The translations under genes and the position numbers were made by a program. A stretch of DNA of 64,000 nt from Desulfurella acetivorans A63 (GTDB lineage: Bacteria > Campylobacterota_A > Desulfurellia > Desulfurellales > Desulfurellaceae): contig CP007051.1 in NCBI GenBank assembly GCA_000517565.1, forward strand, positions 1-64,000, read 5' to 3'. Below, piece by piece: positions 1 through 64,000 of this stretch (positions within the stretch are counted from its first letter, which is position 1; every line of letters begins with the position of its first letter). The notes under the pieces are model-generated. The model was not told the DNA's origin. It did no database searches and was given only the letters and a program-made list of their open reading frames with translations.

Positions 1-1139
1 CAAACGAAGAAGCACGTCATCTTTTAAAAATGAAATACCGCAAAGAATTCAAAGAAACAATAGAACAATTATTTGAAAAACCACCAAAAATTGAGTTTAT
101 AATAAAAAAAGAGTTTAAATCAAACCTAAACCCAAGATATAAGTTTTCCAATTTTGTTGTTGGTCCAAATAATCAGTTAACATACGCAGCAAGTTATGCA
201 GTAGCAGAAAGCCTCGGTAAAGCATATAACCCGCTATTTATATATGGAGGCGTGGGACTTGGTAAAACACATATATTACATGCAATAGGAAACCATATAA
301 AAGAAAAAAGTTCAAAAATAAAAGTTTTATATATCTCAAGCGAAGAATTTACAAATGAACTCATAAATTCAATCCAATACAAAAAAATGACACAATTTAG
401 AAATAAATTTAGAGAACTTGATTGTTTGCTTATAGATGATATACAATTTATATCAAAAAAAGAGCGTACGGAAGAAGAGTTTTTTCATACATTCAATACG
501 CTTTATGAAAATCAAAAGCAAATAGTTATAACTTCAGATAAACCACCAATTGATATTAGAGAAATAGAAGAAAGACTAAAATCACGTTTTAGTTGGGGAT
601 TAATAGTAGATATACAACCTCCAGAATTAGAAACAAGAATTGCCATAATTAAGAAAAAAGCTGAAAATTACAATTTATCTTTGACAGATGATATAGTGGA
701 ATTTTTAGCCAAAAACTTCGAATCAAATGTAAGAGAAATTGAAGGTATTATAGTAAAAATTAATGCATACTCATCTTTATTTAAACAAAAAATAGATATA
801 GAATTTGTAGAAACTATACTCCAAGATGTTATAGAAAGAAAACAAAACACGCTTAATATAGAAAACATACAAGAAGTTGTTGCAAAACACTTTAATATTA
901 CAAAAGACACTATGTTGTCAGGAAAAAGAGATAAACACATCATACTTCCAAGAGAAATTGCAATTTTTTTATCAAGAAAACTCACACAACATTCATTATC
1001 CGAAATAAAAACCAAATTTAATATGAAATCTCATGCAACAATAATAAATGCATGCTCAAAAATTGAAAAAGAAATAGAAAAATCCCCACAACTCAAAGAA
1101 ATAATAGAAAAAATTGAAAAAAATATAAAAAATGTCTAA
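1..1139 (+). CDS. dnaA: Chromosomal replication initiator DnaA (5' end cut by window)
   Basis: ATP-dependent initiator that binds DnaA boxes and melts the origin. The frame is open to the window edge, so the true start lies upstream and the visible part carries only the tail of domain I. Counting from the ATG at 30, the AAA+ domain has Walker A GGVGLGKTH near residue 73 and Walker B LLIDDIQF near 133. Domain IV occupies about the last 95 residues. The DNA-reading signature, usually GGRDHSTV-like, is here NMKSHATI near residue 331, so the Asp and one Ser/Thr that face the bases are changed. recF, not dnaN, follows after a 220-bp AT-rich gap. Confidence 0.96.
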   Translation, partial: NEEARHLLKMKYRKEFKETIEQLFEKPPKIEFIIKKEFKSNLNPRYKFSNFVVGPNNQLTYAASYAVAESLGKAYNPLFIYGGVGLGKTHILHAIGNHIKEKSSKIKVLYISSEEFTNELINSIQYKKMTQFRNKFRELDCLLIDDIQFISKKERTEEEFFHTFNTLYENQKQIVITSDKPPIDIREIEERLKSRFSWGLIVDIQPPELETRIAIIKKKAENYNLSLTDDIVEFLAKNFESNVREIEGIIVKINAYSSLFKQKIDIEFVETILQDVIERKQNTLNIENIQEVVAKHFNITKDTMLSGKRDKHIILPREIAIFLSRKLTQHSLSEIKTKFNMKSHATIINACSKIEKEIEKSPQLKEIIEKIEKNIKNV

Positions 1140-1362
1140 AAATTTTTCAAAATCTGTCAATAATTCACATACAAATTTAACATTCAAAACAAAACCAATA
1201 TACTTTTTAACATTATTAACAGGGTTTTTAACAAACAAATATAAAATATTAGACTACTACAATAAACAAAAAATATATTTTAAACAAATAAACATATTTT
1301 ATTATTATTGCTATTTTTTTATTTAAACTATTTAGGAGAAAAAAATTTATACTAATCAAATA
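1140..1362. other. Candidate replication origin (DnaA-box-like 9-mers, AT-rich)
   Basis: A very AT-rich gap between dnaA and recF. Three same-strand 9-mers lie almost head to tail: TTTTTAACA (1204-1212), TTATTAACA (1213-1221) and TTTTTAACA (1225-1233). A fourth core match, AATTTAACA, is at 1174-1182. TAATTCACA at 1161-1169 is one base from the Helicobacter-type box TTATTCACA. T/A-rich sequence at 1295-1330 could unwind. Position beside dnaA is typical for oriC. The 9-mers differ from the standard box TTATCCACA at two or three positions, so the origin call is inference. Confidence 0.4.
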
Positions 1363-2346
1363 ATGTATTTAGAAAACATTTCAATACTGAACTTCAGAAA
1401 CTATAAAAACTTTACAAAAACATTCAGTCCACAAAAAAATATAATAAAAGGAGAAAATGCAACAGGAAAAACAAATTTACTTGACTCAATATATATATTA
1501 CTAAATTCACATAGCTTTATAAGAAAAAATTACATGAACAAAATTGAACAATCTACAATAAAAGGTACCATAAAAAAAGATATAACATACAATATAACAA
1601 TACACTTAGGAAAGAACAAAAAATCATTAATAAACTCAAAACCTTATGGGCTAAAAGACTTCAAAATATTGTTCCCAAGCATAATATTTTCCATAAAAGA
1701 TTTTTTAAACTTCAATGAAAAAAAATACATACTATCACTAATCGACAAATTTTCATTTATAGAAAACCCAAACATAATACAAATTATTTTAAACACAGCA
1801 AAACATCTCAAACTTAAACGTATCCTACTTGAAAAGAAAGACATCAATACAGTTAAAATAATAAATAAAAACATACTAAAAAATGTAGAAATTATCCAAG
1901 AAAATAGAAAACAATCTTTACAAAAAATAAACCTATACCTCAAAGACCAAAACTTAATAAACAAAAATATAAAATTAAGTTACAAACCTCTAATTTTTGA
2001 TGAAAAAATAATAAATCTTGAAATACAATCAAACCGCAATATATTTACGTTATACAAAGACACAATCGAGATACTTCTTGACGAAAACAATATTTTTAGC
2101 TATTCTTCATTAGGTGAAAAAAAAATGGTTTTGTTTTCTTTGATAATGTCTTTAATTAAACATTACAATTCTTTAAATAAATCACCAATTATATTAATAG
2201 ATGATTTAGAAGGGGATATATCCAATACGAACCTTGAAAAAATGATCTCAATGATAAATACATTAAACAACCAAGTATTTATAACTACAATTGGCAATAT
2301 AAATATTAAAAATGCAAATACAATAAATTTAAGCGAGGCAATATGA
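1363..2346 (+). CDS. recF: DNA replication and repair ATPase RecF
   Basis: SMC-like ABC ATPase that helps load RecA on gapped DNA. It shows Walker A GENATGKT at residues 30-37, an ABC-signature-like SSLGEKK near 248 and Walker B IILIDDLEGD near 276. The N-terminus MYLENISILNFRNY lines up with other RecF proteins and supports the ATG at 1363. The only Shine-Dalgarno-like sequence, AGGAG at 1334-1338, is about 24 bases upstream, unusually far. At 327 residues it is somewhat shorter than typical RecF (about 360). It overlaps gyrB by four bases. Confidence 0.93.
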   Translation: MYLENISILNFRNYKNFTKTFSPQKNIIKGENATGKTNLLDSIYILLNSHSFIRKNYMNKIEQSTIKGTIKKDITYNITIHLGKNKKSLINSKPYGLKDFKILFPSIIFSIKDFLNFNEKKYILSLIDKFSFIENPNIIQIILNTAKHLKLKRILLEKKDINTVKIINKNILKNVEIIQENRKQSLQKINLYLKDQNLINKNIKLSYKPLIFDEKIINLEIQSNRNIFTLYKDTIEILLDENNIFSYSSLGEKKMVLFSLIMSLIKHYNSLNKSPIILIDDLEGDISNTNLEKMISMINTLNNQVFITTIGNINIKNANTINLSEAI

Positions 2347-4676
2347 CAGCTAACTATACAGCAGAATCTATAAAAATATTAAAAGGATTAGATGGTGTTA
2401 GAAAAAGGCCTGCAATGTATATCGGAAATACATCTACAGAGGGTCTTCACCATCTGATTTACGAAATAGTAGATAACTCCATAGATGAATCTATGGCAGG
2501 TTTTTGCGATAAAATTGAAGTTACGATACACAAAGACAATTCTGTTACAGTGAAAGACAATGGAAGAGGTATTCCAACCGAAATACACAAAGAAGAAAAC
2601 ATTCCAGCAGTAACTTTAGTTTTAACCACATTACACTCTGGTGGTAAGTTTGATAACAAAAGCTATAGAGTCTCAGGAGGCCTACACGGTGTTGGTATAA
2701 GTGTTGTAAATGCTCTATCGTCGTACTTAAAAGTTGAAATTCACAGGAATGGTTTTATTTTTGAGCAAGAATTTGAACGAGGCATTGCTATAAATGATTT
2801 AAAGACTGTCAATACTTGTAATGATACAGGTACAATTGTTACATTTAAGCCAGACGAGTTAATTTTTAGCACAACTGTATTTAACTACGAAATACTTGAA
2901 AAAAGATTACAAGAACTTGCTTTTTTAAACAAAAATGTAACTATAAGTTTAACTGACGAAAGGACAGGTAAAAAAAATACATTCTGCTATGAAAATGGAA
3001 TCGTAGATTTTATAAACTACTTATGTAAAAACAAAGAACCTTTATTTGAAAATCCAATTTTAATAAATATTACTTATGAAAACACTCAACTTGAGTGTGC
3101 TTTTGTATATACAAAGAATTATGAATCAAACATTTTATCGTTTGCAAATTCTATACTAACTCAAGAAGGAGGAACGCATCTTTCTATATTTAAAACTGTG
3201 CTTACAAAAGCAATTAATAATTATGCCAAAAAAAATAACTCACTAAAAAATATAACTCTAAGTGGTGAAGACTGTAGAGAAGGTTTAATTGGTATAGTTT
3301 CGATCAAACTACCAAACCCAGAATTTGAAGGTCAAACCAAAACAAAGTTAGGAAACTTAGACATAAAAGGTCAATTACAGAGTTTACTTTACGATAAAAT
3401 AAGTGATTATTTTGAAGAACATCCAAATGTGATCAAATTAATACTAGAAAAAGCAATACTAGCTTACAATGCTAGAGAAGCGGCAAAAAGTGCACGAGAA
3501 CTTGTTCGTAGAAAAACTGTTTTTGAAACAAAAAATTTGCCCGGAAAGTTAGCTGATTGTCAAGAAAAAGATCCTGAAAAAACAGAAATATTTATCGTTG
3601 AAGGCGATTCTGCAGGGGGTAGTGCAAAACAGGCTAGAGATAGAAAGTTTCAGGCAATTTTACCGATTAAAGGTAAAATCTTAAATACAGAAAAATCAAA
3701 CTTGCATAAAATCCTATCAAATGAAGAAATAAAGAGCATTGTTGCAGCAATTGGCTGTAATATAGATAAAAATTTCAATATAGATGAGATAAGATACCAT
3801 AAAATCATTATTATGACTGATGCAGATGTGGATGGAAGTCATATACAAACATTGCTTTTAACATTTTTTTATAATTTCTTACGTCCAATTATCGAAAAAG
3901 GCTACTTATATATTGCGCAACCACCACTTTATAGAGTAAGGTATGATAATCAAAGTAAATATTTTAAAGATGATATTGATTTAAGATCATTTTTAATAGA
4001 GAGAGCATTAAAAAAAGTTTCTTTTGATGTAGATTTTAATTTAAAAGATATATTGTTGCGTTTTGCAAATTTATCAAGCATTTTTGAACAATTTGAAAAA
4101 GAAGAAAAACAGGAAAAATTTTTACACTATACAATTACAAATGGGATAGACGCACAAAATCTTTCTAATAACCTGGATAAAATAAAAGAAGCTTTAAATT
4201 TAGAAAAAATTGAAGAATTTGATACAAATATCAAATGTTCTTATATCCAAGATAGGCAGCTTAAAGAGTTTTATATAGACAAATCAATATTTTCAAGTAA
4301 ATTTTACACAAAGCTACATGAGCTTTACACTCTTGAATCTAAAATTAAATTTCCAATAATAGCTTTAAATCAAACAAAACAAGAAGATAAAGACAAGAAT
4401 AAACTTGAATTTAATAATTTAAGACAACTATTTAATTACATAGATGAAATTTCCAAAAAAAATATAGAAATACAACGCTATAAAGGTTTAGGAGAAATGA
4501 ACCCTACTCAATTATGGGAAACTACAATGAACCCTGCCACACGTACAATGCACCTTGTTACTATTGACGATTTTAATCAAACTAAAGAAATATTTGAACT
4601 ACTTATGGGAGATAAAGTTGAACCAAGAAGAAAATTTATTGAAGAAAATGCAAAATTAGCGAACTTGGATGTGTAG
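2343..4676 (+). CDS. gyrB: DNA gyrase subunit B
   Basis: ATPase subunit of the supercoil-introducing type II topoisomerase. The GHKL ATPase domain is at the N-terminus ([12 protein letters not shown], then EIVDNSIDE). The transducer follows, then the TOPRIM domain with EGDSAGGSA near residue 420 and metal-binding DADVDGSH near 494. The C-terminal tail motif [17 protein letters not shown] is present. Length 777 is normal for GyrB without the E. coli-type insertion. It starts inside the recF stop (ATGA) and is followed directly by gyrA, so the two subunits are probably translated together. Confidence 0.98.
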
Positions 4677-4677
4677 T

Positions 4678-7104
4678 ATGAAAGATTTATTCGAAAGAGT
4701 TATCAAAACAAATATTATAGATACAATGAAAAAATCCTACATTGACTACTCTATGAGTGTTATTGTAGGAAGAGCCCTACCAGATGCAAGAGATGGCCTA
4801 AAACCAGTACATAGAAGAATACTATATGCTGCTAGTGAACTTGATTTGTTACACAATAAACCTTACAAAAAAAGTGCTCGTGTAGTAGGTGATGTTATTG
4901 GTAAGTATCATCCACATGGCGATACAAGCGTTTATGATGCGATGGTGAGGATGAGTCAAGAATTTACAATGAGATACCCTCTAATAGATGGTCAGGGAAA
5001 TTTTGGATCAATTGACGGTGATAGCCCTGCGGCCATGAGATATACTGAAGTTAGATTATCAAAAATTGCTGAAGAGCTTTTAAAAGACCTTGATAAAGAT
5101 ACTGTGGATTTTCAGCCTAACTATGATGAAAGCTTAAAAGAACCAACAGTTTTGCCAAGTCTAATACCAAATCTTTTAGTAAATGGTTCATCTGGTATAG
5201 CTGTTGGCATGGCAACAAACATCGCACCTCATAATTTAGGTGAAGTCATAGATGCATTAATTTATTATATAGATAGTAAAAGAACTGCCCAAACAAAAGA
5301 ATTACTTAATTTTATCAAAGGACCTGATTTTCCAACCGGTGCCATTGTAATGTGCGATTCTTTAGAAGAAATATATGAAAAAGGTCTGGGAAAAATAAAA
5401 ATACGCTCATTAGCAAAAATTGAAAAAATTGGCAATAAGCATGCAATTATAATAGAAGAAATACCATATCAGGTAAATAAAGCAAATCTTGTAAAAGATA
5501 TAGCGCAACTTGTAAAAGATAAGCAAATTGAAGGTATAAGTGATTTAAGAGATGAGTCAAACAAAGAAGGTATAAGAATTGTAATTGAAGTTAAGTCTTC
5601 GGAGCAGCCAGAAATCATTTTAAACAACCTCTACAAAATAAGTAACTTAGAAGTTAGCTTCAGTATAAATAATTTATGCCTTGTGGATAATGTGCCAAAA
5701 GTTTTGTCTTTAAAAGAATATTTTAATGTATTTTTAGATTTTAGAGAACAGGTAATTAAAAGACGAACCATTTACCTATTAAATATTGCAAAAGAACGTA
5801 TTCATATACTAGAAGGCTTAAAAATTGCTGTGCAAAATATTGACGAAGTAATAAGCATAATAAAAAAATCACAAACACCCCAGATTGCAAAAGATAGACT
5901 CAAAGAACGATTTAATCTAAGTGACAAACAAACAAACGCTATTTTAGAGATGAGGTTATCACGATTAACAGGTTTGGAAATAGAAAAATTAGAAAAAGAA
6001 TACAATGAAATATTAGAAAAGATAAAAAATTACGAAAAAATTCTGGGTAATTACGATGAGCTAGTATCAATAGTAAAAAGCGAGCTTATATATATCAAAG
6101 AAAATTACTCTGACAGAAGAAGAACGCAAATTGTAACAAAACTTGAAGAAATAAACAAAGAAGACCTGGTAAAACAAGAAAAACTTTTAATAACTTTTTC
6201 TAATAAAGGTTATATAAAATCCATACCTTTATCATTTTACAATGTTCAATCGCGAGGTGGCAAAGGTAGAATAGCAGCAGTTTATTCGGAAGATGATTAC
6301 ATTTTAGATTGTTTGGTTTTAGATAGTCTAGATGTTGTATTAATGTTCTCAAACAATGGTAGAATTTATTCCATAAAAGCTTACGAGATACCAAAATCAA
6401 GTAATTATACAAAAGGAAAAGCAATAGTAAATCTTCTGAATTTGAAAAATAACGAGCAAATAAAAACAATAAATGCATATAAACCTGGAAATGATTACGT
6501 GTTAATTACTCAAAAAGGGATAATAAAAAGAATATCTTCAGATAATTTTTCAGACATTAAAAGTAATGGTAGAACAATTATTAATTTGTTAAACGATGAT
6601 CAGCTTGTTTGTGTTATCCCAAATGTATCTGAAAAAGACGAAATTATAATATGTACGTCTTTGGGTCAATCTGTAAGATTTGGTATAGAACAAGTTCGCA
6701 AGATGGGTAGAAACGCCTATGGTGTAAAAGGCATTAGTTTAGCAGATAATGATTATGTTGTGTCTGGATTCAAGCTTCAAAATAAAGAAGAAAAAATTGT
6801 ACTTATTACACAAAACGGTATAGCAAAAGTTATTTTGGCAGATTCTATAAGAAAAGTATCTCGGGGCGCAAAAGGTGTAAAAATTATTAAATTAAAAGGT
6901 GAAGATAGACTTGTTGACGCAGAAAGACTCCAGGATAATAGCGAGATTTTAATTACAACAAAACTGGGTAAATTAATTAGAATTGATTCTAATCAATTTA
7001 GAGAGATGTCAAGGTACGCTTATGGTGTTAAAGCTATAGAACTTGAAAGCGATGATTCTGTGGTAAAAGTAAATGTTACAAAAGACCAATATTGCGATAT
7101 CTAA
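4678..7104 (+). CDS. gyrA: DNA gyrase subunit A
   Basis: DNA cleavage and wrapping subunit of gyrase. I chose the ATG at 4678 (an in-frame ATG also exists at 4669) because it puts the catalytic tyrosine of AAMRYTE at residue 122, its position in E. coli. The quinolone-determining stretch reads [10 protein letters not shown], with Thr at 83 and Asp at 87; Thr is also found there in Campylobacter. The C-terminal beta-pinwheel has a GyrA box, QSRGGKGR, near residue 523, which marks it as GyrA rather than ParC. It starts one base after the gyrB stop. Confidence 0.98.
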
Positions 7105-8020
7105 TATACAAAGTATTATTAAAAATATTGATACACTTTTGCTAAATATTAAAAGTGAAAGTCTGCTACTTGATAAAATTATTGAGCATATATCGGGTGG
7201 TAAGCGATTAAGACCAATACTTGTAGTTGCAAGCGCAAGAAGCTTAGGCTATGATAATGAAGAAATTCTGCATTTAACAGCATGTATTGTCGAATATATA
7301 CATATAGCAAGTTTGCTTCATGATGACGTCATTGATGAGGCAAAAATGCGAAGAGGCAAACAAAGCGTTAATGAAGCATATGGAAACAGAGTCGCTATAA
7401 TGAGTGGAGATTATTTATATTCTTTAGCTTATAATAAAGTTTTGGATGTAAGCGTGGATGTAGCAAAAGAAATATCAAAAGCTGCTTACAATTTGGCATT
7501 AGGTGAAATTATAGAAATAGAGAATTTTTTTAATATAATCGATAAAAATACTTACTTTGATATAATTTATAAAAAAACGGCGAGCTTAATAGAAAGTGCG
7601 TGTGTAAGTGGTTGTTTGCTTTCAAATAAAACTGATGAAATTGAACATTTTAGGCAGTATGGTAAAAATCTTGGTTTGGCTTTTCAGATAAAAGATGATT
7701 TAATGGATTATTCAAATACAGATATAGGCAAAGATACGTATAATGACATAAACGAAGGTAAAGTTACACTACCGTTAATTTTGACATTAGAAAAAGATCC
7801 AGGTGTTAAATACCACCTTCTTGAATATTTTAAAACAAAAAACCAGGAACATAAAAATTATTGTATACAAGCTTGTAAAACTTTTGGGGTTAATGATGCT
7901 TTTGAGATAGCAAAACAAAAGGCTTTAATTGCAAAACAAAATATACAACATCTCCCGGGCTCCATTTATAAAGATATTCTTGTATTTTTAGCTGATTATG
8001 CTGTGGAAAGAAATAAATGA
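7073..8020 (+). CDS. Trans-polyprenyl diphosphate synthase (IspB-type)
   Basis: Condenses isopentenyl diphosphate onto an allylic primer to give the C35-C40 side chain of quinones. Both Asp-rich motifs are visible: the first in [15 protein letters not shown] near residue 84 and the second in QIKDDLMDY near 207. GGKRLRP near residue 45 binds the diphosphate. Length 315 fits the family. The ATG at 7073 overlaps the end of gyrA by 32 bases, longer than most overlaps here, so a later non-ATG start is possible. Product chain length cannot be read from the sequence; a menaquinone chain is plausible. Confidence 0.9.
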
Positions 8021-9324
8021 CACATAATTTAAATTTAAGCATTGATAATGTCTATATCGTCGGTTTAAACTGGAAAACTGCACCGTTAAATGTGAGAGAA
8101 GCTTTTGTATTTGAAAACACTTCTATTCATGAGCGTGCAAAAGACATTAAAGAAGCATTTGATATAGCAGAAATTATGATAATTTCAACGTGTAATAGAA
8201 CAGAAATCATAGCAGTTTCGTATTATGATCCTTGCGAGTCTTTAATAAAGTATCTATCCGATTATGCAAAGTATGAGTTGAATCAAGCCAAAAAATATAT
8301 ATACAAAAAACAATCTATAGAAGCAATACGACATATATTTGAACTTTCAAGCGGACTTGATTCACAAGTTGTAGGTGAAACACAGATTTTGAGTCAGCTC
8401 AAAGATGCATATCGCACAACTGTAGTATACAACCTAAGTGGTGCTATACTAAATAGGATTATGCGTAAAGCCTTTACTATTGCAAAAATAGTAAGGAGTC
8501 AGACAAATATACAAAAAGGACATCTATCTATTGCAAGCCTTGCAAGTCACGTAGCCTTAGAGCATTTTGGTCTTGATAGTAAAAAAGTAATTATTATTGG
8601 TAGTGGTGATATGGCTCGCTTGAGCGCTAAGTATTTTTCTGATAAAGGAGCACAAATTGCCTACATAGCAAATAGGCGAAGTGAAACTGTTTATTTTGCA
8701 CAAAATTTCAATGCTAAAATTGTAAGTTTAGAAGATTTGAAAAACAAAGTTTTTGAAGTAGATATTGTTGTTTCGTGTATTTATACACCAAAACCTGTTA
8801 TTGAAAACATTAAGGTAGAAAAAAAATTACTAATTATGGATCTTTCTGTGCCTTCTTCAATTAGCTTAAAAGTAAAGGAAAATCCAAATATTATTCTTTT
8901 TAATTTAGATGATTTAAAAAATATGTATAACGATATAGTATTATCAAAACAAAATAGTATTGAATTATCAAAGCAAATTATAGATGAAAATTTAAATGCA
9001 TTTATAGAAGAAAATAGCGCTCTTGATTACAACAAAACAATTGATACACTAAGGCAATATGCAGACTGTATAAGAAAAATAGAGTTAAAAAAATTTCAAA
9101 AAAAATACAAAATAGATGAAAAATTATTTGATGCTATAGATAAGTTAACTCGTTCAATACTAAACAAAACACTTCATGAGCCTACTTCAAAAATCAGACA
9201 ATTTATCAAAGAACCAGAAGGTGATATGTATGTTGAATTAATTAGGCGGCTTTTTAATATTAGTATCGAAAACAAACCTGTAAATTGCTTTTTTTCTGAA
9301 AATCCAGATGGAAAGAACAATTAA
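8017..9324 (+). CDS. hemA: Glutamyl-tRNA reductase
   Basis: NADPH-dependent reduction of glutamyl-tRNA(Glu) to glutamate-1-semialdehyde, the first step of C5 haem synthesis. Family motifs are VGLNWKTAPLNVRE at the N-terminus, the nucleophilic Cys in STCNRTEI near residue 59, and GLDSQVVGETQILSQLK. The NADPH domain has VIIIGSGDMARLSA. A helical dimerization tail follows. The start overlaps the previous stop by four bases and the gene leads straight into hemC. Confidence 0.97.
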   Translation: MTHNLNLSIDNVYIVGLNWKTAPLNVREAFVFENTSIHERAKDIKEAFDIAEIMIISTCNRTEIIAVSYYDPCESLIKYLSDYAKYELNQAKKYIYKKQSIEAIRHIFELSSGLDSQVVGETQILSQLKDAYRTTVVYNLSGAILNRIMRKAFTIAKIVRSQTNIQKGHLSIASLASHVALEHFGLDSKKVIIIGSGDMARLSAKYFSDKGAQIAYIANRRSETVYFAQNFNAKIVSLEDLKNKVFEVDIVVSCIYTPKPVIENIKVEKKLLIMDLSVPSSISLKVKENPNIILFNLDDLKNMYNDIVLSKQNSIELSKQIIDENLNAFIEENSALDYNKTIDTLRQYADCIRKIELKKFQKKYKIDEKLFDAIDKLTRSILNKTLHEPTSKIRQFIKEPEGDMYVELIRRLFNISIENKPVNCFFSENPDGKNN

Positions 9325-10177
9325 AATTGGCACAAGAAAATCAAAATTAGCTATGTGGCAAGCAAAATATGTGGAAAGCTTGCTAAATAGTCATGGCTAT
9401 ATATGCGAAATTATTGGTATTACAACACTTGGCGATAAAATAGAAAAACCTTTGTATGATTTTGGTGGCAAAGGTTTGTTTACGGGCGCACTAGAAGAAG
9501 CACTTTTAAGTAAAACAATAGATATAGCTGTGCATAGTGTTAAAGATGTAAGTGTTATTGAAAATGATCAGCTACCATTAAAGTTTATACTAAAAAGAGA
9601 CTACCATCAAGATTGCCTTGTTAGCTTTAAAGGTCCTATTGACAAATTACCACATGGTGCTTTTATTGGCACGACTTCTCTAAGAAGGCGTGTTTGTTTA
9701 AAACACATAAGGAATGATTTAGAATTTGTTGATTTTAGAGGCAATCTTGATACGAGACTAGAAAAGCTTAAAAAAGGTATGGTTGATGCTATAGTTGTAT
9801 CAAAATCAGGTTTAAAAAGACTTGGTTTATACGATAGCGCATACTGTTTTGATTTGGATATAGTAAGTTCCGCAGGACAGGGTGTAATTGGCGTGCAAAC
9901 GCGCTTAGACGAATTTGATGAGCTTAATTTTTTAGATGATAGCCAAACGCACTTATGTGTTAGTATAGAAAGGAAATTTGTTAAAGCCCTAAACGCTTCA
10001 TGCAATTTTCCAATTGGAGCTTATGCTTATTTTAGCGAAAATGATCAATTTTGCTTAAAAACAATGTACGCAGACCCAAAAACCTTTAAAAAAATTGATT
10101 GTTTTAAGTGTGGTTTGCCACAACAGGTTTTAAAAGAATGTATAGAATACACAAAGAACAAATTAGTTTATATATAG
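9308..10177 (+). CDS. hemC: Hydroxymethylbilane synthase (porphobilinogen deaminase)
   Basis: Polymerizes four porphobilinogens into hydroxymethylbilane. It opens with the family's IKIGTRKSKLAMWQ. The catalytic and substrate-binding region is GTTSLRRRVCLKHIRND followed by DFRGNLDTRLEKL. The dipyrromethane-cofactor cysteine is in NASCNFPIGAY near residue 231. It overlaps hemA by 17 bases. At 289 residues it is slightly short because the C-terminal domain is compact. Confidence 0.97.
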   Translation: MERTIKIGTRKSKLAMWQAKYVESLLNSHGYICEIIGITTLGDKIEKPLYDFGGKGLFTGALEEALLSKTIDIAVHSVKDVSVIENDQLPLKFILKRDYHQDCLVSFKGPIDKLPHGAFIGTTSLRRRVCLKHIRNDLEFVDFRGNLDTRLEKLKKGMVDAIVVSKSGLKRLGLYDSAYCFDLDIVSSAGQGVIGVQTRLDEFDELNFLDDSQTHLCVSIERKFVKALNASCNFPIGAYAYFSENDQFCLKTMYADPKTFKKIDCFKCGLPQQVLKECIEYTKNKLVYI

Positions 10178-10989
10178 ATTGTGGTATTGGTTTAGAGTTT
10201 TTCCCGGATATTTACAAATTAGCTTATTTTGAAAGTAATATGCCAAAAAAGTTTTTATTAAAAGCGCACAATAAAACAAAAGATATAAATAAAGCTGAGG
10301 TTATTGTAAGATGCCATTATAAGCAAAGCGAAGTGACTAATTTTTCTAATGCTCCAAAAATACTGTTTTGCGCAAATAAAGATGATTTAATTAAATATAC
10401 AATTCAATATGAAAATATATACAATATGTGTCCTGTAAATGTATTCGATTTTGTTGCGCTTGATTTTGATTTACCAAAAATTAGCACAAAGCGAGTGTTT
10501 TTTTCAAGCAAAAGAGCTTTTGACTTTTTTGTTAAAAAAGCTGGTATGAGTTTTTTGTGCGGCAAAGAACTGCTTGCAGTGGGCAAGCAAACGGCAGAAT
10601 ACATAAAAAACTTTGGCTTTAGCGTGAAACATCCATTAATTTACACATCAAGCGAGTTTGATTTAAAAGATACGCTTGTTGTTTGTCCAAAAGAACATGG
10701 AGTCTATGATGAAAAAGCGATAGTGCTTGAAGTATATCAAACACTTATGGCAAAAGATATTGACTATTATACTTATGATTGTGATTTTGATTTTGCACTG
10801 ATCAGCAGCCCACTTGCTTTTAAGTATTTAATAGATACTTTTAAAGACTACCCTGGGCGTGTTAAAAAAAATATTATCTGTATTGGTACCACTACGCAAA
10901 AAGCAGTAGAAAAAATTGGATATTCTTGTATAATACCACATGAGTTTACAATACCTGCAATGTTTAAATTATTGGAGGATTTAAATTGA
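10138..10989 (+). CDS. hemD: Uroporphyrinogen-III synthase (divergent HemD)
   Basis: HemD closes and inverts ring D of hydroxymethylbilane. The sequence is weakly conserved, as usual in this family. Recognisable pieces are VFFSSKRAFDFF, LLAVGKQTAEYI, ALISSPLAFKYL and the C-terminal IICIGTTTQKAVEKIGY. The N-terminal 110 residues are not typical of HemD and I do not recognise them. I chose ATG 10138 (preceded by AGG), which overlaps hemC by 40 bases; another in-frame start at 10108 would lengthen the overlap. Position right after hemC strongly supports the call. Confidence 0.8.
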   Translation: MYRIHKEQISLYIDCGIGLEFFPDIYKLAYFESNMPKKFLLKAHNKTKDINKAEVIVRCHYKQSEVTNFSNAPKILFCANKDDLIKYTIQYENIYNMCPVNVFDFVALDFDLPKISTKRVFFSSKRAFDFFVKKAGMSFLCGKELLAVGKQTAEYIKNFGFSVKHPLIYTSSEFDLKDTLVVCPKEHGVYDEKAIVLEVYQTLMAKDIDYYTYDCDFDFALISSPLAFKYLIDTFKDYPGRVKKNIICIGTTTQKAVEKIGYSCIIPHEFTIPAMFKLLEDLN

Positions 10990-11816
10990 AAACAAAAGAA
11001 TTAGAAGAGTTTTCTAAAACACTAAGAAAAGCAATACTAGTTTCTCTCAATGCCGCCAAAAGTGGACACAGCGGTGGTAGCTTAAGCTCGATCGATATCC
11101 TAAATACACTCTATTTTGGTGGTGTTTTAAATATAGATCCAAATAACCCAAGAAATGATAATCAGGATAGGTTTGTTTTATCAAAAGGACATGCAGCACC
11201 AGCACTTTATGTGTGCCTTGCTTATAAAGGCTTTTTTGATAAGGATTTATTGTATACTTTAAGAAAGCTTGGAAGTCCGCTGCAGGGTCATCCTGACTCT
11301 AAAAAATTAAAAGGCGTATGTGCGTCTACTGGCTCTTTGGGTCACGGATTGTCCCAGGCAGTTGGTATGGCGCTTGCGCTGAAACTTAAAAATAGTCCTG
11401 CAAATGTATATTGTTTAATTGGCGATGGAGAAATGCAAGAAGGCCTTGTTTATGAAGCTTTAATGTGTGCAAGTCATTATAAATTAGACAATCTATGCGT
11501 TATTTTGGATTTTAATGGTTTGCAGATTGATGGGGCGATTAGCGATGTTATGAATATAAGTCCTGTTAAAGAAAAATTCGAAGCGTTTGGTTTTTCAACA
11601 TACGAAGTAGATGGTCACAACTATGATAAATTGCTTGATGCATTTGAGCGATTTAAAAATACAAAGAATTCTAAACCATTTGCACTAATTGCACACACAA
11701 TAAAAGGAAAAGGCGTAAGTTTTATGGAAAACAAATACGAATACCACGGTAAACCACCAACAGATGAAGAGCTTGATAAAGCACTTTTGGAGTTAGGAGT
11801 AGAAAATGGAATATAA
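10986..11816 (+). CDS. Transketolase, N-terminal (thiamine-binding) subunit
   Basis: First half of a split transketolase, which moves two-carbon ketol units in the pentose phosphate pathway. It has SGHSGGSLSS at the N-terminus, LSKGHAAPALY, and the thiamine-diphosphate motif GDGEMQEGLVYEA ending in DFNGLQIDG. The start is TTG at 10986, supported by a strong GGAGG at 10974-10978 seven bases upstream and a four-base overlap with hemD. Split transketolases of this kind are common in archaea and thermophilic bacteria. Confidence 0.93.
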   Translation: MKTKELEEFSKTLRKAILVSLNAAKSGHSGGSLSSIDILNTLYFGGVLNIDPNNPRNDNQDRFVLSKGHAAPALYVCLAYKGFFDKDLLYTLRKLGSPLQGHPDSKKLKGVCASTGSLGHGLSQAVGMALALKLKNSPANVYCLIGDGEMQEGLVYEALMCASHYKLDNLCVILDFNGLQIDGAISDVMNISPVKEKFEAFGFSTYEVDGHNYDKLLDAFERFKNTKNSKPFALIAHTIKGKGVSFMENKYEYHGKPPTDEELDKALLELGVENGI

Positions 11817-12732
11817 AGCAACAAGGGATGCGTATGGTAAAGCTCTTGTAGAAATAGGTATTGATAAAAATATCGTTGTGCTTGATGCAGACCTTTCTTC
11901 TTCTACAAAGTCTGCAGAATTTAGAAAAGCATACCCAGAGCGTTTTTTTAATATAGGTATAGCAGAGCTGAATATGGTAGATATTGCAGCTGGTTTTGCA
12001 CTCGAAGGTTTTAAGGTATTTGCATCAAGCTTTGCAGTTTTTATTACAGGTAGAGCTTTTGAAGGTGTAAGACAATCTATCTGTTACCAAAATTTAGATG
12101 TAGTGCTATGTGGTTCTCACGCGGGCATAAGCGTAGGTGAGGATGGGGGATCACACCAGGCAATATGTGATATATCATTAATGAGAAGCTTACCAAATAT
12201 GCAGGTAATTGTGCCAGCAGATTACAATGAAACATATAGAGCTGTTTTGGCTTTACATAAAAACAAAGGCCCTTTTTATTTAAGAACCTCAAGAGAAAAA
12301 TCGCTTAATTTTACCACGCATGATTTCGAAATAGGAAAAGCTCACATTCTAAGACAAGGCATACATGCCTGTATATTTGCATGTGGCCCAGTGATCGAAT
12401 TTGCACTTAAAGCTGCGCAGGAGCTTGATAAAGAAAAAATAAGCGTTTGTGTGGTCGATGTTAGCACTATAAAACCATTAGATACAGATACGGTTTATAA
12501 TAGCGCAAAAAATGTTGGACACATTTTTACACTTGAAGAACATTCTATTATTGGTGGTCTTGGAAGTGCTATTTGTGAGTTTTTGGGAGAAAATTTACCA
12601 AAGCGCATTAAAAGGATTGGGATTAATGATAAATTTGGTCAATCTGGAACATCGGCAGATTTATTTTGCGAGTATGGCTTTAGTGTGGAAAATATAGCAA
12701 GTAAAATAAAAAAGAGTTTAGAAGATGATTGA
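11806..12732 (+). CDS. Transketolase, C-terminal subunit
   Basis: Second half of the split transketolase. It carries the pyrimidine-binding domain (FNIGIAELNMVDIAAGFALEG, with the Glu that activates thiamine diphosphate) and the C-terminal transketolase domain (FTLEEHSIIGGLGSAI). Length 308 is usual for the separate subunit. It overlaps the N-terminal subunit by 11 bases, consistent with coupled 1:1 synthesis. DXS is similar in fold, but DXS is one polypeptide. Confidence 0.93.
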   Translation: MEYKATRDAYGKALVEIGIDKNIVVLDADLSSSTKSAEFRKAYPERFFNIGIAELNMVDIAAGFALEGFKVFASSFAVFITGRAFEGVRQSICYQNLDVVLCGSHAGISVGEDGGSHQAICDISLMRSLPNMQVIVPADYNETYRAVLALHKNKGPFYLRTSREKSLNFTTHDFEIGKAHILRQGIHACIFACGPVIEFALKAAQELDKEKISVCVVDVSTIKPLDTDTVYNSAKNVGHIFTLEEHSIIGGLGSAICEFLGENLPKRIKRIGINDKFGQSGTSADLFCEYGFSVENIASKIKKSLEDD

Positions 12733-13351
12733 ATTTGTTGATGTTAGCAAGTTTTATAAAGATAGGTGTGTTTTTAAAGATATTAATTTTTATGTAAAAG
12801 AAGGCCAGCTTGTCCAAGTAAGTGGTGGTTTTGCCTGCGGTAAAACCACACTTTTAAAACTTATTTGTAGGCTTGAAAAACCTACATCTGGAGATGTTAA
12901 GATATTTGGCGAACCGTTAAATCGTATAAAGTATTCAAGATTGATGCATCTTAGGCGCCATATGGGTGTAGTATTTGATGATTTTGGACTTATAGAAAAT
13001 TTAAGCGTAAAAGCTTATTTGTATTTAGTAACAAAATTATTAAAAAGAAAACAGTATTTAGAAGAAGCTATAGATTTTTTTAGTCTGCAAAATCTTCTTG
13101 ATACTAAAATATTTAATTTATCATTATCGGAAAAATATAGACTGGCATTGGCTAGGATTTTAGCTTTAAGGACCCCTTTGGTACTTTTAGACGAGCCATT
13201 TTCTTATTACAAAAACAAACAAGAGCTTATAAATATGTTAAAAACACTCAATGAAAATTATAAGATGACAATAATTTTTACAAGTTATGCGCCGATTGAG
13301 AGTATTGACCACTTGGATATTTTTAATTCATGTAATGTGGGTGAGCAATGA
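12725..13351 (+). CDS. ftsE: Cell division ATP-binding protein FtsE
   Basis: ABC ATPase that pairs with FtsX to drive peptidoglycan hydrolase activation at the septum. Walker A is GGFACGKTT near residue 37 and Walker B is LVLLDEPF near 154. The signature is degenerate, LSLSEKYRLALARIL, where LSGGQ is normal. The call as FtsE rests mainly on size (208 residues) and on ftsX and an EnvC-like gene following with short overlaps. Confidence 0.88.
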   Translation: MIEFVDVSKFYKDRCVFKDINFYVKEGQLVQVSGGFACGKTTLLKLICRLEKPTSGDVKIFGEPLNRIKYSRLMHLRRHMGVVFDDFGLIENLSVKAYLYLVTKLLKRKQYLEEAIDFFSLQNLLDTKIFNLSLSEKYRLALARILALRTPLVLLDEPFSYYKNKQELINMLKTLNENYKMTIIFTSYAPIESIDHLDIFNSCNVGEQ

Positions 13352-14184
13352 AGAAAGATTCAACAAGACTTGTAATAACATTTGTAATGTTGATTTTTTT
13401 ATTAGTTATTAGCCTTTCTACGTCTATTTTGTATACTGTAAATAACTACCTTGAATCAAAACGTTCAAATGTGCCAGTTTTTGTTTTTTTTAAAGATAAT
13501 GTATCAAAAGAGCAAGCTTTATTGTACGCAAACTCACTTAAAACACATCCAGGTGTTAAAAGTGTTAAATTTATAGATAAGAGTCAAGCTTTATTAGATA
13601 TATTGTCAAAATTAAATTTACCACAACAGCAATTCAGTGAAAACCCACTACCTTATTCTTTGGAAATTTTTTTAAAACCTCAGTTCGCAGCTGAACCATC
13701 AAATATTAATTCAATAGAAAAAACATTTAAGTCAAATAGCTTAATTGATGAAGTGCGTATTCCAAAAGGTTTATTTGCAAATATTAGTCAAACTACATTA
13801 ACTTTTAAAGAATTTTCATATGTTTTGATTGGTGTTTTTATATTACTTGAAATTATAATTTTAGCCTTGCTTTTAAAAATTACATATGAACATAAGCGTG
13901 ATAGCTACGATAAGTTAAAGCTTCTTGGTATAAAAAGGGTAAAAATCTTTTTAATGTTTCTAAAGCATATTTTTTTATCGTGGTTTTTTGCTAGCTTGCT
14001 CGCAGTAATTTTGGGATCTATTATAATGTTTTTATATATAAACTATATAAATTTAGTTCCTGTTTATCAAAATGATATACTTATTTCTTTTGGTGCAAGT
14101 GGAGGTTTATATATAGTTTTTTCATTTATAATACTTATGGTTTTAAGTTTATTTGTGTTTTTTATTGAAGATGAAAAAATTTAA
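13348..14184 (+). CDS. ftsX: Cell division permease FtsX
   Basis: Four-helix membrane partner of FtsE. One helix lies near the N-terminus (LVITFVMLIFLLVISL). A periplasmic domain follows, with VPVFVFFKDNVSKEQA and GVKSVKFIDKSQAL, the usual FtsX extracellular fold. Three more helices lie in the C-terminal half. The periplasmic loop is where an EnvC-type coiled-coil protein docks, and such a gene comes next. Overlaps ftsE by four bases. Confidence 0.93.
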   Translation: MKKDSTRLVITFVMLIFLLVISLSTSILYTVNNYLESKRSNVPVFVFFKDNVSKEQALLYANSLKTHPGVKSVKFIDKSQALLDILSKLNLPQQQFSENPLPYSLEIFLKPQFAAEPSNINSIEKTFKSNSLIDEVRIPKGLFANISQTTLTFKEFSYVLIGVFILLEIIILALLLKITYEHKRDSYDKLKLLGIKRVKIFLMFLKHIFLSWFFASLLAVILGSIIMFLYINYINLVPVYQNDILISFGASGGLYIVFSFIILMVLSLFVFFIEDEKI

Positions 14185-15385
14185 TGCACTTCTTGTGGTT
14201 TTAATAACCATTCTTTGTACTGTTTTAGCTTATGGAAGCCAAAAACAGGAATTGGAAAATAGAATAAAGCAAATAAATACTTCGATTTCAAACAAGCAAT
14301 ATCACTACAATCTTGCAGAAAAAAAATATATAATCTATACTAATCAATTAAAAGATCTTAACGCTAAAGTCCAGGTTTTAGAAAAAAAACTTGCGCAAAA
14401 CGAGGAAAATTTAAAAAAATTATCAGCAGAAATCGAGAGTTTAAATAAAAATATAGAAGAGTTAACTAAAAAATTAAACGAAGAAAAAGCCAAAAGCTCA
14501 AAGGCTCTTAAAGCTTATTATTACTTTTATAATGTTGAAAAATATTTTCCACAAGGTCTCTATTTTGAGTATATGAACAAAAAAATTGCACATTACCTGC
14601 AAGAGCGCATAATATCATACATGCAACATCAGGTGTTGTTAAACAAACAAAAACAAGAGCTTGTAGTCAAAAAAAACAATCAGCTAAAATTGATTCAAAA
14701 AATAAACGAACAAAAAAATTCTCTTGCCCAGCAAAAAAACAAAATAGCTTTATTGGCACAAGAAGCAGCACGGTTGAAACAAGCTTACATTAATGATATA
14801 GTTTACCTTCAAAGGCAAAGAAACTATTTGCAGTCAGTATTAAATAAAATAATACAAGAAGAAATAAAAAGACAAGAAGAACTCAAACGACAAAGGGAAC
14901 TTGAACGACAAAGGCTACTAAAGTTACAACAATATAAAAAAGCTCAAGAGCTAAAAAAACAGCAGGAAGAAGCAGAAAGCAGAATGAAGCTCGAAAATTT
15001 GCATACAGGACTTAGACCACCGGTTGAAGGTATAATAGTTGATAATTTTGGTGTAAAAACAAACCCGGTCTTTAATGTGCAAACCAGAAATGATGGTATA
15101 GACATAAAAGCTCAAAGTGGTTCACCAATTAAGGCTATAGCAAAAGGTCAAGTAGATTATGTCGGGACAATTCCTGGTTTGGGTGGTGTTATCATTATAA
15201 ATCACCTAAATGGATACTATAGTATTTATGCGCATGTTAATCCAAATGTGTCAAAAGGTCAGGTAGTTAATGAAGGTCAAATTATTGGTCATTTAAGTGG
15301 TGATATTTTGCATTTTGAACTAAGAAGAGGTTCAGTTCCAGTAAACCCTTTAAATTTTATCAATAGAAGATATTTAGGAGGTTAG
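14171..15385 (+). CDS. EnvC-like murein hydrolase activator (coiled coil plus degenerate LytM)
   Basis: Periplasmic activator of cell-wall amidases, presumably worked by FtsEX. The ATG at 14171 gives a clean signal peptide (MKKFNALLVVLITILCTVLAYG). A long Lys/Glu/Gln-rich coiled coil covers about residues 20-275, and the last 125 residues are an M23/LytM domain. The zinc ligands are incomplete: the usual HxxxD reads NDGID, and the final HxH reads ILHF. It is therefore probably not a peptidase but an activator like E. coli EnvC. Overlaps ftsX by 14 bases. Confidence 0.9.
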   Translation: MKKFNALLVVLITILCTVLAYGSQKQELENRIKQINTSISNKQYHYNLAEKKYIIYTNQLKDLNAKVQVLEKKLAQNEENLKKLSAEIESLNKNIEELTKKLNEEKAKSSKALKAYYYFYNVEKYFPQGLYFEYMNKKIAHYLQERIISYMQHQVLLNKQKQELVVKKNNQLKLIQKINEQKNSLAQQKNKIALLAQEAARLKQAYINDIVYLQRQRNYLQSVLNKIIQEEIKRQEELKRQRELERQRLLKLQQYKKAQELKKQQEEAESRMKLENLHTGLRPPVEGIIVDNFGVKTNPVFNVQTRNDGIDIKAQSGSPIKAIAKGQVDYVGTIPGLGGVIIINHLNGYYSIYAHVNPNVSKGQVVNEGQIIGHLSGDILHFELRRGSVPVNPLNFINRRYLGG

Positions 15386-15389
15386 GTTT

Positions 15390-16661
15390 ATGAAAAACCG
15401 TTTTTTATTTTTAGTAGGCATTGTTTTTAGCTTAATTATTATTGTTACTGCCATCTTAAGTTTTCGTGTTACACCAACAGAAGCAACTTCTAATCAATAT
15501 AACGATTTAAAAATGTTTTCCCAGGTTTTGGCTATAATACAATCTCAATATGTTGATAAAGTAAGTCCATCTGAGCTTATCATAAATGCCACAAAAGGCA
15601 TGGTAAGCTCACTTGATCCACACTCAGCATTTATGACTCCACAAGAATATAAAGATTTACAGGTATCTACATCAGGAGAGTTTGGTGGTATTGGTACATC
15701 AATTACACTAAAAGATGGACTGATAACAGTAGTTACACCTATTGAAGGAACACCAGCCTACAAAGCAGGCATTAAAGCGGGAGATATCATATTACAGATA
15801 AATAATAAAAGTACTTTGGGTATGAGTTTAGATGAAGCAGTAAAATTACTAAGAGGCAAACCCGGTAGTGAAGTAAGGCTTGTTATTGGCAGAAAAAACG
15901 AGAAAAAGCCTTTAATTTTTAATATCAAGCGAGAAATTATACACATAAAAAGTGTGGATTATAAAGATTTAGATGGCATAGGCTACATTAGAATTATCCA
16001 ATTTCAAGAAGGTACAACAAAAGCTGTAAAAAATGCACTTGATACGCTAGAGAAAAAAGGCATTAAAGGTTTAGTAATCGATTTAAGGGACAACCCAGGC
16101 GGTTTATTAACCGAAGCAATAGGTGTATCAAATCTTTTTGTCAATAAGGGTATAATTGTATCAATTAAAGGCAGAAATAAAAGCGACGATCAGGTATTTT
16201 ATGCAAAAGACGAAAAAGTACCGCATATGCCTATTGCGGTTCTTATAAACTCAGGGACTGCTTCAGCCGCAGAAATTGTAGCAGGCTGTTTAAAAGATCA
16301 TAAAACGGCTGTCCTTGTAGGTACAAGGAGTTTTGGAAAAGGTAGCGTTCAAAGCATTATACCTCTTGAAGATGGTTATGCTTTAAGACTTACTACGGCC
16401 AAATACTACACACCAGATGGCCACAGCATACAGGCTGTTGGAATTGTACCAAATGTTGAAGTAAAACCAGCAAAGGTAGAACAAGAAGATTTTGGCTATG
16501 CCCTAAGAGAAGAAAACCTGATTAATCATCTAACAAGCAACGAAACAGAACAATCAAAACCACAGGAAGTTATCCAAGAACCCAAAACAACACAAGACTT
16601 CCAGCTTTTGACAGCTATCAATATACTTAAAGCCCAGATTGCAGAATGGCCCAAAAAATAA
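15390..16661 (+). CDS. ctpA: Carboxyl-terminal processing protease (S41)
   Basis: Periplasmic serine protease with an N-terminal signal-anchor, a PDZ domain (GGIGTSITLKDGLITVV to LLRGKPGSEV) and the S41 catalytic core. The Ser-Lys dyad is visible: Ser292 in SGTASAAEI and Lys317 in FGKGSVQ, 25 residues apart as in E. coli Prc. A strong GGAGG precedes the ATG. Its place after envC and before a divergent deacetylase is a common arrangement in Gram-negative bacteria and suggests a cell-wall remodelling role. Confidence 0.96.
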   Translation: MKNRFLFLVGIVFSLIIIVTAILSFRVTPTEATSNQYNDLKMFSQVLAIIQSQYVDKVSPSELIINATKGMVSSLDPHSAFMTPQEYKDLQVSTSGEFGGIGTSITLKDGLITVVTPIEGTPAYKAGIKAGDIILQINNKSTLGMSLDEAVKLLRGKPGSEVRLVIGRKNEKKPLIFNIKREIIHIKSVDYKDLDGIGYIRIIQFQEGTTKAVKNALDTLEKKGIKGLVIDLRDNPGGLLTEAIGVSNLFVNKGIIVSIKGRNKSDDQVFYAKDEKVPHMPIAVLINSGTASAAEIVAGCLKDHKTAVLVGTRSFGKGSVQSIIPLEDGYALRLTTAKYYTPDGHSIQAVGIVPNVEVKPAKVEQEDFGYALREENLINHLTSNETEQSKPQEVIQEPKTTQDFQLLTAINILKAQIAEWPKK

Positions 16662-17395
16662 ATATTTTACTTAGAAAGAGCTTGGTTTTATGGCTCTTTC
16701 TAAGCTTTTTATTATTTCCTAAACTTTCTTTTGCAAATGGCAGTATTTCTATCATTATCGACGATATGGGCTATAATCATTATGTTATGCAAAAATTTTT
16801 AGACATTAATTTACCCTTAACCTTTGCTTTTATACCGGATACGCCTTTTGTGCATATGTCAAGTGATTTTTGTAAAAAAGGCTATACTGTAATGCTACAT
16901 ATGCCAAGTGAGTCTATCGATAAGCATTTAAATACAAATTATCCACTTTTTCTAAGAGTGACTGACTCAAAAAAAGATATATTTGAACAATTAGACAAGG
17001 CTATGCGCAATATTCCTTGTGCAAGCGGTTTTAATAACCATATGGGCTCGAAATTCTTACAAAGCACAGCTAAAATGAGTGATGTTATGGAGTTTTTGAA
17101 ACAACATAACCTTTTTTTTGTGGATAGTCTAACAACACCCAATAGTGTAGGCTACAAGCTTGCTTGTGATTATAAAGTGCCTTACGCAGTGCGATATATT
17201 TTTATTGATAATAAGAAACGTTTCAATTATGTAAAGCGAAATTTACTTACAGCTATTAATCTTGCAAAACAAGGTAGAAATGTTATAGTTATTGGACATG
17301 ACAATATTGTTGATTATGAAGCTATTGTTCATTTAAAAGCTAGGCTCAAGCCATACCTTAAAGATATTAAGGAGAATTTGATTCAATGTCGATAA
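16646..17395 (+). CDS. Divergent polysaccharide deacetylase family protein (YibQ-like)
   Basis: Exported protein of the divergent polysaccharide deacetylase family (formerly DUF610). It has a hydrophobic signal segment (LVLWLFLSFLLFPKLSFA), the family opening ISIIIDDMGYN with two Asp, VMLHMPSES with a metal-type His, NNHMGSKF and VIVIGHD. Substrate is unknown; a glycan near the murein is likely from the linked envC-like and ctpA genes. It overlaps ctpA by 16 bases and tsaD by 10. Confidence 0.88.
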   Translation: MAQKINILLRKSLVLWLFLSFLLFPKLSFANGSISIIIDDMGYNHYVMQKFLDINLPLTFAFIPDTPFVHMSSDFCKKGYTVMLHMPSESIDKHLNTNYPLFLRVTDSKKDIFEQLDKAMRNIPCASGFNNHMGSKFLQSTAKMSDVMEFLKQHNLFFVDSLTTPNSVGYKLACDYKVPYAVRYIFIDNKKRFNYVKRNLLTAINLAKQGRNVIVIGHDNIVDYEAIVHLKARLKPYLKDIKENLIQCR

Positions 17396-18381
17396 TTTTG
17401 GCGTTTGATACATCTTGCGATGATACATCTTGTGCAATTTTGGGTGAAGGCAAAAAATCAAACATAGTTATATCGCAAAATTTTGTCCACGAAGCATATG
17501 GGGGCATAATGCCCGAACAGGCTGCTAGAACCCATTTTGAAAATATTGATCAGGCTACAAAGGAAGCTTTAAAGCAAGCTCAGTGTAATATAAAAGATAT
17601 AGATTTTATTGCAGTTACGATTGGGCCTGGGCTTTTGCCATCATTACTTGTAGGTGTAAGTTATGCAAAAGGTTTAGCTTATAGGTACCATTTGCCCATA
17701 ATACCGATAAATCACATAGAAGGTCATATTTTTGCAAACTTTATAGAAAATGATATAGACTTTCCATTTATTGTTTTTGTTGTTTCTGGTGCGCATACGC
17801 ATCTTTTTTTGGTAGAAAATTTTGGTAAATACAAGTTACTTGGGAAAACCTTAGATGATGCGGTCGGGGAGGCCTTTGATAAAGTAGCAAGGATTCTTGG
17901 GCTTGGCTATCCTGGTGGCCCAATAATTGACAAATTGTCAAAAAATGGCAACCCTTATAGTTTCAGAATTCCAAAGGGTTTGTCTCAAAAGAACACGCTT
18001 AATTTTAGCTTTAGTGGTGTTAAGACATATGTCAAAAACCTTGTCGAAAAATCAAAAGACCTGTCAAAAACTTTTATATGCGATGTAGCAGCTTCGTTTC
18101 AAAAGGCTTGTGTTGATGTATTGTGTGAAAAAACACTTTTAGCATTAAAAAAATATAAAATAAGTAGACTTGTATTGGCAGGTGGTGTTAGTGCAAATTC
18201 ATTACTTAGACAACAGATGAGTCAACTTGCCACGGAAAATAATTTAAATTTATATTTGCCTTCAATTAGTCTTTGTACTGATAATGCTTTGATGATAGCA
18301 AAAGCTGCTCAATTCAGGATGGATCTTGCCACATTTGATTTTGATTTAATAGATGCAAAAGCCTCTTTAAATCTGGTTTAA
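17386..18381 (+). CDS. tsaD: tRNA N6-adenosine threonylcarbamoyltransferase TsaD
   Basis: Transfers threonylcarbamoyl from its AMP adduct to A37 of ANN-reading tRNAs. It opens with LAFDTSCDDTSCAIL, has the metal motif HIEGH near residue 111, GGPIIDKLSKNGNP, and the C-terminal LVLAGGVSANSLLRQ and SLCTDNALMIAKAA. Length 331 is normal. This is the last gene of the long plus-strand run; it meets the minus-strand radical SAM remnant with no spacer. Confidence 0.97.
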   Translation: MSIILAFDTSCDDTSCAILGEGKKSNIVISQNFVHEAYGGIMPEQAARTHFENIDQATKEALKQAQCNIKDIDFIAVTIGPGLLPSLLVGVSYAKGLAYRYHLPIIPINHIEGHIFANFIENDIDFPFIVFVVSGAHTHLFLVENFGKYKLLGKTLDDAVGEAFDKVARILGLGYPGGPIIDKLSKNGNPYSFRIPKGLSQKNTLNFSFSGVKTYVKNLVEKSKDLSKTFICDVAASFQKACVDVLCEKTLLALKKYKISRLVLAGGVSANSLLRQQMSQLATENNLNLYLPSISLCTDNALMIAKAAQFRMDLATFDFDLIDAKASLNLV

Positions 18382-19349
18382 TTATCTAAATAGCGCATCA
18401 AGCTTTTTTCTGGTTGAACTATTTTTGGGTACAAGTTTATCGCGGAGATTTTTAAAAGACTCTCGCGCGTTTACATAGCATTTAGGACTTAAGAAGCCTG
18501 GTATTGCTTTTGCATACTCGCAGGTTTGGCACAAAATTTCGCCTTCTTTTTGACCAAGCATTATAAGTAGTATTTCCTTGAGTTTTTCGCCGTTTAAAAT
18601 ATTTAAATAATGTTCCTCAAAGATATTTCCAACAATATGTTTTAAGCCAAAATCCATACAGCATAAAGCTAAATCACCATTTGGCAGAGCAACTTGACCT
18701 AAATTGTGTTTACAAATAAGCTTTTTATGTGGATTTGTCTTCAAAATAGAGCCCGTGTATCCTGCTCTTGTTGTGTATCTTTCATATTTTATTGATATAT
18801 TGAATTTATTTTCAATGCTTTTTAAGTCATTTTTCATTGATTGTGTCAGTCCGTTATCCAAACACCAAAATACAAGATAGCATTTTGGGTCCAAAGACAA
18901 TAATTGCTCTACATTATTCCACGATGTCGCATCGCTTAGACCCTTCCTGTTGTTTAAATTGGGAGGCTGAATACTTATGTGACATTTTATAGGCAAATTC
19001 TTGATTGTTTCAAAGCCTGCCTTGGAAAAGTTTTTTAATGTTGTTATTAACTCAACACGAAATCCTTCTTTGTAAGCTTCTAAGATACAATCATAAATAT
19101 ATGCATTTTCCAAAGGTTCACTAAATCCACTAAACTTTATTTCTTCTATGGTAGAATTTTTATATTATTTAGTGCCTTTTTGAAACTCTCAAGTGTAAAG
19201 CTTTTTATATTTGATCTGTAGTTTTTTACAAACACGCCTTGGGGACAAAAGTTACATCCTACAGAACACCCTACTTGCATCGTAAATTCTATGCTTTTAA
19301 AGTAAGATACAGGCAATTTTAAATCATCAATAAGCAAATTTTCCTCCAA
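18382..19349 (-). pseudogene. Radical SAM protein broken by a -1 frameshift
   Basis: Two abutting minus-strand frames form one radical SAM protein. The upstream part (19349-19146) has the iron-sulphur motif CSVGCNFCP (CxxxCxxC). The downstream part (from 19113) begins in the middle of the fold and ends in a Cys-rich region (CKHNLGQVALPNGDLALCC, then CQTC) like a SPASM-type auxiliary cluster. At 19146-19151 one frame ends KILP-stop while the other continues IEEIKFSGFSEP, exactly the next family strand. One missing base explains the break. Full length would be about 320 residues. Start is a TTG: 19349, or 19337 which has GGAGG five bases upstream. Substrate unknown. Confidence 0.82.
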
Positions 19350-19379
19350 AAGGCATTCTATACAAAATTTCTTTTAAAA

Positions 19380-20399
19380 TCAAACTCTATTTACAAGCAT
19401 TTTGTATATATTAAGATAATTTTTAGATGTAATCTTATAGTTAAAATCTTTTACAAAATCGAATGCTCGATTAACAAGTGTTTGCGAAAAATCTTTTTCT
19501 GAAAGCAATTTTTTAATTGCAAAAGCTAATTTTTGAGAATCTTTGATTGGTACCAACAAACCCCTATAGTTATCACCAATAAGCTCACTTACTCCACCAG
19601 CATTTGTTGCAACAACAGGTATTTTAAATAAAAATGCCTGAAGTATGCTTGAACATATACCTTCGTTTTGGGATGATATTACAAACAGATCAAATGCAGC
19701 CAGGTAATTTTGTATATCATCTCTAAAACCCAAAAACACAATATTGGTAATACCTTTTTGTTTTGCGTAAACTTCTAACTCTTGCTTTAGATTTCCTTCG
19801 CCAAGTATCAGGAAAGTATAGCTTTTATCAAGCTGACTTGCTGCATCAATTAGAGTTTTGTGATCTTTTTGAGCAGTTAGCGCTCCAATGTTTCCAATTA
19901 TTAAGGGTCCATATTGCTTTTTAATAGTTTCTACTTTTTTTGTATCTACTTTGTCAATCAAGTCAAAATCTACAGAGCTGTAAATAGTTTCTGCTTGAAT
20001 GTGAAAGTTTTTATATAAATCTTTTTCGATAGATTTTGCAACACACACTACTTTGTCTGTTAGTAAATACTTAAGTTTTGATATCTTTTTTTGTTTATAA
20101 TCCACCCTTCTTGTGTATACAAGTGGTTTTTTTGTTAATAATTTAAGAAAAACGCCTAGAGTATGAGCTTTTGAAGCATGAGCGTGCAGAATATCGCATT
20201 GTTTTGCTGCACCTAATAATTGCTTTAAATTACTTGAGTCTATTGTTTCAAAACCCATTGCGCTTGCTTTTTTGTATAGCTCATCCTTAGCGGCAATAAT
20301 AGAATCTATACCAAGCTCTCTTAAGCCTTCTGCTAGGTATATTAGCTGCTGCTCGCCGCCTCTAAAGCCTTTTTGTGTATCTAAATGCAGGATTTTCAT
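19380..20399 (-). CDS. Glycosyltransferase family 4
   Basis: GT-B fold transferase using a nucleotide sugar. The N-terminus MKILHLDTQKGFRGGEQQ is typical of GT4 proteins, and I start there, although an in-frame ATG lies four codons earlier (20411). The donor-binding C-terminal domain has IIGNIGALTAQKDHKTLI and SSQNEGICSSILQAFLFKIPVVAT, where the E-x7-E pattern is slightly loosened. No Shine-Dalgarno is evident. It lies upstream of the broken radical SAM gene on the same strand. Acceptor unknown; lipopolysaccharide core or another surface glycan is likely. Confidence 0.85.
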   Translation of the reverse strand: MKILHLDTQKGFRGGEQQLIYLAEGLRELGIDSIIAAKDELYKKASAMGFETIDSSNLKQLLGAAKQCDILHAHASKAHTLGVFLKLLTKKPLVYTRRVDYKQKKISKLKYLLTDKVVCVAKSIEKDLYKNFHIQAETIYSSVDFDLIDKVDTKKVETIKKQYGPLIIGNIGALTAQKDHKTLIDAASQLDKSYTFLILGEGNLKQELEVYAKQKGITNIVFLGFRDDIQNYLAAFDLFVISSQNEGICSSILQAFLFKIPVVATNAGGVSELIGDNYRGLLVPIKDSQKLAFAIKKLLSEKDFSQTLVNRAFDFVKDFNYKITSKNYLNIYKMLVNRV

Positions 20400-20453
20400 A
20401 TTTAAATACATAAAGCTTTAGCTTTACTTTGTCAAGTCTTGTATAAATTTTTC

Positions 20454-20481
20454 TTGCAAATTAAGTAATATTAATTAAAAT
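20454..20481 (+). promoter_or_regulatory. Possible promoter of the lysA run
   Basis: TTGCAA (20454-20459), 16-base spacer, TAAAAT (20476-20481), in the only gap upstream of the 11-kb lysA-spoVG gene run. Each box misses the consensus, and AT-rich DNA gives many such matches by chance. Confidence 0.28.
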
Positions 20482-20510
20482 AATACTTAAGGCTAAATAA
20501 GGGGGTATTG

Positions 20511-21746
20511 ATGTTTTATTACAAAAATAACGAGCTTTATGTAGAAGATATGAAGGTAGCAGACATTGCTTTAGAGTTTAAAACACCACTTTATATTTAC
20601 AGTAAAAGTCATTTTGAAACTCAATATAAAAAACTTGATGAAAAAATTACAAGAAGGCACTTAATATGCTTTGCGCTTAAAGCAAACAGCAACTTAGCTG
20701 TTATAAACACATTTGCAAAATTAGGCGCAGGCGCAGATGTGGTATCTGCTGGAGAGATTTTTAGAGCAAAAAAAGCCGGTCTTGATACGACAAAAATCGT
20801 CTTTAGCGGTGTTGGCAAAACGCCAGATGAAATAAAATATGCTCTTGAAAATAACATTTTAATGTTTAATATTGAATCATTTGAAGAATTAGAAGAAATA
20901 GAAAAAGTTGCTTGTTTGCTAAACAAGACTGCACCGGTTTCTTTTAGAGTAAACCCAAATGTTGATCCAAAAACTCATCCATATATATCAACAGGTTTAA
21001 AGAAAAACAAGTTTGGCATATCACACACACAAATTGTAGATGCATACAAGAAAGCATCTCAAATGAAGCATATTAGTATTAAAGGCATTCAATTCCATAT
21101 TGGAAGCCAGCTTACAGATGTATCTCCATTTTTTGAAGCGCAAATAAAAGTAGCGCATATTATGAGAGAGTTACTTTCTTTGGGTATAAAACTTGATATT
21201 ATAGATATAGGTGGTGGACTCGGTGTAGTTTATGAAAACGAAAAAGAACCGGATCTGGACCAGTATGCAAATTTTATCAATGAAGCATTTAAAGATTTTC
21301 CGGATAGTATGATTGTATTGGAGCCTGGCAGATTTTTAGTTGCAAATGGCGGTATATTTGTTACAAAAGTCCTGTATAGAAAACAAAATGAAGGTAAAAA
21401 TTTTATCATTGTAGATGGAGCAATGAATGATCTTATTAGACCAAGTTTGTACGATGCATACCACAAAATCGAACCGGTAGTAAAAAAGAATGCCAAAAAA
21501 ATCACAGCTGATATTGTAGGTCCAATTTGTGAAAGTGGTGATTTTTTTGCCAGATCAAGAGAAATAGAAAGCCTTGAAAGAAACGATTTAGTTAGTATAT
21601 TTAGCAGTGGAGCATATGGTTTTACAATGGCAAGTAATTACAATTCACGTTGTAAACCAGCTGAAGTTTTAGTGGATAAAGATAAAGTAAAACTAGTAAG
21701 AGCAAGAGAAACATTCGAAGATTTAATTAGAGGGGAAACTATTTAA
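20511..21746 (+). CDS. lysA: Diaminopimelate decarboxylase
   Basis: PLP enzyme for the last step of lysine synthesis. The cofactor lysine is Lys57 in ICFALKANSN. Other fold-III motifs are GADVVSAGEIFRA, IDIGGGLGV, LEPGRFLVANGG and the catalytic Cys of GPICESGDFFA. I use ATG 20511, with GGGGG at 20501-20505 as ribosome site. The gene is first in a run with dapF, dapA and dapB, so lysine and murein precursor synthesis are made together. Confidence 0.97.
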   Translation: MFYYKNNELYVEDMKVADIALEFKTPLYIYSKSHFETQYKKLDEKITRRHLICFALKANSNLAVINTFAKLGAGADVVSAGEIFRAKKAGLDTTKIVFSGVGKTPDEIKYALENNILMFNIESFEELEEIEKVACLLNKTAPVSFRVNPNVDPKTHPYISTGLKKNKFGISHTQIVDAYKKASQMKHISIKGIQFHIGSQLTDVSPFFEAQIKVAHIMRELLSLGIKLDIIDIGGGLGVVYENEKEPDLDQYANFINEAFKDFPDSMIVLEPGRFLVANGGIFVTKVLYRKQNEGKNFIIVDGAMNDLIRPSLYDAYHKIEPVVKKNAKKITADIVGPICESGDFFARSREIESLERNDLVSIFSSGAYGFTMASNYNSRCKPAEVLVDKDKVKLVRARETFEDLIRGETI

Positions 21747-22588
21747 TGCGAAAAATTGAATTTTTTAAGATGAACGGCTCAGGTAATGATTTTATTTTAA
21801 TAGACAATAGAGAGCATGTTGTAGAAAATATCGGTTTAAAAACAGAAGAATTTGTTAAGCGCATTTGTAAAAGAGGTTTATCCATAGGTGCAGATGGTGT
21901 TATCCTAATAGAAAATACAGATGAGCCAGATTGCGATTTTGCATGGCAGTTTTATAACAATGATGGTTCCATTGCATTAATGTGCGGTAATGGTTCAAGA
22001 TGTGCTGTACGTTTTGCCTATTTAAAAGGGATAATAAGTGATACAAAAACTACATTTTTAACAGGCGCTGGTAAGATTTATGGTGAAATCGTAGGTATAA
22101 ATACAGTCAAAGTACAGCTTACCAAACCCACAGATTATAAAACAGTTGAGCTGGATAACCAAACAATGTATTTTATAAATACAGGTGTGCCCCACCTTGT
22201 GATATTTGTTGATGATATAGAAGCTGTAGATGTAGAAAAACTTGGCGCAAAGTATCGCTATCATGAAATTTTTGCTCCAGCAGGCACAAATGTTAACTTT
22301 GTAAAGGTTTTAGATGATAATACGATTGCAATTCGTACATATGAACGTGGCGTAGAAGCAGAAACTTTAGCTTGCGGCACAGGCGCAACTGCTTCAAGTT
22401 TAATTAGTGGACTTACAAACAAAGCAATATCGCCCGTTGAGGTTAAAACCCGTTCTGGGAAAATTCTTAAAGTGTATTTTCAAATAAAAGACAATAAATC
22501 CAGTGAGCCCATAGACATGGTATTTTTAGAAGGTGATAGCATGCTTAGTTTTGTGGGTACCATGATTGACGAAGCGTGGGATTATTAA
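21746..22588 (+). CDS. dapF: Diaminopimelate epimerase
   Basis: Cofactor-independent conversion of LL- to meso-diaminopimelate by two cysteines: one in MCGNGSRC near residue 80, the other in LACGTGATAS near 210. N-terminal FFKMNGSGNDFILID is a family hallmark. It starts on the last base of the lysA stop (TAATG), so the two are translationally coupled. Confidence 0.97.
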   Translation: MRKIEFFKMNGSGNDFILIDNREHVVENIGLKTEEFVKRICKRGLSIGADGVILIENTDEPDCDFAWQFYNNDGSIALMCGNGSRCAVRFAYLKGIISDTKTTFLTGAGKIYGEIVGINTVKVQLTKPTDYKTVELDNQTMYFINTGVPHLVIFVDDIEAVDVEKLGAKYRYHEIFAPAGTNVNFVKVLDDNTIAIRTYERGVEAETLACGTGATASSLISGLTNKAISPVEVKTRSGKILKVYFQIKDNKSSEPIDMVFLEGDSMLSFVGTMIDEAWDY

Positions 22589-22605
22589 AATAAAGGGGGT
22601 TGTAT

Positions 22606-23490
22606 ATGTTTGAATTAAAAGGTGCTATGACGGCTATTGTAACTCCATTCAAAAACGGCAAGTTTGATGAGGTATCGTTCAGGAATTTAATTAAAAGGCA
22701 AATTGAAAATGGTATCGATTGTATTGTACCATGTGGTACTACAGGAGAAGCTGTAACTCTGGATTTAAATGAATACGAAAAAGTTGTTGGCTCATGCGTT
22801 GAAGAATGCAAAGGTCAGGTAGGTGTTCTTGCTGGTGCTGGCAGCAATAATACAAAAAAAGTTATTGAAATGGCAAAATTAGCCCAAAGTTTGGGCGCTG
22901 ATGCAATTTTATCTGTTACGCCATACTACAATAAGCCAACGCAAGAAGGATTATACCAGCACTATAAAGCAATAGCAGATGCTGTTGATATAGGCGTTGT
23001 TATATATAATGTACCAGGTAGAACGTCAGTTAGTATTTTGCCCGATACAGTGGCAAGGCTTAGCGAGATTGACAATATTATAGGCATAAAAGAAGCAAGC
23101 GGCTCTTTAAACCAGGTATCAGAGATTCTTGAAAAAGCAAAAGAAGGCTTTAGCGTGGTAAGTGGCGATGATTTTTTAACACTACCCATGCTATCCATAG
23201 GTGGTTCTGGCATAATTTCTGTTACATCAAATGTAGCACCCGCAATGGTTAGCGAGCAGTACGATGCTTTTGTGTCAGGTGATCTAGAAAAAGCAAGAAT
23301 GCTACATCATAAAATGTATCCACTTCATCAGATGATGTTTATTGAAACTAACCCTATACCTGTAAAAACAGCTGTAGCACTCATGGGCCTTGTAGAAGAA
23401 GAATTTAGATTGCCATTGTGCAAAATGTCAAGTGCAAACAAAGAAAAACTAAAAGCTATGTTAAAAGAATACGAATTTTTGGGTGGATAA
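22606..23490 (+). CDS. dapA: 4-hydroxy-tetrahydrodipicolinate synthase
   Basis: Class I aldolase joining pyruvate and aspartate semialdehyde. The Schiff-base lysine is Lys162 in GIKEASG. CGTTGEAVTLD and TPYYNKPTQEGLYQHY (catalytic Tyr) are present. ATG 22606 follows GGGGG (22595-22599) at six bases; an earlier in-frame TTG at 22600 sits too close to that site. Second to last of the four clustered lysine genes. Confidence 0.97.
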   Translation: MFELKGAMTAIVTPFKNGKFDEVSFRNLIKRQIENGIDCIVPCGTTGEAVTLDLNEYEKVVGSCVEECKGQVGVLAGAGSNNTKKVIEMAKLAQSLGADAILSVTPYYNKPTQEGLYQHYKAIADAVDIGVVIYNVPGRTSVSILPDTVARLSEIDNIIGIKEASGSLNQVSEILEKAKEGFSVVSGDDFLTLPMLSIGGSGIISVTSNVAPAMVSEQYDAFVSGDLEKARMLHHKMYPLHQMMFIETNPIPVKTAVALMGLVEEEFRLPLCKMSSANKEKLKAMLKEYEFLGG

Positions 23491-23493
23491 ACT

Positions 23494-24297
23494 ATGGTTA
23501 ATTTAATAGTTTGCGGCGTGTGTGGTAAAATGGGCAGACGTATCGCAACACTTGCTTTACAAAGTGATCAATTTAAGCTTATTGGGGCAACTGAGAAAAA
23601 CCCGGATTGCATAGGAAAAGATGTAGGTACAGTATTAGGTATTGCTCCAATAAATGTAAAAGTTAGCGAAAAATTATCAGATTGTATCGATCAAGGTGAC
23701 TGTGTTATTGATTTTACAAACTGTAAAGCCACACTTGAAAATGTAAGGTGTGCATGTGAAAATAAAAAATCAATTGTAATTGGCACAACAGGTTGCGATG
23801 CTGAGTCTATTGAACAAATAAAAAAGCTATCTGTAATGTGTCCTGTGGTTATGGCACCAAATATGAGTTTAGGCGTAAACATACTGTTTGAGATTGTAAA
23901 AGAAACAGCTAAGTATTTGGGTAGTGATTTTGATGTAGAGATTGTAGAAATGCATCATAGGGCAAAAAAAGATGCTCCAAGTGGAACTGCTTTAAAGTTA
24001 GGTCAAAAAGTAGCAGAAGGTCTGGGCATAAGTTTTGAGCAAAATGCAAGGTTCTCAAGAGTGGGCGAAGCACCAAGGGCAAAAAACGAAATAGGCATAA
24101 TGACTCTTCGTGGCGGTGATGTAGTAGGTGAGCATACTGTGATTTTTGCAGGCGATGCAGAACGTATAGAAATTACACATAAAGCATCTTCACGCGATGT
24201 CTTTGCAAAAGGTGCTCTCAAGGCAGCCTCCTGGGTAGTTGGTAAATTACCTGGCTTTTACGATATGAATGACGTACTTGGAATAAAATCTAAATGA
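23494..24297 (+). CDS. dapB: 4-hydroxy-tetrahydrodipicolinate reductase
   Basis: NAD(P)H-dependent reductase after DapA. It has the nucleotide motif VCGVCGKMGRRIA at the N-terminus, GTTGC and APNMSLGVNILFE, and the catalytic pair in EMHHRAKKDAPSGTAL. Three bases separate it from dapA. Its last bases overlap the purF start (ATGA). Confidence 0.97.
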   Translation: MVNLIVCGVCGKMGRRIATLALQSDQFKLIGATEKNPDCIGKDVGTVLGIAPINVKVSEKLSDCIDQGDCVIDFTNCKATLENVRCACENKKSIVIGTTGCDAESIEQIKKLSVMCPVVMAPNMSLGVNILFEIVKETAKYLGSDFDVEIVEMHHRAKKDAPSGTALKLGQKVAEGLGISFEQNARFSRVGEAPRAKNEIGIMTLRGGDVVGEHTVIFAGDAERIEITHKASSRDVFAKGALKAASWVVGKLPGFYDMNDVLGIKSK

Positions 24298-25655
24298 GAG
24301 TCCCATTTGATAAACTAAGCGAACATTGTGCGATTTTTGGTATATACAATATTAAAGAAGCATCGAACTATGTGTATTTAGGCTTACATGCCTTGCAGCA
24401 TAGAGGTCAAGAAGGCTGTGGAATTGTAACAAGAGACAAAGGCATTTTTTGCAAAAAACGCTCTCGTGGTTTAGTGCTTGAAGCATTTGATAAACAAGAC
24501 ATAGAAAATTTAAGAGGCGATATTGGCATAGGTCATGCCCGTTACTCAACAAGCGGCGATTCTTCTTTAGTAAACTTACAGCCTTTGACCGCAAGCTTTG
24601 ATTTAGGCGATATTGCCATTGCTCATAATGGAAACATAACTAATGCGCAAAGCATAAAAAACAAACTAATAAGCGATGGTGCTATATTTAGCTCAAACAG
24701 CGATACAGAGGTTATTATTCATTTAATAGCAAGACAGAAAGGTTCTTTTGACGAAAGGCTAATTGGTGCTTTAAGCCAGCTAAAAGGTGCTTTTTCGCTT
24801 GTGATTCTATTTAATGATATTTTGTATGCAGTAAAAGATCCATGGGGTTTTAGGCCGCTTGCAATGGGCGAGCTAAATGATTCATATTGTTTTGCAAGCG
24901 AAACCTGTGCGTTTGATTTAATTGGCGCAAAGTTCATAAGGGAGCTTGAAAGTGGTGAGATTGTCAAGGTAGACAAATACGGTGTAAACTCATTTAAGCC
25001 ATTTAAAAGCGAAAATTCATATAGATGTGTTTTTGAATACATATACTTTGCAAGACCTGATTCTTATCTGTGGGATAATCATGTATATGAAATTAGAAAA
25101 AAAATAGGTCAAAAACTTGCTTTAACTTCAAGAGTAGATGCTGATATAGTTATAGCTGTACCAGATTCTGGCATGCCAGCAGCAATTGGATATGCTCAAG
25201 CTTCTGGCTTGCCATTTGAGATGGGTATTATAAGAAATCATTATGTAGGCAGAACATTTATAGAGCCTACAGATTCTATAAGGCATTTTGGCGTTAAATT
25301 AAAATTGAATCCATCCACCGATGTTTTGGAAAATAAACGGGTTGTTGTTGTGGATGATTCTATAGTAAGAGGCACAACAAGCAGGCGTATTGTTAAAATG
25401 ATAAGAAATGCTGGTGCCAAAGAAGTGCATTTACGCATAGCAAGTCCGCCTGTTACGCATCCTTGCTTTTATGGTATTGATACGCCGACCAAGACCGAGC
25501 TTATTGCGTCAAGCCATACAATTGAAGAAATTACAAAGTACGCGACTGCTGATTCCATAGCCTACCTATCGCTTGAAGATTTAAAATCAATAGTAGGCGA
25601 AAGCGGTTATTGTTTTGCTTGCTTTAGCGGGCATTATCCAATAAGTTTTGAATAA
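24294..25655 (+). CDS. purF: Amidophosphoribosyltransferase
   Basis: First committed enzyme of purine synthesis. It is made with an 11-residue propeptide: Cys12 in SEHCAIFGIYN becomes the N-terminal nucleophile of the glutaminase domain (LHALQHRGQEGCGI follows). The PRPP-binding loop is VVVVDDSIVRGTTSRRI. C-terminal YCFACFSGHYP carries cysteines in the positions used for the 4Fe-4S cluster in B. subtilis-type PurF. Its presence in the lysine run is a gene-order curiosity rather than a pathway link. Confidence 0.97.
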   Translation: MRVPFDKLSEHCAIFGIYNIKEASNYVYLGLHALQHRGQEGCGIVTRDKGIFCKKRSRGLVLEAFDKQDIENLRGDIGIGHARYSTSGDSSLVNLQPLTASFDLGDIAIAHNGNITNAQSIKNKLISDGAIFSSNSDTEVIIHLIARQKGSFDERLIGALSQLKGAFSLVILFNDILYAVKDPWGFRPLAMGELNDSYCFASETCAFDLIGAKFIRELESGEIVKVDKYGVNSFKPFKSENSYRCVFEYIYFARPDSYLWDNHVYEIRKKIGQKLALTSRVDADIVIAVPDSGMPAAIGYAQASGLPFEMGIIRNHYVGRTFIEPTDSIRHFGVKLKLNPSTDVLENKRVVVVDDSIVRGTTSRRIVKMIRNAGAKEVHLRIASPPVTHPCFYGIDTPTKTELIASSHTIEEITKYATADSIAYLSLEDLKSIVGESGYCFACFSGHYPISFE

Positions 25656-25665
25656 AGGAAGTTAT

Positions 25666-26196
25666 ATGAAATTTTTATTGTTGCTTTTTTCATTTGTATT
25701 TTTTTTGAGTTCTTGTGCAAGCATCCCAAAACCACAGGAAAGTACTGCCCAGATTCCAACAGCTGCAACAGGTATTTTTAAAGCCAAAACAAAGGTAAGA
25801 AACATTGATGGATTTTTTAGAATATCGCCTACAAATTCGACAATTGACATTGCAAGCCCGTTGGGTTTTGCACTATACGGAATATATATAAATGGCAATG
25901 ATTTGTATGTAAAAGATTATATGAGTGGTGTTAAATTTACGAATGCAGATTTAGAAAAATTAAACATACCAAAAAAAGACAGTATTTTGCTTTATGAAAA
26001 TAACCTTATATACTTTACACAAAATTTTTTTAATATATGTGACCACAATGACAACTCAAATATACACATTATAGCATGTGAAAATGTTTCAAATTACCGT
26101 TTGCCAAAAGTAGTTGAGTTTGTTCACAAGGATGATTTATTAAAGCTTACGATGGAAAAGATGCGCCTTGAAAACCTGCAAAAAGAAAAACAATAA
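25666..26196 (+). CDS. Outer-membrane-type lipoprotein of unknown role
   Basis: A 176-residue lipoprotein: signal peptide MKFLLLLFSFVFFLSSC with a lipobox at SSC-A. The mature part (TGIFKAKTKVRNIDGFFRIS, SPLGFALYGIYINGNDLYV) looks like one sheet-rich domain, reminiscent of LolB or DUF4292 proteins, but I cannot assign it firmly. ATG 25666 follows AAGGAAG; the in-frame TTG at 25648 lies inside purF and would spoil the signal peptide. Confidence 0.75.
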   Translation: MKFLLLLFSFVFFLSSCASIPKPQESTAQIPTAATGIFKAKTKVRNIDGFFRISPTNSTIDIASPLGFALYGIYINGNDLYVKDYMSGVKFTNADLEKLNIPKKDSILLYENNLIYFTQNFFNICDHNDNSNIHIIACENVSNYRLPKVVEFVHKDDLLKLTMEKMRLENLQKEKQ

Positions 26197-26212
26197 AGCT
26201 GGAGGTGAAATT

Positions 26213-27199
26213 ATGGTTCACTACAGTGAGCTTGGTTTTGTAAACACAAAAGATATGTTTAAAAAAGCTTTTGAAGGTGGCTATGCGGTACCTGCTTACA
26301 ATTTTAACAATATGGAGCAATTGCAGGCAATTATTACAGCATGCGTAAATACACAATCACCTGTAATCTTGCAGGTGTCAAAAGGTGCTAGAAATTATGC
26401 CAATCAAACGCTTTTGAGATGGATGGGTCAAGGTGCTGTTGAGTTTGCAAAAGAGCTTGCAGCATCTAAAAATTTAAAAGAAATACCAATTTGTCTGCAT
26501 TTAGATCATGGTGATAGTTTTGAATTATGCAAAAGCTGTATAGATTTTGGTTTTTCGTCTGTTATGATAGACGGTTCTCACCTTCCTTATGAAGAAAACG
26601 TTGCTATTACAAAACAGGTGGTAGATTACGCTCATAAGTATGATGTAAGTGTAGAAGGTGAGCTTGGTGTGTTGGCTGGCATAGAAGAAGATGTGTCATC
26701 TGACAGGCATATTTATACAAATCCTGATGATGTTGAAGATTTTGTCAAAAAAACTGGAGTTGACTCACTTGCAATAGCTATAGGCACAAGCCATGGCGCA
26801 TACAAGTTTAAAGTAGAAAAAGGTAAAGAACCACCGCCTTTGAGGTTTGATATTTTAGAAGAAATAGAAAAGCGTATTCCTGGTTTTCCAATTGTGCTTC
26901 ATGGGGCTTCAAGTGTGTTGAAAGAGTATGTTGATATGATTAATGCTTATGGTGGCAAATTAGAAGATGCAATAGGTGTAAGCGAAGATCAATTGAGAAA
27001 AGCTGCAAAATCGGCTGTGTGCAAAATAAATATTGATACAGATGGTAGGCTTGTAATGACAGCAAAAATAAGGGAATTTTTTGCAAAAAATCCATCCGAG
27101 TTTGACCCAAGAAAATATTTGGGACCAGCGCGCGACGAGCTTATAAAGATGTATGAGCGAAAAAACAAAGAGGTACTTGGCAGTGCCTTTAGGGTGTGA
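26213..27199 (+). CDS. fba: Fructose-bisphosphate aldolase, class II
   Basis: Zinc-dependent aldolase of glycolysis and gluconeogenesis. Visible motifs are VPAYNFNNMEQ, the zinc and catalytic region CLHLDHGDS, VSVEGELGVLAG, and the phosphate-binding stretches SHGAYKF and VLHGASSV. I start at ATG 26213 because a full GGAGGTGA lies just upstream; the open frame extends 15 codons further back without support. pgi follows four bases later, so two sugar-phosphate steps are paired. Confidence 0.95.
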   Translation: MVHYSELGFVNTKDMFKKAFEGGYAVPAYNFNNMEQLQAIITACVNTQSPVILQVSKGARNYANQTLLRWMGQGAVEFAKELAASKNLKEIPICLHLDHGDSFELCKSCIDFGFSSVMIDGSHLPYEENVAITKQVVDYAHKYDVSVEGELGVLAGIEEDVSSDRHIYTNPDDVEDFVKKTGVDSLAIAIGTSHGAYKFKVEKGKEPPPLRFDILEEIEKRIPGFPIVLHGASSVLKEYVDMINAYGGKLEDAIGVSEDQLRKAAKSAVCKINIDTDGRLVMTAKIREFFAKNPSEFDPRKYLGPARDELIKMYERKNKEVLGSAFRV

Positions 27200-27202
27200 A
27201 AA

Positions 27203-28348
27203 ATGAACAATATAGTATTTAAAACTGGTGTTAACTATCAAAAACTCATTAGTGATACAAGCGTTAATTATGCATTTTCTCAAAACTTGTGCAAGGCAAA
27301 TATCGAAGAGATAGTTAGTTTTGCAAAATCTCTTAAAGTAAGAAATTTTGTTCAATTAGGCATAGGCGGCTCTGCTTTGGCAGCAAGCGCTGCCATTTCT
27401 TTTTTACAAAAAGAAAAACCAGATAAAAGGTATTTTTGCCTGGATAATATTGACCCACAAAGACTAAAGACGGTATTGGAGCTTGACCAAGCCGATACTG
27501 TTTTTCATGTTGTGTCAAAATCTGGATCTACCATAGAAACCCTATCGCAATTATTTGTCATAAAGCAACATGTTAAAAATGCAAATATTGTAATAAGTAC
27601 AGACAATACAGATACTTTTTTGAGAAAATTTGGCATGCAAAACAACTACAAAATATTTGACATACCAAAAGAAGTGGGTGGACGCTACAGCGCGTTTACA
27701 AGTGTTGCACTTTTACCCATGGCTTTTTTTGGGTTTGATATAGCATCCTACATTGAAGGGGCAAAAGAAGCTGTAAGAAAAACACGCGATAAGTGGGGGT
27801 TTCCTATAGATCTGGCAAACCTTGTTGTAAGCACATATGATAGGTGTAAAGTATTTGTTATGTTTGCATATAAAGATAGACTCTATGAAGTTGCTGATTG
27901 GTTTAGGCAGCTTTGGGCAGAAAGCCTTGGTAAAAATAACCTTGGCCAAACCCCCATAAAAGCACTTGGCACAACGGACCAACATTCTCAGTTGCAACTT
28001 TATCAGGAAGGCATAAAAGATAAGCTTATTGTGTTTTTGGATACAATCTCAGATGTTGATTACACAATTGAACAAGCTTATGAGCCATTTAACTATTTAA
28101 AAGGCAAATCCATTGCAAAAATTATGGAGATTGAAAAACAATCAACAATAAAAGCCCTTAATGAGTCAAATGTGCCAACAGCTGAAATTTTTCTTGAAAA
28201 AATAGACGAGTTTACTTTAGGTGCATTTTTTTGTTCTCTCATGATTACAACAGCAAAAGTTGGAGAGTTCTGGAAAATAAACCCATTTGATCAGCCAGGT
28301 GTGGAGCTTGGCAAAAAATATACAAAAGAAAGGTTACAAAATGATTAG
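27203..28348 (+). CDS. pgi: Glucose-6-phosphate isomerase
   Basis: Interconverts glucose-6-phosphate and fructose-6-phosphate. It has GIGGSALAASAA, the sugar-phosphate loop VSKSGSTIETLSQ, the signature GTTDQHSQLQLY with the active-site residues, and a C-terminal Lys in ELGKKYTKE. At 381 residues it is a short form, as in many thermophiles. It overlaps the next gene by eight bases. Confidence 0.95.
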   Translation: MNNIVFKTGVNYQKLISDTSVNYAFSQNLCKANIEEIVSFAKSLKVRNFVQLGIGGSALAASAAISFLQKEKPDKRYFCLDNIDPQRLKTVLELDQADTVFHVVSKSGSTIETLSQLFVIKQHVKNANIVISTDNTDTFLRKFGMQNNYKIFDIPKEVGGRYSAFTSVALLPMAFFGFDIASYIEGAKEAVRKTRDKWGFPIDLANLVVSTYDRCKVFVMFAYKDRLYEVADWFRQLWAESLGKNNLGQTPIKALGTTDQHSQLQLYQEGIKDKLIVFLDTISDVDYTIEQAYEPFNYLKGKSIAKIMEIEKQSTIKALNESNVPTAEIFLEKIDEFTLGAFFCSLMITTAKVGEFWKINPFDQPGVELGKKYTKERLQND

Positions 28349-28724
28349 CTACAAAACGCGTATTTACTATGATGATACGGATGCAGGTGGTGTTGTTTAT
28401 TATGCGAATTACTTAAAATTATGCGAGCGCGCAAAACAGGAGTTTTTTTTACAAAATGGCATAGATTTGTTTAAACTTCACAATGAAGGGGTTTTGCTTG
28501 TAGTTAGCCGCGTTAATGCATACTACAAAAAGCCTATATATTTGGGAGAATATGTTGAGGTAGATGTTGAAGTTTCTGAAGTTAAAAATGCCAGTTTGAC
28601 ATTAAAGTTTAATTTACTTGTAAATAAAGAAATACGCGCAACGGTAGATATTTTGTCTGCCCTTATAAAAGACTCAAAGCCTATAAAACTACCTCAAAGC
28701 ATAAGGCAGTTGTATGGAAAGTAA
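28341..28724 (+). CDS. ybgC: YbgC/FadM-type acyl-CoA thioesterase (hot-dog fold)
   Basis: A 127-residue single hot-dog domain with the 4-hydroxybenzoyl-CoA thioesterase motif YYDDTDAGGVVYYANYLK, whose Asp is catalytic. In E. coli ybgC belongs to the tol-pal operon; here it sits among metabolic genes, while pal is at 61068. I start at ATG 28341 (AAAGG upstream), giving the standard N-terminus, instead of a frame opening 54 bases earlier inside pgi. Confidence 0.9.
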   Translation: MISYKTRIYYDDTDAGGVVYYANYLKLCERAKQEFFLQNGIDLFKLHNEGVLLVVSRVNAYYKKPIYLGEYVEVDVEVSEVKNASLTLKFNLLVNKEIRATVDILSALIKDSKPIKLPQSIRQLYGK

Positions 28725-29499
28725 ACTTGGAAAGTCTGATATTTGTATCATAACAGGTACCGGTGTAAAAATCGATTTAAAATCATTTACAAAGAAAAAG
28801 CAGATAAATTACTGTGAGTTTGATTTGCCAAAACCTACAACTTCTTCTCATAAAGGCTATTTTGAAATATTTGAAGGTAACAATTTGCGCATTATTGTAG
28901 CAAATGGTCGTTTCCACTACTACGAAGGCTTAAGTCCTTCAAAACTCAGGGCTTTGCCTGAGATCCTTTGCAAAACTGATCCAAAGCTTATGATACTTAC
29001 AAATTCAACAGGAGGCCTTGATCCGTTTTTTAAAAAAGGTGATTTAATGGTTATAAGAGATCACATAAACCTAACAAATACAAATCCCCTAATAGGTATT
29101 GATTCTGATAATAAATTTGTTGATATGGTTGATGCATACAGTCCATATTATATAGAAAAACTTAAAGAAAGTGCTTTAGGTCTTTCAATAGATTTAAAAG
29201 AAGGTATATATGTTGGTGTTAGCGGTCCATCGCTTGAGACACCTGCTGAAACAAGATTTTTAAGATTGATTGGCGCAAGCTGCGTAGCAATGAGCCTTAT
29301 AAATGAGACGATAGTATCAAGATTTTTTGGTATTGATGTGCTTGGGGTATCTATCATAACCAATGTAAATAAACCCGATTGTATGGGCAAAATACCCATA
29401 GAGGAGGTAATTAATCAAGCAAGTTTAGCCTCAAAAAAGCTATCTATTTTGCTTGATGATTTTTTGTTAAAAAATGATTTTAATAAAAAACGCACTTAA
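28714..29499 (+). CDS. Purine nucleoside phosphorylase, trimeric type
   Basis: Phosphorolysis of a purine nucleoside to base and pentose-1-phosphate. Family motifs are GRFHYYEG, NSTGGL, MVIRDHINLTNTNPLIG, DMVDAYSPYY and GVSGPSLETPAETRFLRLIGA split around the substrate loop. The base-reading Asn is probably in IITNVN. Members of this family also include methylthioadenosine and methylthioinosine phosphorylases. The linked deaminase gene makes a deamination-then-phosphorolysis route possible here. Confidence 0.88.
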   Translation: MESKLGKSDICIITGTGVKIDLKSFTKKKQINYCEFDLPKPTTSSHKGYFEIFEGNNLRIIVANGRFHYYEGLSPSKLRALPEILCKTDPKLMILTNSTGGLDPFFKKGDLMVIRDHINLTNTNPLIGIDSDNKFVDMVDAYSPYYIEKLKESALGLSIDLKEGIYVGVSGPSLETPAETRFLRLIGASCVAMSLINETIVSRFFGIDVLGVSIITNVNKPDCMGKIPIEEVINQASLASKKLSILLDDFLLKNDFNKKRT

Positions 29500-30724
29500 C
29501 TTAGACGGATTTAGAACATCCATACTTATTGAAGAAAATAGAATTCTAAAAGTCCAAAGCGACATTAAAGTTGATTTGCCGCCTGATACTATCATAATTG
29601 ATGCCAGCGACAAACTTGCAGTTTCTGGTTTTTTTAACGCTCATACACATGCTGCCATGACGCTTTTTAGGGGCTATCAGGACGATCTTAGTTTGCAGGA
29701 TTGGCTTGATAAGATTTTTAAGCTTGAAGCAAAGTATGTTGATAAACACATGGTTTACTGGTGTTCAAAGCTTGCTTGTTTGGAAATGGTATCATGTGGC
29801 ACCACAGGCTTTATGGATATGTATTTTTTTGAAGATGAAGTGGCACAAAGCGCTTTAGATATAGGCTTAAGAGTTGTTATTGGCGAAGGTTTGCTGTCAT
29901 TTGAAACACCATTTTGCGCAAGTTTCAAAGAAGGCTTAAAAAAGACACTTCAGTTAAAAGAAAAATATAAAAATAACCCAAAAGTGAAAGTTTCTTTTGC
30001 GCCTCATTCCCTATATACTTTAGAAAAAAACGATCTGGAGGAGTTAGCGAGCACGATCGACTCTAATGATTATATTCAAATACACCTATCAGAAAATATG
30101 AATGAAGTAAACACAATTTTATCAAAATACGGCCAAAATGGTGCTTTTGTTTTAGATGAGATTGGGCTTTTGAATAAAAATACTTACCTGGCTCATTGCA
30201 CGCATCTAACAGAAGCCGAAATAGATTTAATAAGCAAAAAAAATGCACATGTTATACACAATCCTCAAAGTAACCTAAAACTATCAAGTGGTATAGCAAA
30301 TATTTGCAAGATGATACAAAAAGGTGTGTCTGTTTTGCTTGGCACAGATGGGTGTGCAAGTAACAACAATCTGGATATATTGGAAGAGTTAAGGACCGCT
30401 GCTTTGCTTCAAAAACTATTTAATCCTTCTTACATGAATGCAAAGCTCGCAGTCAGAATTGCCCAAGATTTTGGCGGTTTTTTTGATGTAGGGCTTAGTG
30501 AAGGCAAGCTTGCCGATGTGGTTTTGTTTGATTTAAATGCAATTGAAGCACTACCTATGTATAATCCAGCTTCTTATCTGTCATACGCTGCAAACTCAAA
30601 AAGTGTTGACACAGTTATAATTGATGGGAAAATAATTTACAAAAATAAAGAATTTACAAATGTAGATGTTGAAGAAGTCAAATTTAATGTAGCTCAAATT
30701 GCAAAAAAGATTGGAAGCCTGTGA
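29474..30724 (+). CDS. Amidohydrolase, MtaD-type nucleoside deaminase
   Basis: Metal-dependent hydrolase close to 5-methylthioadenosine/S-adenosylhomocysteine deaminase. It shows HxH in FFNAHTHAAMTLFRG, a metal His in VKVSFAPHSLYT, HLSE, AHCTHLT and the metal Asp in LGTDGCASNNNLD. Overlaps the phosphorylase gene by 26 bases. Together they could convert methylthioadenosine or adenosine to the inosine form and then release hypoxanthine. Aminofutalosine deaminase of menaquinone synthesis belongs to the same group and is an alternative. Confidence 0.88.
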   Translation: MILIKNALNLDGFRTSILIEENRILKVQSDIKVDLPPDTIIIDASDKLAVSGFFNAHTHAAMTLFRGYQDDLSLQDWLDKIFKLEAKYVDKHMVYWCSKLACLEMVSCGTTGFMDMYFFEDEVAQSALDIGLRVVIGEGLLSFETPFCASFKEGLKKTLQLKEKYKNNPKVKVSFAPHSLYTLEKNDLEELASTIDSNDYIQIHLSENMNEVNTILSKYGQNGAFVLDEIGLLNKNTYLAHCTHLTEAEIDLISKKNAHVIHNPQSNLKLSSGIANICKMIQKGVSVLLGTDGCASNNNLDILEELRTAALLQKLFNPSYMNAKLAVRIAQDFGGFFDVGLSEGKLADVVLFDLNAIEALPMYNPASYLSYAANSKSVDTVIIDGKIIYKNKEFTNVDVEEVKFNVAQIAKKIGSL

Positions 30725-31575
30725 TTGTCAAATCTTATGCAAAAATCAATTTAGCCCTTTATGTTTTGGATAAAAGAAACGATGGCTACCATAATATAGT
30801 TTCTCTTGTAACAAAAATTGATCTGTTTGATACTATTGAAATTAAGCCTTCAAAAACTTTGCGCATTTTAACAAGTATAGATAGCATAAACAACGAACAA
30901 AACTTAGCCTACAGGGCAGCAAAAGCGTTTTTTGAGCAATGCCACATTAAAGATGCAGTTCAGATAGATATAGAAAAAAATATACCCTTGCAAGCAGGAC
31001 TTGGTGGGGGTAGCTCAAATGCAGCATATGTACTTTTGGCTTTAAATAAAATGTATGAATATCCACTAAGCTTTGATGAACTTGTTGGTTTGGCTTCAAG
31101 CTTGGGTAGTGATTGTGTGCTGTTTTTATACCAAAACGCGTGCATTGTATGCTCAAGGGGCGAAATAGCCTATAGACTTGACTATACATTTAAACCCGAA
31201 GAGCTTATTATTGTCAAGCCCCCCTTTGGTGTTAGCACAAAATTAGCCTACAGTAATTTAATATTGACAAAACATAATAATATCAATAGAATGGATCTGG
31301 TGGATAAATTGAAGAAAGGTGGACCTTTAGCAATTATGCACAACGACTTAGAAAGCAGTGTATTTAAACTTTACCCTGTTTTAGAGCGCATAAAGTTAAA
31401 AATTTATGAGATTGTTCAAAATGCTTTGCTTTGTGGTAGCGGCTCAAGTGTCTTTGCTTTTGCGCAAAGCAGTGCAGATCAGATTATCTCTGTCTTTGAC
31501 GAGTCTTACTTTATAAAAAAAGCAACAATATTAAATAACGAGGGAAGGTTTTTGTATGAACATTACAGAAGTTAA
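30721..31575 (+). CDS. ispE: 4-diphosphocytidyl-2-C-methyl-D-erythritol kinase
   Basis: GHMP kinase of the MEP isoprenoid pathway. It opens with KSYAKINLALYVLDKRNDGYH and has the phosphate loop PLQAGLGGGSSNAAYVLLAL and C-terminal LLCGSGSSVFAF. Start is GTG 30721, overlapping the previous stop, with GGAAG upstream. The product pool feeds the polyprenyl synthase at 7073. It overlaps spoVG by 20 bases. Confidence 0.96.
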   Translation: MIVKSYAKINLALYVLDKRNDGYHNIVSLVTKIDLFDTIEIKPSKTLRILTSIDSINNEQNLAYRAAKAFFEQCHIKDAVQIDIEKNIPLQAGLGGGSSNAAYVLLALNKMYEYPLSFDELVGLASSLGSDCVLFLYQNACIVCSRGEIAYRLDYTFKPEELIIVKPPFGVSTKLAYSNLILTKHNNINRMDLVDKLKKGGPLAIMHNDLESSVFKLYPVLERIKLKIYEIVQNALLCGSGSSVFAFAQSSADQIISVFDESYFIKKATILNNEGRFLYEHYRS

Positions 31576-31825
31576 AATCAGCCCAATAAGCGGCGACGAA
31601 AAACTTAAAGCATTTGCAACTGTAACCTTTGATGATTGTTTTTTGGTTAGAGATCTAAAAATTATCAATGGAAAAAAAGGCTTTTTTGTAGCTATGCCAA
31701 GCAGAAAAATGAAAGACGGCACATTTAAAGATATAGCTCACCCGCTAAATAATGCAATGAGGCAGCAGCTAGAAGCAAAAGTTTTAGAAGAGTATAATAA
31801 AGCAATAGAAAATCAAAAATCTTAA
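31556..31825 (+). CDS. spoVG: SpoVG family nucleic-acid-binding regulator
   Basis: An 89-residue SpoVG protein: VKISPISGDEKLKAFATVTFD, then the highly conserved FFVAMPSRKMKDGTFKDIAHP and a basic helix. In Firmicutes and Borrelia SpoVG proteins bind DNA or RNA. ispE is also close to spoVG in Bacillus, so the pairing is an old or recurring gene order. Last protein gene of the lysA run, 33 bases before the tRNA. Confidence 0.95.
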   Translation: MNITEVKISPISGDEKLKAFATVTFDDCFLVRDLKIINGKKGFFVAMPSRKMKDGTFKDIAHPLNNAMRQQLEAKVLEEYNKAIENQKS

Positions 31826-31858
31826 AACCAGTTTTGCTAGCTTAGTATTACATAGCTT

Positions 31859-31933
31859 TGGGGTGTAGCCAAGCGGTAAGGCAGGGGACTTTGGATCCCC
31901 GATTCGGAGGTTCGAATCCTCCCACCCCAGCCA
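31859..31933 (+). tRNA. tRNA-Gln (anticodon TTG)
   Basis: Complete cloverleaf with encoded CCA. Acceptor TGGGGTG pairs with CACCCCA, followed by discriminator G. The anticodon stem GGGGA/TCCCC encloses CTTTGGA with anticodon TTG, and the T-loop is TTCGAAT. It lies just after spoVG and may be read from the same transcript; a T-run follows. Confidence 0.97.
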
Positions 31934-32035
31934 TAGCTTTTTTAAATTTACTATATTTTTTGGTTTAGTGTTTTGGTTTTTTTAAAATTTTTTCAATAAT
32001 GATTAATAATACTAGCTTTTGTATCATAAATAAAA

Positions 32036-32102
32036 GCAGGTTAGCGTATTTTTGTCTTTTATATATTAGGTATAAATAGTCTGGCTATTTCCTCTTGTCA
32101 TT
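32036..32102 (+). pseudogene. Degenerate copy of the O-antigen ligase 3' end
   Basis: 67 bases that match 36052-36116 with about five substitutions and a two-base gap; the matching bases there encode AQVSIFLSFMLGINSLVIS near the C-terminus of the ligase. The gap breaks the frame. The match runs straight into a repeat unit at both places, so the remnant and the intact gene share the same junction with the repeat. Confidence 0.7.
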
Positions 32103-32282
32103 CTAAAGCACACGAAAGTGTGCGAAGAATCCCACAAGTAGATCCTTCGTTTCACTCTGAATGACTGACTTCACATGCGTTCAGGATGACACCCCTCTTG
32201 TCATTCTGAAGCTTCAGCGAAGAATCTCCCAACTGCATAAACCCTACCCGTCATTTTGTGGGTACCGCGACGAAGAATCTCC
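32097..32282 (+). repeat. Modular palindromic repeat, cluster A
   Basis: One full unit 32097-32165 (left arm with mini-hairpin GCACACGAAAGTGTGC, right arm GATCCTTCG to TGAATGAC). An extra right-arm copy follows at 32166-32190, then two left-arm-only pieces at 32200-32230 and 32250-32282. Units follow the plan GTCATTCTGAG-variable-CGAAGAATC-spacer-GATCCTTCG-variable-CTCAGGATGAC. Confidence 0.85.
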
Positions 32283-32362
32283 ACGTGTTTATTATTTTAT
32301 AGTTTTTATTAGAAATAAACAAATTGCAAAATAGCTCTTTTTATATTAGTATAAGGGTTATC

Positions 32363-33469
32363 ATGAAAGTTGCTCTTGTACACGATTGGCTGCCTATTTT
32401 GGGTGGCGCAGAAAAAGTTTTAGAAAGCATATATGAGCTTTACCCATCTGATATTTATACATTATTAAAAAATGATGATGCACTAAAAGGTTCTGTTTTT
32501 GAAAGCGCTAAAATATACACATCATTTATTCAAAATTTACCCTTTTCTAAAACTAAATATAGGAGTTATCTACCTTTTTTTCCATTTGCTATTGAGCAAT
32601 TTGATTTATCAGCATATGATCTTATTATTTCTTCAAGCTATGCCGTTGCAAAAGGTGTTAATGTAAACCCAGATCAAATACACATTTGTTATTGTCACTC
32701 GCCCATGCGTTATGCATGGGATATGTATTTTGAATATCTAAAAGATGCAAACCTGGAAAAAGGTCTTAAAGCTTTGTTTGCCAAAATTGTTTTGCACTAC
32801 ATTAGAATATGGGATTATGCAAGCGCTCAAAGAGTAGATTACTTTGTTGCAAATTCTTTCAATGTAGCTAAAAGAATAAAAAAATATTACGGCAAACAAA
32901 GCACAGTCATTTATCCACCTGTGGATGTAGAAAAATTTGAACTGTGCGAGCAAAAAGAAGATTTTTATTTAACTGCATCGCGCCTTGTGCCATATAAAAA
33001 AATAGACTTAATTGTCGAAGCTTTTTCAAATATGCCAGAAAAGAAGCTAATTGTTTGCGGAGATGGGCCACAGCTTGAGCTTATAAAGAAAAAAGCAACA
33101 AATAATATTGAGATTGTTGGGTATGCCAAGTTTGATACACTAAAGCATTATATGCAAAAAGCTAAAGCTTTTGTTTTTGCAGCAAAAGAAGACTTTGGAA
33201 TTGTGCCAGTTGAGGCTATGAGTTGCGGTACCCCAGTTATTGCATACAAAAATGGTGGAGTTCTTGAAACGGTTGTAGATAATGTTACAGGTATGTTTTT
33301 TGAAGAACAAAGTGTAAGTAGCATTATAAAAGCTATAGTGGCTTTTGAAAGCAAAAAAGACAACTTTGATCCCACAATAATCAGAAAGCATGCTTTAAAT
33401 TTTAGTAAAGAGCGTTTTAAAGAACAATTTAGGGCTTTTGTAGAAGAAAAATACAATGCAAAAAACTAA
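32363..33469 (+). CDS. Glycosyltransferase family 4 (WbaZ-like)
   Basis: A 368-residue GT4 transferase, first gene of the polysaccharide locus. N-terminal MKVALVHDWLPILGGAEKVL is typical of mannosyl-type GT4 enzymes of O-antigen clusters. The donor domain has LTASRLVPYKKIDLIVEAF and EDFGIVPVEAMSCGTPVIAYKNGG, with the E-x7-E donor-phosphate motif intact. I use ATG 32363 with AAGGG ten bases upstream; the frame opens earlier with no support. Overlaps the next gene by 14 bases. With gmd nearby, a GDP-mannose-derived donor is plausible. Confidence 0.88.
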   Translation: MKVALVHDWLPILGGAEKVLESIYELYPSDIYTLLKNDDALKGSVFESAKIYTSFIQNLPFSKTKYRSYLPFFPFAIEQFDLSAYDLIISSSYAVAKGVNVNPDQIHICYCHSPMRYAWDMYFEYLKDANLEKGLKALFAKIVLHYIRIWDYASAQRVDYFVANSFNVAKRIKKYYGKQSTVIYPPVDVEKFELCEQKEDFYLTASRLVPYKKIDLIVEAFSNMPEKKLIVCGDGPQLELIKKKATNNIEIVGYAKFDTLKHYMQKAKAFVFAAKEDFGIVPVEAMSCGTPVIAYKNGGVLETVVDNVTGMFFEEQSVSSIIKAIVAFESKKDNFDPTIIRKHALNFSKERFKEQFRAFVEEKYNAKN

Positions 33470-34880
33470 TTTATTAAAAAAATTACTGTATGTAATTATT
33501 TTGATTTTTGGAGATTTTGCTGCTTTTAGTTTATCTTTTGCATTGGCTTTTTATACAAGAAAATACATTGGTTATTTATTTTTGCTTCCAAAATTTATTG
33601 TATACGGCTATTTATCAAAGCTTTTCTGGCTGCCTTTAGTATATTTTTTCTTTTTTTCAATAGAAGGCCTATATACAAAAAAAGTGCATTTCTGGTATGA
33701 GCTAAAAATACTGTTTAAAGCTATATTTATAGCTTTTATTGTATGTCTATCAATTGTTAGTATTGGTAAGCTTACAGATTTTGTTTCAAGACTATTTTTA
33801 TTTTTTTTGCTTTTTTATAGTTTAATTGTCTTCCCAATATTCAGGGTAGCGCTAAAAAATTTACTATTTTTTCTTGGTATTTCACGAGAAAAAGTATTGC
33901 TTATTGGTATTAGCCCAACAAGCGTAAAGTTTGCCCAAAGTTTTAATAACAACAAATATTTATGTTTAGATATTGTAGGTTTTGTAAATAAAACAAAAGA
34001 GCATATTAATGGATTTAAAACAATTAGTCCACTTACACATGCAAAAAAAATAACAAAAGCACTTGGTATTGACATAATAATAATAGACGAAAATGCTTTA
34101 AGCGAAGAAGAAGTATCTAAATTGTTCAAAGAATTGCAGGCTTTGGTTAAACGTATTATTTTAATACCAAAAATGAGCTTTGTTTTTCTTTTAAATAGCC
34201 AGGTAAACTATCTATTTGTAGAAAAAATTTTTGTTTTAAGTGTAAATAACAATTTAAAATCGTTTCTAAATAGATTTTTGAAAAGAATTTTTGATTTATG
34301 CATAAGTATAATTTTATTGCCGTTTTTAATTATAATCATACTTATCATTTCTGTAGCAATAAGACTTGATTCAAAAGGGAGCGTTTTTTATGTAAGCAAA
34401 AGACTCGGTCAAAATGGCAAATTATTTAATTTTTTAAAATTTCGTACTATGTATAAAGATAATGACCGCTTATTAAAAGAGTATTTGTCCAAAAACAAAG
34501 AAGCGCGCTTAGAGTGGGAAAAATATCAAAAACTAAAAAATTTTGATCCAAGAGTTACACGAATTGGACGTTTTTTAAGGAAAACTTCACTTGATGAGTT
34601 ACCACAGATTATAAATGTATTGTTTGGACAGATGAGCTTGGTTGGGCCAAGACCTTATTTACCGCAAGAGTTAGAAAAAATTGGAGATTCAATTAATACA
34701 ATATTATTAACTAAACCAGGTATTACGGGGCTCTGGCAGGTTTCGGGTAGAAATGAGCTTGACTTTCAAACACGCGTTGATCTTGATTGTTTTTATGTTA
34801 CAAACTGGTCTTTGTGGTTTGATATAGTAATTCTTTTAAAAACAATTTATGCAGTACTAAAGCAAAAAGGAGCATACTAA
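33456..34880 (+). CDS. WbaP-type undecaprenyl-phosphate sugar phosphotransferase
   Basis: Initiating enzyme that puts the first sugar-1-phosphate on undecaprenyl phosphate. Four or five membrane segments lie in the first 130 residues, followed by a CoA-binding-like middle domain. The C-terminal catalytic part starts at KRIFDLCISIILLPF and has FRTM, the DELPQIINVLFGQMSLVGPRP core and TKPGITGLWQVSGRN. Length 474 fits the family. Sugar identity (galactose, glucose or other) cannot be told. The next gene starts on the last base of its stop. Confidence 0.94.
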   Translation: MQKTNLLKKLLYVIILIFGDFAAFSLSFALAFYTRKYIGYLFLLPKFIVYGYLSKLFWLPLVYFFFFSIEGLYTKKVHFWYELKILFKAIFIAFIVCLSIVSIGKLTDFVSRLFLFFLLFYSLIVFPIFRVALKNLLFFLGISREKVLLIGISPTSVKFAQSFNNNKYLCLDIVGFVNKTKEHINGFKTISPLTHAKKITKALGIDIIIIDENALSEEEVSKLFKELQALVKRIILIPKMSFVFLLNSQVNYLFVEKIFVLSVNNNLKSFLNRFLKRIFDLCISIILLPFLIIIILIISVAIRLDSKGSVFYVSKRLGQNGKLFNFLKFRTMYKDNDRLLKEYLSKNKEARLEWEKYQKLKNFDPRVTRIGRFLRKTSLDELPQIINVLFGQMSLVGPRPYLPQELEKIGDSINTILLTKPGITGLWQVSGRNELDFQTRVDLDCFYVTNWSLWFDIVILLKTIYAVLKQKGAY

Positions 34881-36142
34881 TGAATATTGATACTAAAAAA
34901 CTGTCTTTTCAGTTGCTTTATATTAGCAGTTTAATGTTTGCTGTTTTTGTTGCTACATCTATTGCTGCGGATAGTTTGGCTATTAGTATTGGTCTAATCG
35001 GTTTAATAATGTTAATTTTAACCAAACAGTTTAGATTTGAAAGAAATGATTTACCTCCTGCTTTATTTTCTATTACTTATTTTTGGTCAAGTGTTTTTTC
35101 TATAAATCCAATACATAGCCTTTCTAGCTTTCACTATATATGGCATTTTGCTCCATACTGGATTGTTTCGCGAATAAAAAACAATTATAAAACCATTATT
35201 AATGTATTAGCAATATTCATTATTATAAGTTCAATTGGCGTGTATTTTAATGCTTTTTTTTGTATCAAACCTGCAAATATTTTTAGTGTTGCCTGGTCAA
35301 GTTTGCATTTTAGCCTACCAAACAAAGCATGTGCTCCCGAAGGGTTTAGTGGTTTTCCTTCATATATTGGTGCAATAATGCTTGTTTCTACATTTTTTTT
35401 TGGGGCTCTTGGGTTTTATAATAAGAAAAAGCTTTATTTGTTGGCTTCACTTTGTGCTTTGATTGCTACAATTTTAACTCAGGAACGCCAGGATTGGCTG
35501 GGGCTTTTGGTTGGTATTATAAGTATTGCCTTTTTTGTAAAAAATAGAAAAATTTGGCTGATTTACCTTGCAGGTATCGTTTTGGTTGTTTGTTTGGCAC
35601 AAACGGGTTTTGTGAAAAACAGACTACACTATACACTGCATTTTACAAAAGATCCAGATATTGTAATTCGCTTTGCAATGATTAAAGCATCTTTTGATAT
35701 ATTTAATAAATCAAGTCTGACAAGGAAACTTACTGGTTATGGGCCTAGCTTTGCAAGCAAAATTGTCCACGATGATACAGTTAAAATTTATAAACAATTA
35801 GCCAATAAGTATCATATAAACCCAAACGCTAATATTGCTACAGTAATTGACAATTATTATGTAAATATTTTGATGAGTGCAGGCCTAATAGGGCTTATTT
35901 TAATTTTAAGTGCGTTTTTTATACTTTTAAAAAATAATATAAAAGCCATAAAATACTCTAGTGGCGAGCAAAAAGCCATTTTAATTGGTATGAGTTTGGG
36001 TTTAATAGCATTTTATGTAGCAAGTGGGTTTGATAATCTTTTAGGTAGCGCGCAGGTTAGCATATTTTTGTCGTTTATGTTAGGCATAAATAGCCTGGTT
36101 ATTTCCTCTTGTCATTATGATCGTCATTCTGAGGTCACGTAA
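34880..36142 (+). CDS. O-antigen ligase/polymerase family membrane protein
   Basis: A 420-residue protein with about ten hydrophobic helices and a periplasmic loop before the last ones (WaaL/Wzy plan), including RQDWLGLLVGII and the loop SLTRKLTGYGPSFAS. It is a paralogue of the gene at 36771: both begin with a TSIA...IGLIGL-type stretch and share LP...F-W-S patterning. Its last dozen residues (SSCHYDRHSEVT) are encoded by repeat sequence, so a repeat has replaced the original end. Ligase and polymerase cannot be told apart by eye. Confidence 0.85.
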   Translation: MNIDTKKLSFQLLYISSLMFAVFVATSIAADSLAISIGLIGLIMLILTKQFRFERNDLPPALFSITYFWSSVFSINPIHSLSSFHYIWHFAPYWIVSRIKNNYKTIINVLAIFIIISSIGVYFNAFFCIKPANIFSVAWSSLHFSLPNKACAPEGFSGFPSYIGAIMLVSTFFFGALGFYNKKKLYLLASLCALIATILTQERQDWLGLLVGIISIAFFVKNRKIWLIYLAGIVLVVCLAQTGFVKNRLHYTLHFTKDPDIVIRFAMIKASFDIFNKSSLTRKLTGYGPSFASKIVHDDTVKIYKQLANKYHINPNANIATVIDNYYVNILMSAGLIGLILILSAFFILLKNNIKAIKYSSGEQKAILIGMSLGLIAFYVASGFDNLLGSAQVSIFLSFMLGINSLVISSCHYDRHSEVT

Positions 36143-36380
36143 GTGACCGAAGAATCCCACCCCCTTTATAGCGGTACAAAGTAGATCCTTCGTTTCACTC
36201 AAGATGACACCCCTCTTGTCATTCTGAGCGAAGCGAAGAATCTCACAACTTTAAAGTGGTACAAAGTAGATCCTTCGGGCTTTGAGCCCTCAGGATGACT
36301 AACTTCACATGTGTTCAGGATGACGACAACAAAGCCTTCAGGGACGACACTACCGTCATTCTGAGCGAAGCGAAGAATCC
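36123..36380 (+). repeat. Modular palindromic repeat, cluster B (left of GIY-YIG gene)
   Basis: Full unit 36123-36208 with left mini-hairpin GGTCACGTAAGTGACC. Full unit 36218-36299 with left insert GCGAAGCG, middle mini-hairpin CTTTAAAG and right mini-hairpin GGGCTTTGAGCCC. Then degenerate right-arm copies, and a left arm at 36355-36380. The first unit overlaps the 3' end of the O-antigen ligase gene and supplies its stop codon. Confidence 0.87.
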
Positions 36381-36387
36381 CCTTTCT

Positions 36388-36678
36388 TTAAGTAGCGATA
36401 TCATCATACAAATCAACCCAGTCTGGGTTAAAAGCATTAATCAAGTCTATCTTTTTTTGTCTTGTTTTGCCTTTTATTTGTTTTTCTTTCTTTATAGCTT
36501 CTGCAATATCATCAAAAGCTTCATAGTAAACCAGCTTTACTATATTGTATTGTTTTGTAAAGCCTTCAATTGTTTTATTCTTGTGTTGATATACTCTTTT
36601 GGCCAGGTTGCTTGTTACACCAGTGTATAATACACTATTGTATTTGTTTGTCATAATATATACAAAACCTCTTTTCAT
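36388..36678 (-). CDS. GIY-YIG nuclease domain protein
   Basis: A 96-residue single-domain protein with the catalytic pattern of GIY-YIG endonucleases: YIMTNKYNSVLYTGVTSNL (here YIM...YTG for GIY...YIG), an Arg in AKRVYQHK and the metal Glu in YYEAFDDIAEAIKKEKQIKG. Such stand-alone proteins (UPF0213/YhbQ-like) have no settled role. It lies between two left arms of the palindromic repeat (36355-36380 and 36730-36760), its stop only seven bases from one. No ribosome site is evident. Confidence 0.85.
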   Translation of the reverse strand: MKRGFVYIMTNKYNSVLYTGVTSNLAKRVYQHKNKTIEGFTKQYNIVKLVYYEAFDDIAEAIKKEKQIKGKTRQKKIDLINAFNPDWVDLYDDIAT

Positions 36679-36729
36679 AAAGGAAAAGTTAGCAGTTTTT
36701 TGAAAGTTTGTAAAGGGTTGACCCCTCTT

Positions 36730-36760
36730 GTCATTCTGAAGCGTTAGCGAAGAATCTCAC
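36730..36760 (+). repeat. Palindromic repeat, single left arm (right of GIY-YIG gene)
   Basis: One left arm, GTCATTCTGAAG, insert CGTTAGCG, then AAGAATCTCAC. It is in the same orientation as the left arm at 36355-36380, so the nuclease gene is bracketed by direct copies. Confidence 0.8.
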
Positions 36761-36770
36761 TCTGCAATAT

Positions 36771-38072
36771 TTACATCAACTTAATTTTATTTATTATATC
36801 AGATGAATCCCACATTTTGATTGACTCATTAAGACCCAGAATGTACATTAAAAAGTAAAACATATCTATGTACAAAAAAGCACTAAAAAAGAAAGACGAA
36901 ACTATAAAAGAAACAAATGCTATGGTTGTAGCTTTATTAAAAGCTGTTGCAAATTTTGATATGGTTTGAGCATTTAAGTTATTTCTAATTATTATAAAAA
37001 AAGACAAAATCAATAATAATTCTCCTATTACTCCATAATCTATAAGTGTCTGGAAATAAAGATTATCCATATAACCAATACCGTTTAATTGAGTATATGA
37101 GCTACAATGTGTCGAATATTTATTGCATATATTTTTAAAACTTTCAATTTTATATGGCAATATAGCTTTATCTGCATTATTTAGCCCAAAACCAAACATT
37201 ATTGTTTTTAGATTTTGCTTTTGTATTGCTTTTATAGCAGCATCCCACTGAGCAAACCTTAATAATATGCTTGTATTTTTATGATAATGTACTGCATTGA
37301 TGATTTTTTGTTTTACAGGGCTTGCTTCAAATAAAATTATAAAAGCAATTATAATTATTGTATAAAAAAATATTAAATTCTTTTTTTTGATTTTTTTTAT
37401 AAAAAACGGTATTAGCATAATACCAATAAACAAGCCAAGCATAGCTGATAATTCTCGAATAAAAAACAAAGACAAAAAAGCAAAAGCTGCGCTTGTATAA
37501 TAAAAAATACTTTTATAATAAAAGCTCAATGTTACAAAAAGCAAAGCAAGCATCATCATAATAGAGCCAGTTGCTAAAAAACTTGTTGACCACAAGCTTC
37601 CAGCTTGAATCGGCGGATAATGAAAATATATATGCCGCGCAGAAAAAATATCCTGTATTTCAAAATTAAAGAAAGCTTTTACCATAATGCAAATTGATGT
37701 AAAAATAGTCACAAGAGCCAATAAATTTACAATAAATTTGTGTTTTTCGCTAAGCCTACTGAGTATAAAGTAAGGTAAAAATAAACGCACTGGATTTAAA
37801 TTTGTAAAGCTATTTTTTACATTTATACCAAAAATAGATAAAAGGTTTTGTAAAAAAAGTAAGCCAATAGGTATGTCTTTTTTTTCGAAACTAAAGGTTT
37901 TAGATAAAGCTAAAATAAGCAAACCTACAAAACCTATTGTTAAAGCAATATTTGTAATAGCTATTGATGTAGTAATGCCTATTGTCAATAAAAATGCACT
38001 GACAAAAATAAATTTTTTGCCAATATAATCAACTGATGGAAACTCAATATTGTTAAAATAAGATTGTTTCAT
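36771..38072 (-). CDS. O-antigen ligase/polymerase family membrane protein (paralogue)
   Basis: A 433-residue polytopic protein of the same family as 34880-36142, about 25-30% alike by eye (not computed). It has roughly ten hydrophobic helices, a loop with IMFGFGLNNADKAILP before the last helices, and LFIRELSAMLGLFIGI in place of the QERQDWLGLLVGI stretch of its paralogue. ATG 38072 follows GAAGGAC. The opposite orientation to the rest of the locus and the flanking repeats suggest that this segment was inserted or inverted. Confidence 0.83.
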   Translation of the reverse strand: MKQSYFNNIEFPSVDYIGKKFIFVSAFLLTIGITTSIAITNIALTIGFVGLLILALSKTFSFEKKDIPIGLLFLQNLLSIFGINVKNSFTNLNPVRLFLPYFILSRLSEKHKFIVNLLALVTIFTSICIMVKAFFNFEIQDIFSARHIYFHYPPIQAGSLWSTSFLATGSIMMMLALLFVTLSFYYKSIFYYTSAAFAFLSLFFIRELSAMLGLFIGIMLIPFFIKKIKKKNLIFFYTIIIIAFIILFEASPVKQKIINAVHYHKNTSILLRFAQWDAAIKAIQKQNLKTIMFGFGLNNADKAILPYKIESFKNICNKYSTHCSSYTQLNGIGYMDNLYFQTLIDYGVIGELLLILSFFIIIRNNLNAQTISKFATAFNKATTIAFVSFIVSSFFFSAFLYIDMFYFLMYILGLNESIKMWDSSDIINKIKLM

Positions 38073-38148
38073 AAAAGTCCTTCATTCAGCAAAGCCGCCA
38101 TTTTCTAGAAAATATATTATAGAATAAACAATTTTATGTCAAACAATT

Positions 38149-38312
38149 GTCATTGTAAGGAGCGAAAGCGTGCGAAGGATCTTATAAGTAGATCCTTCGC
38201 TGACGCTTCAGGATGACGCCTTTTTCGTCATTCTGAAGCCGCGTAAGTGGCCGAAGAATCTCACACTTTAAAGTGGTACAAAGTAGATCCTTCGCTATCG
38301 CTTCAGGATGAC
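38149..38312 (+). repeat. Modular palindromic repeat, cluster C
   Basis: Two full units, 38149-38217 and 38227-38312. The second has left mini-hairpin GCCGCGTAAGTGGC, middle hairpin ACTTTAAAGT and right insert CTATCGCTT. The first is more decayed in its left arm (GTCATTGTAAGG) and has the short middle type. They fill most of the 285-bp gap between two minus-strand genes; I see nothing else in that gap. Confidence 0.87.
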
Positions 38313-38357
38313 TATTCTTTTTCGCCAAAAAAGCAAAAAACAAAAATGCATTCATGA

Positions 38358-39104
38358 TTAACTTAACATAGCACTATAAGCTTTTGCTACAATTGCAGGG
38401 CTTCCTAATTCTACAATTTTACCTTTTTCTATAAGCATGGCTTCATCGCATATTTTTTCAACTAAATCAGGATCATGGCTAACTATGATTAATGTCTTAC
38501 CTTTTTTTTGGAACTCTAATATTTTTTCAGAACTTTTTTTCTGAAAGGATTGATCGCCTACGCCCATTATTTCATCAAGTATTACAATATCAGGATTTAT
38601 GTTTATTGCTACAGAAAAAGCAAGTCTTATATACATACCAGATGAAAATGTACGCAATGGTTCGTTTGCTACATGGCTTAATTCTGCAAAATCAAGTATT
38701 TCATCGTATTTTGCCTCTATTTCTTTTTTAGATAGCCCAAGCATAAGTCCGTTTATTAGTATATTTTCTTTTGCAGTAAGTTCTGGATGAAAGCCTGCAC
38801 CAAGCTCTAAAAGTGGCACAATTTTTCCGTTTCTTATAATTGTACCACTAGTTGGTGTTATAATGCCACAGATTAGCTTTAAAAGTGTGCTTTTGCCAGC
38901 ACCATTTCTACCCATTATACCAAATGTTGTAGATTTTTTTATTGAAAACGAGATATCATCAAGCACAGTTATTGTTGGCCTTTTTTTTCTTTTAAAACCG
39001 CTTTTAATAAAACCTACAAATTTAGTTTTTATAGAAGTGGGGTTGTATTCAACGACTTTAAATCGTTTTGTAAGATGCAATACTTCTATGGCATATATAC
39101 TCAT
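38358..39104 (-). CDS. wzt: Polysaccharide ABC exporter, ATPase subunit (Wzt-like)
   Basis: ATPase of an O-antigen/teichoic-acid type exporter. Walker A is GRNGAGKSTLLKL near residue 63, the signature is FSSGMYIRLAFSVA, and Walker B is IVILDEIMGVGD. The extended N-terminus before Walker A (SIKTKFVGFIKSG) is typical of Wzt/TagH. At 248 residues it lacks the C-terminal glycan-binding domain found in E. coli O9a Wzt, so chain-end recognition is not by that means. Its ATG overlaps the permease stop. Confidence 0.94.
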   Translation of the reverse strand: MSIYAIEVLHLTKRFKVVEYNPTSIKTKFVGFIKSGFKRKKRPTITVLDDISFSIKKSTTFGIMGRNGAGKSTLLKLICGIITPTSGTIIRNGKIVPLLELGAGFHPELTAKENILINGLMLGLSKKEIEAKYDEILDFAELSHVANEPLRTFSSGMYIRLAFSVAININPDIVILDEIMGVGDQSFQKKSSEKILEFQKKGKTLIIVSHDPDLVEKICDEAMLIEKGKIVELGSPAIVAKAYSAMLS

Positions 39105-39898
39105 ACTAACTCTGGAAACTCCTCTTTGTGTGATCTAAAATATAAAAACCCCAGAGTATATACAACAATAGCTACTAAAGCAAGTAAAGCCAGATAAAAA
39201 GGTTTTGGAAACCAATTGTAGTAAAAAATACTCTGATAAGATTTAATCAAATAAGCAAGCGGATTTAAAAAAATGAGTTTTTGGGCTTTTAGGGGTAGCT
39301 GTTGCTCAAAATACATAATTGGCATACCAAAAAATAAAAATTGCAATAAATTCATTACAATATGTTGCATATCCCTGTAGTAGACTTCCCAGGTTGCTAC
39401 AAAAAAACCAATTCCACAGGTAATTAAAAATTGAATAATTACAATTACAGGAAATACAATCAAAGGCAAGCCTATTGAAACACCGAAAATAATTATAAAT
39501 AAAAGTAGCACAGGCAAAGACAAAACATAATTTATAAAGTTTGATAATACTTTTACCATTATTAAGATTTCGGATGGAAGCGTAGATTTATTTACAAATG
39601 CCCCAGAGCTTACGATAGCCATTGTAGACTCATTTATAGAGCCAGCAAACCAGTTCCACGGCAAAAGACCCACAAACAAATACACTGGGTAGGCTTTAGC
39701 GGATGCTTTAAATATAACAGTAAAAACAAAAACATATATCAATAACAAAAGCAGAGGGTTTAATATAGACCAAAAAAAACCAAATGCGGATCCTCTGTAT
39801 CGGATTTTAAGCTCTTTTAAAGCTAAAATCCATATTAAGTGCCTGTACTGGATGGGTATTTTGAAGCCTTCTTTAATGGCTGATAATTTTTGACTCAC
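39101..39898 (-). CDS. wzm: Polysaccharide ABC exporter, permease subunit (Wzm-like)
   Basis: ABC-2 type permease with six hydrophobic segments. The N-terminal cytosolic motif LIWILALKELKIRYRGSAFG is typical of Wzm/TagG. Start is GTG 39898 after AAAGGTGA. With the ATPase it flips undecaprenyl-linked glycan to the periplasm. Having both an ABC exporter and Wzy-like proteins nearby means the latter are more likely ligases than polymerases. Confidence 0.94.
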   Translation of the reverse strand: MSQKLSAIKEGFKIPIQYRHLIWILALKELKIRYRGSAFGFFWSILNPLLLLLIYVFVFTVIFKASAKAYPVYLFVGLLPWNWFAGSINESTMAIVSSGAFVNKSTLPSEILIMVKVLSNFINYVLSLPVLLLFIIIFGVSIGLPLIVFPVIVIIQFLITCGIGFFVATWEVYYRDMQHIVMNLLQFLFFGMPIMYFEQQLPLKAQKLIFLNPLAYLIKSYQSIFYYNWFPKPFYLALLALVAIVVYTLGFLYFRSHKEEFPELV

Positions 39899-39984
39899 GC
39901 ATCACCTTTTATTACCATGCTAAAAAACATTATATATAGATTTGATTTATTGTAAATTGATTTTTTCAATTAGTCACTATACCC

Positions 39985-40254
39985 GTCATTCTAAAGGCCG
40001 CGTAAGTGGCCGAAGAATCTCATAAGTAGATCCTTCGTTTACACTCAGGATGACTGACTTCGTTTACACTCAGGATGACTGACTCTACCGTCATTCTGAG
40101 CGAAGCGAAGAATCTCACAACTTTGCAATGGCACAAAGTGGATCCTTCGTTTACACTCAGGAAGACTAACTTCGTTTACACTCAGGATGACTGACAGGAG
40201 AGAGTCAGGATGGCCCACCCCCCGTCATTCTGAGGGCAACGCCCGAAGAATTCC
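39985..40254 (+). repeat. Modular palindromic repeat, cluster D with right-arm duplications
   Basis: Full unit 39985-40053 (left mini-hairpin GGCCGCGTAAGTGGCC, short middle), then an extra right arm 40054-40078. Full unit from 40090 to about 40166 with a GAAGAC end, then a further right-arm copy to about 40191. A left arm alone sits at 40224-40254 with insert GGGCAACGCCC. The extra right arms share CTTCGTTTACACTCAGGA, as if copied by slippage. Confidence 0.87.
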
Positions 40255-40259
40255 ATCCC

Positions 40260-40289
40260 TTGACAAACGCCGTTTGTTTAGTTTATACT
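40260..40289 (+). promoter_or_regulatory. Sigma-70-type promoter for the GT4-gmd-GT4 operon
   Basis: TTGACA (40260-40265), 18-base spacer, TATACT (40284-40289). The -35 box is perfect and the -10 box is one base off. It begins six bases after the last repeat arm and lies about 45 bases before the chosen start of the glycosyltransferase gene. Confidence 0.7.
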
Positions 40290-40335
40290 CAGTTGATTTA
40301 TTGTGTTTTTTGATTTGGTAAATTGCGGTGTTAAA

Positions 40336-41619
40336 GTGGAAAAGCCTAAAAACATTTTTATAGATTGCACAGCTACTTACTACACAGGATTAAATACCGG
40401 TATTCAAAGAGTGGTAAGAAATATAATTGCACGGGTAGATTATATTGAAACTAATTTTGGTATAAAGTGCACGCCCGTTATTTTAAAAGAAGGCCAATTC
40501 ATACCGATATCCAAAGAAGATTTGCTAAATAAAAAACCAGACCCAAAAGTTTTAAAGGCAAAAGTTTTGCTGTCAAAAATCCTACCTTCAAAAGTTTATT
40601 TTTTTGCTAAAAATTTATATGGAAGGCTTTTTTTATTTTTTGCAAAACCTTCAATTAAAGCTAACCCAATAGTTCCTCAAAAAGGAGATATTATTCTTGG
40701 AATTGATGTTTTTTGGGAGCTTGGGTTGTTTGAGGCTATTATAAAATACAAAAAGCAATTTGGCATTTTTTTTATATTGCTGATTTACGATATTATACCA
40801 TTAATGTTTCCAAAATATTATAGAGATCAAACTCCAAAAAAATTTAAAGCAAATTTTAAAAAAACTGATGTTTTTGACGCAATTGTTACAACATCTCATG
40901 CAAATGTGTATCAAATAAAAAAATTAAGCGAAAATGAATTTAGTGGAATTTCAAAAAAACTCATAGATGTATTTAGTTTGGGGAGTGATATAAAACCATT
41001 AACACAATCAGTAAATCACAATGAACACATTAAAGACATTGTTAAAAATTCTAAGATATTTCTTATGGTAGGCACGCTGGAACCCAGAAAAAACCATGAC
41101 TTTGTATTAGATGCTTTTGAAAAGATATGGGAAAATGATTTATCAAAAAAACTTGTTATAGTAGGCAGAATCGGCTGGTTATGCGAAAATACCTTAAAAA
41201 GGATTAAATCTTCAAAATATTACAATAAAAATCTTTTTATGTTTAACTTTTTAAACGATGAAGATCTTTCTTATTTATATAAAAATGCAGCTGCAGTAAT
41301 TGTAGCTTCTACTATAGAAGGTTTTGGTTTGCCTTTGGCAGAGGCAATGTATTACAATGTGCCTGTGATTGCAAGCGATATTGATGTTTTTAGAGAAATA
41401 GGCGGCAATTATCCTGCATATTTTAATCTTTCAAGCATTGAGAGTTTAGTTTATGCAATAAATAACGTAAAACCCCCAGCTGACAAAACGCAAACTATAA
41501 AACTTACAACATGGGACGACTCAGCCACTCAGCTAATAGATAAAACTCTAATTTTATATAATCAACTAAGAACAAATTTGGAGGCATTTAATGAAAAAAG
41601 CACTGATAACAGGCATTAG
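40336..41619 (+). CDS. Glycosyltransferase family 4
   Basis: GT4 enzyme, paralogue of the gene at 42625. Both start with K-x-I-x-IDC and then TGIQRVVRNI. The donor domain has MVGTLEPRKNHDFVLDAF and TIEGFGLPLAEAMYYNVPVIASD with both donor Glu. I chose GTG 40336 by alignment with the paralogue; an upstream in-frame GTG at 40303 would leave almost no leader after the promoter. Together with gmd this suggests transfer of a GDP-mannose-derived sugar such as rhamnose, fucose or a relative. Confidence 0.87.
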   Translation: MEKPKNIFIDCTATYYTGLNTGIQRVVRNIIARVDYIETNFGIKCTPVILKEGQFIPISKEDLLNKKPDPKVLKAKVLLSKILPSKVYFFAKNLYGRLFLFFAKPSIKANPIVPQKGDIILGIDVFWELGLFEAIIKYKKQFGIFFILLIYDIIPLMFPKYYRDQTPKKFKANFKKTDVFDAIVTTSHANVYQIKKLSENEFSGISKKLIDVFSLGSDIKPLTQSVNHNEHIKDIVKNSKIFLMVGTLEPRKNHDFVLDAFEKIWENDLSKKLVIVGRIGWLCENTLKRIKSSKYYNKNLFMFNFLNDEDLSYLYKNAAAVIVASTIEGFGLPLAEAMYYNVPVIASDIDVFREIGGNYPAYFNLSSIESLVYAINNVKPPADKTQTIKLTTWDDSATQLIDKTLILYNQLRTNLEAFNEKSTDNRH

Positions 41620-42610
41620 AGGTCAAGATGGCGCATATCTTGCAAAGCTTTTGCTGGAAAAAGGCTACAAGGTATACGGCGCAGACAGACGCAGCGGTGA
41701 TTCTGGTAACTGGAGGCTAAAAGAGCTTGGTATAGAGCAGGATGTAGAAATTATCTATATGGATCTTTTAGAGCTTACGAACATCCGCCATGTGATATCA
41801 AAAATCATGCCAGATGAAGTGTATAACTTGGCAGCACAAAGCTTTGTAGGTGTATCGTTTGAACAGCCGATACTAACAGCAGATATTGACGCAATAGGTG
41901 TTTTAAGACTGCTTGAGTCACTAAGAGATATAAAACCAGACACAAAGTTTTATCAGGCATCTACTTCAGAGATGTTTGGCAAAGTAAGGGAGATTCCTCA
42001 AACAGAAAACACACCTTTTTATCCCAGAAGCCCTTATGCGGTATCCAAAGTTTTTGCGCACTATATAAGCGTAAACTATAGAGAAGCCTATAATATGTTT
42101 ACAGCCTGCGGTATACTGTTTAACCACGAATCAGAGCTAAGAGGTCTTGAATTTGTAACAAGGAAAACCACATATGCCATAGCTCGCATAAAGCGTGGTC
42201 TGCAGGATAAACTTGTCCTTGGCAACCTTGATTCAAAAAGAGACTGGGGCTATGCGCCAGAGTATGTATATGGTATGTATCTTATGCTTCAGCAGAACAA
42301 ACCCGACGATTATGTCCTTGCAACGGGTGAAACGCACACAATAAGAGAATTTGTGGAAAAAGCATTTGAAATAGCAGGTTTTAACATAGAATGGTCTGGA
42401 GAAGGCATTGCTTCCAAAGGTATAGACAAAAAGACTGGAAAAGTATTGGTAGAAGTATCAAAAGATTTCTACAGACCATCAGAAGTAGAGCTCTTAATTG
42501 GCAATCCACAAAAAGCAAAAGAAAAATTAGGATGGCAATCAAATACAAAATTTGATAAATTAGTGCAGATTATGATGGAAGCTGATCTAAAAAAGGATAA
42601 AATAAAATAA
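41591..42610 (+). CDS. gmd: GDP-mannose 4,6-dehydratase
   Basis: Short-chain dehydrogenase making GDP-4-keto-6-deoxymannose. It has the NADP motif ITGIRGQDGAYLAKLL, the active-site STSEMFGK and YxxxK in SPYAVSKVFAHY, and the gmd-specific GILFNHESELRG. A strong GGAGG precedes the ATG. Overlaps the upstream GT by 29 bases. Codons look less AT-rich than those of the two flanking GT genes, which may mean separate origin. No reductase or epimerase for the next step (rmd, fcl) is in the window. Confidence 0.95.
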   Translation: MKKALITGIRGQDGAYLAKLLLEKGYKVYGADRRSGDSGNWRLKELGIEQDVEIIYMDLLELTNIRHVISKIMPDEVYNLAAQSFVGVSFEQPILTADIDAIGVLRLLESLRDIKPDTKFYQASTSEMFGKVREIPQTENTPFYPRSPYAVSKVFAHYISVNYREAYNMFTACGILFNHESELRGLEFVTRKTTYAIARIKRGLQDKLVLGNLDSKRDWGYAPEYVYGMYLMLQQNKPDDYVLATGETHTIREFVEKAFEIAGFNIEWSGEGIASKGIDKKTGKVLVEVSKDFYRPSEVELLIGNPQKAKEKLGWQSNTKFDKLVQIMMEADLKKDKIK

Positions 42611-42624
42611 TCAATAGGTAAATT

Positions 42625-43920
42625 ATGGCTGTTAAAAGAATTTTAATTGATTGCTCTGATACTTACACATATAATTTGCAAACCGGTATTCAAAGAGTAG
42701 TGCGTAACATTGTGTCGAGAACTGATTTAATGGAAAAAAAATTAGGAGTATCTGTGGTTCCAGTGATTTTAACAAAATATGGTTACATCAATATAGAAAA
42801 TTTCCTTTCATCCCTGCCATCAGATATTACCAATATTACCAACAAGACAAGTTTTAAAAAGAAAGTTAAATTTTATCTAAAAAATAAAAATGAGATTACA
42901 TATAATATTGTTCAAACATTGTGGGATTTTTATTATGGTTGTATCTACCACCCTATTAAAAATTTTTTGGTAGATTTTATTAGCTCTATATTTTACCAAA
43001 AAAATACGCTAATAATGAATGAAACCGATTTTTTATTTATAATTGATGCTTTTTGGCAAATTACTTATACTGAAAATAAACTTTTTTTTAAAATCCAAAA
43101 GAAATTAAAAAAAAAGGGTGGCAAAGTTGCCTATCTGGTATATGATATAATACCAATAACAAACAAAGAAATAGTAATTGATACTCTGGTTAATGCTTTT
43201 GAAAAGAGTTTTAATAAGATTATCAAATATACAGATTTTTATATTACTATCTCAAAAAGTGAGCAAATAAATATTGATAACTATTTAAAATCACAAAAAA
43301 TTAATAAACCAATAGAATATTTTTATCTAGGCGCAGATTTGCCAAAATCTAAAGAAGACGAATCAATTCAATCTGATATTGCCGAGATTATAAAAAATCC
43401 ATATTTTCTTATTGTAGGTACAATTGAGCCAAGAAAGGGTCAAAGTATTGTTGTTGAAGCTTTTGAATACCTGTGGAATAATGGTTTTAGTGATGCGTTG
43501 GTTATTGTTGGAAAGTATGCTTGTGAAAGCCAGAATTTATTGAATCGTATCTTAAGTTCCCCATATTACAATACAAAGCTATTTATGTTTAACAATTGCA
43601 ATGATAGTGAGTTGAATTTTTTATACAATAATACTAAAGCGCTCATTTTTGCTTCTCAAAGAGAAGGCTTTGGACTGCCTTTGGTGGAAGCTATGCAATA
43701 CAAAAAACCAATTATTGCAAGTGATATAGAAGTTTTTAGAGAACTAGGTGGTGCTTACCCAATATACTTTAAACCATATGATGTAAATGATTTAATTAAC
43801 AAAATAAAATTTTTTATAAAGCAGCCACACAATGTTAAAGAAAAAGAAACTCCCTCTTTATTAAGCTGGGATGAGTCTTTAGAAATGCTGTGTGATAAAT
43901 TAAAAAACTTTTTAAGCTAA
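42625..43920 (+). CDS. Glycosyltransferase family 4 (paralogue of 40336)
   Basis: A 431-residue GT4 enzyme. N-terminal AVKRILIDCSDTY and TGIQRVVRNIVSR match the paralogue. The donor domain has LIVGTIEPRKGQSIVVEAF and REGFGLPLVEAMQYKKPIIASD. Very AT-rich. Fourteen bases after gmd with AGG upstream of the ATG. Two related transferases around gmd fit a glycan with two linked deoxyhexoses, or different linkages of the same sugar. Confidence 0.87.
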   Translation: MAVKRILIDCSDTYTYNLQTGIQRVVRNIVSRTDLMEKKLGVSVVPVILTKYGYINIENFLSSLPSDITNITNKTSFKKKVKFYLKNKNEITYNIVQTLWDFYYGCIYHPIKNFLVDFISSIFYQKNTLIMNETDFLFIIDAFWQITYTENKLFFKIQKKLKKKGGKVAYLVYDIIPITNKEIVIDTLVNAFEKSFNKIIKYTDFYITISKSEQINIDNYLKSQKINKPIEYFYLGADLPKSKEDESIQSDIAEIIKNPYFLIVGTIEPRKGQSIVVEAFEYLWNNGFSDALVIVGKYACESQNLLNRILSSPYYNTKLFMFNNCNDSELNFLYNNTKALIFASQREGFGLPLVEAMQYKKPIIASDIEVFRELGGAYPIYFKPYDVNDLINKIKFFIKQPHNVKEKETPSLLSWDESLEMLCDKLKNFLS

Positions 43921-43923
43921 AAA

Positions 43924-43944
43924 GCCTTGCCATTATGGCAAGGC
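43924..43944 (-). terminator. Terminator of the DUF4214 gene
   Basis: Perfect eight-base stem GCCTTGCC/GGCAAGGC with a five-base loop. On the minus strand it is followed by a T-run, so it ends transcription of the minus-strand gene at 43951. It may also slow plus-strand readthrough from the GT gene. Confidence 0.85.
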
Positions 43945-43950
43945 AAAAAA

Positions 43951-45825
43951 TTAACTAGAAAAAGTAACATGCCCTCCTACAACAGTTGGGTTAGGTATAT
44001 GTGAGCCAACTATTTCAACTTCTGCATCTACGCCGCCACTAAAAGTAGTAGACCCAGCATCTGTATAACCATGGTCAACAATATATGTTTGGCCTTCATA
44101 TATAAAGTATGAGTATGGATTTGTAGGTGTGGTTTTGGCAATTGCCGTATTTAAATCCGTTAGAAAATTTCCAGAATCTTGAATGCTGATTATATTTGTT
44201 GTTGCTGAGTTATTTGGGTTAATTGAATCAGAAAAAACAACTCCATTTTGATAATTCATCAGAAAGAATCCGCCAGGGTATGGTATTGTAAAGGGTGTGC
44301 TGCTACTTGAAGTACCTATACTACTTGAGCCTGTATTGATGCTCGTTGTTGGTAAATTTAATATATTTGCAACATCGCTTATGGAAGGCAAAGTAGAGCC
44401 GCTAATTAAACCTTTTACTGTTGAGCTGTTGTAGGCAGTAGGATTGTTTTGGTATAAAAGCGTAGCTTCATTTGCTATAGCAATTTTATCTTGTATGGTA
44501 TTTAAATCAGAGCCACTGGCACTGTGTAAAATATCGTATGCTAAAAGCCCAGGATTCATATTTGGCGTATGTGTGTAAATATTTTGCCAATATAACAGAC
44601 CGCTTTGATCCGGGCTTCTGTCGAATAAATTCTGGTATATTGTATTTATCATGTTGTCAATAATGTTGTCAATAGAGTTTATCTGTTGTTGGGCTGCTGG
44701 AAATGTAGATTGATAATAGCTATCAAGAGCACTATTTATACTTGATAAATCGCTGTTGCTTATAGGCTTATTATTAGTATTTGCTACATTTATGAAAAAT
44801 GAATCATACGCATTTATAAAGTTGCTTTCTGATGGCAATTGATCACTTTGATTTACATTTTGTAATAAGGCATTTATCGGTTGCAAATCATTTACCGTAA
44901 GCTTTATTCCACTTTGGTTTGCTGCATAAATCATTATATTATCAATCTGGCTTATTATGTTATTAAAATCATTATTTACATCTGCTAAATTCCCATTAGC
45001 ATAGTCTTGATAATAGCTTATAATAGCATTGTTTAAACCTTGCGGGTTTGGTGCATTTAAACCGTTCATAGTAAAAAAAGTGTTAACATAATTATCCGTT
45101 GTATTTATCAAAGTGTTTAAATCCGGTGTAGGCGGGACGTTGCCATAGAGTGTAGCTGATTCTTGAGAACTGGCAAAAGAAGGCAGTATAGCATTAATGT
45201 TGTTTGCGTTTTGAGATAGCACATTTGACCAATATTGCAAACCAGCTGGATCTGCCGGTCTATCGTAGAATGCCATATACAAAGATTGAATAGTGTTTTG
45301 ATTGTTCATATTATTTAAAAAGTTTTGTATATCGTTTAATGAAGGCACACTGGTAGATACAGATTTCAAAAAATTATCAAGCAAAGGAACCTCTCCTTGT
45401 GTTATGCTGATATTTGGATTGCTTGCTAAATAGTTTGTGATAGTTTGGGCCGTTGCAATTTTATTGTTAATTACAGTAACATCAGAATTTTGAGCGCCTT
45501 GCATAATATCATAGGCAAGATCTCCAACACTCATATGGTATTGGTTATATGTATTTTCCCAATATTGTAAGCCGACTTGATCTATAGGTCTGTTAAATAA
45601 ATTTTCGTAAATATTGTTTAATACGGTTGGCAGATTGCTTGAGCTAATTGTGCCGTATAGGTTGTTGGCTTCTGTAGAATTGGTAAAATTTGACACAATG
45701 GCGCCTATATTGTTTCCGTTTTGGTTTAGCACATTAGTCCAATACTGAAGTCCAGCCGGGTCTGCTGGTCTGCCGTATGCAGCAATATAGAGCTCTTGCA
45801 CTAAGTCTTGTGGCGATGAATTCAT
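43951..45825 (-). CDS. DUF4214 repeat surface protein
   Basis: A 624-residue acidic, Asn/Ser/Thr-rich protein without a Sec signal. It has four DUF4214-type motifs: YGRPADPAGLQYW near residue 17, FNRPIDQVGLQYW near 74, YDRPADPAGLQYW near 186 and FDRSPDQSGLLYW near 398. The first two form an A/B pair; the second pair is split by about 165 helical residues. The C-terminus (YFIYEGQTYIVDHG, then EVEIVGSH) resembles that of the 49170 protein and probably holds the type I export signal. GGAGG precedes the ATG. Likely exported by the TolC/ABC/HlyD system at 55471-59988. Role inferred: surface layer or adhesin. Confidence 0.82.
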   Translation of the reverse strand: MNSSPQDLVQELYIAAYGRPADPAGLQYWTNVLNQNGNNIGAIVSNFTNSTEANNLYGTISSSNLPTVLNNIYENLFNRPIDQVGLQYWENTYNQYHMSVGDLAYDIMQGAQNSDVTVINNKIATAQTITNYLASNPNISITQGEVPLLDNFLKSVSTSVPSLNDIQNFLNNMNNQNTIQSLYMAFYDRPADPAGLQYWSNVLSQNANNINAILPSFASSQESATLYGNVPPTPDLNTLINTTDNYVNTFFTMNGLNAPNPQGLNNAIISYYQDYANGNLADVNNDFNNIISQIDNIMIYAANQSGIKLTVNDLQPINALLQNVNQSDQLPSESNFINAYDSFFINVANTNNKPISNSDLSSINSALDSYYQSTFPAAQQQINSIDNIIDNMINTIYQNLFDRSPDQSGLLYWQNIYTHTPNMNPGLLAYDILHSASGSDLNTIQDKIAIANEATLLYQNNPTAYNSSTVKGLISGSTLPSISDVANILNLPTTSINTGSSSIGTSSSSTPFTIPYPGGFFLMNYQNGVVFSDSINPNNSATTNIISIQDSGNFLTDLNTAIAKTTPTNPYSYFIYEGQTYIVDHGYTDAGSTTFSGGVDAEVEIVGSHIPNPTVVGGHVTFSS

Positions 45826-45859
45826 AAAAAGCCTCCAATAATGAAATTTTTTTAAGAAT

Positions 45860-45887
45860 TTTATAAAAAATGGGTTTTGTTTGTCAA
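45860..45887 (-). promoter_or_regulatory. Promoter of the 43951-45825 gene
   Basis: On the minus strand: TTGACA (45887-45882), 16-base spacer, TATAAA (45865-45860). The gene's ATG is 35 bases further on, with GGAGG in between. Confidence 0.65.
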
Positions 45888-45901
45888 CAAAAAGTATATA
45901 T

Positions 45902-45930
45902 TTGAAAAAAAATTTTTTTTATGATATAAA
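45902..45930 (+). promoter_or_regulatory. Promoter of the 45940 gene (possibly leaderless)
   Basis: TTGAAA (45902-45907), 17-base spacer, TATAAA (45925-45930). The coding start at 45940 is only about nine bases after the -10 box, and there is no Shine-Dalgarno, so the message may have almost no leader. The promoter lies back to back with that of the minus-strand DUF4214 gene. Confidence 0.5.
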
Positions 45931-45939
45931 CCTGTATCT

Positions 45940-47961
45940 ATGGAAGGCTTTTTAGCAAAAAAAGACACGCTTGTTGATACACCAAAGTATATAAGATTTT
46001 ACAGGCAAAGCCCTGTTGATAAACCAGATGTTTCAAACATAATAATTAACAACATTGGCGAGGCAAAGTATCTGCTTGATTATCTAAAAGAGCTTGATAT
46101 AGAAGCATCTTTGAAAGAACTTACAGCCTACAATGAATCAGCTTTGCTTTCCTGGCCAAATGCCCCACTTAAAATTGGCAGAGTATCTTACAATATTGCT
46201 TTTGCAAATAAGTTTTACACGCATAGTGAGCCGTTTTGCCTGGGCGCTCAGTTAAGCGTTTTAAAAGCAAAAAAGCCAAACAGAAATCACTACAGGTTTT
46301 TGATTGTAAATGGCTTTGGCGGTAATCTGGGCGATAGCCTTGTTGGCATAAATGCATTTGATCATGTAGCAAAAGTTTTAAAAGATGAAATTGGCAGTTT
46401 TAGCGTTGATATCCTGCTTGGTATAGATGCAAACCCATACAATGCCTATATACTATCAAGTAAACCCTACATTGAAAATATATACTTTGCTGGTTTATCT
46501 TTAGTTGATTTAGGCGCATATGATGCATATTTTGACACAACTGGCCTTATAAATTTGCCAAACTACAATACTTCCAATAGATTCGACTGGTATTTGTGGT
46601 GGTTTGGGCTCGATCCAGATAGTATAGATAAAAGCAAAAAACGAAACAGTACTACAATACACTATCTTGCAAATTTGTCTGTGCAGGAGCTTTTAAAAGA
46701 TATAAAAGGTAAAAAAATCCTTTTTGTGCATAAAGCATCTGTGCCTTTGAGGACTTTCCCAAAGCACATTGCAGCGCCTTTTGCAAGAAACTTTTTAGCC
46801 ATTGCAAAGGATTGTACTTTAATAGTTGACAGCACGTTAAACATAAAACACCCAAGGCTTTTGGATTTAGAAGGCAAAATTGATAACCCCGAAAAATTCA
46901 AAGCTTTATGTGCCCAAGTAGACGGCATTATTAGTATTGATAGTTTTGGCATGCACCTTGCTGATGCCTGCGATAAGCCCTGCGTGGCACTATTATCTTC
47001 TATCGGTGCTTCGTGTTTCACAAACTATCCTACGGTGGATTTTGTAGAATTAGACAATGCAAAAAATCTGCCTGCCTACGGTAAAGTTAAGGTTTCAGAT
47101 GAAGAGTACAAAGAAATAGAGGCAACCTATGAAAAATCGTGGCGCACTCTAAGCACAAAAACTGTCTATGAAAAACTGTACAAAAAGTTTAGTGAAGTTT
47201 CGCCAAGCAAACCACGCATTGAAATAACAGGTGATTTAAAACTGCCATCCTTTTGCAATGTGGCTGATACGATAGGCTTTATCAGGGAAAAGCCAAACAA
47301 CTTATACTCAAAGGTAACTCAAAATTTTTTAAATTCTATTTCACTCCTTTTAAAGCAAGGCAGTATTTTTGTAGGAGCTATGCTTGATACAAAAGTCTAT
47401 ATAACAGCATCCAAAATATGCGCATTTTTTGGCAAAGTCATAGCTTTTGAGCCAAGAAGGTTAAAATTTCAGGCATTGTGCGGCAGTTTTGCAATGAATG
47501 GCTGCAAAAATATCTACGCCTATGAGTCTGCATGCGCCCACCAGATAAACAAAATAAATGTTATTGATTTTGACCCTCAAAGTGAAAGCGACCCGCTTGC
47601 TATAGGCAATGTGCCGAGGCTTGTAAGTATTAATCTGCAGACAATAGATAGCCTAAACCTTGATTACTGCAATATGATTGCACTGTGTGCTCCGTCGGAT
47701 TTTGCAAATAGCATAAAAGGCGCAATGCTAACTATAAACACACACAAGCCATTTATAGCCTTTGGGCCTATAGCAAAGCAAAATATAGCTGTAGCGTGCA
47801 GTCTGGTAAAAGATTTGTATGATTTTTGGGCTTTGGAGATTGAGCAAAACTCTCAACAATTTTTTGTTTTGGCCACGCCAAAAAGCAAAAACATAACGGT
47901 AAACGGCTTTTTAAAAATAAACTTAGACGGAGAAGAAAATGTACCAAACACCCAAAATTAG
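45940..47961 (+). CDS. GT9-like / FkbM-like fusion protein
   Basis: A 673-residue two-part protein. Residues about 118-400 look like a GT9 (heptosyltransferase-type) fold: VNGFGGNLGDSLVGINAF near 123, and ISIDSFGMHLADACDKP near 332 in the donor region. Residues about 465-640 look like an FkbM-family methyltransferase (KVIAFEPRRLKFQAL, NGCKNIYAYESA, LQTIDSLNLD). Its SAM loop reads IFVGAML where DVGANxG is normal, and the acidic catalytic motif is gone, so that half may be inactive. It overlaps the next gene. Start as discussed for the promoter. Confidence 0.7.
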   Translation: MEGFLAKKDTLVDTPKYIRFYRQSPVDKPDVSNIIINNIGEAKYLLDYLKELDIEASLKELTAYNESALLSWPNAPLKIGRVSYNIAFANKFYTHSEPFCLGAQLSVLKAKKPNRNHYRFLIVNGFGGNLGDSLVGINAFDHVAKVLKDEIGSFSVDILLGIDANPYNAYILSSKPYIENIYFAGLSLVDLGAYDAYFDTTGLINLPNYNTSNRFDWYLWWFGLDPDSIDKSKKRNSTTIHYLANLSVQELLKDIKGKKILFVHKASVPLRTFPKHIAAPFARNFLAIAKDCTLIVDSTLNIKHPRLLDLEGKIDNPEKFKALCAQVDGIISIDSFGMHLADACDKPCVALLSSIGASCFTNYPTVDFVELDNAKNLPAYGKVKVSDEEYKEIEATYEKSWRTLSTKTVYEKLYKKFSEVSPSKPRIEITGDLKLPSFCNVADTIGFIREKPNNLYSKVTQNFLNSISLLLKQGSIFVGAMLDTKVYITASKICAFFGKVIAFEPRRLKFQALCGSFAMNGCKNIYAYESACAHQINKINVIDFDPQSESDPLAIGNVPRLVSINLQTIDSLNLDYCNMIALCAPSDFANSIKGAMLTINTHKPFIAFGPIAKQNIAVACSLVKDLYDFWALEIEQNSQQFFVLATPKSKNITVNGFLKINLDGEENVPNTQN

Positions 47962-48331
47962 CGTTTCGTGGGGAGAAGTATTTGATAAAATTACAATATT
48001 GCAGATAAAGCTTGAGCGTATTAAAGACGAGCAGAAGTTAAAAAACATAAAGTTTGAGCTTGATGAGCTATTAAAAGCAACGGAAGTTTTGCAATTGCAA
48101 GAAAGCTTAACAAACGATATAAAAGAGTTAAAAAAAGTAAACGAGGAACTATGGGACATAGAAGATGCCATCAGGCAATTGGAGAAAAAAAAGCAGTTTG
48201 ACAGCGGGTTTATTGAGCTTGCAAGAAGCGTTTATATAAAAAATGACCTGCGCTACAGCATAAAAAGACGTATAAATGATAGGTTAAACAGCACCATAAA
48301 AGAAGAAAAATCTTACACGGATTACAAATGA
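47939..48331 (+). CDS. DUF6165-like small protein
   Basis: A 130-residue, highly charged, mostly helical protein. The N-terminal ISVSWGEVFDKITILQIK matches the pattern of DUF6165 proteins found in surface-glycan loci; function unknown. It overlaps the fusion gene by 23 bases and the next methyltransferase by four, so the three form one operon. GGAG lies just upstream of the ATG. Confidence 0.72.
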   Translation: MYQTPKISVSWGEVFDKITILQIKLERIKDEQKLKNIKFELDELLKATEVLQLQESLTNDIKELKKVNEELWDIEDAIRQLEKKKQFDSGFIELARSVYIKNDLRYSIKRRINDRLNSTIKEEKSYTDYK

Positions 48332-48891
48332 GTATAAAATTAAACCTTGGGTGCGGCGATAAAAAATTAGACGGCTTTGTCAATGTAGATTTTGTGGAAG
48401 CTGTTAACCCTGACGTTGTATGGGATTTAGAAAAAGTACCTTGGCCTTTTGAAGACTCAAGTGTAGATGAAATTTTGCTAAATCATGTTTTGGAACATTT
48501 AGGCCAGCAAACTAGCGTGTATCTTTCGATAATAAAAGAAATTTGGCGTATTTGTATCAATGGCGCTATTATTCATATACGCGTTCCCCACCCAAGACAT
48601 GATAATTTTCTTACAGATCCAACGCATGTAAGGCCGATTACTGTAGAAGGCTTACAAATGTTTGATCAAGAGTTAAACAAACAGTGGATTGCAAACAAAT
48701 GGGCAAATACACCGCTTGGGATTTATTTGGGTGTAAATTTCAAAATTTTATCCTACAATTATATACTGGATCCTATCTACATAGATAAGCTAAACAAAGG
48801 CGAGATAAAACAGCAAGACTTGCCTTTTTTGATGCGCACAAACAACAATGTGTGTTCTCAAATAAACATTGAATGGCTTTGTGTGAAGTAA
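48328..48891 (+). CDS. SAM-dependent methyltransferase
   Basis: A 187-residue class I methyltransferase. The SAM loop is LNLGCGDKKLDGFVNVD, followed by VDEILLNHVLEHLG at motif IV and VPHPRHDNFLTDPTHVRPI. Small proteins of this form are frequent in lipopolysaccharide and surface glycan clusters and methylate sugars. Target unknown. Last gene of the 45940 operon. Confidence 0.85.
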   Translation: MSIKLNLGCGDKKLDGFVNVDFVEAVNPDVVWDLEKVPWPFEDSSVDEILLNHVLEHLGQQTSVYLSIIKEIWRICINGAIIHIRVPHPRHDNFLTDPTHVRPITVEGLQMFDQELNKQWIANKWANTPLGIYLGVNFKILSYNYILDPIYIDKLNKGEIKQQDLPFLMRTNNNVCSQINIEWLCVK

Positions 48892-48982
48892 ATTTATTGC
48901 AATAATAGGCTAATCATCGCCTGGTATTTTGCAAAAAAGCTGCGGTTAAATTATTAAATCGAATTTTTTTTATAAAAAAGAC

Positions 48983-49010
48983 TTGACTTTGTGAATTTTT
49001 TTGTTACTAT
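48983..49010 (+). promoter_or_regulatory. Promoter of the S-layer-like gene
   Basis: TTGACT (48983-48988), 16-base spacer, TACTAT (49005-49010). It starts a leader of about 150 bases before the large DUF4214 gene. Long leaders are common on S-layer messages. Confidence 0.5.
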
Positions 49011-49092
49011 GTAAATAAGGGTGAGTAAATTATGGATGCGTATTAAAGTTGGTAGGTGGATTGTTATCAAGTTAATAATAGGAGGTGTAGTA

Positions 49093-49128
49093 TTGGATGC
49101 ACTCTTAACGGTTTTGGTTGCAAAGTAA
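49093..49128 (+). CDS. Possible leader peptide in the S-layer mRNA leader
   Basis: TTG start seven bases after a GGAGG (49081-49085), encoding MDALLTVLVAK and a TAA stop, wholly inside the leader of the big DUF4214 gene. An even shorter ORF, M-D-A-Y (49032-49046), lies before it. The good ribosome site is seen directly; translation and any control role are inference. Confidence 0.35.
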   Translation: MDALLTVLVAK

Positions 49129-49169
49129 AGTTATTTTCTAATTAAAAAATTTTGTGAGGAGGTTCTTTT

Positions 49170-51893
49170 ATGGCTTTTACGGATTATTTTAATCAGGTTC
49201 AAGATTTGTACATTGCCTATTATCAAAGGCCAGCTGATCCGGCAGGTCTAATTTATTGGTCTCAAATGGCAGCTGCTCAAGGAGGCTTAACACCACAGAT
49301 TATAAATGCTTTTGCCAATTCTCCTGAAGCCCAAGCCAATTACGGCAGCGCAAAGATCGAGGAAGTTATTACAAAAATTTATCAGGCTTTATTTAACAGA
49401 GCTCCGGATCCGCAAGGTTTGGCTTTTTATGAAAATGGTTTTAACAATGGCACATTTACACCAGGCACAATAGCATTAAACATCCTAAACGGTGCTCAAG
49501 GAAACGATGCCATTATGCTACAAAACAAACTCAAAGCAGCCATGCAGTTTACACAGGCGATTGATCCCTTACTAGACACAGGAAGCGCAAGCCAGCTTAC
49601 AGCAACCTATAACGATGCAGATATTGCTGCTGCAAAATCCTATTTGTCTAGTGTAACTGCCGATCCTTCCACACTGTATACACAAAACCAGACTACTTAC
49701 TATATAGCAAAGAATATTGCACAGCCTACGGATCCTATAGTCCAGACTTCTTTAACAAACTACTACGAGTTTACAACAGGCATAGATCACCTGCAAGGAA
49801 GCGGTGCTGAAAATATGTTTGAAGGCACATTAAATAATAATATTCCTAATGTTGCTACTATCCAGCCAGGTGATACAGCTTCAGCTCCAGCAACTTCAAA
49901 AAATACTTTACAGATTTATGGTAATGATCAAAACAGTGCTTTTTCTTTTTCGCTTAACCACGTGAGCTTAACAAACATACAATATGTAGATATTTACAAT
50001 GATAAAAAGGGTCTTGACTTTAGCAATACAAGCGGAATTTTAAATTTGACTTCTAATTATCCTAATTCAGCGGTAGGGGTAACGTATACACTAAACGGTC
50101 AAAACGCTACAATTAATAATGCTGTCGCAAATTCTGCTATTAACCTTTCTGGCACAATAGGCAATGTAGTGCTTGCAAATGATTCTGGCAGTGTTATTTA
50201 CACTCTTGCCAACGACCCTAACGCAGCTCCTTCAACGCAGAATTTAACTATCAATACAATCGGTAAATCAGCATCAGGTGATACTCTAAATACAACTAAT
50301 ATTGCCACGCTGAATCTAAATGTTTCAGGCAAAAACTATGTGAATAATTTAATCTCAGACGACAAACTTACCACACTAAATATCTCAGGTGCCGCAAATG
50401 CTTCGTTGAATAACGATATCATTAGTCAATTTGGCACTCGTATTTATGGCGCTAGCGCTCTTACGACACTAAACATTTCAGGCGCAGCTGAAGTGCACCT
50501 GGATTTGTCTAATACAAGCTTAACCAATCTTGCTACAGTAAATGCAGCAAGTGATACTGCTAATCTGTACCTAAACTTTGCAGGGCCAACTTTAGCTTCC
50601 GGCTTTACATTTACTGGCGGCACAAGCCCAACAACAGAGCTTGCTTTCAGCAGCAGCCAGCTATCTGGCACACAATTTGGCACAATAACACCAGGAAGCG
50701 GAAACAATATTTTGGGCATAAATGATGGTAATGCTGGCACAACAATAGACAGCAACGCTAGTTCACTGACAAAGGCTATAAATAATACATTTTCTGGTTT
50801 CCATACACTGGATATATTGAGTGCTGGTGGTTCTAATATTAGCGGTAATCTTTTGACTTCCATTAAAACATATAATATTGACAATACAGCTTCAAACACA
50901 ATTTCAGGCCTAACAAGCAGCAATACTGTAAATATTCTTAATGGCGCAGCAGGAGCAACTGATACCCTATCAGCTTCTGGCGCAAATCAGATACTGCATC
51001 TAAATATAGGTGATAGCTCAAATCCAGGCTTAACCATTAACACGCTCAATACAAATACAACAAGTAGCACCACTGGTTTTGACAATGTAGTATTGAACTC
51101 CTATGGTAGCGGAACTAGTGGAAATGTAATTACTACGTGGAACTATGCAGGCACTTCTAGCAGTGATGGCAGTACAACTGCACATACTGTTAAAATTGGC
51201 GGAAACTATGATTTAAATATAAGTAGTTTATCAGGTTTCTTTTACTTACTTACTACAAAAACAAATATCACAAATGTATTTGATGCAAGCCAATTCAGTG
51301 GCGCAAGCCAGACATTAAATGATTATCAAACTGGTCATTTAAACATAGTTGATAAGACAGCAACAGCAACATCAGGAGGAAATAATAGTTTAGGTACGCT
51401 TAACAATTTGTTTATAGCACCTACAAACACAACTATGAGTTTAAAAGACAGTACCAGCACTAATGGTGGCACAGTCAATATCTACTTTGATGTTCACAAT
51501 GCTCAATACGGCAACCTCTCAGGCGGCTTAGTGGATTACTTTACTGCTGGTGCCAATCATGGAAACGATTACCTTCTGTTTGACACAAATGCTGTAGGAT
51601 TTGGCGCGGGATCACCATATAGCACTATTAGCACAGTCACAGTCCCAGTAACAAGTAGTACAAGCCCTCTTCTTCCTGCTGCTGACCTACAATATGTTAA
51701 CGGGCTTGGCCATGCCAATACGCTGTATCAGTTTACTTATAACGGCAATCATTACATCGTTGATACAGGCGCAAGCATAAACACAATAAATGATGATATT
51801 GTAGTTTTGATTGGCACAGCTAGCGCAGATGGCAAGAGTGTAACAACAGCAAGCGTAAACGGCACACAGTATCACGCAGTTCAAATAGCTTAA
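49170..51893 (+). CDS. S-layer-like DUF4214 protein
   Basis: A 907-residue protein, very rich in Thr, Ser, Asn, Gly and Ala and poor in Cys. Two DUF4214-type motifs are at the N-terminus (YQRPADPAGLIYW near residue 17, FNRAPDPQGLAFYENG near 75). From about 190 to 800 there are repeated short strands of the type TLNISGAA, as in beta-helical S-layer proteins. The end (YQFTYNGNHYIVDTGAS, then DDIVVLIG) resembles C-terminal export regions of Campylobacter-type S-layer proteins. No Sec signal and no GGxGxD calcium repeats. AGGAGG precedes the ATG, and a promoter, leader and strong terminator frame it: signs of high expression. Confidence 0.85.
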   Translation: MAFTDYFNQVQDLYIAYYQRPADPAGLIYWSQMAAAQGGLTPQIINAFANSPEAQANYGSAKIEEVITKIYQALFNRAPDPQGLAFYENGFNNGTFTPGTIALNILNGAQGNDAIMLQNKLKAAMQFTQAIDPLLDTGSASQLTATYNDADIAAAKSYLSSVTADPSTLYTQNQTTYYIAKNIAQPTDPIVQTSLTNYYEFTTGIDHLQGSGAENMFEGTLNNNIPNVATIQPGDTASAPATSKNTLQIYGNDQNSAFSFSLNHVSLTNIQYVDIYNDKKGLDFSNTSGILNLTSNYPNSAVGVTYTLNGQNATINNAVANSAINLSGTIGNVVLANDSGSVIYTLANDPNAAPSTQNLTINTIGKSASGDTLNTTNIATLNLNVSGKNYVNNLISDDKLTTLNISGAANASLNNDIISQFGTRIYGASALTTLNISGAAEVHLDLSNTSLTNLATVNAASDTANLYLNFAGPTLASGFTFTGGTSPTTELAFSSSQLSGTQFGTITPGSGNNILGINDGNAGTTIDSNASSLTKAINNTFSGFHTLDILSAGGSNISGNLLTSIKTYNIDNTASNTISGLTSSNTVNILNGAAGATDTLSASGANQILHLNIGDSSNPGLTINTLNTNTTSSTTGFDNVVLNSYGSGTSGNVITTWNYAGTSSSDGSTTAHTVKIGGNYDLNISSLSGFFYLLTTKTNITNVFDASQFSGASQTLNDYQTGHLNIVDKTATATSGGNNSLGTLNNLFIAPTNTTMSLKDSTSTNGGTVNIYFDVHNAQYGNLSGGLVDYFTAGANHGNDYLLFDTNAVGFGAGSPYSTISTVTVPVTSSTSPLLPAADLQYVNGLGHANTLYQFTYNGNHYIVDTGASINTINDDIVVLIGTASADGKSVTTASVNGTQYHAVQIA

Positions 51894-51937
51894 AGCTAAT
51901 TTTCGCTTAACTTTTAAGTTTTCAAAAAAGTTCTATT

Positions 51938-51964
51938 AGCCCTTCCAGCTGGAAGGGCTTTTTT
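51938..51964 (+). terminator. Terminator of the S-layer-like gene
   Basis: A perfect palindrome, GCCCTTCCAGCTGGAAGGGC (51939-51958), followed by six T. The next gene's ATG is only 11 bases on, so that gene depends on readthrough or on a promoter inside the S-layer gene. Confidence 0.92.
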
Positions 51965-51974
51965 GGTTGATAAC

Positions 51975-53114
51975 ATGATTGATAAGAATAATATTGCAAA
52001 AAAAATTAAAGCATTATCAAATACATTTGCTATAGAAACTCAATCAAATAGCTTGCAGATTCAGACACAATCAAAAAATAATCTTTTTAGTAAAATCGTT
52101 AGATTTTTTAAAGCGCTTGTTAAATTATCAAATACAAGATACGCTGTCTTGAATATCCAGCAGGATTTTGAATCTTTTAAATTTTTTACACAACAAAAGC
52201 TTGAAAGCACAAAATCAGACTTTCAAATACAGGTAGATAAATTAGCAGAATCAGTGCATGGTATTTACAGCCAAAACCAAGAAAAAATTGCAGAGTTAGA
52301 ACAAAAGATTAGCGATTTAAAAGCTATATCTGAAAACAGATACGCAATTTTAAATCTAAAATTAAATCAGATTTTAAATAATAACTCGCAAATTCAATAT
52401 TTAAAGCAAAATGCACCAGACATTGATAATCCAAGCCGGTATAGTCTTGATGCCTTATATGTTGCTTTTGAATCTGAGTTTCGCGGTAGCGAGCATCAGG
52501 TAAAGAAAAAATTAGAAGTGTATCTGCCATCTGCACTTGAAGCTGCAAACAAAACTGAAGATTTAGGGTTTATTGATTTAGGGTGCGGAAGAGGCGAGTG
52601 GCTTGAGCTTTTAGCTCAAAATGGTCTAAATCCTATAGGCGTTGATGCAAATAAACTTAATGTTTTGTTATGCAAGGATAAATCGCTCAATGCAGTATAT
52701 GGCGATGCATTTGATTTTTTGCAATCTCAGCCTGACAATTCTGCATGCGGCATAAGCGCATTTCATTTTATAGAGCATATAGACTTTAAAGGGATTCTAA
52801 ACCTGATCTGGCAATCTTACCGCATAATAAAGCCAGGCGGTGTTTTAATTTTTGAGACACCAAACATTGCAAACATTTTTGTTGGTTTTTATGATTTTTT
52901 TAGGGATTTTTCGCATATAAGCCATATTCATCCAGAAACACTGGAATTTTTGGTGAGATATGGTGGTTTTTTAAATGCAGAATGTTTTTTTGTAACAGAA
53001 TTTCAAAAACTCATACCATTTAAAAGCTATAAATTTGATACGCTTGATGATTATATAAAAGCACCAAGGGATTTAGCTTTGATAGCCCATAAGCCTTTGA
53101 CTATCAACAAATAA
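51975..53114 (+). CDS. Methyltransferase with N-terminal coiled coil
   Basis: A 379-residue protein. Residues about 20-135 are Lys/Gln/Glu-rich and likely coiled coil. Next comes LYVAFESEFRGSEHQVKKKL, a motif that precedes the SAM domain in many glycan-locus methyltransferases. The SAM loop is FIDLGCGRGEWLELLAQNG near 198, with GISAFHFIEHID and IIKPGGVLIFETPN after it. I chose ATG 51975, not the TTG at 51963 inside the terminator T-run. It meets the minus-strand GT gene tail to tail, overlapping by 11 bases. Confidence 0.83.
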   Translation: MIDKNNIAKKIKALSNTFAIETQSNSLQIQTQSKNNLFSKIVRFFKALVKLSNTRYAVLNIQQDFESFKFFTQQKLESTKSDFQIQVDKLAESVHGIYSQNQEKIAELEQKISDLKAISENRYAILNLKLNQILNNNSQIQYLKQNAPDIDNPSRYSLDALYVAFESEFRGSEHQVKKKLEVYLPSALEAANKTEDLGFIDLGCGRGEWLELLAQNGLNPIGVDANKLNVLLCKDKSLNAVYGDAFDFLQSQPDNSACGISAFHFIEHIDFKGILNLIWQSYRIIKPGGVLIFETPNIANIFVGFYDFFRDFSHISHIHPETLEFLVRYGGFLNAECFFVTEFQKLIPFKSYKFDTLDDYIKAPRDLALIAHKPLTINK

Positions 53115-55461
53115 CATTAAATAATTTTGATACAATAACAGACCAGTCAAATTTTTTTGAAGCAGACTCAAAGGCTTTTTTTGCTGATTCTTCAAGATTA
53201 TCTTTGTCAGAAGATAACAGTTCTTTTATTTTGTTAGAAAAGTTATCAATATCTTGCGTAAATAAACCTTCTATATCATAGCCCCTTTTGCCTGTTGGTG
53301 TTGTAAGGCAGGCTACGCTAAAAGCTACATAATCTATAAGTTTAATATTGCTGCCTGCGCCTTTTAGGATAGGATTTAGCGCAAGATCAGAGATATTGTA
53401 CACAAGAGCTTTTTCGTTTTCACTAACGATACCTAATGGGACAATATTTTCTAAATCTTTTTTTAAGGCATTGCAAACAGAACCTATAATAAAAAAAACA
53501 ATGTCGTTTAGTTGAAAGGCAAATTGTTCTATGTATCTTAGAGCGTCAATGTTTGGTGAATGGTACGAACCTGAAAAAACTACGCATTTTTTATCCAGGC
53601 CAAGCTGTGCTTTAAGTTTAGACCTATCTGATGGGTTTAAAGTTTTTGAAGCAGCATATTTAAAATCTTCGCCGTTTGGTACAGATAAGAGTTTATTTTT
53701 ATTTAGATTGTATTTGTTTACAAAAAAATCCAGATCATGATCAGAAACATAAAATACATACTTTGAATTTGTTGCGCAGTTTTTTTCTATATCGTAAACT
53801 TTTGCTAAATATTCCTGTTTGTGAGCACTTTGTGGTAAAACTATATCTTTCATTATGTACTCTGCATTGTGAGCATCATAAAATACATTGCCTCTAAAAA
53901 ATTCGTTAAATGCATAATAAAGATAGGGATGCTCTAAAACAGCCACATCTGCATCAAGAGCATGTTTTCTGATGGCTTCTAAAAATTCAAGCGTATATTT
54001 ATAGCCTTCTATTGCAGCAATATCTTCTATGGCATTAAAATTAAGCATTAAAGCAATGTCTTTTTCATGCTCAAGGTGTTTTTTTGATTTGAGAATCGCT
54101 ATTTCTTTAAAGTTAGCCGATATATGTTTTACGCCTGCTTGTGAAGGATTGCTGGTCAGGCTAATGAGCACCACATCAAATCGCTTCGATAGCTGTTTGT
54201 ATATGTTATAAATTCTTTTTTGACCACCCTGAACGGCTGGATAAATGCTGAAAGTAGATAATACAAGCATCTTAGGCTTTTTTGGTATGCTTATCATTTT
54301 TGAAGGTAAAGATTCTTTTAAAAGTTTGGAAATTGTGTTTTGCCAATTTATGTAATCTGTTGAACTTTTTGCGTTTTTTCCTAATTTTAGCGTTAGTTCC
54401 GGGTTTTCTATAAGAGTTTGCATAGCCTGTGCAATGTCTTGTTGCGTTGGGGGTACGATAAAACCGTTTAAACCATTTTGGACAAGCTCGTTTGTCCCTC
54501 CAGCGTCAGTTGTGGTAATAACACTTTTTTGGGATTGCATAGCTTCAAGTGTGATTAAACCATAATCTTCGTCGTATGGCACATAAGGCACAAAATACGC
54601 TCTGCTGTAGTGCTCAATCATTTGATCGTCGGATATAAAGCCTAAAAATTCAATCCTTTCATCATCTTTTGCTAAGTTTTTCAATTTATCAAAAGCAGAT
54701 CCAGTGCCGGCAATTTTAAACTTCATAGGTGATTTTACTTTTTTATAAGCATTAATTAGCAGGTCAATGCGTTTTAAATCTTCCAGGCGACTTGCAGTAA
54801 AAATATAATTGTATTCTTTTGAGTGCAAATTATCAAGCGCACTTGGGTGATGTATGATCTGAATATCAACATTTTCTGGAAAATAATTTTCTCTTTGGGC
54901 AACATTGTATGAAATAGCGCTGTAGCTTTTTATATTTTTGGGAGACAAAGCTATTTTGTCAAGAAAATGTATAATTGCTCGAGTAAGAGGACCGGGAAAA
55001 ACAAATAGCTCTCTAAGGTGTTTTAGCTCATAAAGCCCAAACAACTCGGAAAAAAAACTTGAAAGGCAATTGAAATCCGCTTTTGGGTCGCTCATTATAG
55101 CGTAAAGGTTTTTAAGTTCTTTTGAATTTGGGAGTGGTTCAAATATATTTGCTTGCTTGTGATACAAATCGTAAACGCCCCTGCATGTGTGCTGAAGGTA
55201 CAAATGGTGATTTTTATGGTTAATCATCCACGCAGGGTATTTTGTAGTAATAACCATATCAAAATAATCAAGCTTTAGCTCGCTAAAGCGTTTGTAGCAA
55301 TCCATTAGCGACCAGAATTGCTGGTCTTTGCAGGGTAATTTTATTAACTCTACACTATGAGGCGTTAATTTATTAAAGTACCACAAAAGCCCCATAAATA
55401 ATTTTTCTGCTCCCCCCACCACAAAAGGTACAGGAGAAGGCGTAACAATAGCTATTTTCAT
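53104..55461 (-). CDS. Double-domain GT4 glycosyltransferase
   Basis: Two GT-B transferases in one 785-residue chain. The first (about 1-385) opens MKIAIVTPSPVPFVVGGAEKL and has TASRLEDLKRIDLLINAYKK and DYGLITLEAMQSQKSVITT. The second (about 395-785) opens LVLSTFSIYPAVQGGQKRIY and has VVFSGSYHSPNIDALRYIEQ and NPILKGAGSNIKLIDYVA. It is the last gene of the minus-strand type I secretion operon, nine bases after hlyD. This makes a surface-protein glycosylation role plausible, though a glycan-chain role is possible. Confidence 0.85.
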   Translation of the reverse strand: MKIAIVTPSPVPFVVGGAEKLFMGLLWYFNKLTPHSVELIKLPCKDQQFWSLMDCYKRFSELKLDYFDMVITTKYPAWMINHKNHHLYLQHTCRGVYDLYHKQANIFEPLPNSKELKNLYAIMSDPKADFNCLSSFFSELFGLYELKHLRELFVFPGPLTRAIIHFLDKIALSPKNIKSYSAISYNVAQRENYFPENVDIQIIHHPSALDNLHSKEYNYIFTASRLEDLKRIDLLINAYKKVKSPMKFKIAGTGSAFDKLKNLAKDDERIEFLGFISDDQMIEHYSRAYFVPYVPYDEDYGLITLEAMQSQKSVITTTDAGGTNELVQNGLNGFIVPPTQQDIAQAMQTLIENPELTLKLGKNAKSSTDYINWQNTISKLLKESLPSKMISIPKKPKMLVLSTFSIYPAVQGGQKRIYNIYKQLSKRFDVVLISLTSNPSQAGVKHISANFKEIAILKSKKHLEHEKDIALMLNFNAIEDIAAIEGYKYTLEFLEAIRKHALDADVAVLEHPYLYYAFNEFFRGNVFYDAHNAEYIMKDIVLPQSAHKQEYLAKVYDIEKNCATNSKYVFYVSDHDLDFFVNKYNLNKNKLLSVPNGEDFKYAASKTLNPSDRSKLKAQLGLDKKCVVFSGSYHSPNIDALRYIEQFAFQLNDIVFFIIGSVCNALKKDLENIVPLGIVSENEKALVYNISDLALNPILKGAGSNIKLIDYVAFSVACLTTPTGKRGYDIEGLFTQDIDNFSNKIKELLSSDKDNLEESAKKAFESASKKFDWSVIVSKLFNVIC

Positions 55462-55470
55462 AATTAAAAG

Positions 55471-56784
55471 CTATTCCTTAAACGCTTTTGAAAAATTTTC
55501 TGTTAATGGTTTTAACAAATATTCAAGCATGCTTTGCTTGCCTGTTTTTATAGTAACTTGCACTGGCATGCCAGCAACTATTTTTTTGTGAGCTAATTTT
55601 TTTATGGCATCTTTAGTTAACTCAATGCGCACGATATAGAAAGGCATTTTAGCGTTTTGCGTTGTAATTGTATCTGCAGAAACATAAATTACCTTGCCAT
55701 GGACTATGGGCGTTGTGTGGACGTTGAAAGCTATAAAGTTTAAATCCGCATCTTGATTTAAATGCACTTTATCTATGTCTTGCGGTTCAACCTGAGCTTC
55801 AATGATAAATTTTGAGTCAATAGGCAGTATTTCTAGCAATTCCTGACCCTGTGCTGCGACTGCTCCTATGGTGTGCACGGTTAAGTAAAGCACTGTGCCG
55901 TTTATTGGAGATTTTATAGTCATGCTCTCGTAAATTTTTTTGTAGTACAGATACTGGTACTTTGCTGATGACAGTTGTGAGTCAACTTCTGCAAGTTTTC
56001 CTTGCGTATCGGCTAAAAACTGACTTTGAAGGTTTTGAAGTTTTGCGTTATTTTCGGCAATTTGTGTTTGTATACGACCAATTTGACCAAGCAAATTATC
56101 TAAATTGCCTTTTAGCTCTTCGTACTGTCTTTCTTTGTCTAAAAACTGATTTTTTGGGTAGTAGCCTTCTTTTGCAAGCGGCTTTAGAGACGAAATCTGC
56201 TGGGCTAAGATGCTTACCTGTGATTTGAAAGAATCGGCATTTAACTTTAGACCATATAGTTCAGATTGCAAGCCAGCAGTGTTTTGTAAAATTGCATTTT
56301 TTTGACTTTGAAAGTTTTGCATAGTTGAAAAAAATAACTGCCTTTGTGTTTGTATAAGATTTGAAACATACGGATCCTGGGCGTTTTCTAAAAGCTCTTT
56401 TGGAAATGTAATGTCGGGGCTGTTTTGAAGCTGGGCTTGAAGCCTTGATTCCATTGATAAAAGGTATAAATACTCGCTTTTTGCTTTTGCGTATGTTGCT
56501 TTTGCTTCAGAATCATCCAGAATGATAAGCGGTTGATTTTTTTTGACTACTTCTCCTTCTTTTACAAGAATACTTTTGATTTTAGCTGTCTGCGGGCTTT
56601 GAATGATATTCAAACGAGCGTTTGTTGCAACTGTGCCTGGCACAACTATACCGCTGCTTAGAGGCGCTAAAGCTGCCCACAGTAAAAATCCTCCAAAGAA
56701 AATTAAAACAACTGCTATTGCTATATGCATCATTTTTTTTGTGTTTGTATTTAATTTTTGAGTACCAGGTGGCAAGTAATCCAT
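55471..56784 (-). CDS. Type I secretion periplasmic adaptor (HlyD family)
   Basis: Membrane-fusion protein linking the inner-membrane ABC exporter to TolC. One transmembrane segment lies near residue 25 (HIAIAVVLIFFGGFLLWAALA). A lipoyl-like strand pair follows (GIVVPGTVATNARLNIIQ), then a long helical hairpin (about 90-290) and the beta-barrel end with the family stretch GMPVQVTIKTGKQSMLEYLLKPL. ATG follows AAAGGAG. Four bases separate it from the ABC gene. Confidence 0.95.
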   Translation of the reverse strand: MDYLPPGTQKLNTNTKKMMHIAIAVVLIFFGGFLLWAALAPLSSGIVVPGTVATNARLNIIQSPQTAKIKSILVKEGEVVKKNQPLIILDDSEAKATYAKAKSEYLYLLSMESRLQAQLQNSPDITFPKELLENAQDPYVSNLIQTQRQLFFSTMQNFQSQKNAILQNTAGLQSELYGLKLNADSFKSQVSILAQQISSLKPLAKEGYYPKNQFLDKERQYEELKGNLDNLLGQIGRIQTQIAENNAKLQNLQSQFLADTQGKLAEVDSQLSSAKYQYLYYKKIYESMTIKSPINGTVLYLTVHTIGAVAAQGQELLEILPIDSKFIIEAQVEPQDIDKVHLNQDADLNFIAFNVHTTPIVHGKVIYVSADTITTQNAKMPFYIVRIELTKDAIKKLAHKKIVAGMPVQVTIKTGKQSMLEYLLKPLTENFSKAFKE

Positions 56785-56788
56785 AACT

Positions 56789-58579
56789 TTAGGCTCCTTT
56801 TTGTGGTGTTTGTGGCGCTTGATTTGGGTTATTTAAGTGAGCGTTTTGCTGTGCTTGCATCTGGGCTTGCTGTTCGTTTACAGCTTGAAGGGCTTTTAGT
56901 ATTTCCTGAGATGGGCCAAATGCCTGCACGCTGCCATTTAGCATCAGTATGATTTTATCTGTTATGGCAAGTATTGGTGTTCTATGCGTTATCAAAAATA
57001 CTGTTTTTTTCATTTTCTTTAAATTTAACAAAGCGTATATCAAAGCTCGCTCGCCCATATCATCCAAGCTAGAGTTTGGCTCATCTAAAACTATAAGTGT
57101 TGGGTCATTGTAAAGGGCTCGGGCAAGGCCTATTCTTTGCTTTTGACCGCCTGAGATTATTGCGCCGTTTGTGCCTAATTTTGTGTCATAGCCTTCTGCA
57201 AATTGTAAAATCATCTCGTGTATGCCTGCCATTTGAGCAGCTTTTATAACTTTGTTGGAGTCAATTTCTCCAAATCGCGCGATATTTTCTGCTACTGTGC
57301 CATCAAGCAACTCTACATCCTGCGGCAGATAGCCAATATATTTTCCTAAGTCTTCTCTATCCCATGTGCTTATTTCTGCGCCGTCAAGCCTTACAGAACC
57401 GCTGTATGGGGGCCAGATCCCTACAAGCATTTTGCCAAGCGTTGTTTTACCAGATGCTACAGGACCTATAATGCCGACCATTTCACCTGGGTTAACTTCA
57501 AAACTTACATTCTTTAGTATCATCAAATTTGATCCTGGCGGAACGGCAATTAGATTGGATACAGATACTCTGCCAACAGGCGGAGGTAACTGGAGACCCT
57601 TTGGCTTTTCTGGGTATTGAGCAAACATAGCTTCAAGCCTTGCGTATGATTCACGCACAGAAACAAACTGTCGCCAAACGCTGATTGCCAAATCCACAGG
57701 GCTTAATGCCCTGCCTATAAGTATTGCAGAGGCTACTATCATTCCCATTGTCAGTTGACCTTGTATAGCGTAATAAGCACTTACACCATAGCCCAAAAGG
57801 GATTGAAATGTTATTCTTAATGCTTTAGTTGTAGCGCTAATAGTTCCAGCTTTAGAGCTTGTGTCAGATTGGTAGCTTAGAAAGTTAATGTACCTGCTAT
57901 ACCAGTGTTTTTTAACATTTTCTTTCATGCCCATAGCATAAATTGCTTCAGCATTGCGAAAGTTTACATTTGCAAATACCTGAGATTCTTGATAATGTTT
58001 ATTGGCTTCCCCAAGTCCTTTTTTTGTAACAACCTCTGTAAGTATAGCCATACCCATCATTACCAAGCTTGCCACAATTGCAAGTATGCCTATAACTGTG
58101 TGTATCATAAAAAGAATTATTATATAAATTGGCGTCCACGGTATATCAAAAAACGCTAACACACCACTTCCTGTGAGAAACTGTCTTATATTTGTAAAAT
58201 CACTGAATGCTTGAGATGGGTTGCCTGTGTTTGCGTATAGTGCGTTTGAAAATGCTACAGAAAACACTTTTTCATTTAATTGGGCATCCATGTTGTTGCT
58301 TATCCTAATTAAAAGCTGTGAGCGGAGCCATTCAAGAACTCCCATAAAAGCGTAAAAACCTAAAACCATTAAACTAATCAAAATTAGCGTCGGCACACTT
58401 TTTGAAACCAAAATTCTGTCATAAACTTCCAGCATATATATTGAAGGTACTATCATTATAATATTAATTATAGCGCTTACTATGCCTGTTGTAATGAATG
58501 CCTGTTTAAATGGCTTTAATGCTTGCAGCAGCTGGCTTTTTGGCTTTTGTCTGCCAAAAAAATTTGGTCTGGAAAACAC
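56789..58579 (-). CDS. Type I secretion ABC transporter (PrtD-type permease/ATPase)
   Basis: A 596-residue fused permease and ATPase. The membrane domain lacks the N-terminal C39 peptidase-like part, as in PrtD/AprD and SapD-type exporters. It has FFDIPWTPIYIIILFMIH, Walker A GPVASGKTTLGK, signature ISGGQKQRIGLARAL and Walker B LIVLDEPNSSLD. The C-terminus is a Gln-rich tail. Start is GTG with CGGAGG upstream. Substrates are probably the two DUF4214 proteins encoded within 15 kb. Confidence 0.95.
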   Translation of the reverse strand: MFSRPNFFGRQKPKSQLLQALKPFKQAFITTGIVSAIINIIMIVPSIYMLEVYDRILVSKSVPTLILISLMVLGFYAFMGVLEWLRSQLLIRISNNMDAQLNEKVFSVAFSNALYANTGNPSQAFSDFTNIRQFLTGSGVLAFFDIPWTPIYIIILFMIHTVIGILAIVASLVMMGMAILTEVVTKKGLGEANKHYQESQVFANVNFRNAEAIYAMGMKENVKKHWYSRYINFLSYQSDTSSKAGTISATTKALRITFQSLLGYGVSAYYAIQGQLTMGMIVASAILIGRALSPVDLAISVWRQFVSVRESYARLEAMFAQYPEKPKGLQLPPPVGRVSVSNLIAVPPGSNLMILKNVSFEVNPGEMVGIIGPVASGKTTLGKMLVGIWPPYSGSVRLDGAEISTWDREDLGKYIGYLPQDVELLDGTVAENIARFGEIDSNKVIKAAQMAGIHEMILQFAEGYDTKLGTNGAIISGGQKQRIGLARALYNDPTLIVLDEPNSSLDDMGERALIYALLNLKKMKKTVFLITHRTPILAITDKIILMLNGSVQAFGPSQEILKALQAVNEQQAQMQAQQNAHLNNPNQAPQTPQKGA

Positions 58580-58596
58580 GAAACCTCCGAAATTAT

Positions 58597-59946
58597 TTAG
58601 TTGTTGCTAACAATCAACTCCGAACTTGGTGCCAAATATGTATTGAAAAAATCAATGTCATCTTTGCTTAGCACGCCAGAGTAATATTTTAGCTTAAACA
58701 TATCTGTAATATAGCTGTATTTTGCGTTTAAAAGTTGGTTTTCTACATCGTATAGCTGTTTTTGAGCATTTATCACATCTGCAATAGTTTTTATGCCGGC
58801 TTTTAGGCCCATGTAATTTGCTTTTAGTGCGGTTTGAGCAGCTTTTTTTGCAATTCTTAAACTGTCAATTTTTGATATATCGCTTGATAAATTTAAAAAC
58901 GCTTCTGTAACGCTTGAAGTAATGTTGTTTTGGTAATTTTCTTTGTCCATCTGAGCCTGTTTTACCCTATAGTGGGCTTCGTCAATTCTGGCTATTGAGT
59001 TGCCGCCATTAAAAATTGGCACATTTATTTGTATGCCGATGCTTGCGTATTTTATAGTTTCTGTTTGTATATAGCTATTTGTGTTTGTGTAAGTATAGCT
59101 TGCAATAAGCGCTACGCTTGGCAGCTGATCGCCAATAGCTTTGGTTAAATCTTGCTTATAGTAATTTACATTTTGTTCGTAGTATTTAATTACAGGACTG
59201 TTTTGCTTTGCCAGTTCTATCCAGTCATCTAATTTTGATGGTGTGGGAAATTTAAAACTTATATCATCTTTAAGCGGAGAAATGCTTCTTGGCATAATAC
59301 CGATAATTGCCTTAAATTTTGTAAGGGCGATATCAAGTTTATTTTGAGCCTGAATTAGTTTTGCCGATGTAATATCGTACCTTGATTGCGCATCATCAAC
59401 ATCAACCAGCGTTGCTTCACCTGCTTTGTATAATTTTTGGGCAAGAACCAAATCTTCATGTGCAGCTTTTTTTTCCATTTTTGTAAGATTTATTTGGTCT
59501 AATGCAGAAAGCACATCAAAGTAGCTTTGCGCAACATTATATATAGTTTGCTGGTCGGCATCTTTAAATTGATATTCGCCCATCTTGGCTTTTGTGTTTA
59601 GCTCTTTAAACATAGCAAAGCTTGATAGGTTAAATAAATACTGTTGAGCATTAAGTGAAATAGTGTTTGCCATGTAGTTTGCATAATAATATGGGGCAGT
59701 TCTAAAATCGTACTTGGATCTATTAGCGCTAAGAGAAATTTGTGGCAATAAGTATGATAGGCCTTGCATTTTGTATGTTTGCGAGGCTTTATATTGATAA
59801 GTAGAGGATAAATAGCTTGGATTATAGCCTATTGCTTTATAATAGCTTTGTGTCAAATCAATAGCGTTGGCTTTTGGGCTTAAGCCACAAAATGATGCAG
59901 CCAAAAGACCAATGCCTAACAAATGTGTTTTTTTAATTTTTAGCAC
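58597..59946 (-). CDS. TolC family outer membrane channel
   Basis: Outer-membrane trimeric channel of the type I system. After a signal peptide (KTHLLGIGLLAASFCGLSPKANA) comes the TolC pattern of two repeated helical hairpins: DVLSALDQINLTKMEKKAAHEDLVLAQ split over about 150-180, and KANYMGLKAGIKTIADVINAQ near the end. I start at GTG 59946, which gives a compact signal peptide; a TTG 14 codons upstream (59988) is also possible. First gene of the operon tolC-ABC-hlyD-GT4. Confidence 0.92.
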   Translation of the reverse strand: MLKIKKTHLLGIGLLAASFCGLSPKANAIDLTQSYYKAIGYNPSYLSSTYQYKASQTYKMQGLSYLLPQISLSANRSKYDFRTAPYYYANYMANTISLNAQQYLFNLSSFAMFKELNTKAKMGEYQFKDADQQTIYNVAQSYFDVLSALDQINLTKMEKKAAHEDLVLAQKLYKAGEATLVDVDDAQSRYDITSAKLIQAQNKLDIALTKFKAIIGIMPRSISPLKDDISFKFPTPSKLDDWIELAKQNSPVIKYYEQNVNYYKQDLTKAIGDQLPSVALIASYTYTNTNSYIQTETIKYASIGIQINVPIFNGGNSIARIDEAHYRVKQAQMDKENYQNNITSSVTEAFLNLSSDISKIDSLRIAKKAAQTALKANYMGLKAGIKTIADVINAQKQLYDVENQLLNAKYSYITDMFKLKYYSGVLSKDDIDFFNTYLAPSSELIVSNN

Positions 59947-60104
59947 TTTTAACGCGATACCTCTTTGCTCCAAATAAAATGTCTTCAAAAGCGTGTGAAT
60001 GATACAATAAATAAGTTCTTATGTCAAGGCTTGTTTTAAAAATGTTTCAATATTTTGCTTTTTTGGAGCGTAAAAAGTATTTATAAGGCTATTTTTAACT
60101 GTCT

Positions 60105-60573
60105 GTCATTCTGAGCACACGAAAGTGTGCGAAGAATCCCATAAGTAGATCCTTCACATGCGTTCAGGATGACGCCTTTTTCGTCATTCTGAGGGCAACG
60201 CCCGAAGAATCTCACCCCCTTTTAGGCGGTACAAAGTAGATCCTTCGTTTACACTCAGGATGACACGCCCTTTTGTCATTCTGAGGCCGCGTAAGTGGCC
60301 GAAGAATCTCACCACTTTAAAGTGGTACAAAGTAGATCCTTCGTTTACACTCAGGATGACACACCCTTTTGTCATTCTGAGGAGCGAAAGCGACGAAGAA
60401 TCTCACCACTGTACAATGGCACAAAGTAGATCCTTCGCTAAAGCTCAGGATGACACACCCTTTTGTCATTCTGAGGAGCGAAAGCGACGAAGAATCTCAC
60501 TACTTTGCAATGGTACAAAGTAGATCCTTCGCTGACGCTCAGGATGACTGGCTTCGCTGACGCTCAGGATGAC
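60105..60573 (+). repeat. Modular palindromic repeat, five-unit tandem array E
   Basis: Full units at 60105-60173, 60183-60264, 60275-60360, 60371-60454 and 60465-60548, then an extra right arm 60549-60573. Units are separated by about ten bases, mostly ACACCCTTTT-like. Left inserts differ: GCACACGAAAGTGTGC, GGGCAACGCCC, GGCCGCGTAAGTGGCC and twice GGAGCGAAAGCGA. All run in the same direction. Confidence 0.92.
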
Positions 60574-60783
60574 TGGTTTGGCTTGCAATTTTCGGATGAC
60601 AAGGAGCTCAAAATGACAGTGCACAAGGTTTGAGAGCTTTACTTTTTTCAAATTTAATGGTATAATTCAAAAATCAATAAAAAAAGTTGTTCGTGAGTGT
60701 ATGTCTAGAAAATTAGTTAAATGTCGATGGTTTTTAATATAGTCAATAAGGTCGTTAAAAGGCGAAAAAGCTATTGTTTAAGC

Positions 60784-60938
60784 TCCCGACTTCATCACTT
60801 TTCCACCTAAAACCCACTCTCTAAAGTATTTTAATTTTTTTTAGGCACTACATTTAAGTGTTTTTGAGAGAATGGGATAGATAATTGAGTTGTGGAAGAA
60901 GAAAGAGGAGAAAATGTAGTGGTTTAATGAAGTCGGGA
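60784..60938. repeat. Nested inverted repeat element, 155 bp
   Basis: Perfect 12-base ends TCCCGACTTCAT (60784-60795) and ATGAAGTCGGGA (60927-60938). Inside are two more pairs: CCCACTCTCT against AGAGAATGGG (one mismatch), and CACTACATTT against AAATGTAGTG. No open frame. It could be a small mobile-element relic or a folded RNA; I recognise no named family. Confidence 0.6.
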
Positions 60939-61003
60939 AAAAGTCTTAATTTTTTATAAACAATTTATTAAATAAAATATACAAAAAAGTAATCGAAAAA
61001 GCA

Positions 61004-61032
61004 TTGTATTTTGTTGATTATTTAACTAAAAT
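61004..61032 (+). promoter_or_regulatory. Possible promoter of pal
   Basis: TTGTAT (61004-61009), 17-base spacer, TAAAAT (61027-61032), 35 bases before the ATG. The -10 box is good, the -35 poor. Confidence 0.4.
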
Positions 61033-61067
61033 ACAACTTTTAGATATTTATCTGTGGAGGGTTATCT

Positions 61068-61619
61068 ATGAAAAAAAGCGTTATTTCTTTAGCGGCTATT
61101 TGCTGTGCGTCATTTTTGGCTTATGGTTGTTCTACTGCACCTAAAAAACCTCTTGCTGAAAAGCCAGCTCCGCAAAAGCAAGAAGTTCAAAAGCCTGTTA
61201 GCACACCTGCTGTATCTCCAACCACTACACCATCTGTCAGCGAGGAAGAAAGGCTAAAGGAAATCTTCCAACGCATTCATTTTAACTTCGACAAGTATAA
61301 TTTAACTCACATTGACAAATGGGGTATTAATCAGGATGTTCCAAAAGTACTAGATGGTATAGCAGATTATATGGCAAAACATCCAGACATCAAAATTAAG
61401 ATTGAAGGAAACTGCGATGAGCGTGGAACGGAAGCCTACAATCTAGCTTTAGGCCAAAAAAGGGCTGATGCAGCAAAGAACTACCTTGTAATGCATGGTA
61501 TATCACCAGATAGGATTGAAACATTGAGCAATGGTAAACTAAAGCCAGTTGATCCTGCTCATAATGAATATGCCTGGGCAAAAAATAGAAATGATCAGTT
61601 TGTGATTTTAAACAAATAG
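61068..61619 (+). CDS. pal: Peptidoglycan-associated lipoprotein Pal
   Basis: Outer-membrane lipoprotein that grips peptidoglycan. Signal peptide with lipobox AYGC near residue 21, a Pro/Lys-rich linker (about 25-65), and an OmpA-like domain with IHFNFDKYNL, the diaminopimelate-binding stretch EGNCDERGTEAYNLALGQKR and AWAKNRNDQFVI. GGAGGG precedes the ATG. No tol genes adjoin, so it stands alone with its own promoter and terminator. Confidence 0.95.
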   Translation: MKKSVISLAAICCASFLAYGCSTAPKKPLAEKPAPQKQEVQKPVSTPAVSPTTTPSVSEEERLKEIFQRIHFNFDKYNLTHIDKWGINQDVPKVLDGIADYMAKHPDIKIKIEGNCDERGTEAYNLALGQKRADAAKNYLVMHGISPDRIETLSNGKLKPVDPAHNEYAWAKNRNDQFVILNK

Positions 61620-61641
61620 GAGCACTAAGCTCCTATTTTTT
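61615..61641 (+). terminator. Terminator of pal
   Basis: Nine-base stem AATAGGAGC/GCTCCTATT with a five-base loop ACTAA, then a T-run. The stem includes the pal stop codon. Confidence 0.88.
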
Positions 61642-61771
61642 GTAAGAATTAAATGGAGGTATGTTTATAACTTTTAGATATAAACCACTTTTTAAAATTA
61701 ATCAAACTGATTTTACTTTCATTTTACATTAAAGGAGTTAATATAACTTTAAGTTCAAATAGGAGGTACTT

Positions 61772-61957
61772 ATGTTAAAGAAACTTTTAGCTTCTTTAGT
61801 AGTTATGGGTCTTATGGCTTCTCCTGTGCTTGCTGCCACAAAAAAGGTTGAAAAACCAAAAACAGAAAAGAAAGTCGTAAAGAAAGCTGTTGGTAAAAAA
61901 GCAACAGTTAAAAAAGCTCCAGTAAAGAAAGCAGTAAAGAAAGCAGTAAAGAAATAA
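61772..61957 (+). CDS. Small exported Lys-rich protein
   Basis: 61 residues: a clear signal peptide (MLKKLLASLVVMGLMASPVLA) and a mature chain of about 40 residues, of which 18 are Lys, in KKAVKKAVKK-like steps. The composition resembles histone-H1-type tails, but the protein should be exported. A full AGGAGG lies just before the ATG, the best reason to believe it is real. Function unknown; binding to anionic polymers such as peptidoglycan, lipopolysaccharide or DNA is a guess. Confidence 0.8.
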   Translation: MLKKLLASLVVMGLMASPVLAATKKVEKPKTEKKVVKKAVGKKATVKKAPVKKAVKKAVKK

Positions 61958-61973
61958 TAAAAGAAGGTATTTT

Positions 61974-62015
61974 GTGAAAAAAGAAAAACCAAAACCAAAA
62001 CCAAAAGACAAGTAA
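61974..62015 (+). CDS. Possible 13-codon Lys/Pro ORF
   Basis: GTG start after GAAGG, encoding MKKEKPKPKPKDK, 16 bases after the stop of the Lys-rich gene. Too short to prove by sequence, but composition and ribosome site suggest a partner or a relic of its neighbour. Confidence 0.3.
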   Translation: MKKEKPKPKPKDK

Positions 62016-62154
62016 TCCTAAACTTCTTTTTAGCCAGCCTAAAAGGTTGATTATGTTTTTTAATTTTAAAAAAAATGAAAGTATAGAAATTTAGAATTTG
62101 AGTTTGGATGTCAAAATAGTTTATAAGTGTAGTTGTAAATTATGCATATTGTAG

Positions 62155-63255
62155 ATGGATAAAGTTTGTAGAAATAAAAAATGCATTATCATTTTATATT
62201 TATTTCTTCAATTACTAATAACTTTTCAAAACGCACGTGCTCTTGGTAATTGGTATGTTTTTGGTGATAGTTTAAGCGACAATGGAAATATACCCAGATT
62301 AACCGGTGTTCTTTTACCACCTGCGCCATACTATCAAAACAAATTTTCAAATGGTCCAGTATGGGCAGAAGATTTTCCGCGAATTGCACATTTTAAATTT
62401 AAACCTTCAAATGATTATGCTGTAGGTGGAGCTTTTACCGGTCCAATAACTGCAAAAGGCTTAAATGGTAAAGCCAATATATATAATAACTTAGAAAATA
62501 CTGGCTGGAGTTCATTTAAGCCTTTTTTTGTAACACCACAATTACCAAGTTTTTTAACAGAAATTCAAAGTTTTGCTATAAATCAAAAAAAGTTTAAACC
62601 AAATGATTTAATTGGTATATGGATTGGCGCAAATAACTTTTTTGTTGCAGCCAAACAATCTATAGCTTTTGAAAAAACAATTTTTACAAACAATCCTTCA
62701 TATGCTATCAATGCTGGCATAGAACCAAATTTACTTTACCGCATGTATTTTTTATATATGCAAACAAAAGATTTTAATACAGCTATTGGTTTACTTATTT
62801 GGAGTACTGCACAAACTGCAGTATCTCAGACTGTTTATGGTGTAAGAGAACTTTTAAAGCTTGGAGCAAAACATATAATCATATTAAATCTTCCACCTAT
62901 ACAGGATACACCTGCTTTAATTCAATCGGGTTTCAAAGCACAAGCTTTAGCTTCAATTTATGTTGAGCTTTACTATTTGCAACAGATGATCGATAGTATT
63001 AAAAATCAAACAAAATCAAAAATATTAATACTAAATACTAGTTTAATGTTTGAAAAACTTATAAGCAACCCAAAAGCTTACGGTATAATTAACACTTATT
63101 CAGAAGGAATGAAAGCTTGTTTAAATGGTAAACCTTACTATTCACATTACCTTTTCTGGGATGGTGTACATCCAACAGCCTACACACAAGAAATTATAGC
63201 TCACTTTGTATCAAAAAAAGTTAAGACCTTTTATCCTTATAAATCTAACTCATAA
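62155..63255 (+). CDS. Secreted GDSL-type (SGNH) hydrolase
   Basis: A 366-residue esterase/lipase-type enzyme. Signal peptide at residues 1-30 (IIILYLFLQLLITFQNARA). Block I is VFGDSLSDNGN with the catalytic Ser, block III GIWIGANNFF, and block V WDGVHPTAYTQ with the catalytic Asp and His. The passenger form of autotransporter esterases looks similar, but no beta-barrel follows, so it is periplasmic or released. No clear ribosome site before the ATG. Confidence 0.88.
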   Translation: MDKVCRNKKCIIILYLFLQLLITFQNARALGNWYVFGDSLSDNGNIPRLTGVLLPPAPYYQNKFSNGPVWAEDFPRIAHFKFKPSNDYAVGGAFTGPITAKGLNGKANIYNNLENTGWSSFKPFFVTPQLPSFLTEIQSFAINQKKFKPNDLIGIWIGANNFFVAAKQSIAFEKTIFTNNPSYAINAGIEPNLLYRMYFLYMQTKDFNTAIGLLIWSTAQTAVSQTVYGVRELLKLGAKHIIILNLPPIQDTPALIQSGFKAQALASIYVELYYLQQMIDSIKNQTKSKILILNTSLMFEKLISNPKAYGIINTYSEGMKACLNGKPYYSHYLFWDGVHPTAYTQEIIAHFVSKKVKTFYPYKSNS

Positions 63256-63371
63256 GTTTAACTAAATTATAAACAGATAAACATATATGTTACAATTGAA
63301 TACTTCCTTCATATCAAATCAAATTTTTGTTTTAGGATAGTATGATTTTTAAAAACTATAATAAACACAAA

Positions 63372-63420
63372 TAATTGCAGCCTTGATTTATCCAAATAAA
63401 AGCTGCAATTAAGACTTTTT
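63372..63420 (+). terminator. Stem-loop, probable terminator
   Basis: Ten-base stem TAATTGCAGC/GCTGCAATTA with a 20-base loop, followed a few bases later by a T-run. It lies in the 254-bp gap between the convergent hydrolase and lipoprotein genes; nothing else was seen there. Confidence 0.45.
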
Positions 63421-63509
63421 AGAAAATGGTAAGTTTAGAGCCAGTAAAACTTGATTTGTGTTAGAAAAATGTTTTGGCAAAGTGTTATTCATAGGACATA
63501 ATCCTTTAA

Positions 63510-63956
63510 TTATTGTGCTGGACATACTTCTTTTACTATATCGTTTATGAGCTGACCGTTTTGCCATGTTCTAATTCTTACTTTTTTACAACCTGTGTAT
63601 GGATTGTAGCCTATAGGATAAGCCTGAACTGTACCTTCTACTCCATTATTGGCAGTTGTTTGGTATTGAACTGGTTGGTTATAGTAAGCAGCTTGGTTAG
63701 CAGATTGTGATTGGATTTGAGATAGAGTATAACCAGATACAGCTCCTAAAGCAGCTCCAATAGCTCCACCTTTCCATCTATTGTTTGGACTTAATAATGC
63801 TCCAGCAACAGCTCCTAAAATTGCACCTACGCCAGCACCCTGATAACTAGCCTGAGTTGGCGGTTGAGACATTGGTTGACATCCCGTTAGATTTAAAGTG
63901 GTAACAACAAGCGTCAGCAGAAGCATAAAAGACACAATCCTAACTTTAAAATTCAT
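63510..63956 (-). CDS. Glycine-zipper lipoprotein
   Basis: A 148-residue lipoprotein: signal peptide with lipobox LTGC near residue 26, then a double glycine zipper (GAGVGAILGAVAGALL and GGAIGAALGAVSGYTL), as in SlyB and rickettsial 17-kDa antigen types, and a C-terminal region ending RTWQNGQLINDIVKEVC. I start at ATG 63956, which follows GGAGG closely; the frame opens four codons earlier. Probably sits in the outer membrane. Its promoter would lie near or beyond the window end. Confidence 0.87.
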   Translation of the reverse strand: MNFKVRIVSFMLLLTLVVTTLNLTGCQPMSQPPTQASYQGAGVGAILGAVAGALLSPNNRWKGGAIGAALGAVSGYTLSQIQSQSANQAAYYNQPVQYQTTANNGVEGTVQAYPIGYNPYTGCKKVRIRTWQNGQLINDIVKEVCPAQ

Positions 63957-64000
63957 TTTAGCCTCCATAATCTAAATTTATTTACCAATATTATTTTCTG

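Follow-up and report, generated by a model that had tools for sequence, protein, structure and literature searches.

REPs that carry a CGTC tag have been sorted into four families, CGTC-1 to CGTC-4, which include neisserial dRS3 and rickettsial RPE-4 and RPE-6 (Di Nocera et al. 2013, PMC3733652). These families are characterized by an uninterrupted 8-9 bp stem, a 4-5 nt loop of few types and a CCA tail, and they rarely form clusters (PMC3733652). Di Nocera et al. found no dedicated transposase for the CGTC REPs, the enzyme that mobilizes them is not known, and bulged repeats may have been missed by their survey (PMC3733652). The GTAG REPs, which are associated with RAYT/TnpA-REP and include the BIMEs of E. 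coli and the REPINs of Pseudomonas, are inverted pairs of short hairpins arranged in arrays, and those of the E. coli type have a hairpin-bulge-hairpin structure (PMC3733652, PMC6006769). Here, we describe a repeat of the bacterium Desulfurella acetivorans A63 for which the CGTC-tagged REP superfamily is the closest known kind.

The D. acetivorans A63 genome is 1.8 Mb in 2 scaffolds with 32% G+C (PMC5317093), and the genome stretches that we sampled have a G+C content of 0.29-0.34. The sequence analyzed, hereafter the window, covers 64 kb at the start of the two-contig 1.82-Mb genome. Within it, an array at 60105-60573 is composed of five inverted pairs of one repeat, with 78-96 nt from unit start to unit start; the five units span 60105-60548 and are followed by an additional right half that has no foot (Table 1). 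The family is present where the earlier note had placed it, and both arm motifs are far over chance in the window: allowing up to one mismatch, GTCATTCTGAG occurs 24 times compared with 0.43 expected from shuffles, and GATCCTTCG 30 times compared with 2.9. Some details of that description need correction. Two of the inserts quoted for the array, GGTCACGTAAGTGACC and GGGCTTTGAGCCC, correspond to 36123-36156 and 36269-36299, outside the interval 60105-60573. Unit 1 deviates from the proposed consensus unit (GATCCTTCA...GTTCAGGATGAC), and the insert of the left arm in units 4 and 5, GGAGCGAAAGCGAC, needs a GA.GA tandem mismatch to count as self-complementary. Spacers of the repeat are either short (TCATAAGTA) or long with an added hairpin, such as CCACTTTAAAGTGG. 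An 87-aa open reading frame that crosses the array (window 60260-60523) is almost certainly spurious and derived from the repeat.

Table 1. Positions of the repeat halves, related clusters and nearby sites (window positions unless another locus is named)
Feature	Position	Strand	Remarks
Unit 1 left half, T-type REP	60105..60138	+	tip GCACACGAAAGTGTGC
Unit 1 right half, C-type REP	60148..60173	-	tip ACGCATGT
Unit 2 T-half	60183..60211	+	tip GGGCAACGCCC
Unit 2 long spacer (y)	60212..60238	+	partly self-complementary CCCCCTTTTAGGCGG
Unit 2 C-half	60239..60264	-	tip GTGTAAAC
Unit 3 T-half	60275..60308	+	tip GGCCGCGTAAGTGGCC
Unit 3 spacer	60309..60334	+	contains hairpin CCACTTTAAAGTGG
Unit 3 C-half	60335..60360	-	tip GTGTAAAC
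Unit 4 T-half	60371..60402	+	tip GGAGCGAAAGCGAC: second GA.GA step, GAAA loop
Unit 4 C-half	60429..60454	-	tip GCTTTAGC
Unit 5 T-half	60465..60496	+	tip GGAGCGAAAGCGAC
Unit 5 C-half	60523..60548	-	tip GCGTCAGC
Additional tandem C-type half	60549..60573	-	3' foot lost: CGAAGCCA in place of CGAAGGATC
REP cluster, same family	32097..32279		4 halves
REP cluster	36123..36379		5 halves, tips include GGTCACGTAAGTGACC and GGGCTCAAAGCCC
Lone T-half	36730..36756	+	tip AGCGTTAGC
REP cluster	38149..38312		2 dimers
REP cluster	39985..40252		5 halves, including two tandem footless copies
Promoter-like site, TolC/OEP-like gene	59999..60027	-	array upstream of site
Promoter-like site, pal/OmpA-like gene side	60638..60666	+	array upstream of site
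hisIE fusion with in-frame REP dimers	L070 1663-2490		D. acetivorans 1381862-1382689

Read on its own strand, each half-unit is a 25-36 nt hairpin of the form GTC-ATYCT-GA-[tip]-GA-AGRAT-C, and it comes in a T-type (GTC ATTCT GA [tip] GA AGAAT C) and a C-type (GTC ATCCT GA [tip] GA AGGAT C). As in the general definition of a REP, it is an imperfect palindrome of 20-40 nt with an unpaired 5' tag (GTC). A foot of 5 bp (ATTCT/AGAAT or ATCCT/AGGAT) is linked by a tandem GA.GA mismatch to the tip, a small hairpin of 7-18 nt that is found in many types and often closes with a GNA or GNNA loop, the final loop often being 3-4 nt. GA tandems of this kind would form sheared pairs that are stable in both DNA and RNA. 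Among 322 IMG/VR copies, GTC is preceded by T in 275 and by C in 35; in D. acetivorans and the Desulfurella congener G002 together, the preceding base is T in 50, C in 34, A in 26 and G in 4. The tail reads CTC, CTA or CCC, with CCA in 2 of ~320 IMG/VR copies and 3 of the 114 from the two Desulfurella genomes.

Like the CGTC REPs, the Desulfurella repeat has a CGTC/TGTC tag and a stem that opens with complementary AT, forms head-to-head dimers that are often heterodimers, is patchy in its presence, includes in-frame intragenic copies and flanks no transposase gene, the gene context in IMG/VR being partial. It differs in having a 5-bp foot and a conserved GA.GA joint rather than an uninterrupted stem of 8-9 bp, in its tip of variable length, in its tail and in its frequent arrays. 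Because it departs from them in stem continuity, loop length and tail, we did not file it in CGTC-1 to CGTC-4. It shares the arrays of inverted short-hairpin pairs with the GTAG REPs, but the bulge is a fixed tandem GA.GA, the tag is TGTC/CGTC and not GTRG, and there is no flanking RAYT. Rickettsia palindromic elements are alike in their in-frame coding insertion, as seen here in hisIE; whereas those elements reside in proteins, the Desulfurella copies are mostly intergenic. The simplest tips (GCGAAGC, GCGTAGC, GCGCAGC) are exactly GC-GNA-GC, and the first of them is the "extraordinarily stable" DNA mini-hairpin d(GCGAAGC), although that is an oligonucleotide structural motif used in aptamers and not a repeat family.

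The earlier note knew of no description of such a modular pattern. This holds only in part: the sequence family did not turn up in the open-access literature that we searched, but heterodimers, variable loops and structured spacers are features already reported for REPs (PMC3733652). Literature searches with GTCATTCTGAG and partial sequences returned only primers and unrelated DNA, including one 16S rRNA match that was dismissed, and strings from the spurious repeat-derived peptide returned nothing.

The earlier note proposed that the local fold of the inserts is kept while their sequence changes, and such maintenance of fold over sequence is strongly supported in both tip and foot of the half-unit. 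The 51 distinct tips of D. acetivorans contain 117 Watson-Crick pairs compared with 44.8 +/- 4.5 in shuffles, none of 1000 of which reached as high, those of G002 contain 66 compared with 22.9, and the 63 distinct IMG/VR tips contain 135 compared with 84.4, so that in all three sets the inserts are self-complementary far above shuffled sequences, contrary to the outcome by which the earlier note would have been refuted. In the foot, pairs 1 and 2 are near-invariant and the helix is 98% paired by structure counts. The third pair covaries: in D. acetivorans and G002 it is TA in 61 copies, CG in 44, TG in 5, CA in 2 and AG in 2, and in IMG/VR copies found with a pattern permitting all combinations it is T-A or C-G in 107 of 109 (TA 66, CG 41, CA 2, TG 0). 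We also scanned IMG/VR with patterns in which the tested positions were free, and compared the 65 distinct sequences with 5000 shuffles. Watson-Crick pairs were present at foot pair 3 in 56 of the 65 (shuffle 23.1, maximum 36), at foot pair 5 in 55 (29.1, maximum 42), at tip pair 1 in 52 (31.3, maximum 43) and at tip pair 2 in 48 (37.7, maximum 47). These counts are a cleaner test than the alignment of 82 distinct half copies, which was fitted to a covariance model and in which 81.7% of cells are paired compared with 73.9 +/- 0.8 when shuffled, all slid versions are lower, and covariation is 0.221 versus 0.111.

Complementarity of this kind could also be a by-product of template-switch quasipalindrome correction, in which one hairpin arm is copied onto the other without any selection. 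The replacement of tips as whole blocks at matching sites is in keeping with such an origin. So is a G002 copy at site C (L085 ~1229-1310, contig 16), the only case seen, in which the GA.GA joint has become fully Watson-Crick paired (ATTCTGAGCACACGAAAGTGTGCTCAGAAT); this copy hints that one arm does get copied onto the other, though the result is seldom kept. However, this mechanism should erase GA.GA, yet two IMG/VR scans that let the joint vary show it kept in 114 of 120 and 178 of 192 copies, and copying that makes pure palindromes, as the earlier note had suggested, does not account for the persistence of a non-Watson-Crick joint. Furthermore, the loop and the joint each belong to one strand only. 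Short loops have G first and A last in 15 of 26 D. acetivorans tips, 11 of 17 from G002 and 13 of 24 from IMG/VR, and the complementary pattern T..C never occurs among the short loops of these three sets; in simple IMG/VR tips the loop is GNA in nearly all. The G..A loop and the GA.GA joint are thus confined to the GTC strand, a polarity not expected from duplex cruciforms or simple arm copying. Overall, we consider an origin by arm copying without selection unlikely.

The earlier note took the whole unit to be the folded element, as a long cruciform or hairpin formed by its outer arms. The outer arms do pair into a long hairpin in predicted minimum-energy folds, from which the tips of most units project as hairpins of their own. 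For four of the five + strand units folded as RNA, outer arms paired, at most one dinucleotide shuffle reaches as low an energy, and the energy of unit 4 is matched by 4 of 200. Nonetheless, the conserved fold looks like the half-unit, since the third foot pair compensates within halves but is a T.G wobble or A.C mismatch across the two arms of the prevailing heterodimers. On this reading, the mini-hairpins said to sit on the arms are the tips of two head-to-head REP hairpins, and the inserts called x and z are those tips.

Neighboring halves in D. acetivorans are arranged head-to-head in 28 cases, tail-to-tail in 18 (array junctions included) and head-to-tail in 6. Such prevalence of head-to-head dimers would suit a functional whole unit. 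However, most of these dimers are T/C heterodimers, whose arms meet in a wobble or mismatch, and not perfect homodimers: 22 of the 28 in D. acetivorans and 41 of 62 on other contigs, where 62 of 82 pairs of halves at most 80 nt apart are head-to-head. The usual dimer joins a long-tip T-type to a short-tip C-type. Tips that are alike or of equal length were found in none of 36 Desulfurella dimers (random pairing would give 5.2 of equal length, P(0) ~0.002), and a long tip is joined to a short one in 29 of the 36 compared with 17.9 expected, array copies not being independent in either count. Therefore, the inserts never lengthen the long hairpin. Solitary halves also exist, and taken together these observations leave a function of the whole unit very unlikely. 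As with BIMEs and REPINs, two inverted REPs recur as the repeated unit, in the five array units and in a nested unit in hisIE.

A covariance model of the half-unit matched at least 63 copies in D. acetivorans and at least 34 in the congener G002, both lower bounds because scoring was limited to 150 candidates. It matched nothing in G001, a D. amilsii-like genome of the same genus (2.0 Mb, 20 contigs). No copies were detected in 18 further relatives, nor in Hippea. The repeat recurs in unrelated hosts: a deltaproteobacterial MAG (G028) contains 40 exact copies, a Phocaeicola massiliensis plasmid record has a head-to-head T/C dimer, and the same hairpin, GA.GA joint included, is found on more than 120 IMG/VR stretches, although such contigs can include host DNA. 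No match was found in the phages collection. A Thermodesulfovibrionales MAG carries GTCATTCCGAACGAAGTGAGGAATC (L042, 49-73), which has the same hairpin architecture with another compensated foot. Of 24 clusters in D. acetivorans, 22 are between called ORFs, and the other two are a chance weak match at 30422 and the in-frame copy in hisIE. As is general for REPs, the copies are numerous, largely intergenic, and either single or in inverted pairs.

Dimers are present or absent at matching gene positions. The HisI-HisE linker is without insert in G001 (237 aa), has one in-frame dimer in G002 (258 aa), and in D. acetivorans contains the dimer of G002, decayed, with a second dimer nested inside it (275 aa). 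At window sites B and C, D. acetivorans and G002 have REPs at the same position with different tips. A MITE has terminal inverted repeats with a target-site duplication; here the outer arms are inverted repeats, and the non-coding flanks of G001 at window sites A-D are too diverged to read a duplication or an exact empty site, for which the coding site in hisIE served. By GC skew over 20 spaced stretches, replication would start near 1.70 Mb and end near 0.93 Mb. T-type halves of D. acetivorans are on the + strand in 33 cases and on the - strand in 7, with only 4-5 clusters in the second replichore, and the 24 clusters leave a gap from ~0.84 to 1.38 Mb, in which the inferred terminus lies.

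We propose, with a probability of roughly 0.6, that the half-units are REP-type miniature elements that have been amplified as dimers via a single-stranded hairpin of the GTC strand, with their tips exchanged. Two halves, usually one T-type and one C-type, form a head-to-head dimer like those of BIMEs and REPINs, and dimers would multiply in tandem to give arrays such as the one at 60105-60573. The single-stranded GTC-strand hairpin, through which dimers would be mobilized or amplified, may be recognized by a putative nuclease or transposase, and foot, joint and loop would be kept for that recognition. Recombination, gene conversion or template switching may move tips from one copy to another, and tips would vary freely provided they close; part of this exchange could be neutral. 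The mechanism as proposed does not call on the function of neighboring genes. The sequence data do not separate a single-stranded DNA form from an RNA form.

One candidate for the enzyme is the Y1 transposase of D. acetivorans itself, which might mobilize the halves as RAYTs do; RAYTs are known to act on single-stranded REPs (PMC6006769). The sole IS200/RAYT-like gene of this genome encodes a Y1 transposase-like protein of 349 aa (L030 1465-2514, near 1207184), its Y1 domain is identical in G002, and the two repeat-bearing Desulfurella genomes share this gene, whereas the repeat-free one has just a 90-aa remnant and short IS200 genes. However, no repeat copy is found in L030, the 3.3-kb locus of the 349-aa gene, or in L031, the two loci holding the only Y1 genes of D. 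acetivorans and G002, and the inverted repeats around the gene are just AT-rich chance pairs. The protein has NYYHLL against NHYHLL in its Hippea homologues, a replacement of the first HUH histidine by Tyr. In addition, genes related to it occur in Hippea genomes that lack the repeat, the MAG with 40 exact copies shows no PF01797 gene, and the tag of the repeat differs from GTRG. No IS200/RAYT gene was found flanking repeat copies, or close to them in the IMG/VR loci that we searched, where gene context is partial, and our search revealed no enzyme that moves the repeats. Mobilization by the 349-aa protein is therefore highly improbable. More broadly, but only tentatively, the repeat may represent a cross-phylum REP family in which a non-Watson-Crick joint (tandem, presumably sheared GA.GA) serves as the code in place of a GTRG guide, the tip is exchangeable, and head-to-head dimers are copied by an undescribed enzyme other than RAYT.

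The array is located between divergent genes, one TolC/OEP-like (58597-59988, -) and the other pal/OmpA-like (61068-61619, +), the latter having its best protein relatives in Desulfurellales MAGs at 59-63% identity. Because the array is upstream of both genes, outside the promoter-like sites predicted on either side, a terminator role fits poorly and is unlikely at this location; only one terminator-like site was detected at the array, with 0.7 expected. A search of Rfam 15 gave no family above gathering score for the repeat and matched only a tRNA in the window.

More generally, the hairpins could work in transcripts, as terminators, 3'-end stabilizers or RNase sites, with the fold kept for such use. 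GNRA-like loops and tandem GA pairs are stable in RNA too. The predicted RNA folds are well under shuffles, and, by automatic ORF calls, the genes on either side are convergent at 8 of the 24 D. acetivorans clusters and co-directional at most of the rest. Against such use are the position of this array and its single terminator-like site, the patchy occurrence of the repeat inside one genus, the copy that is in frame within hisIE and the same hairpin in unrelated hosts, and we regard an RNA element as improbable.

The comparison separates the constrained parts of a REP hairpin (tag, foot, joint and loop closure) from what is free to change, the length and sequence of the tip. This map helps to spot other families that stem-length filters miss, and the GA.GA joint makes the present family easy to spot in unrelated bacteria. 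Congeneric genomes with the repeat (D. acetivorans-like) and without it (D. amilsii-like) make the question of the enzyme that copies CGTC-type REPs testable.

Repeats of other kinds are found nearby. Beside the REP array, at window 60784-60938, is an element of 155 bp bounded by perfect terminal inverted repeats of 12 bp (TCCCGACTTCAT/ATGAAGTCGGGA); pieces of it have matches in G002, at several places and at contig ends, and it looks like a separate MITE. The D. amilsii-like genome has another small repeat, GGGGACAGGCTACTTT (L114 5091, 8230; L253 1253, 1438, 3110), which also flanks the 90-aa Y1 transposase remnant and occupies two intergenic sites that carry REPs in D. acetivorans. Its sequence fits the GGGGWSAS TIR motif (PMC3733652).
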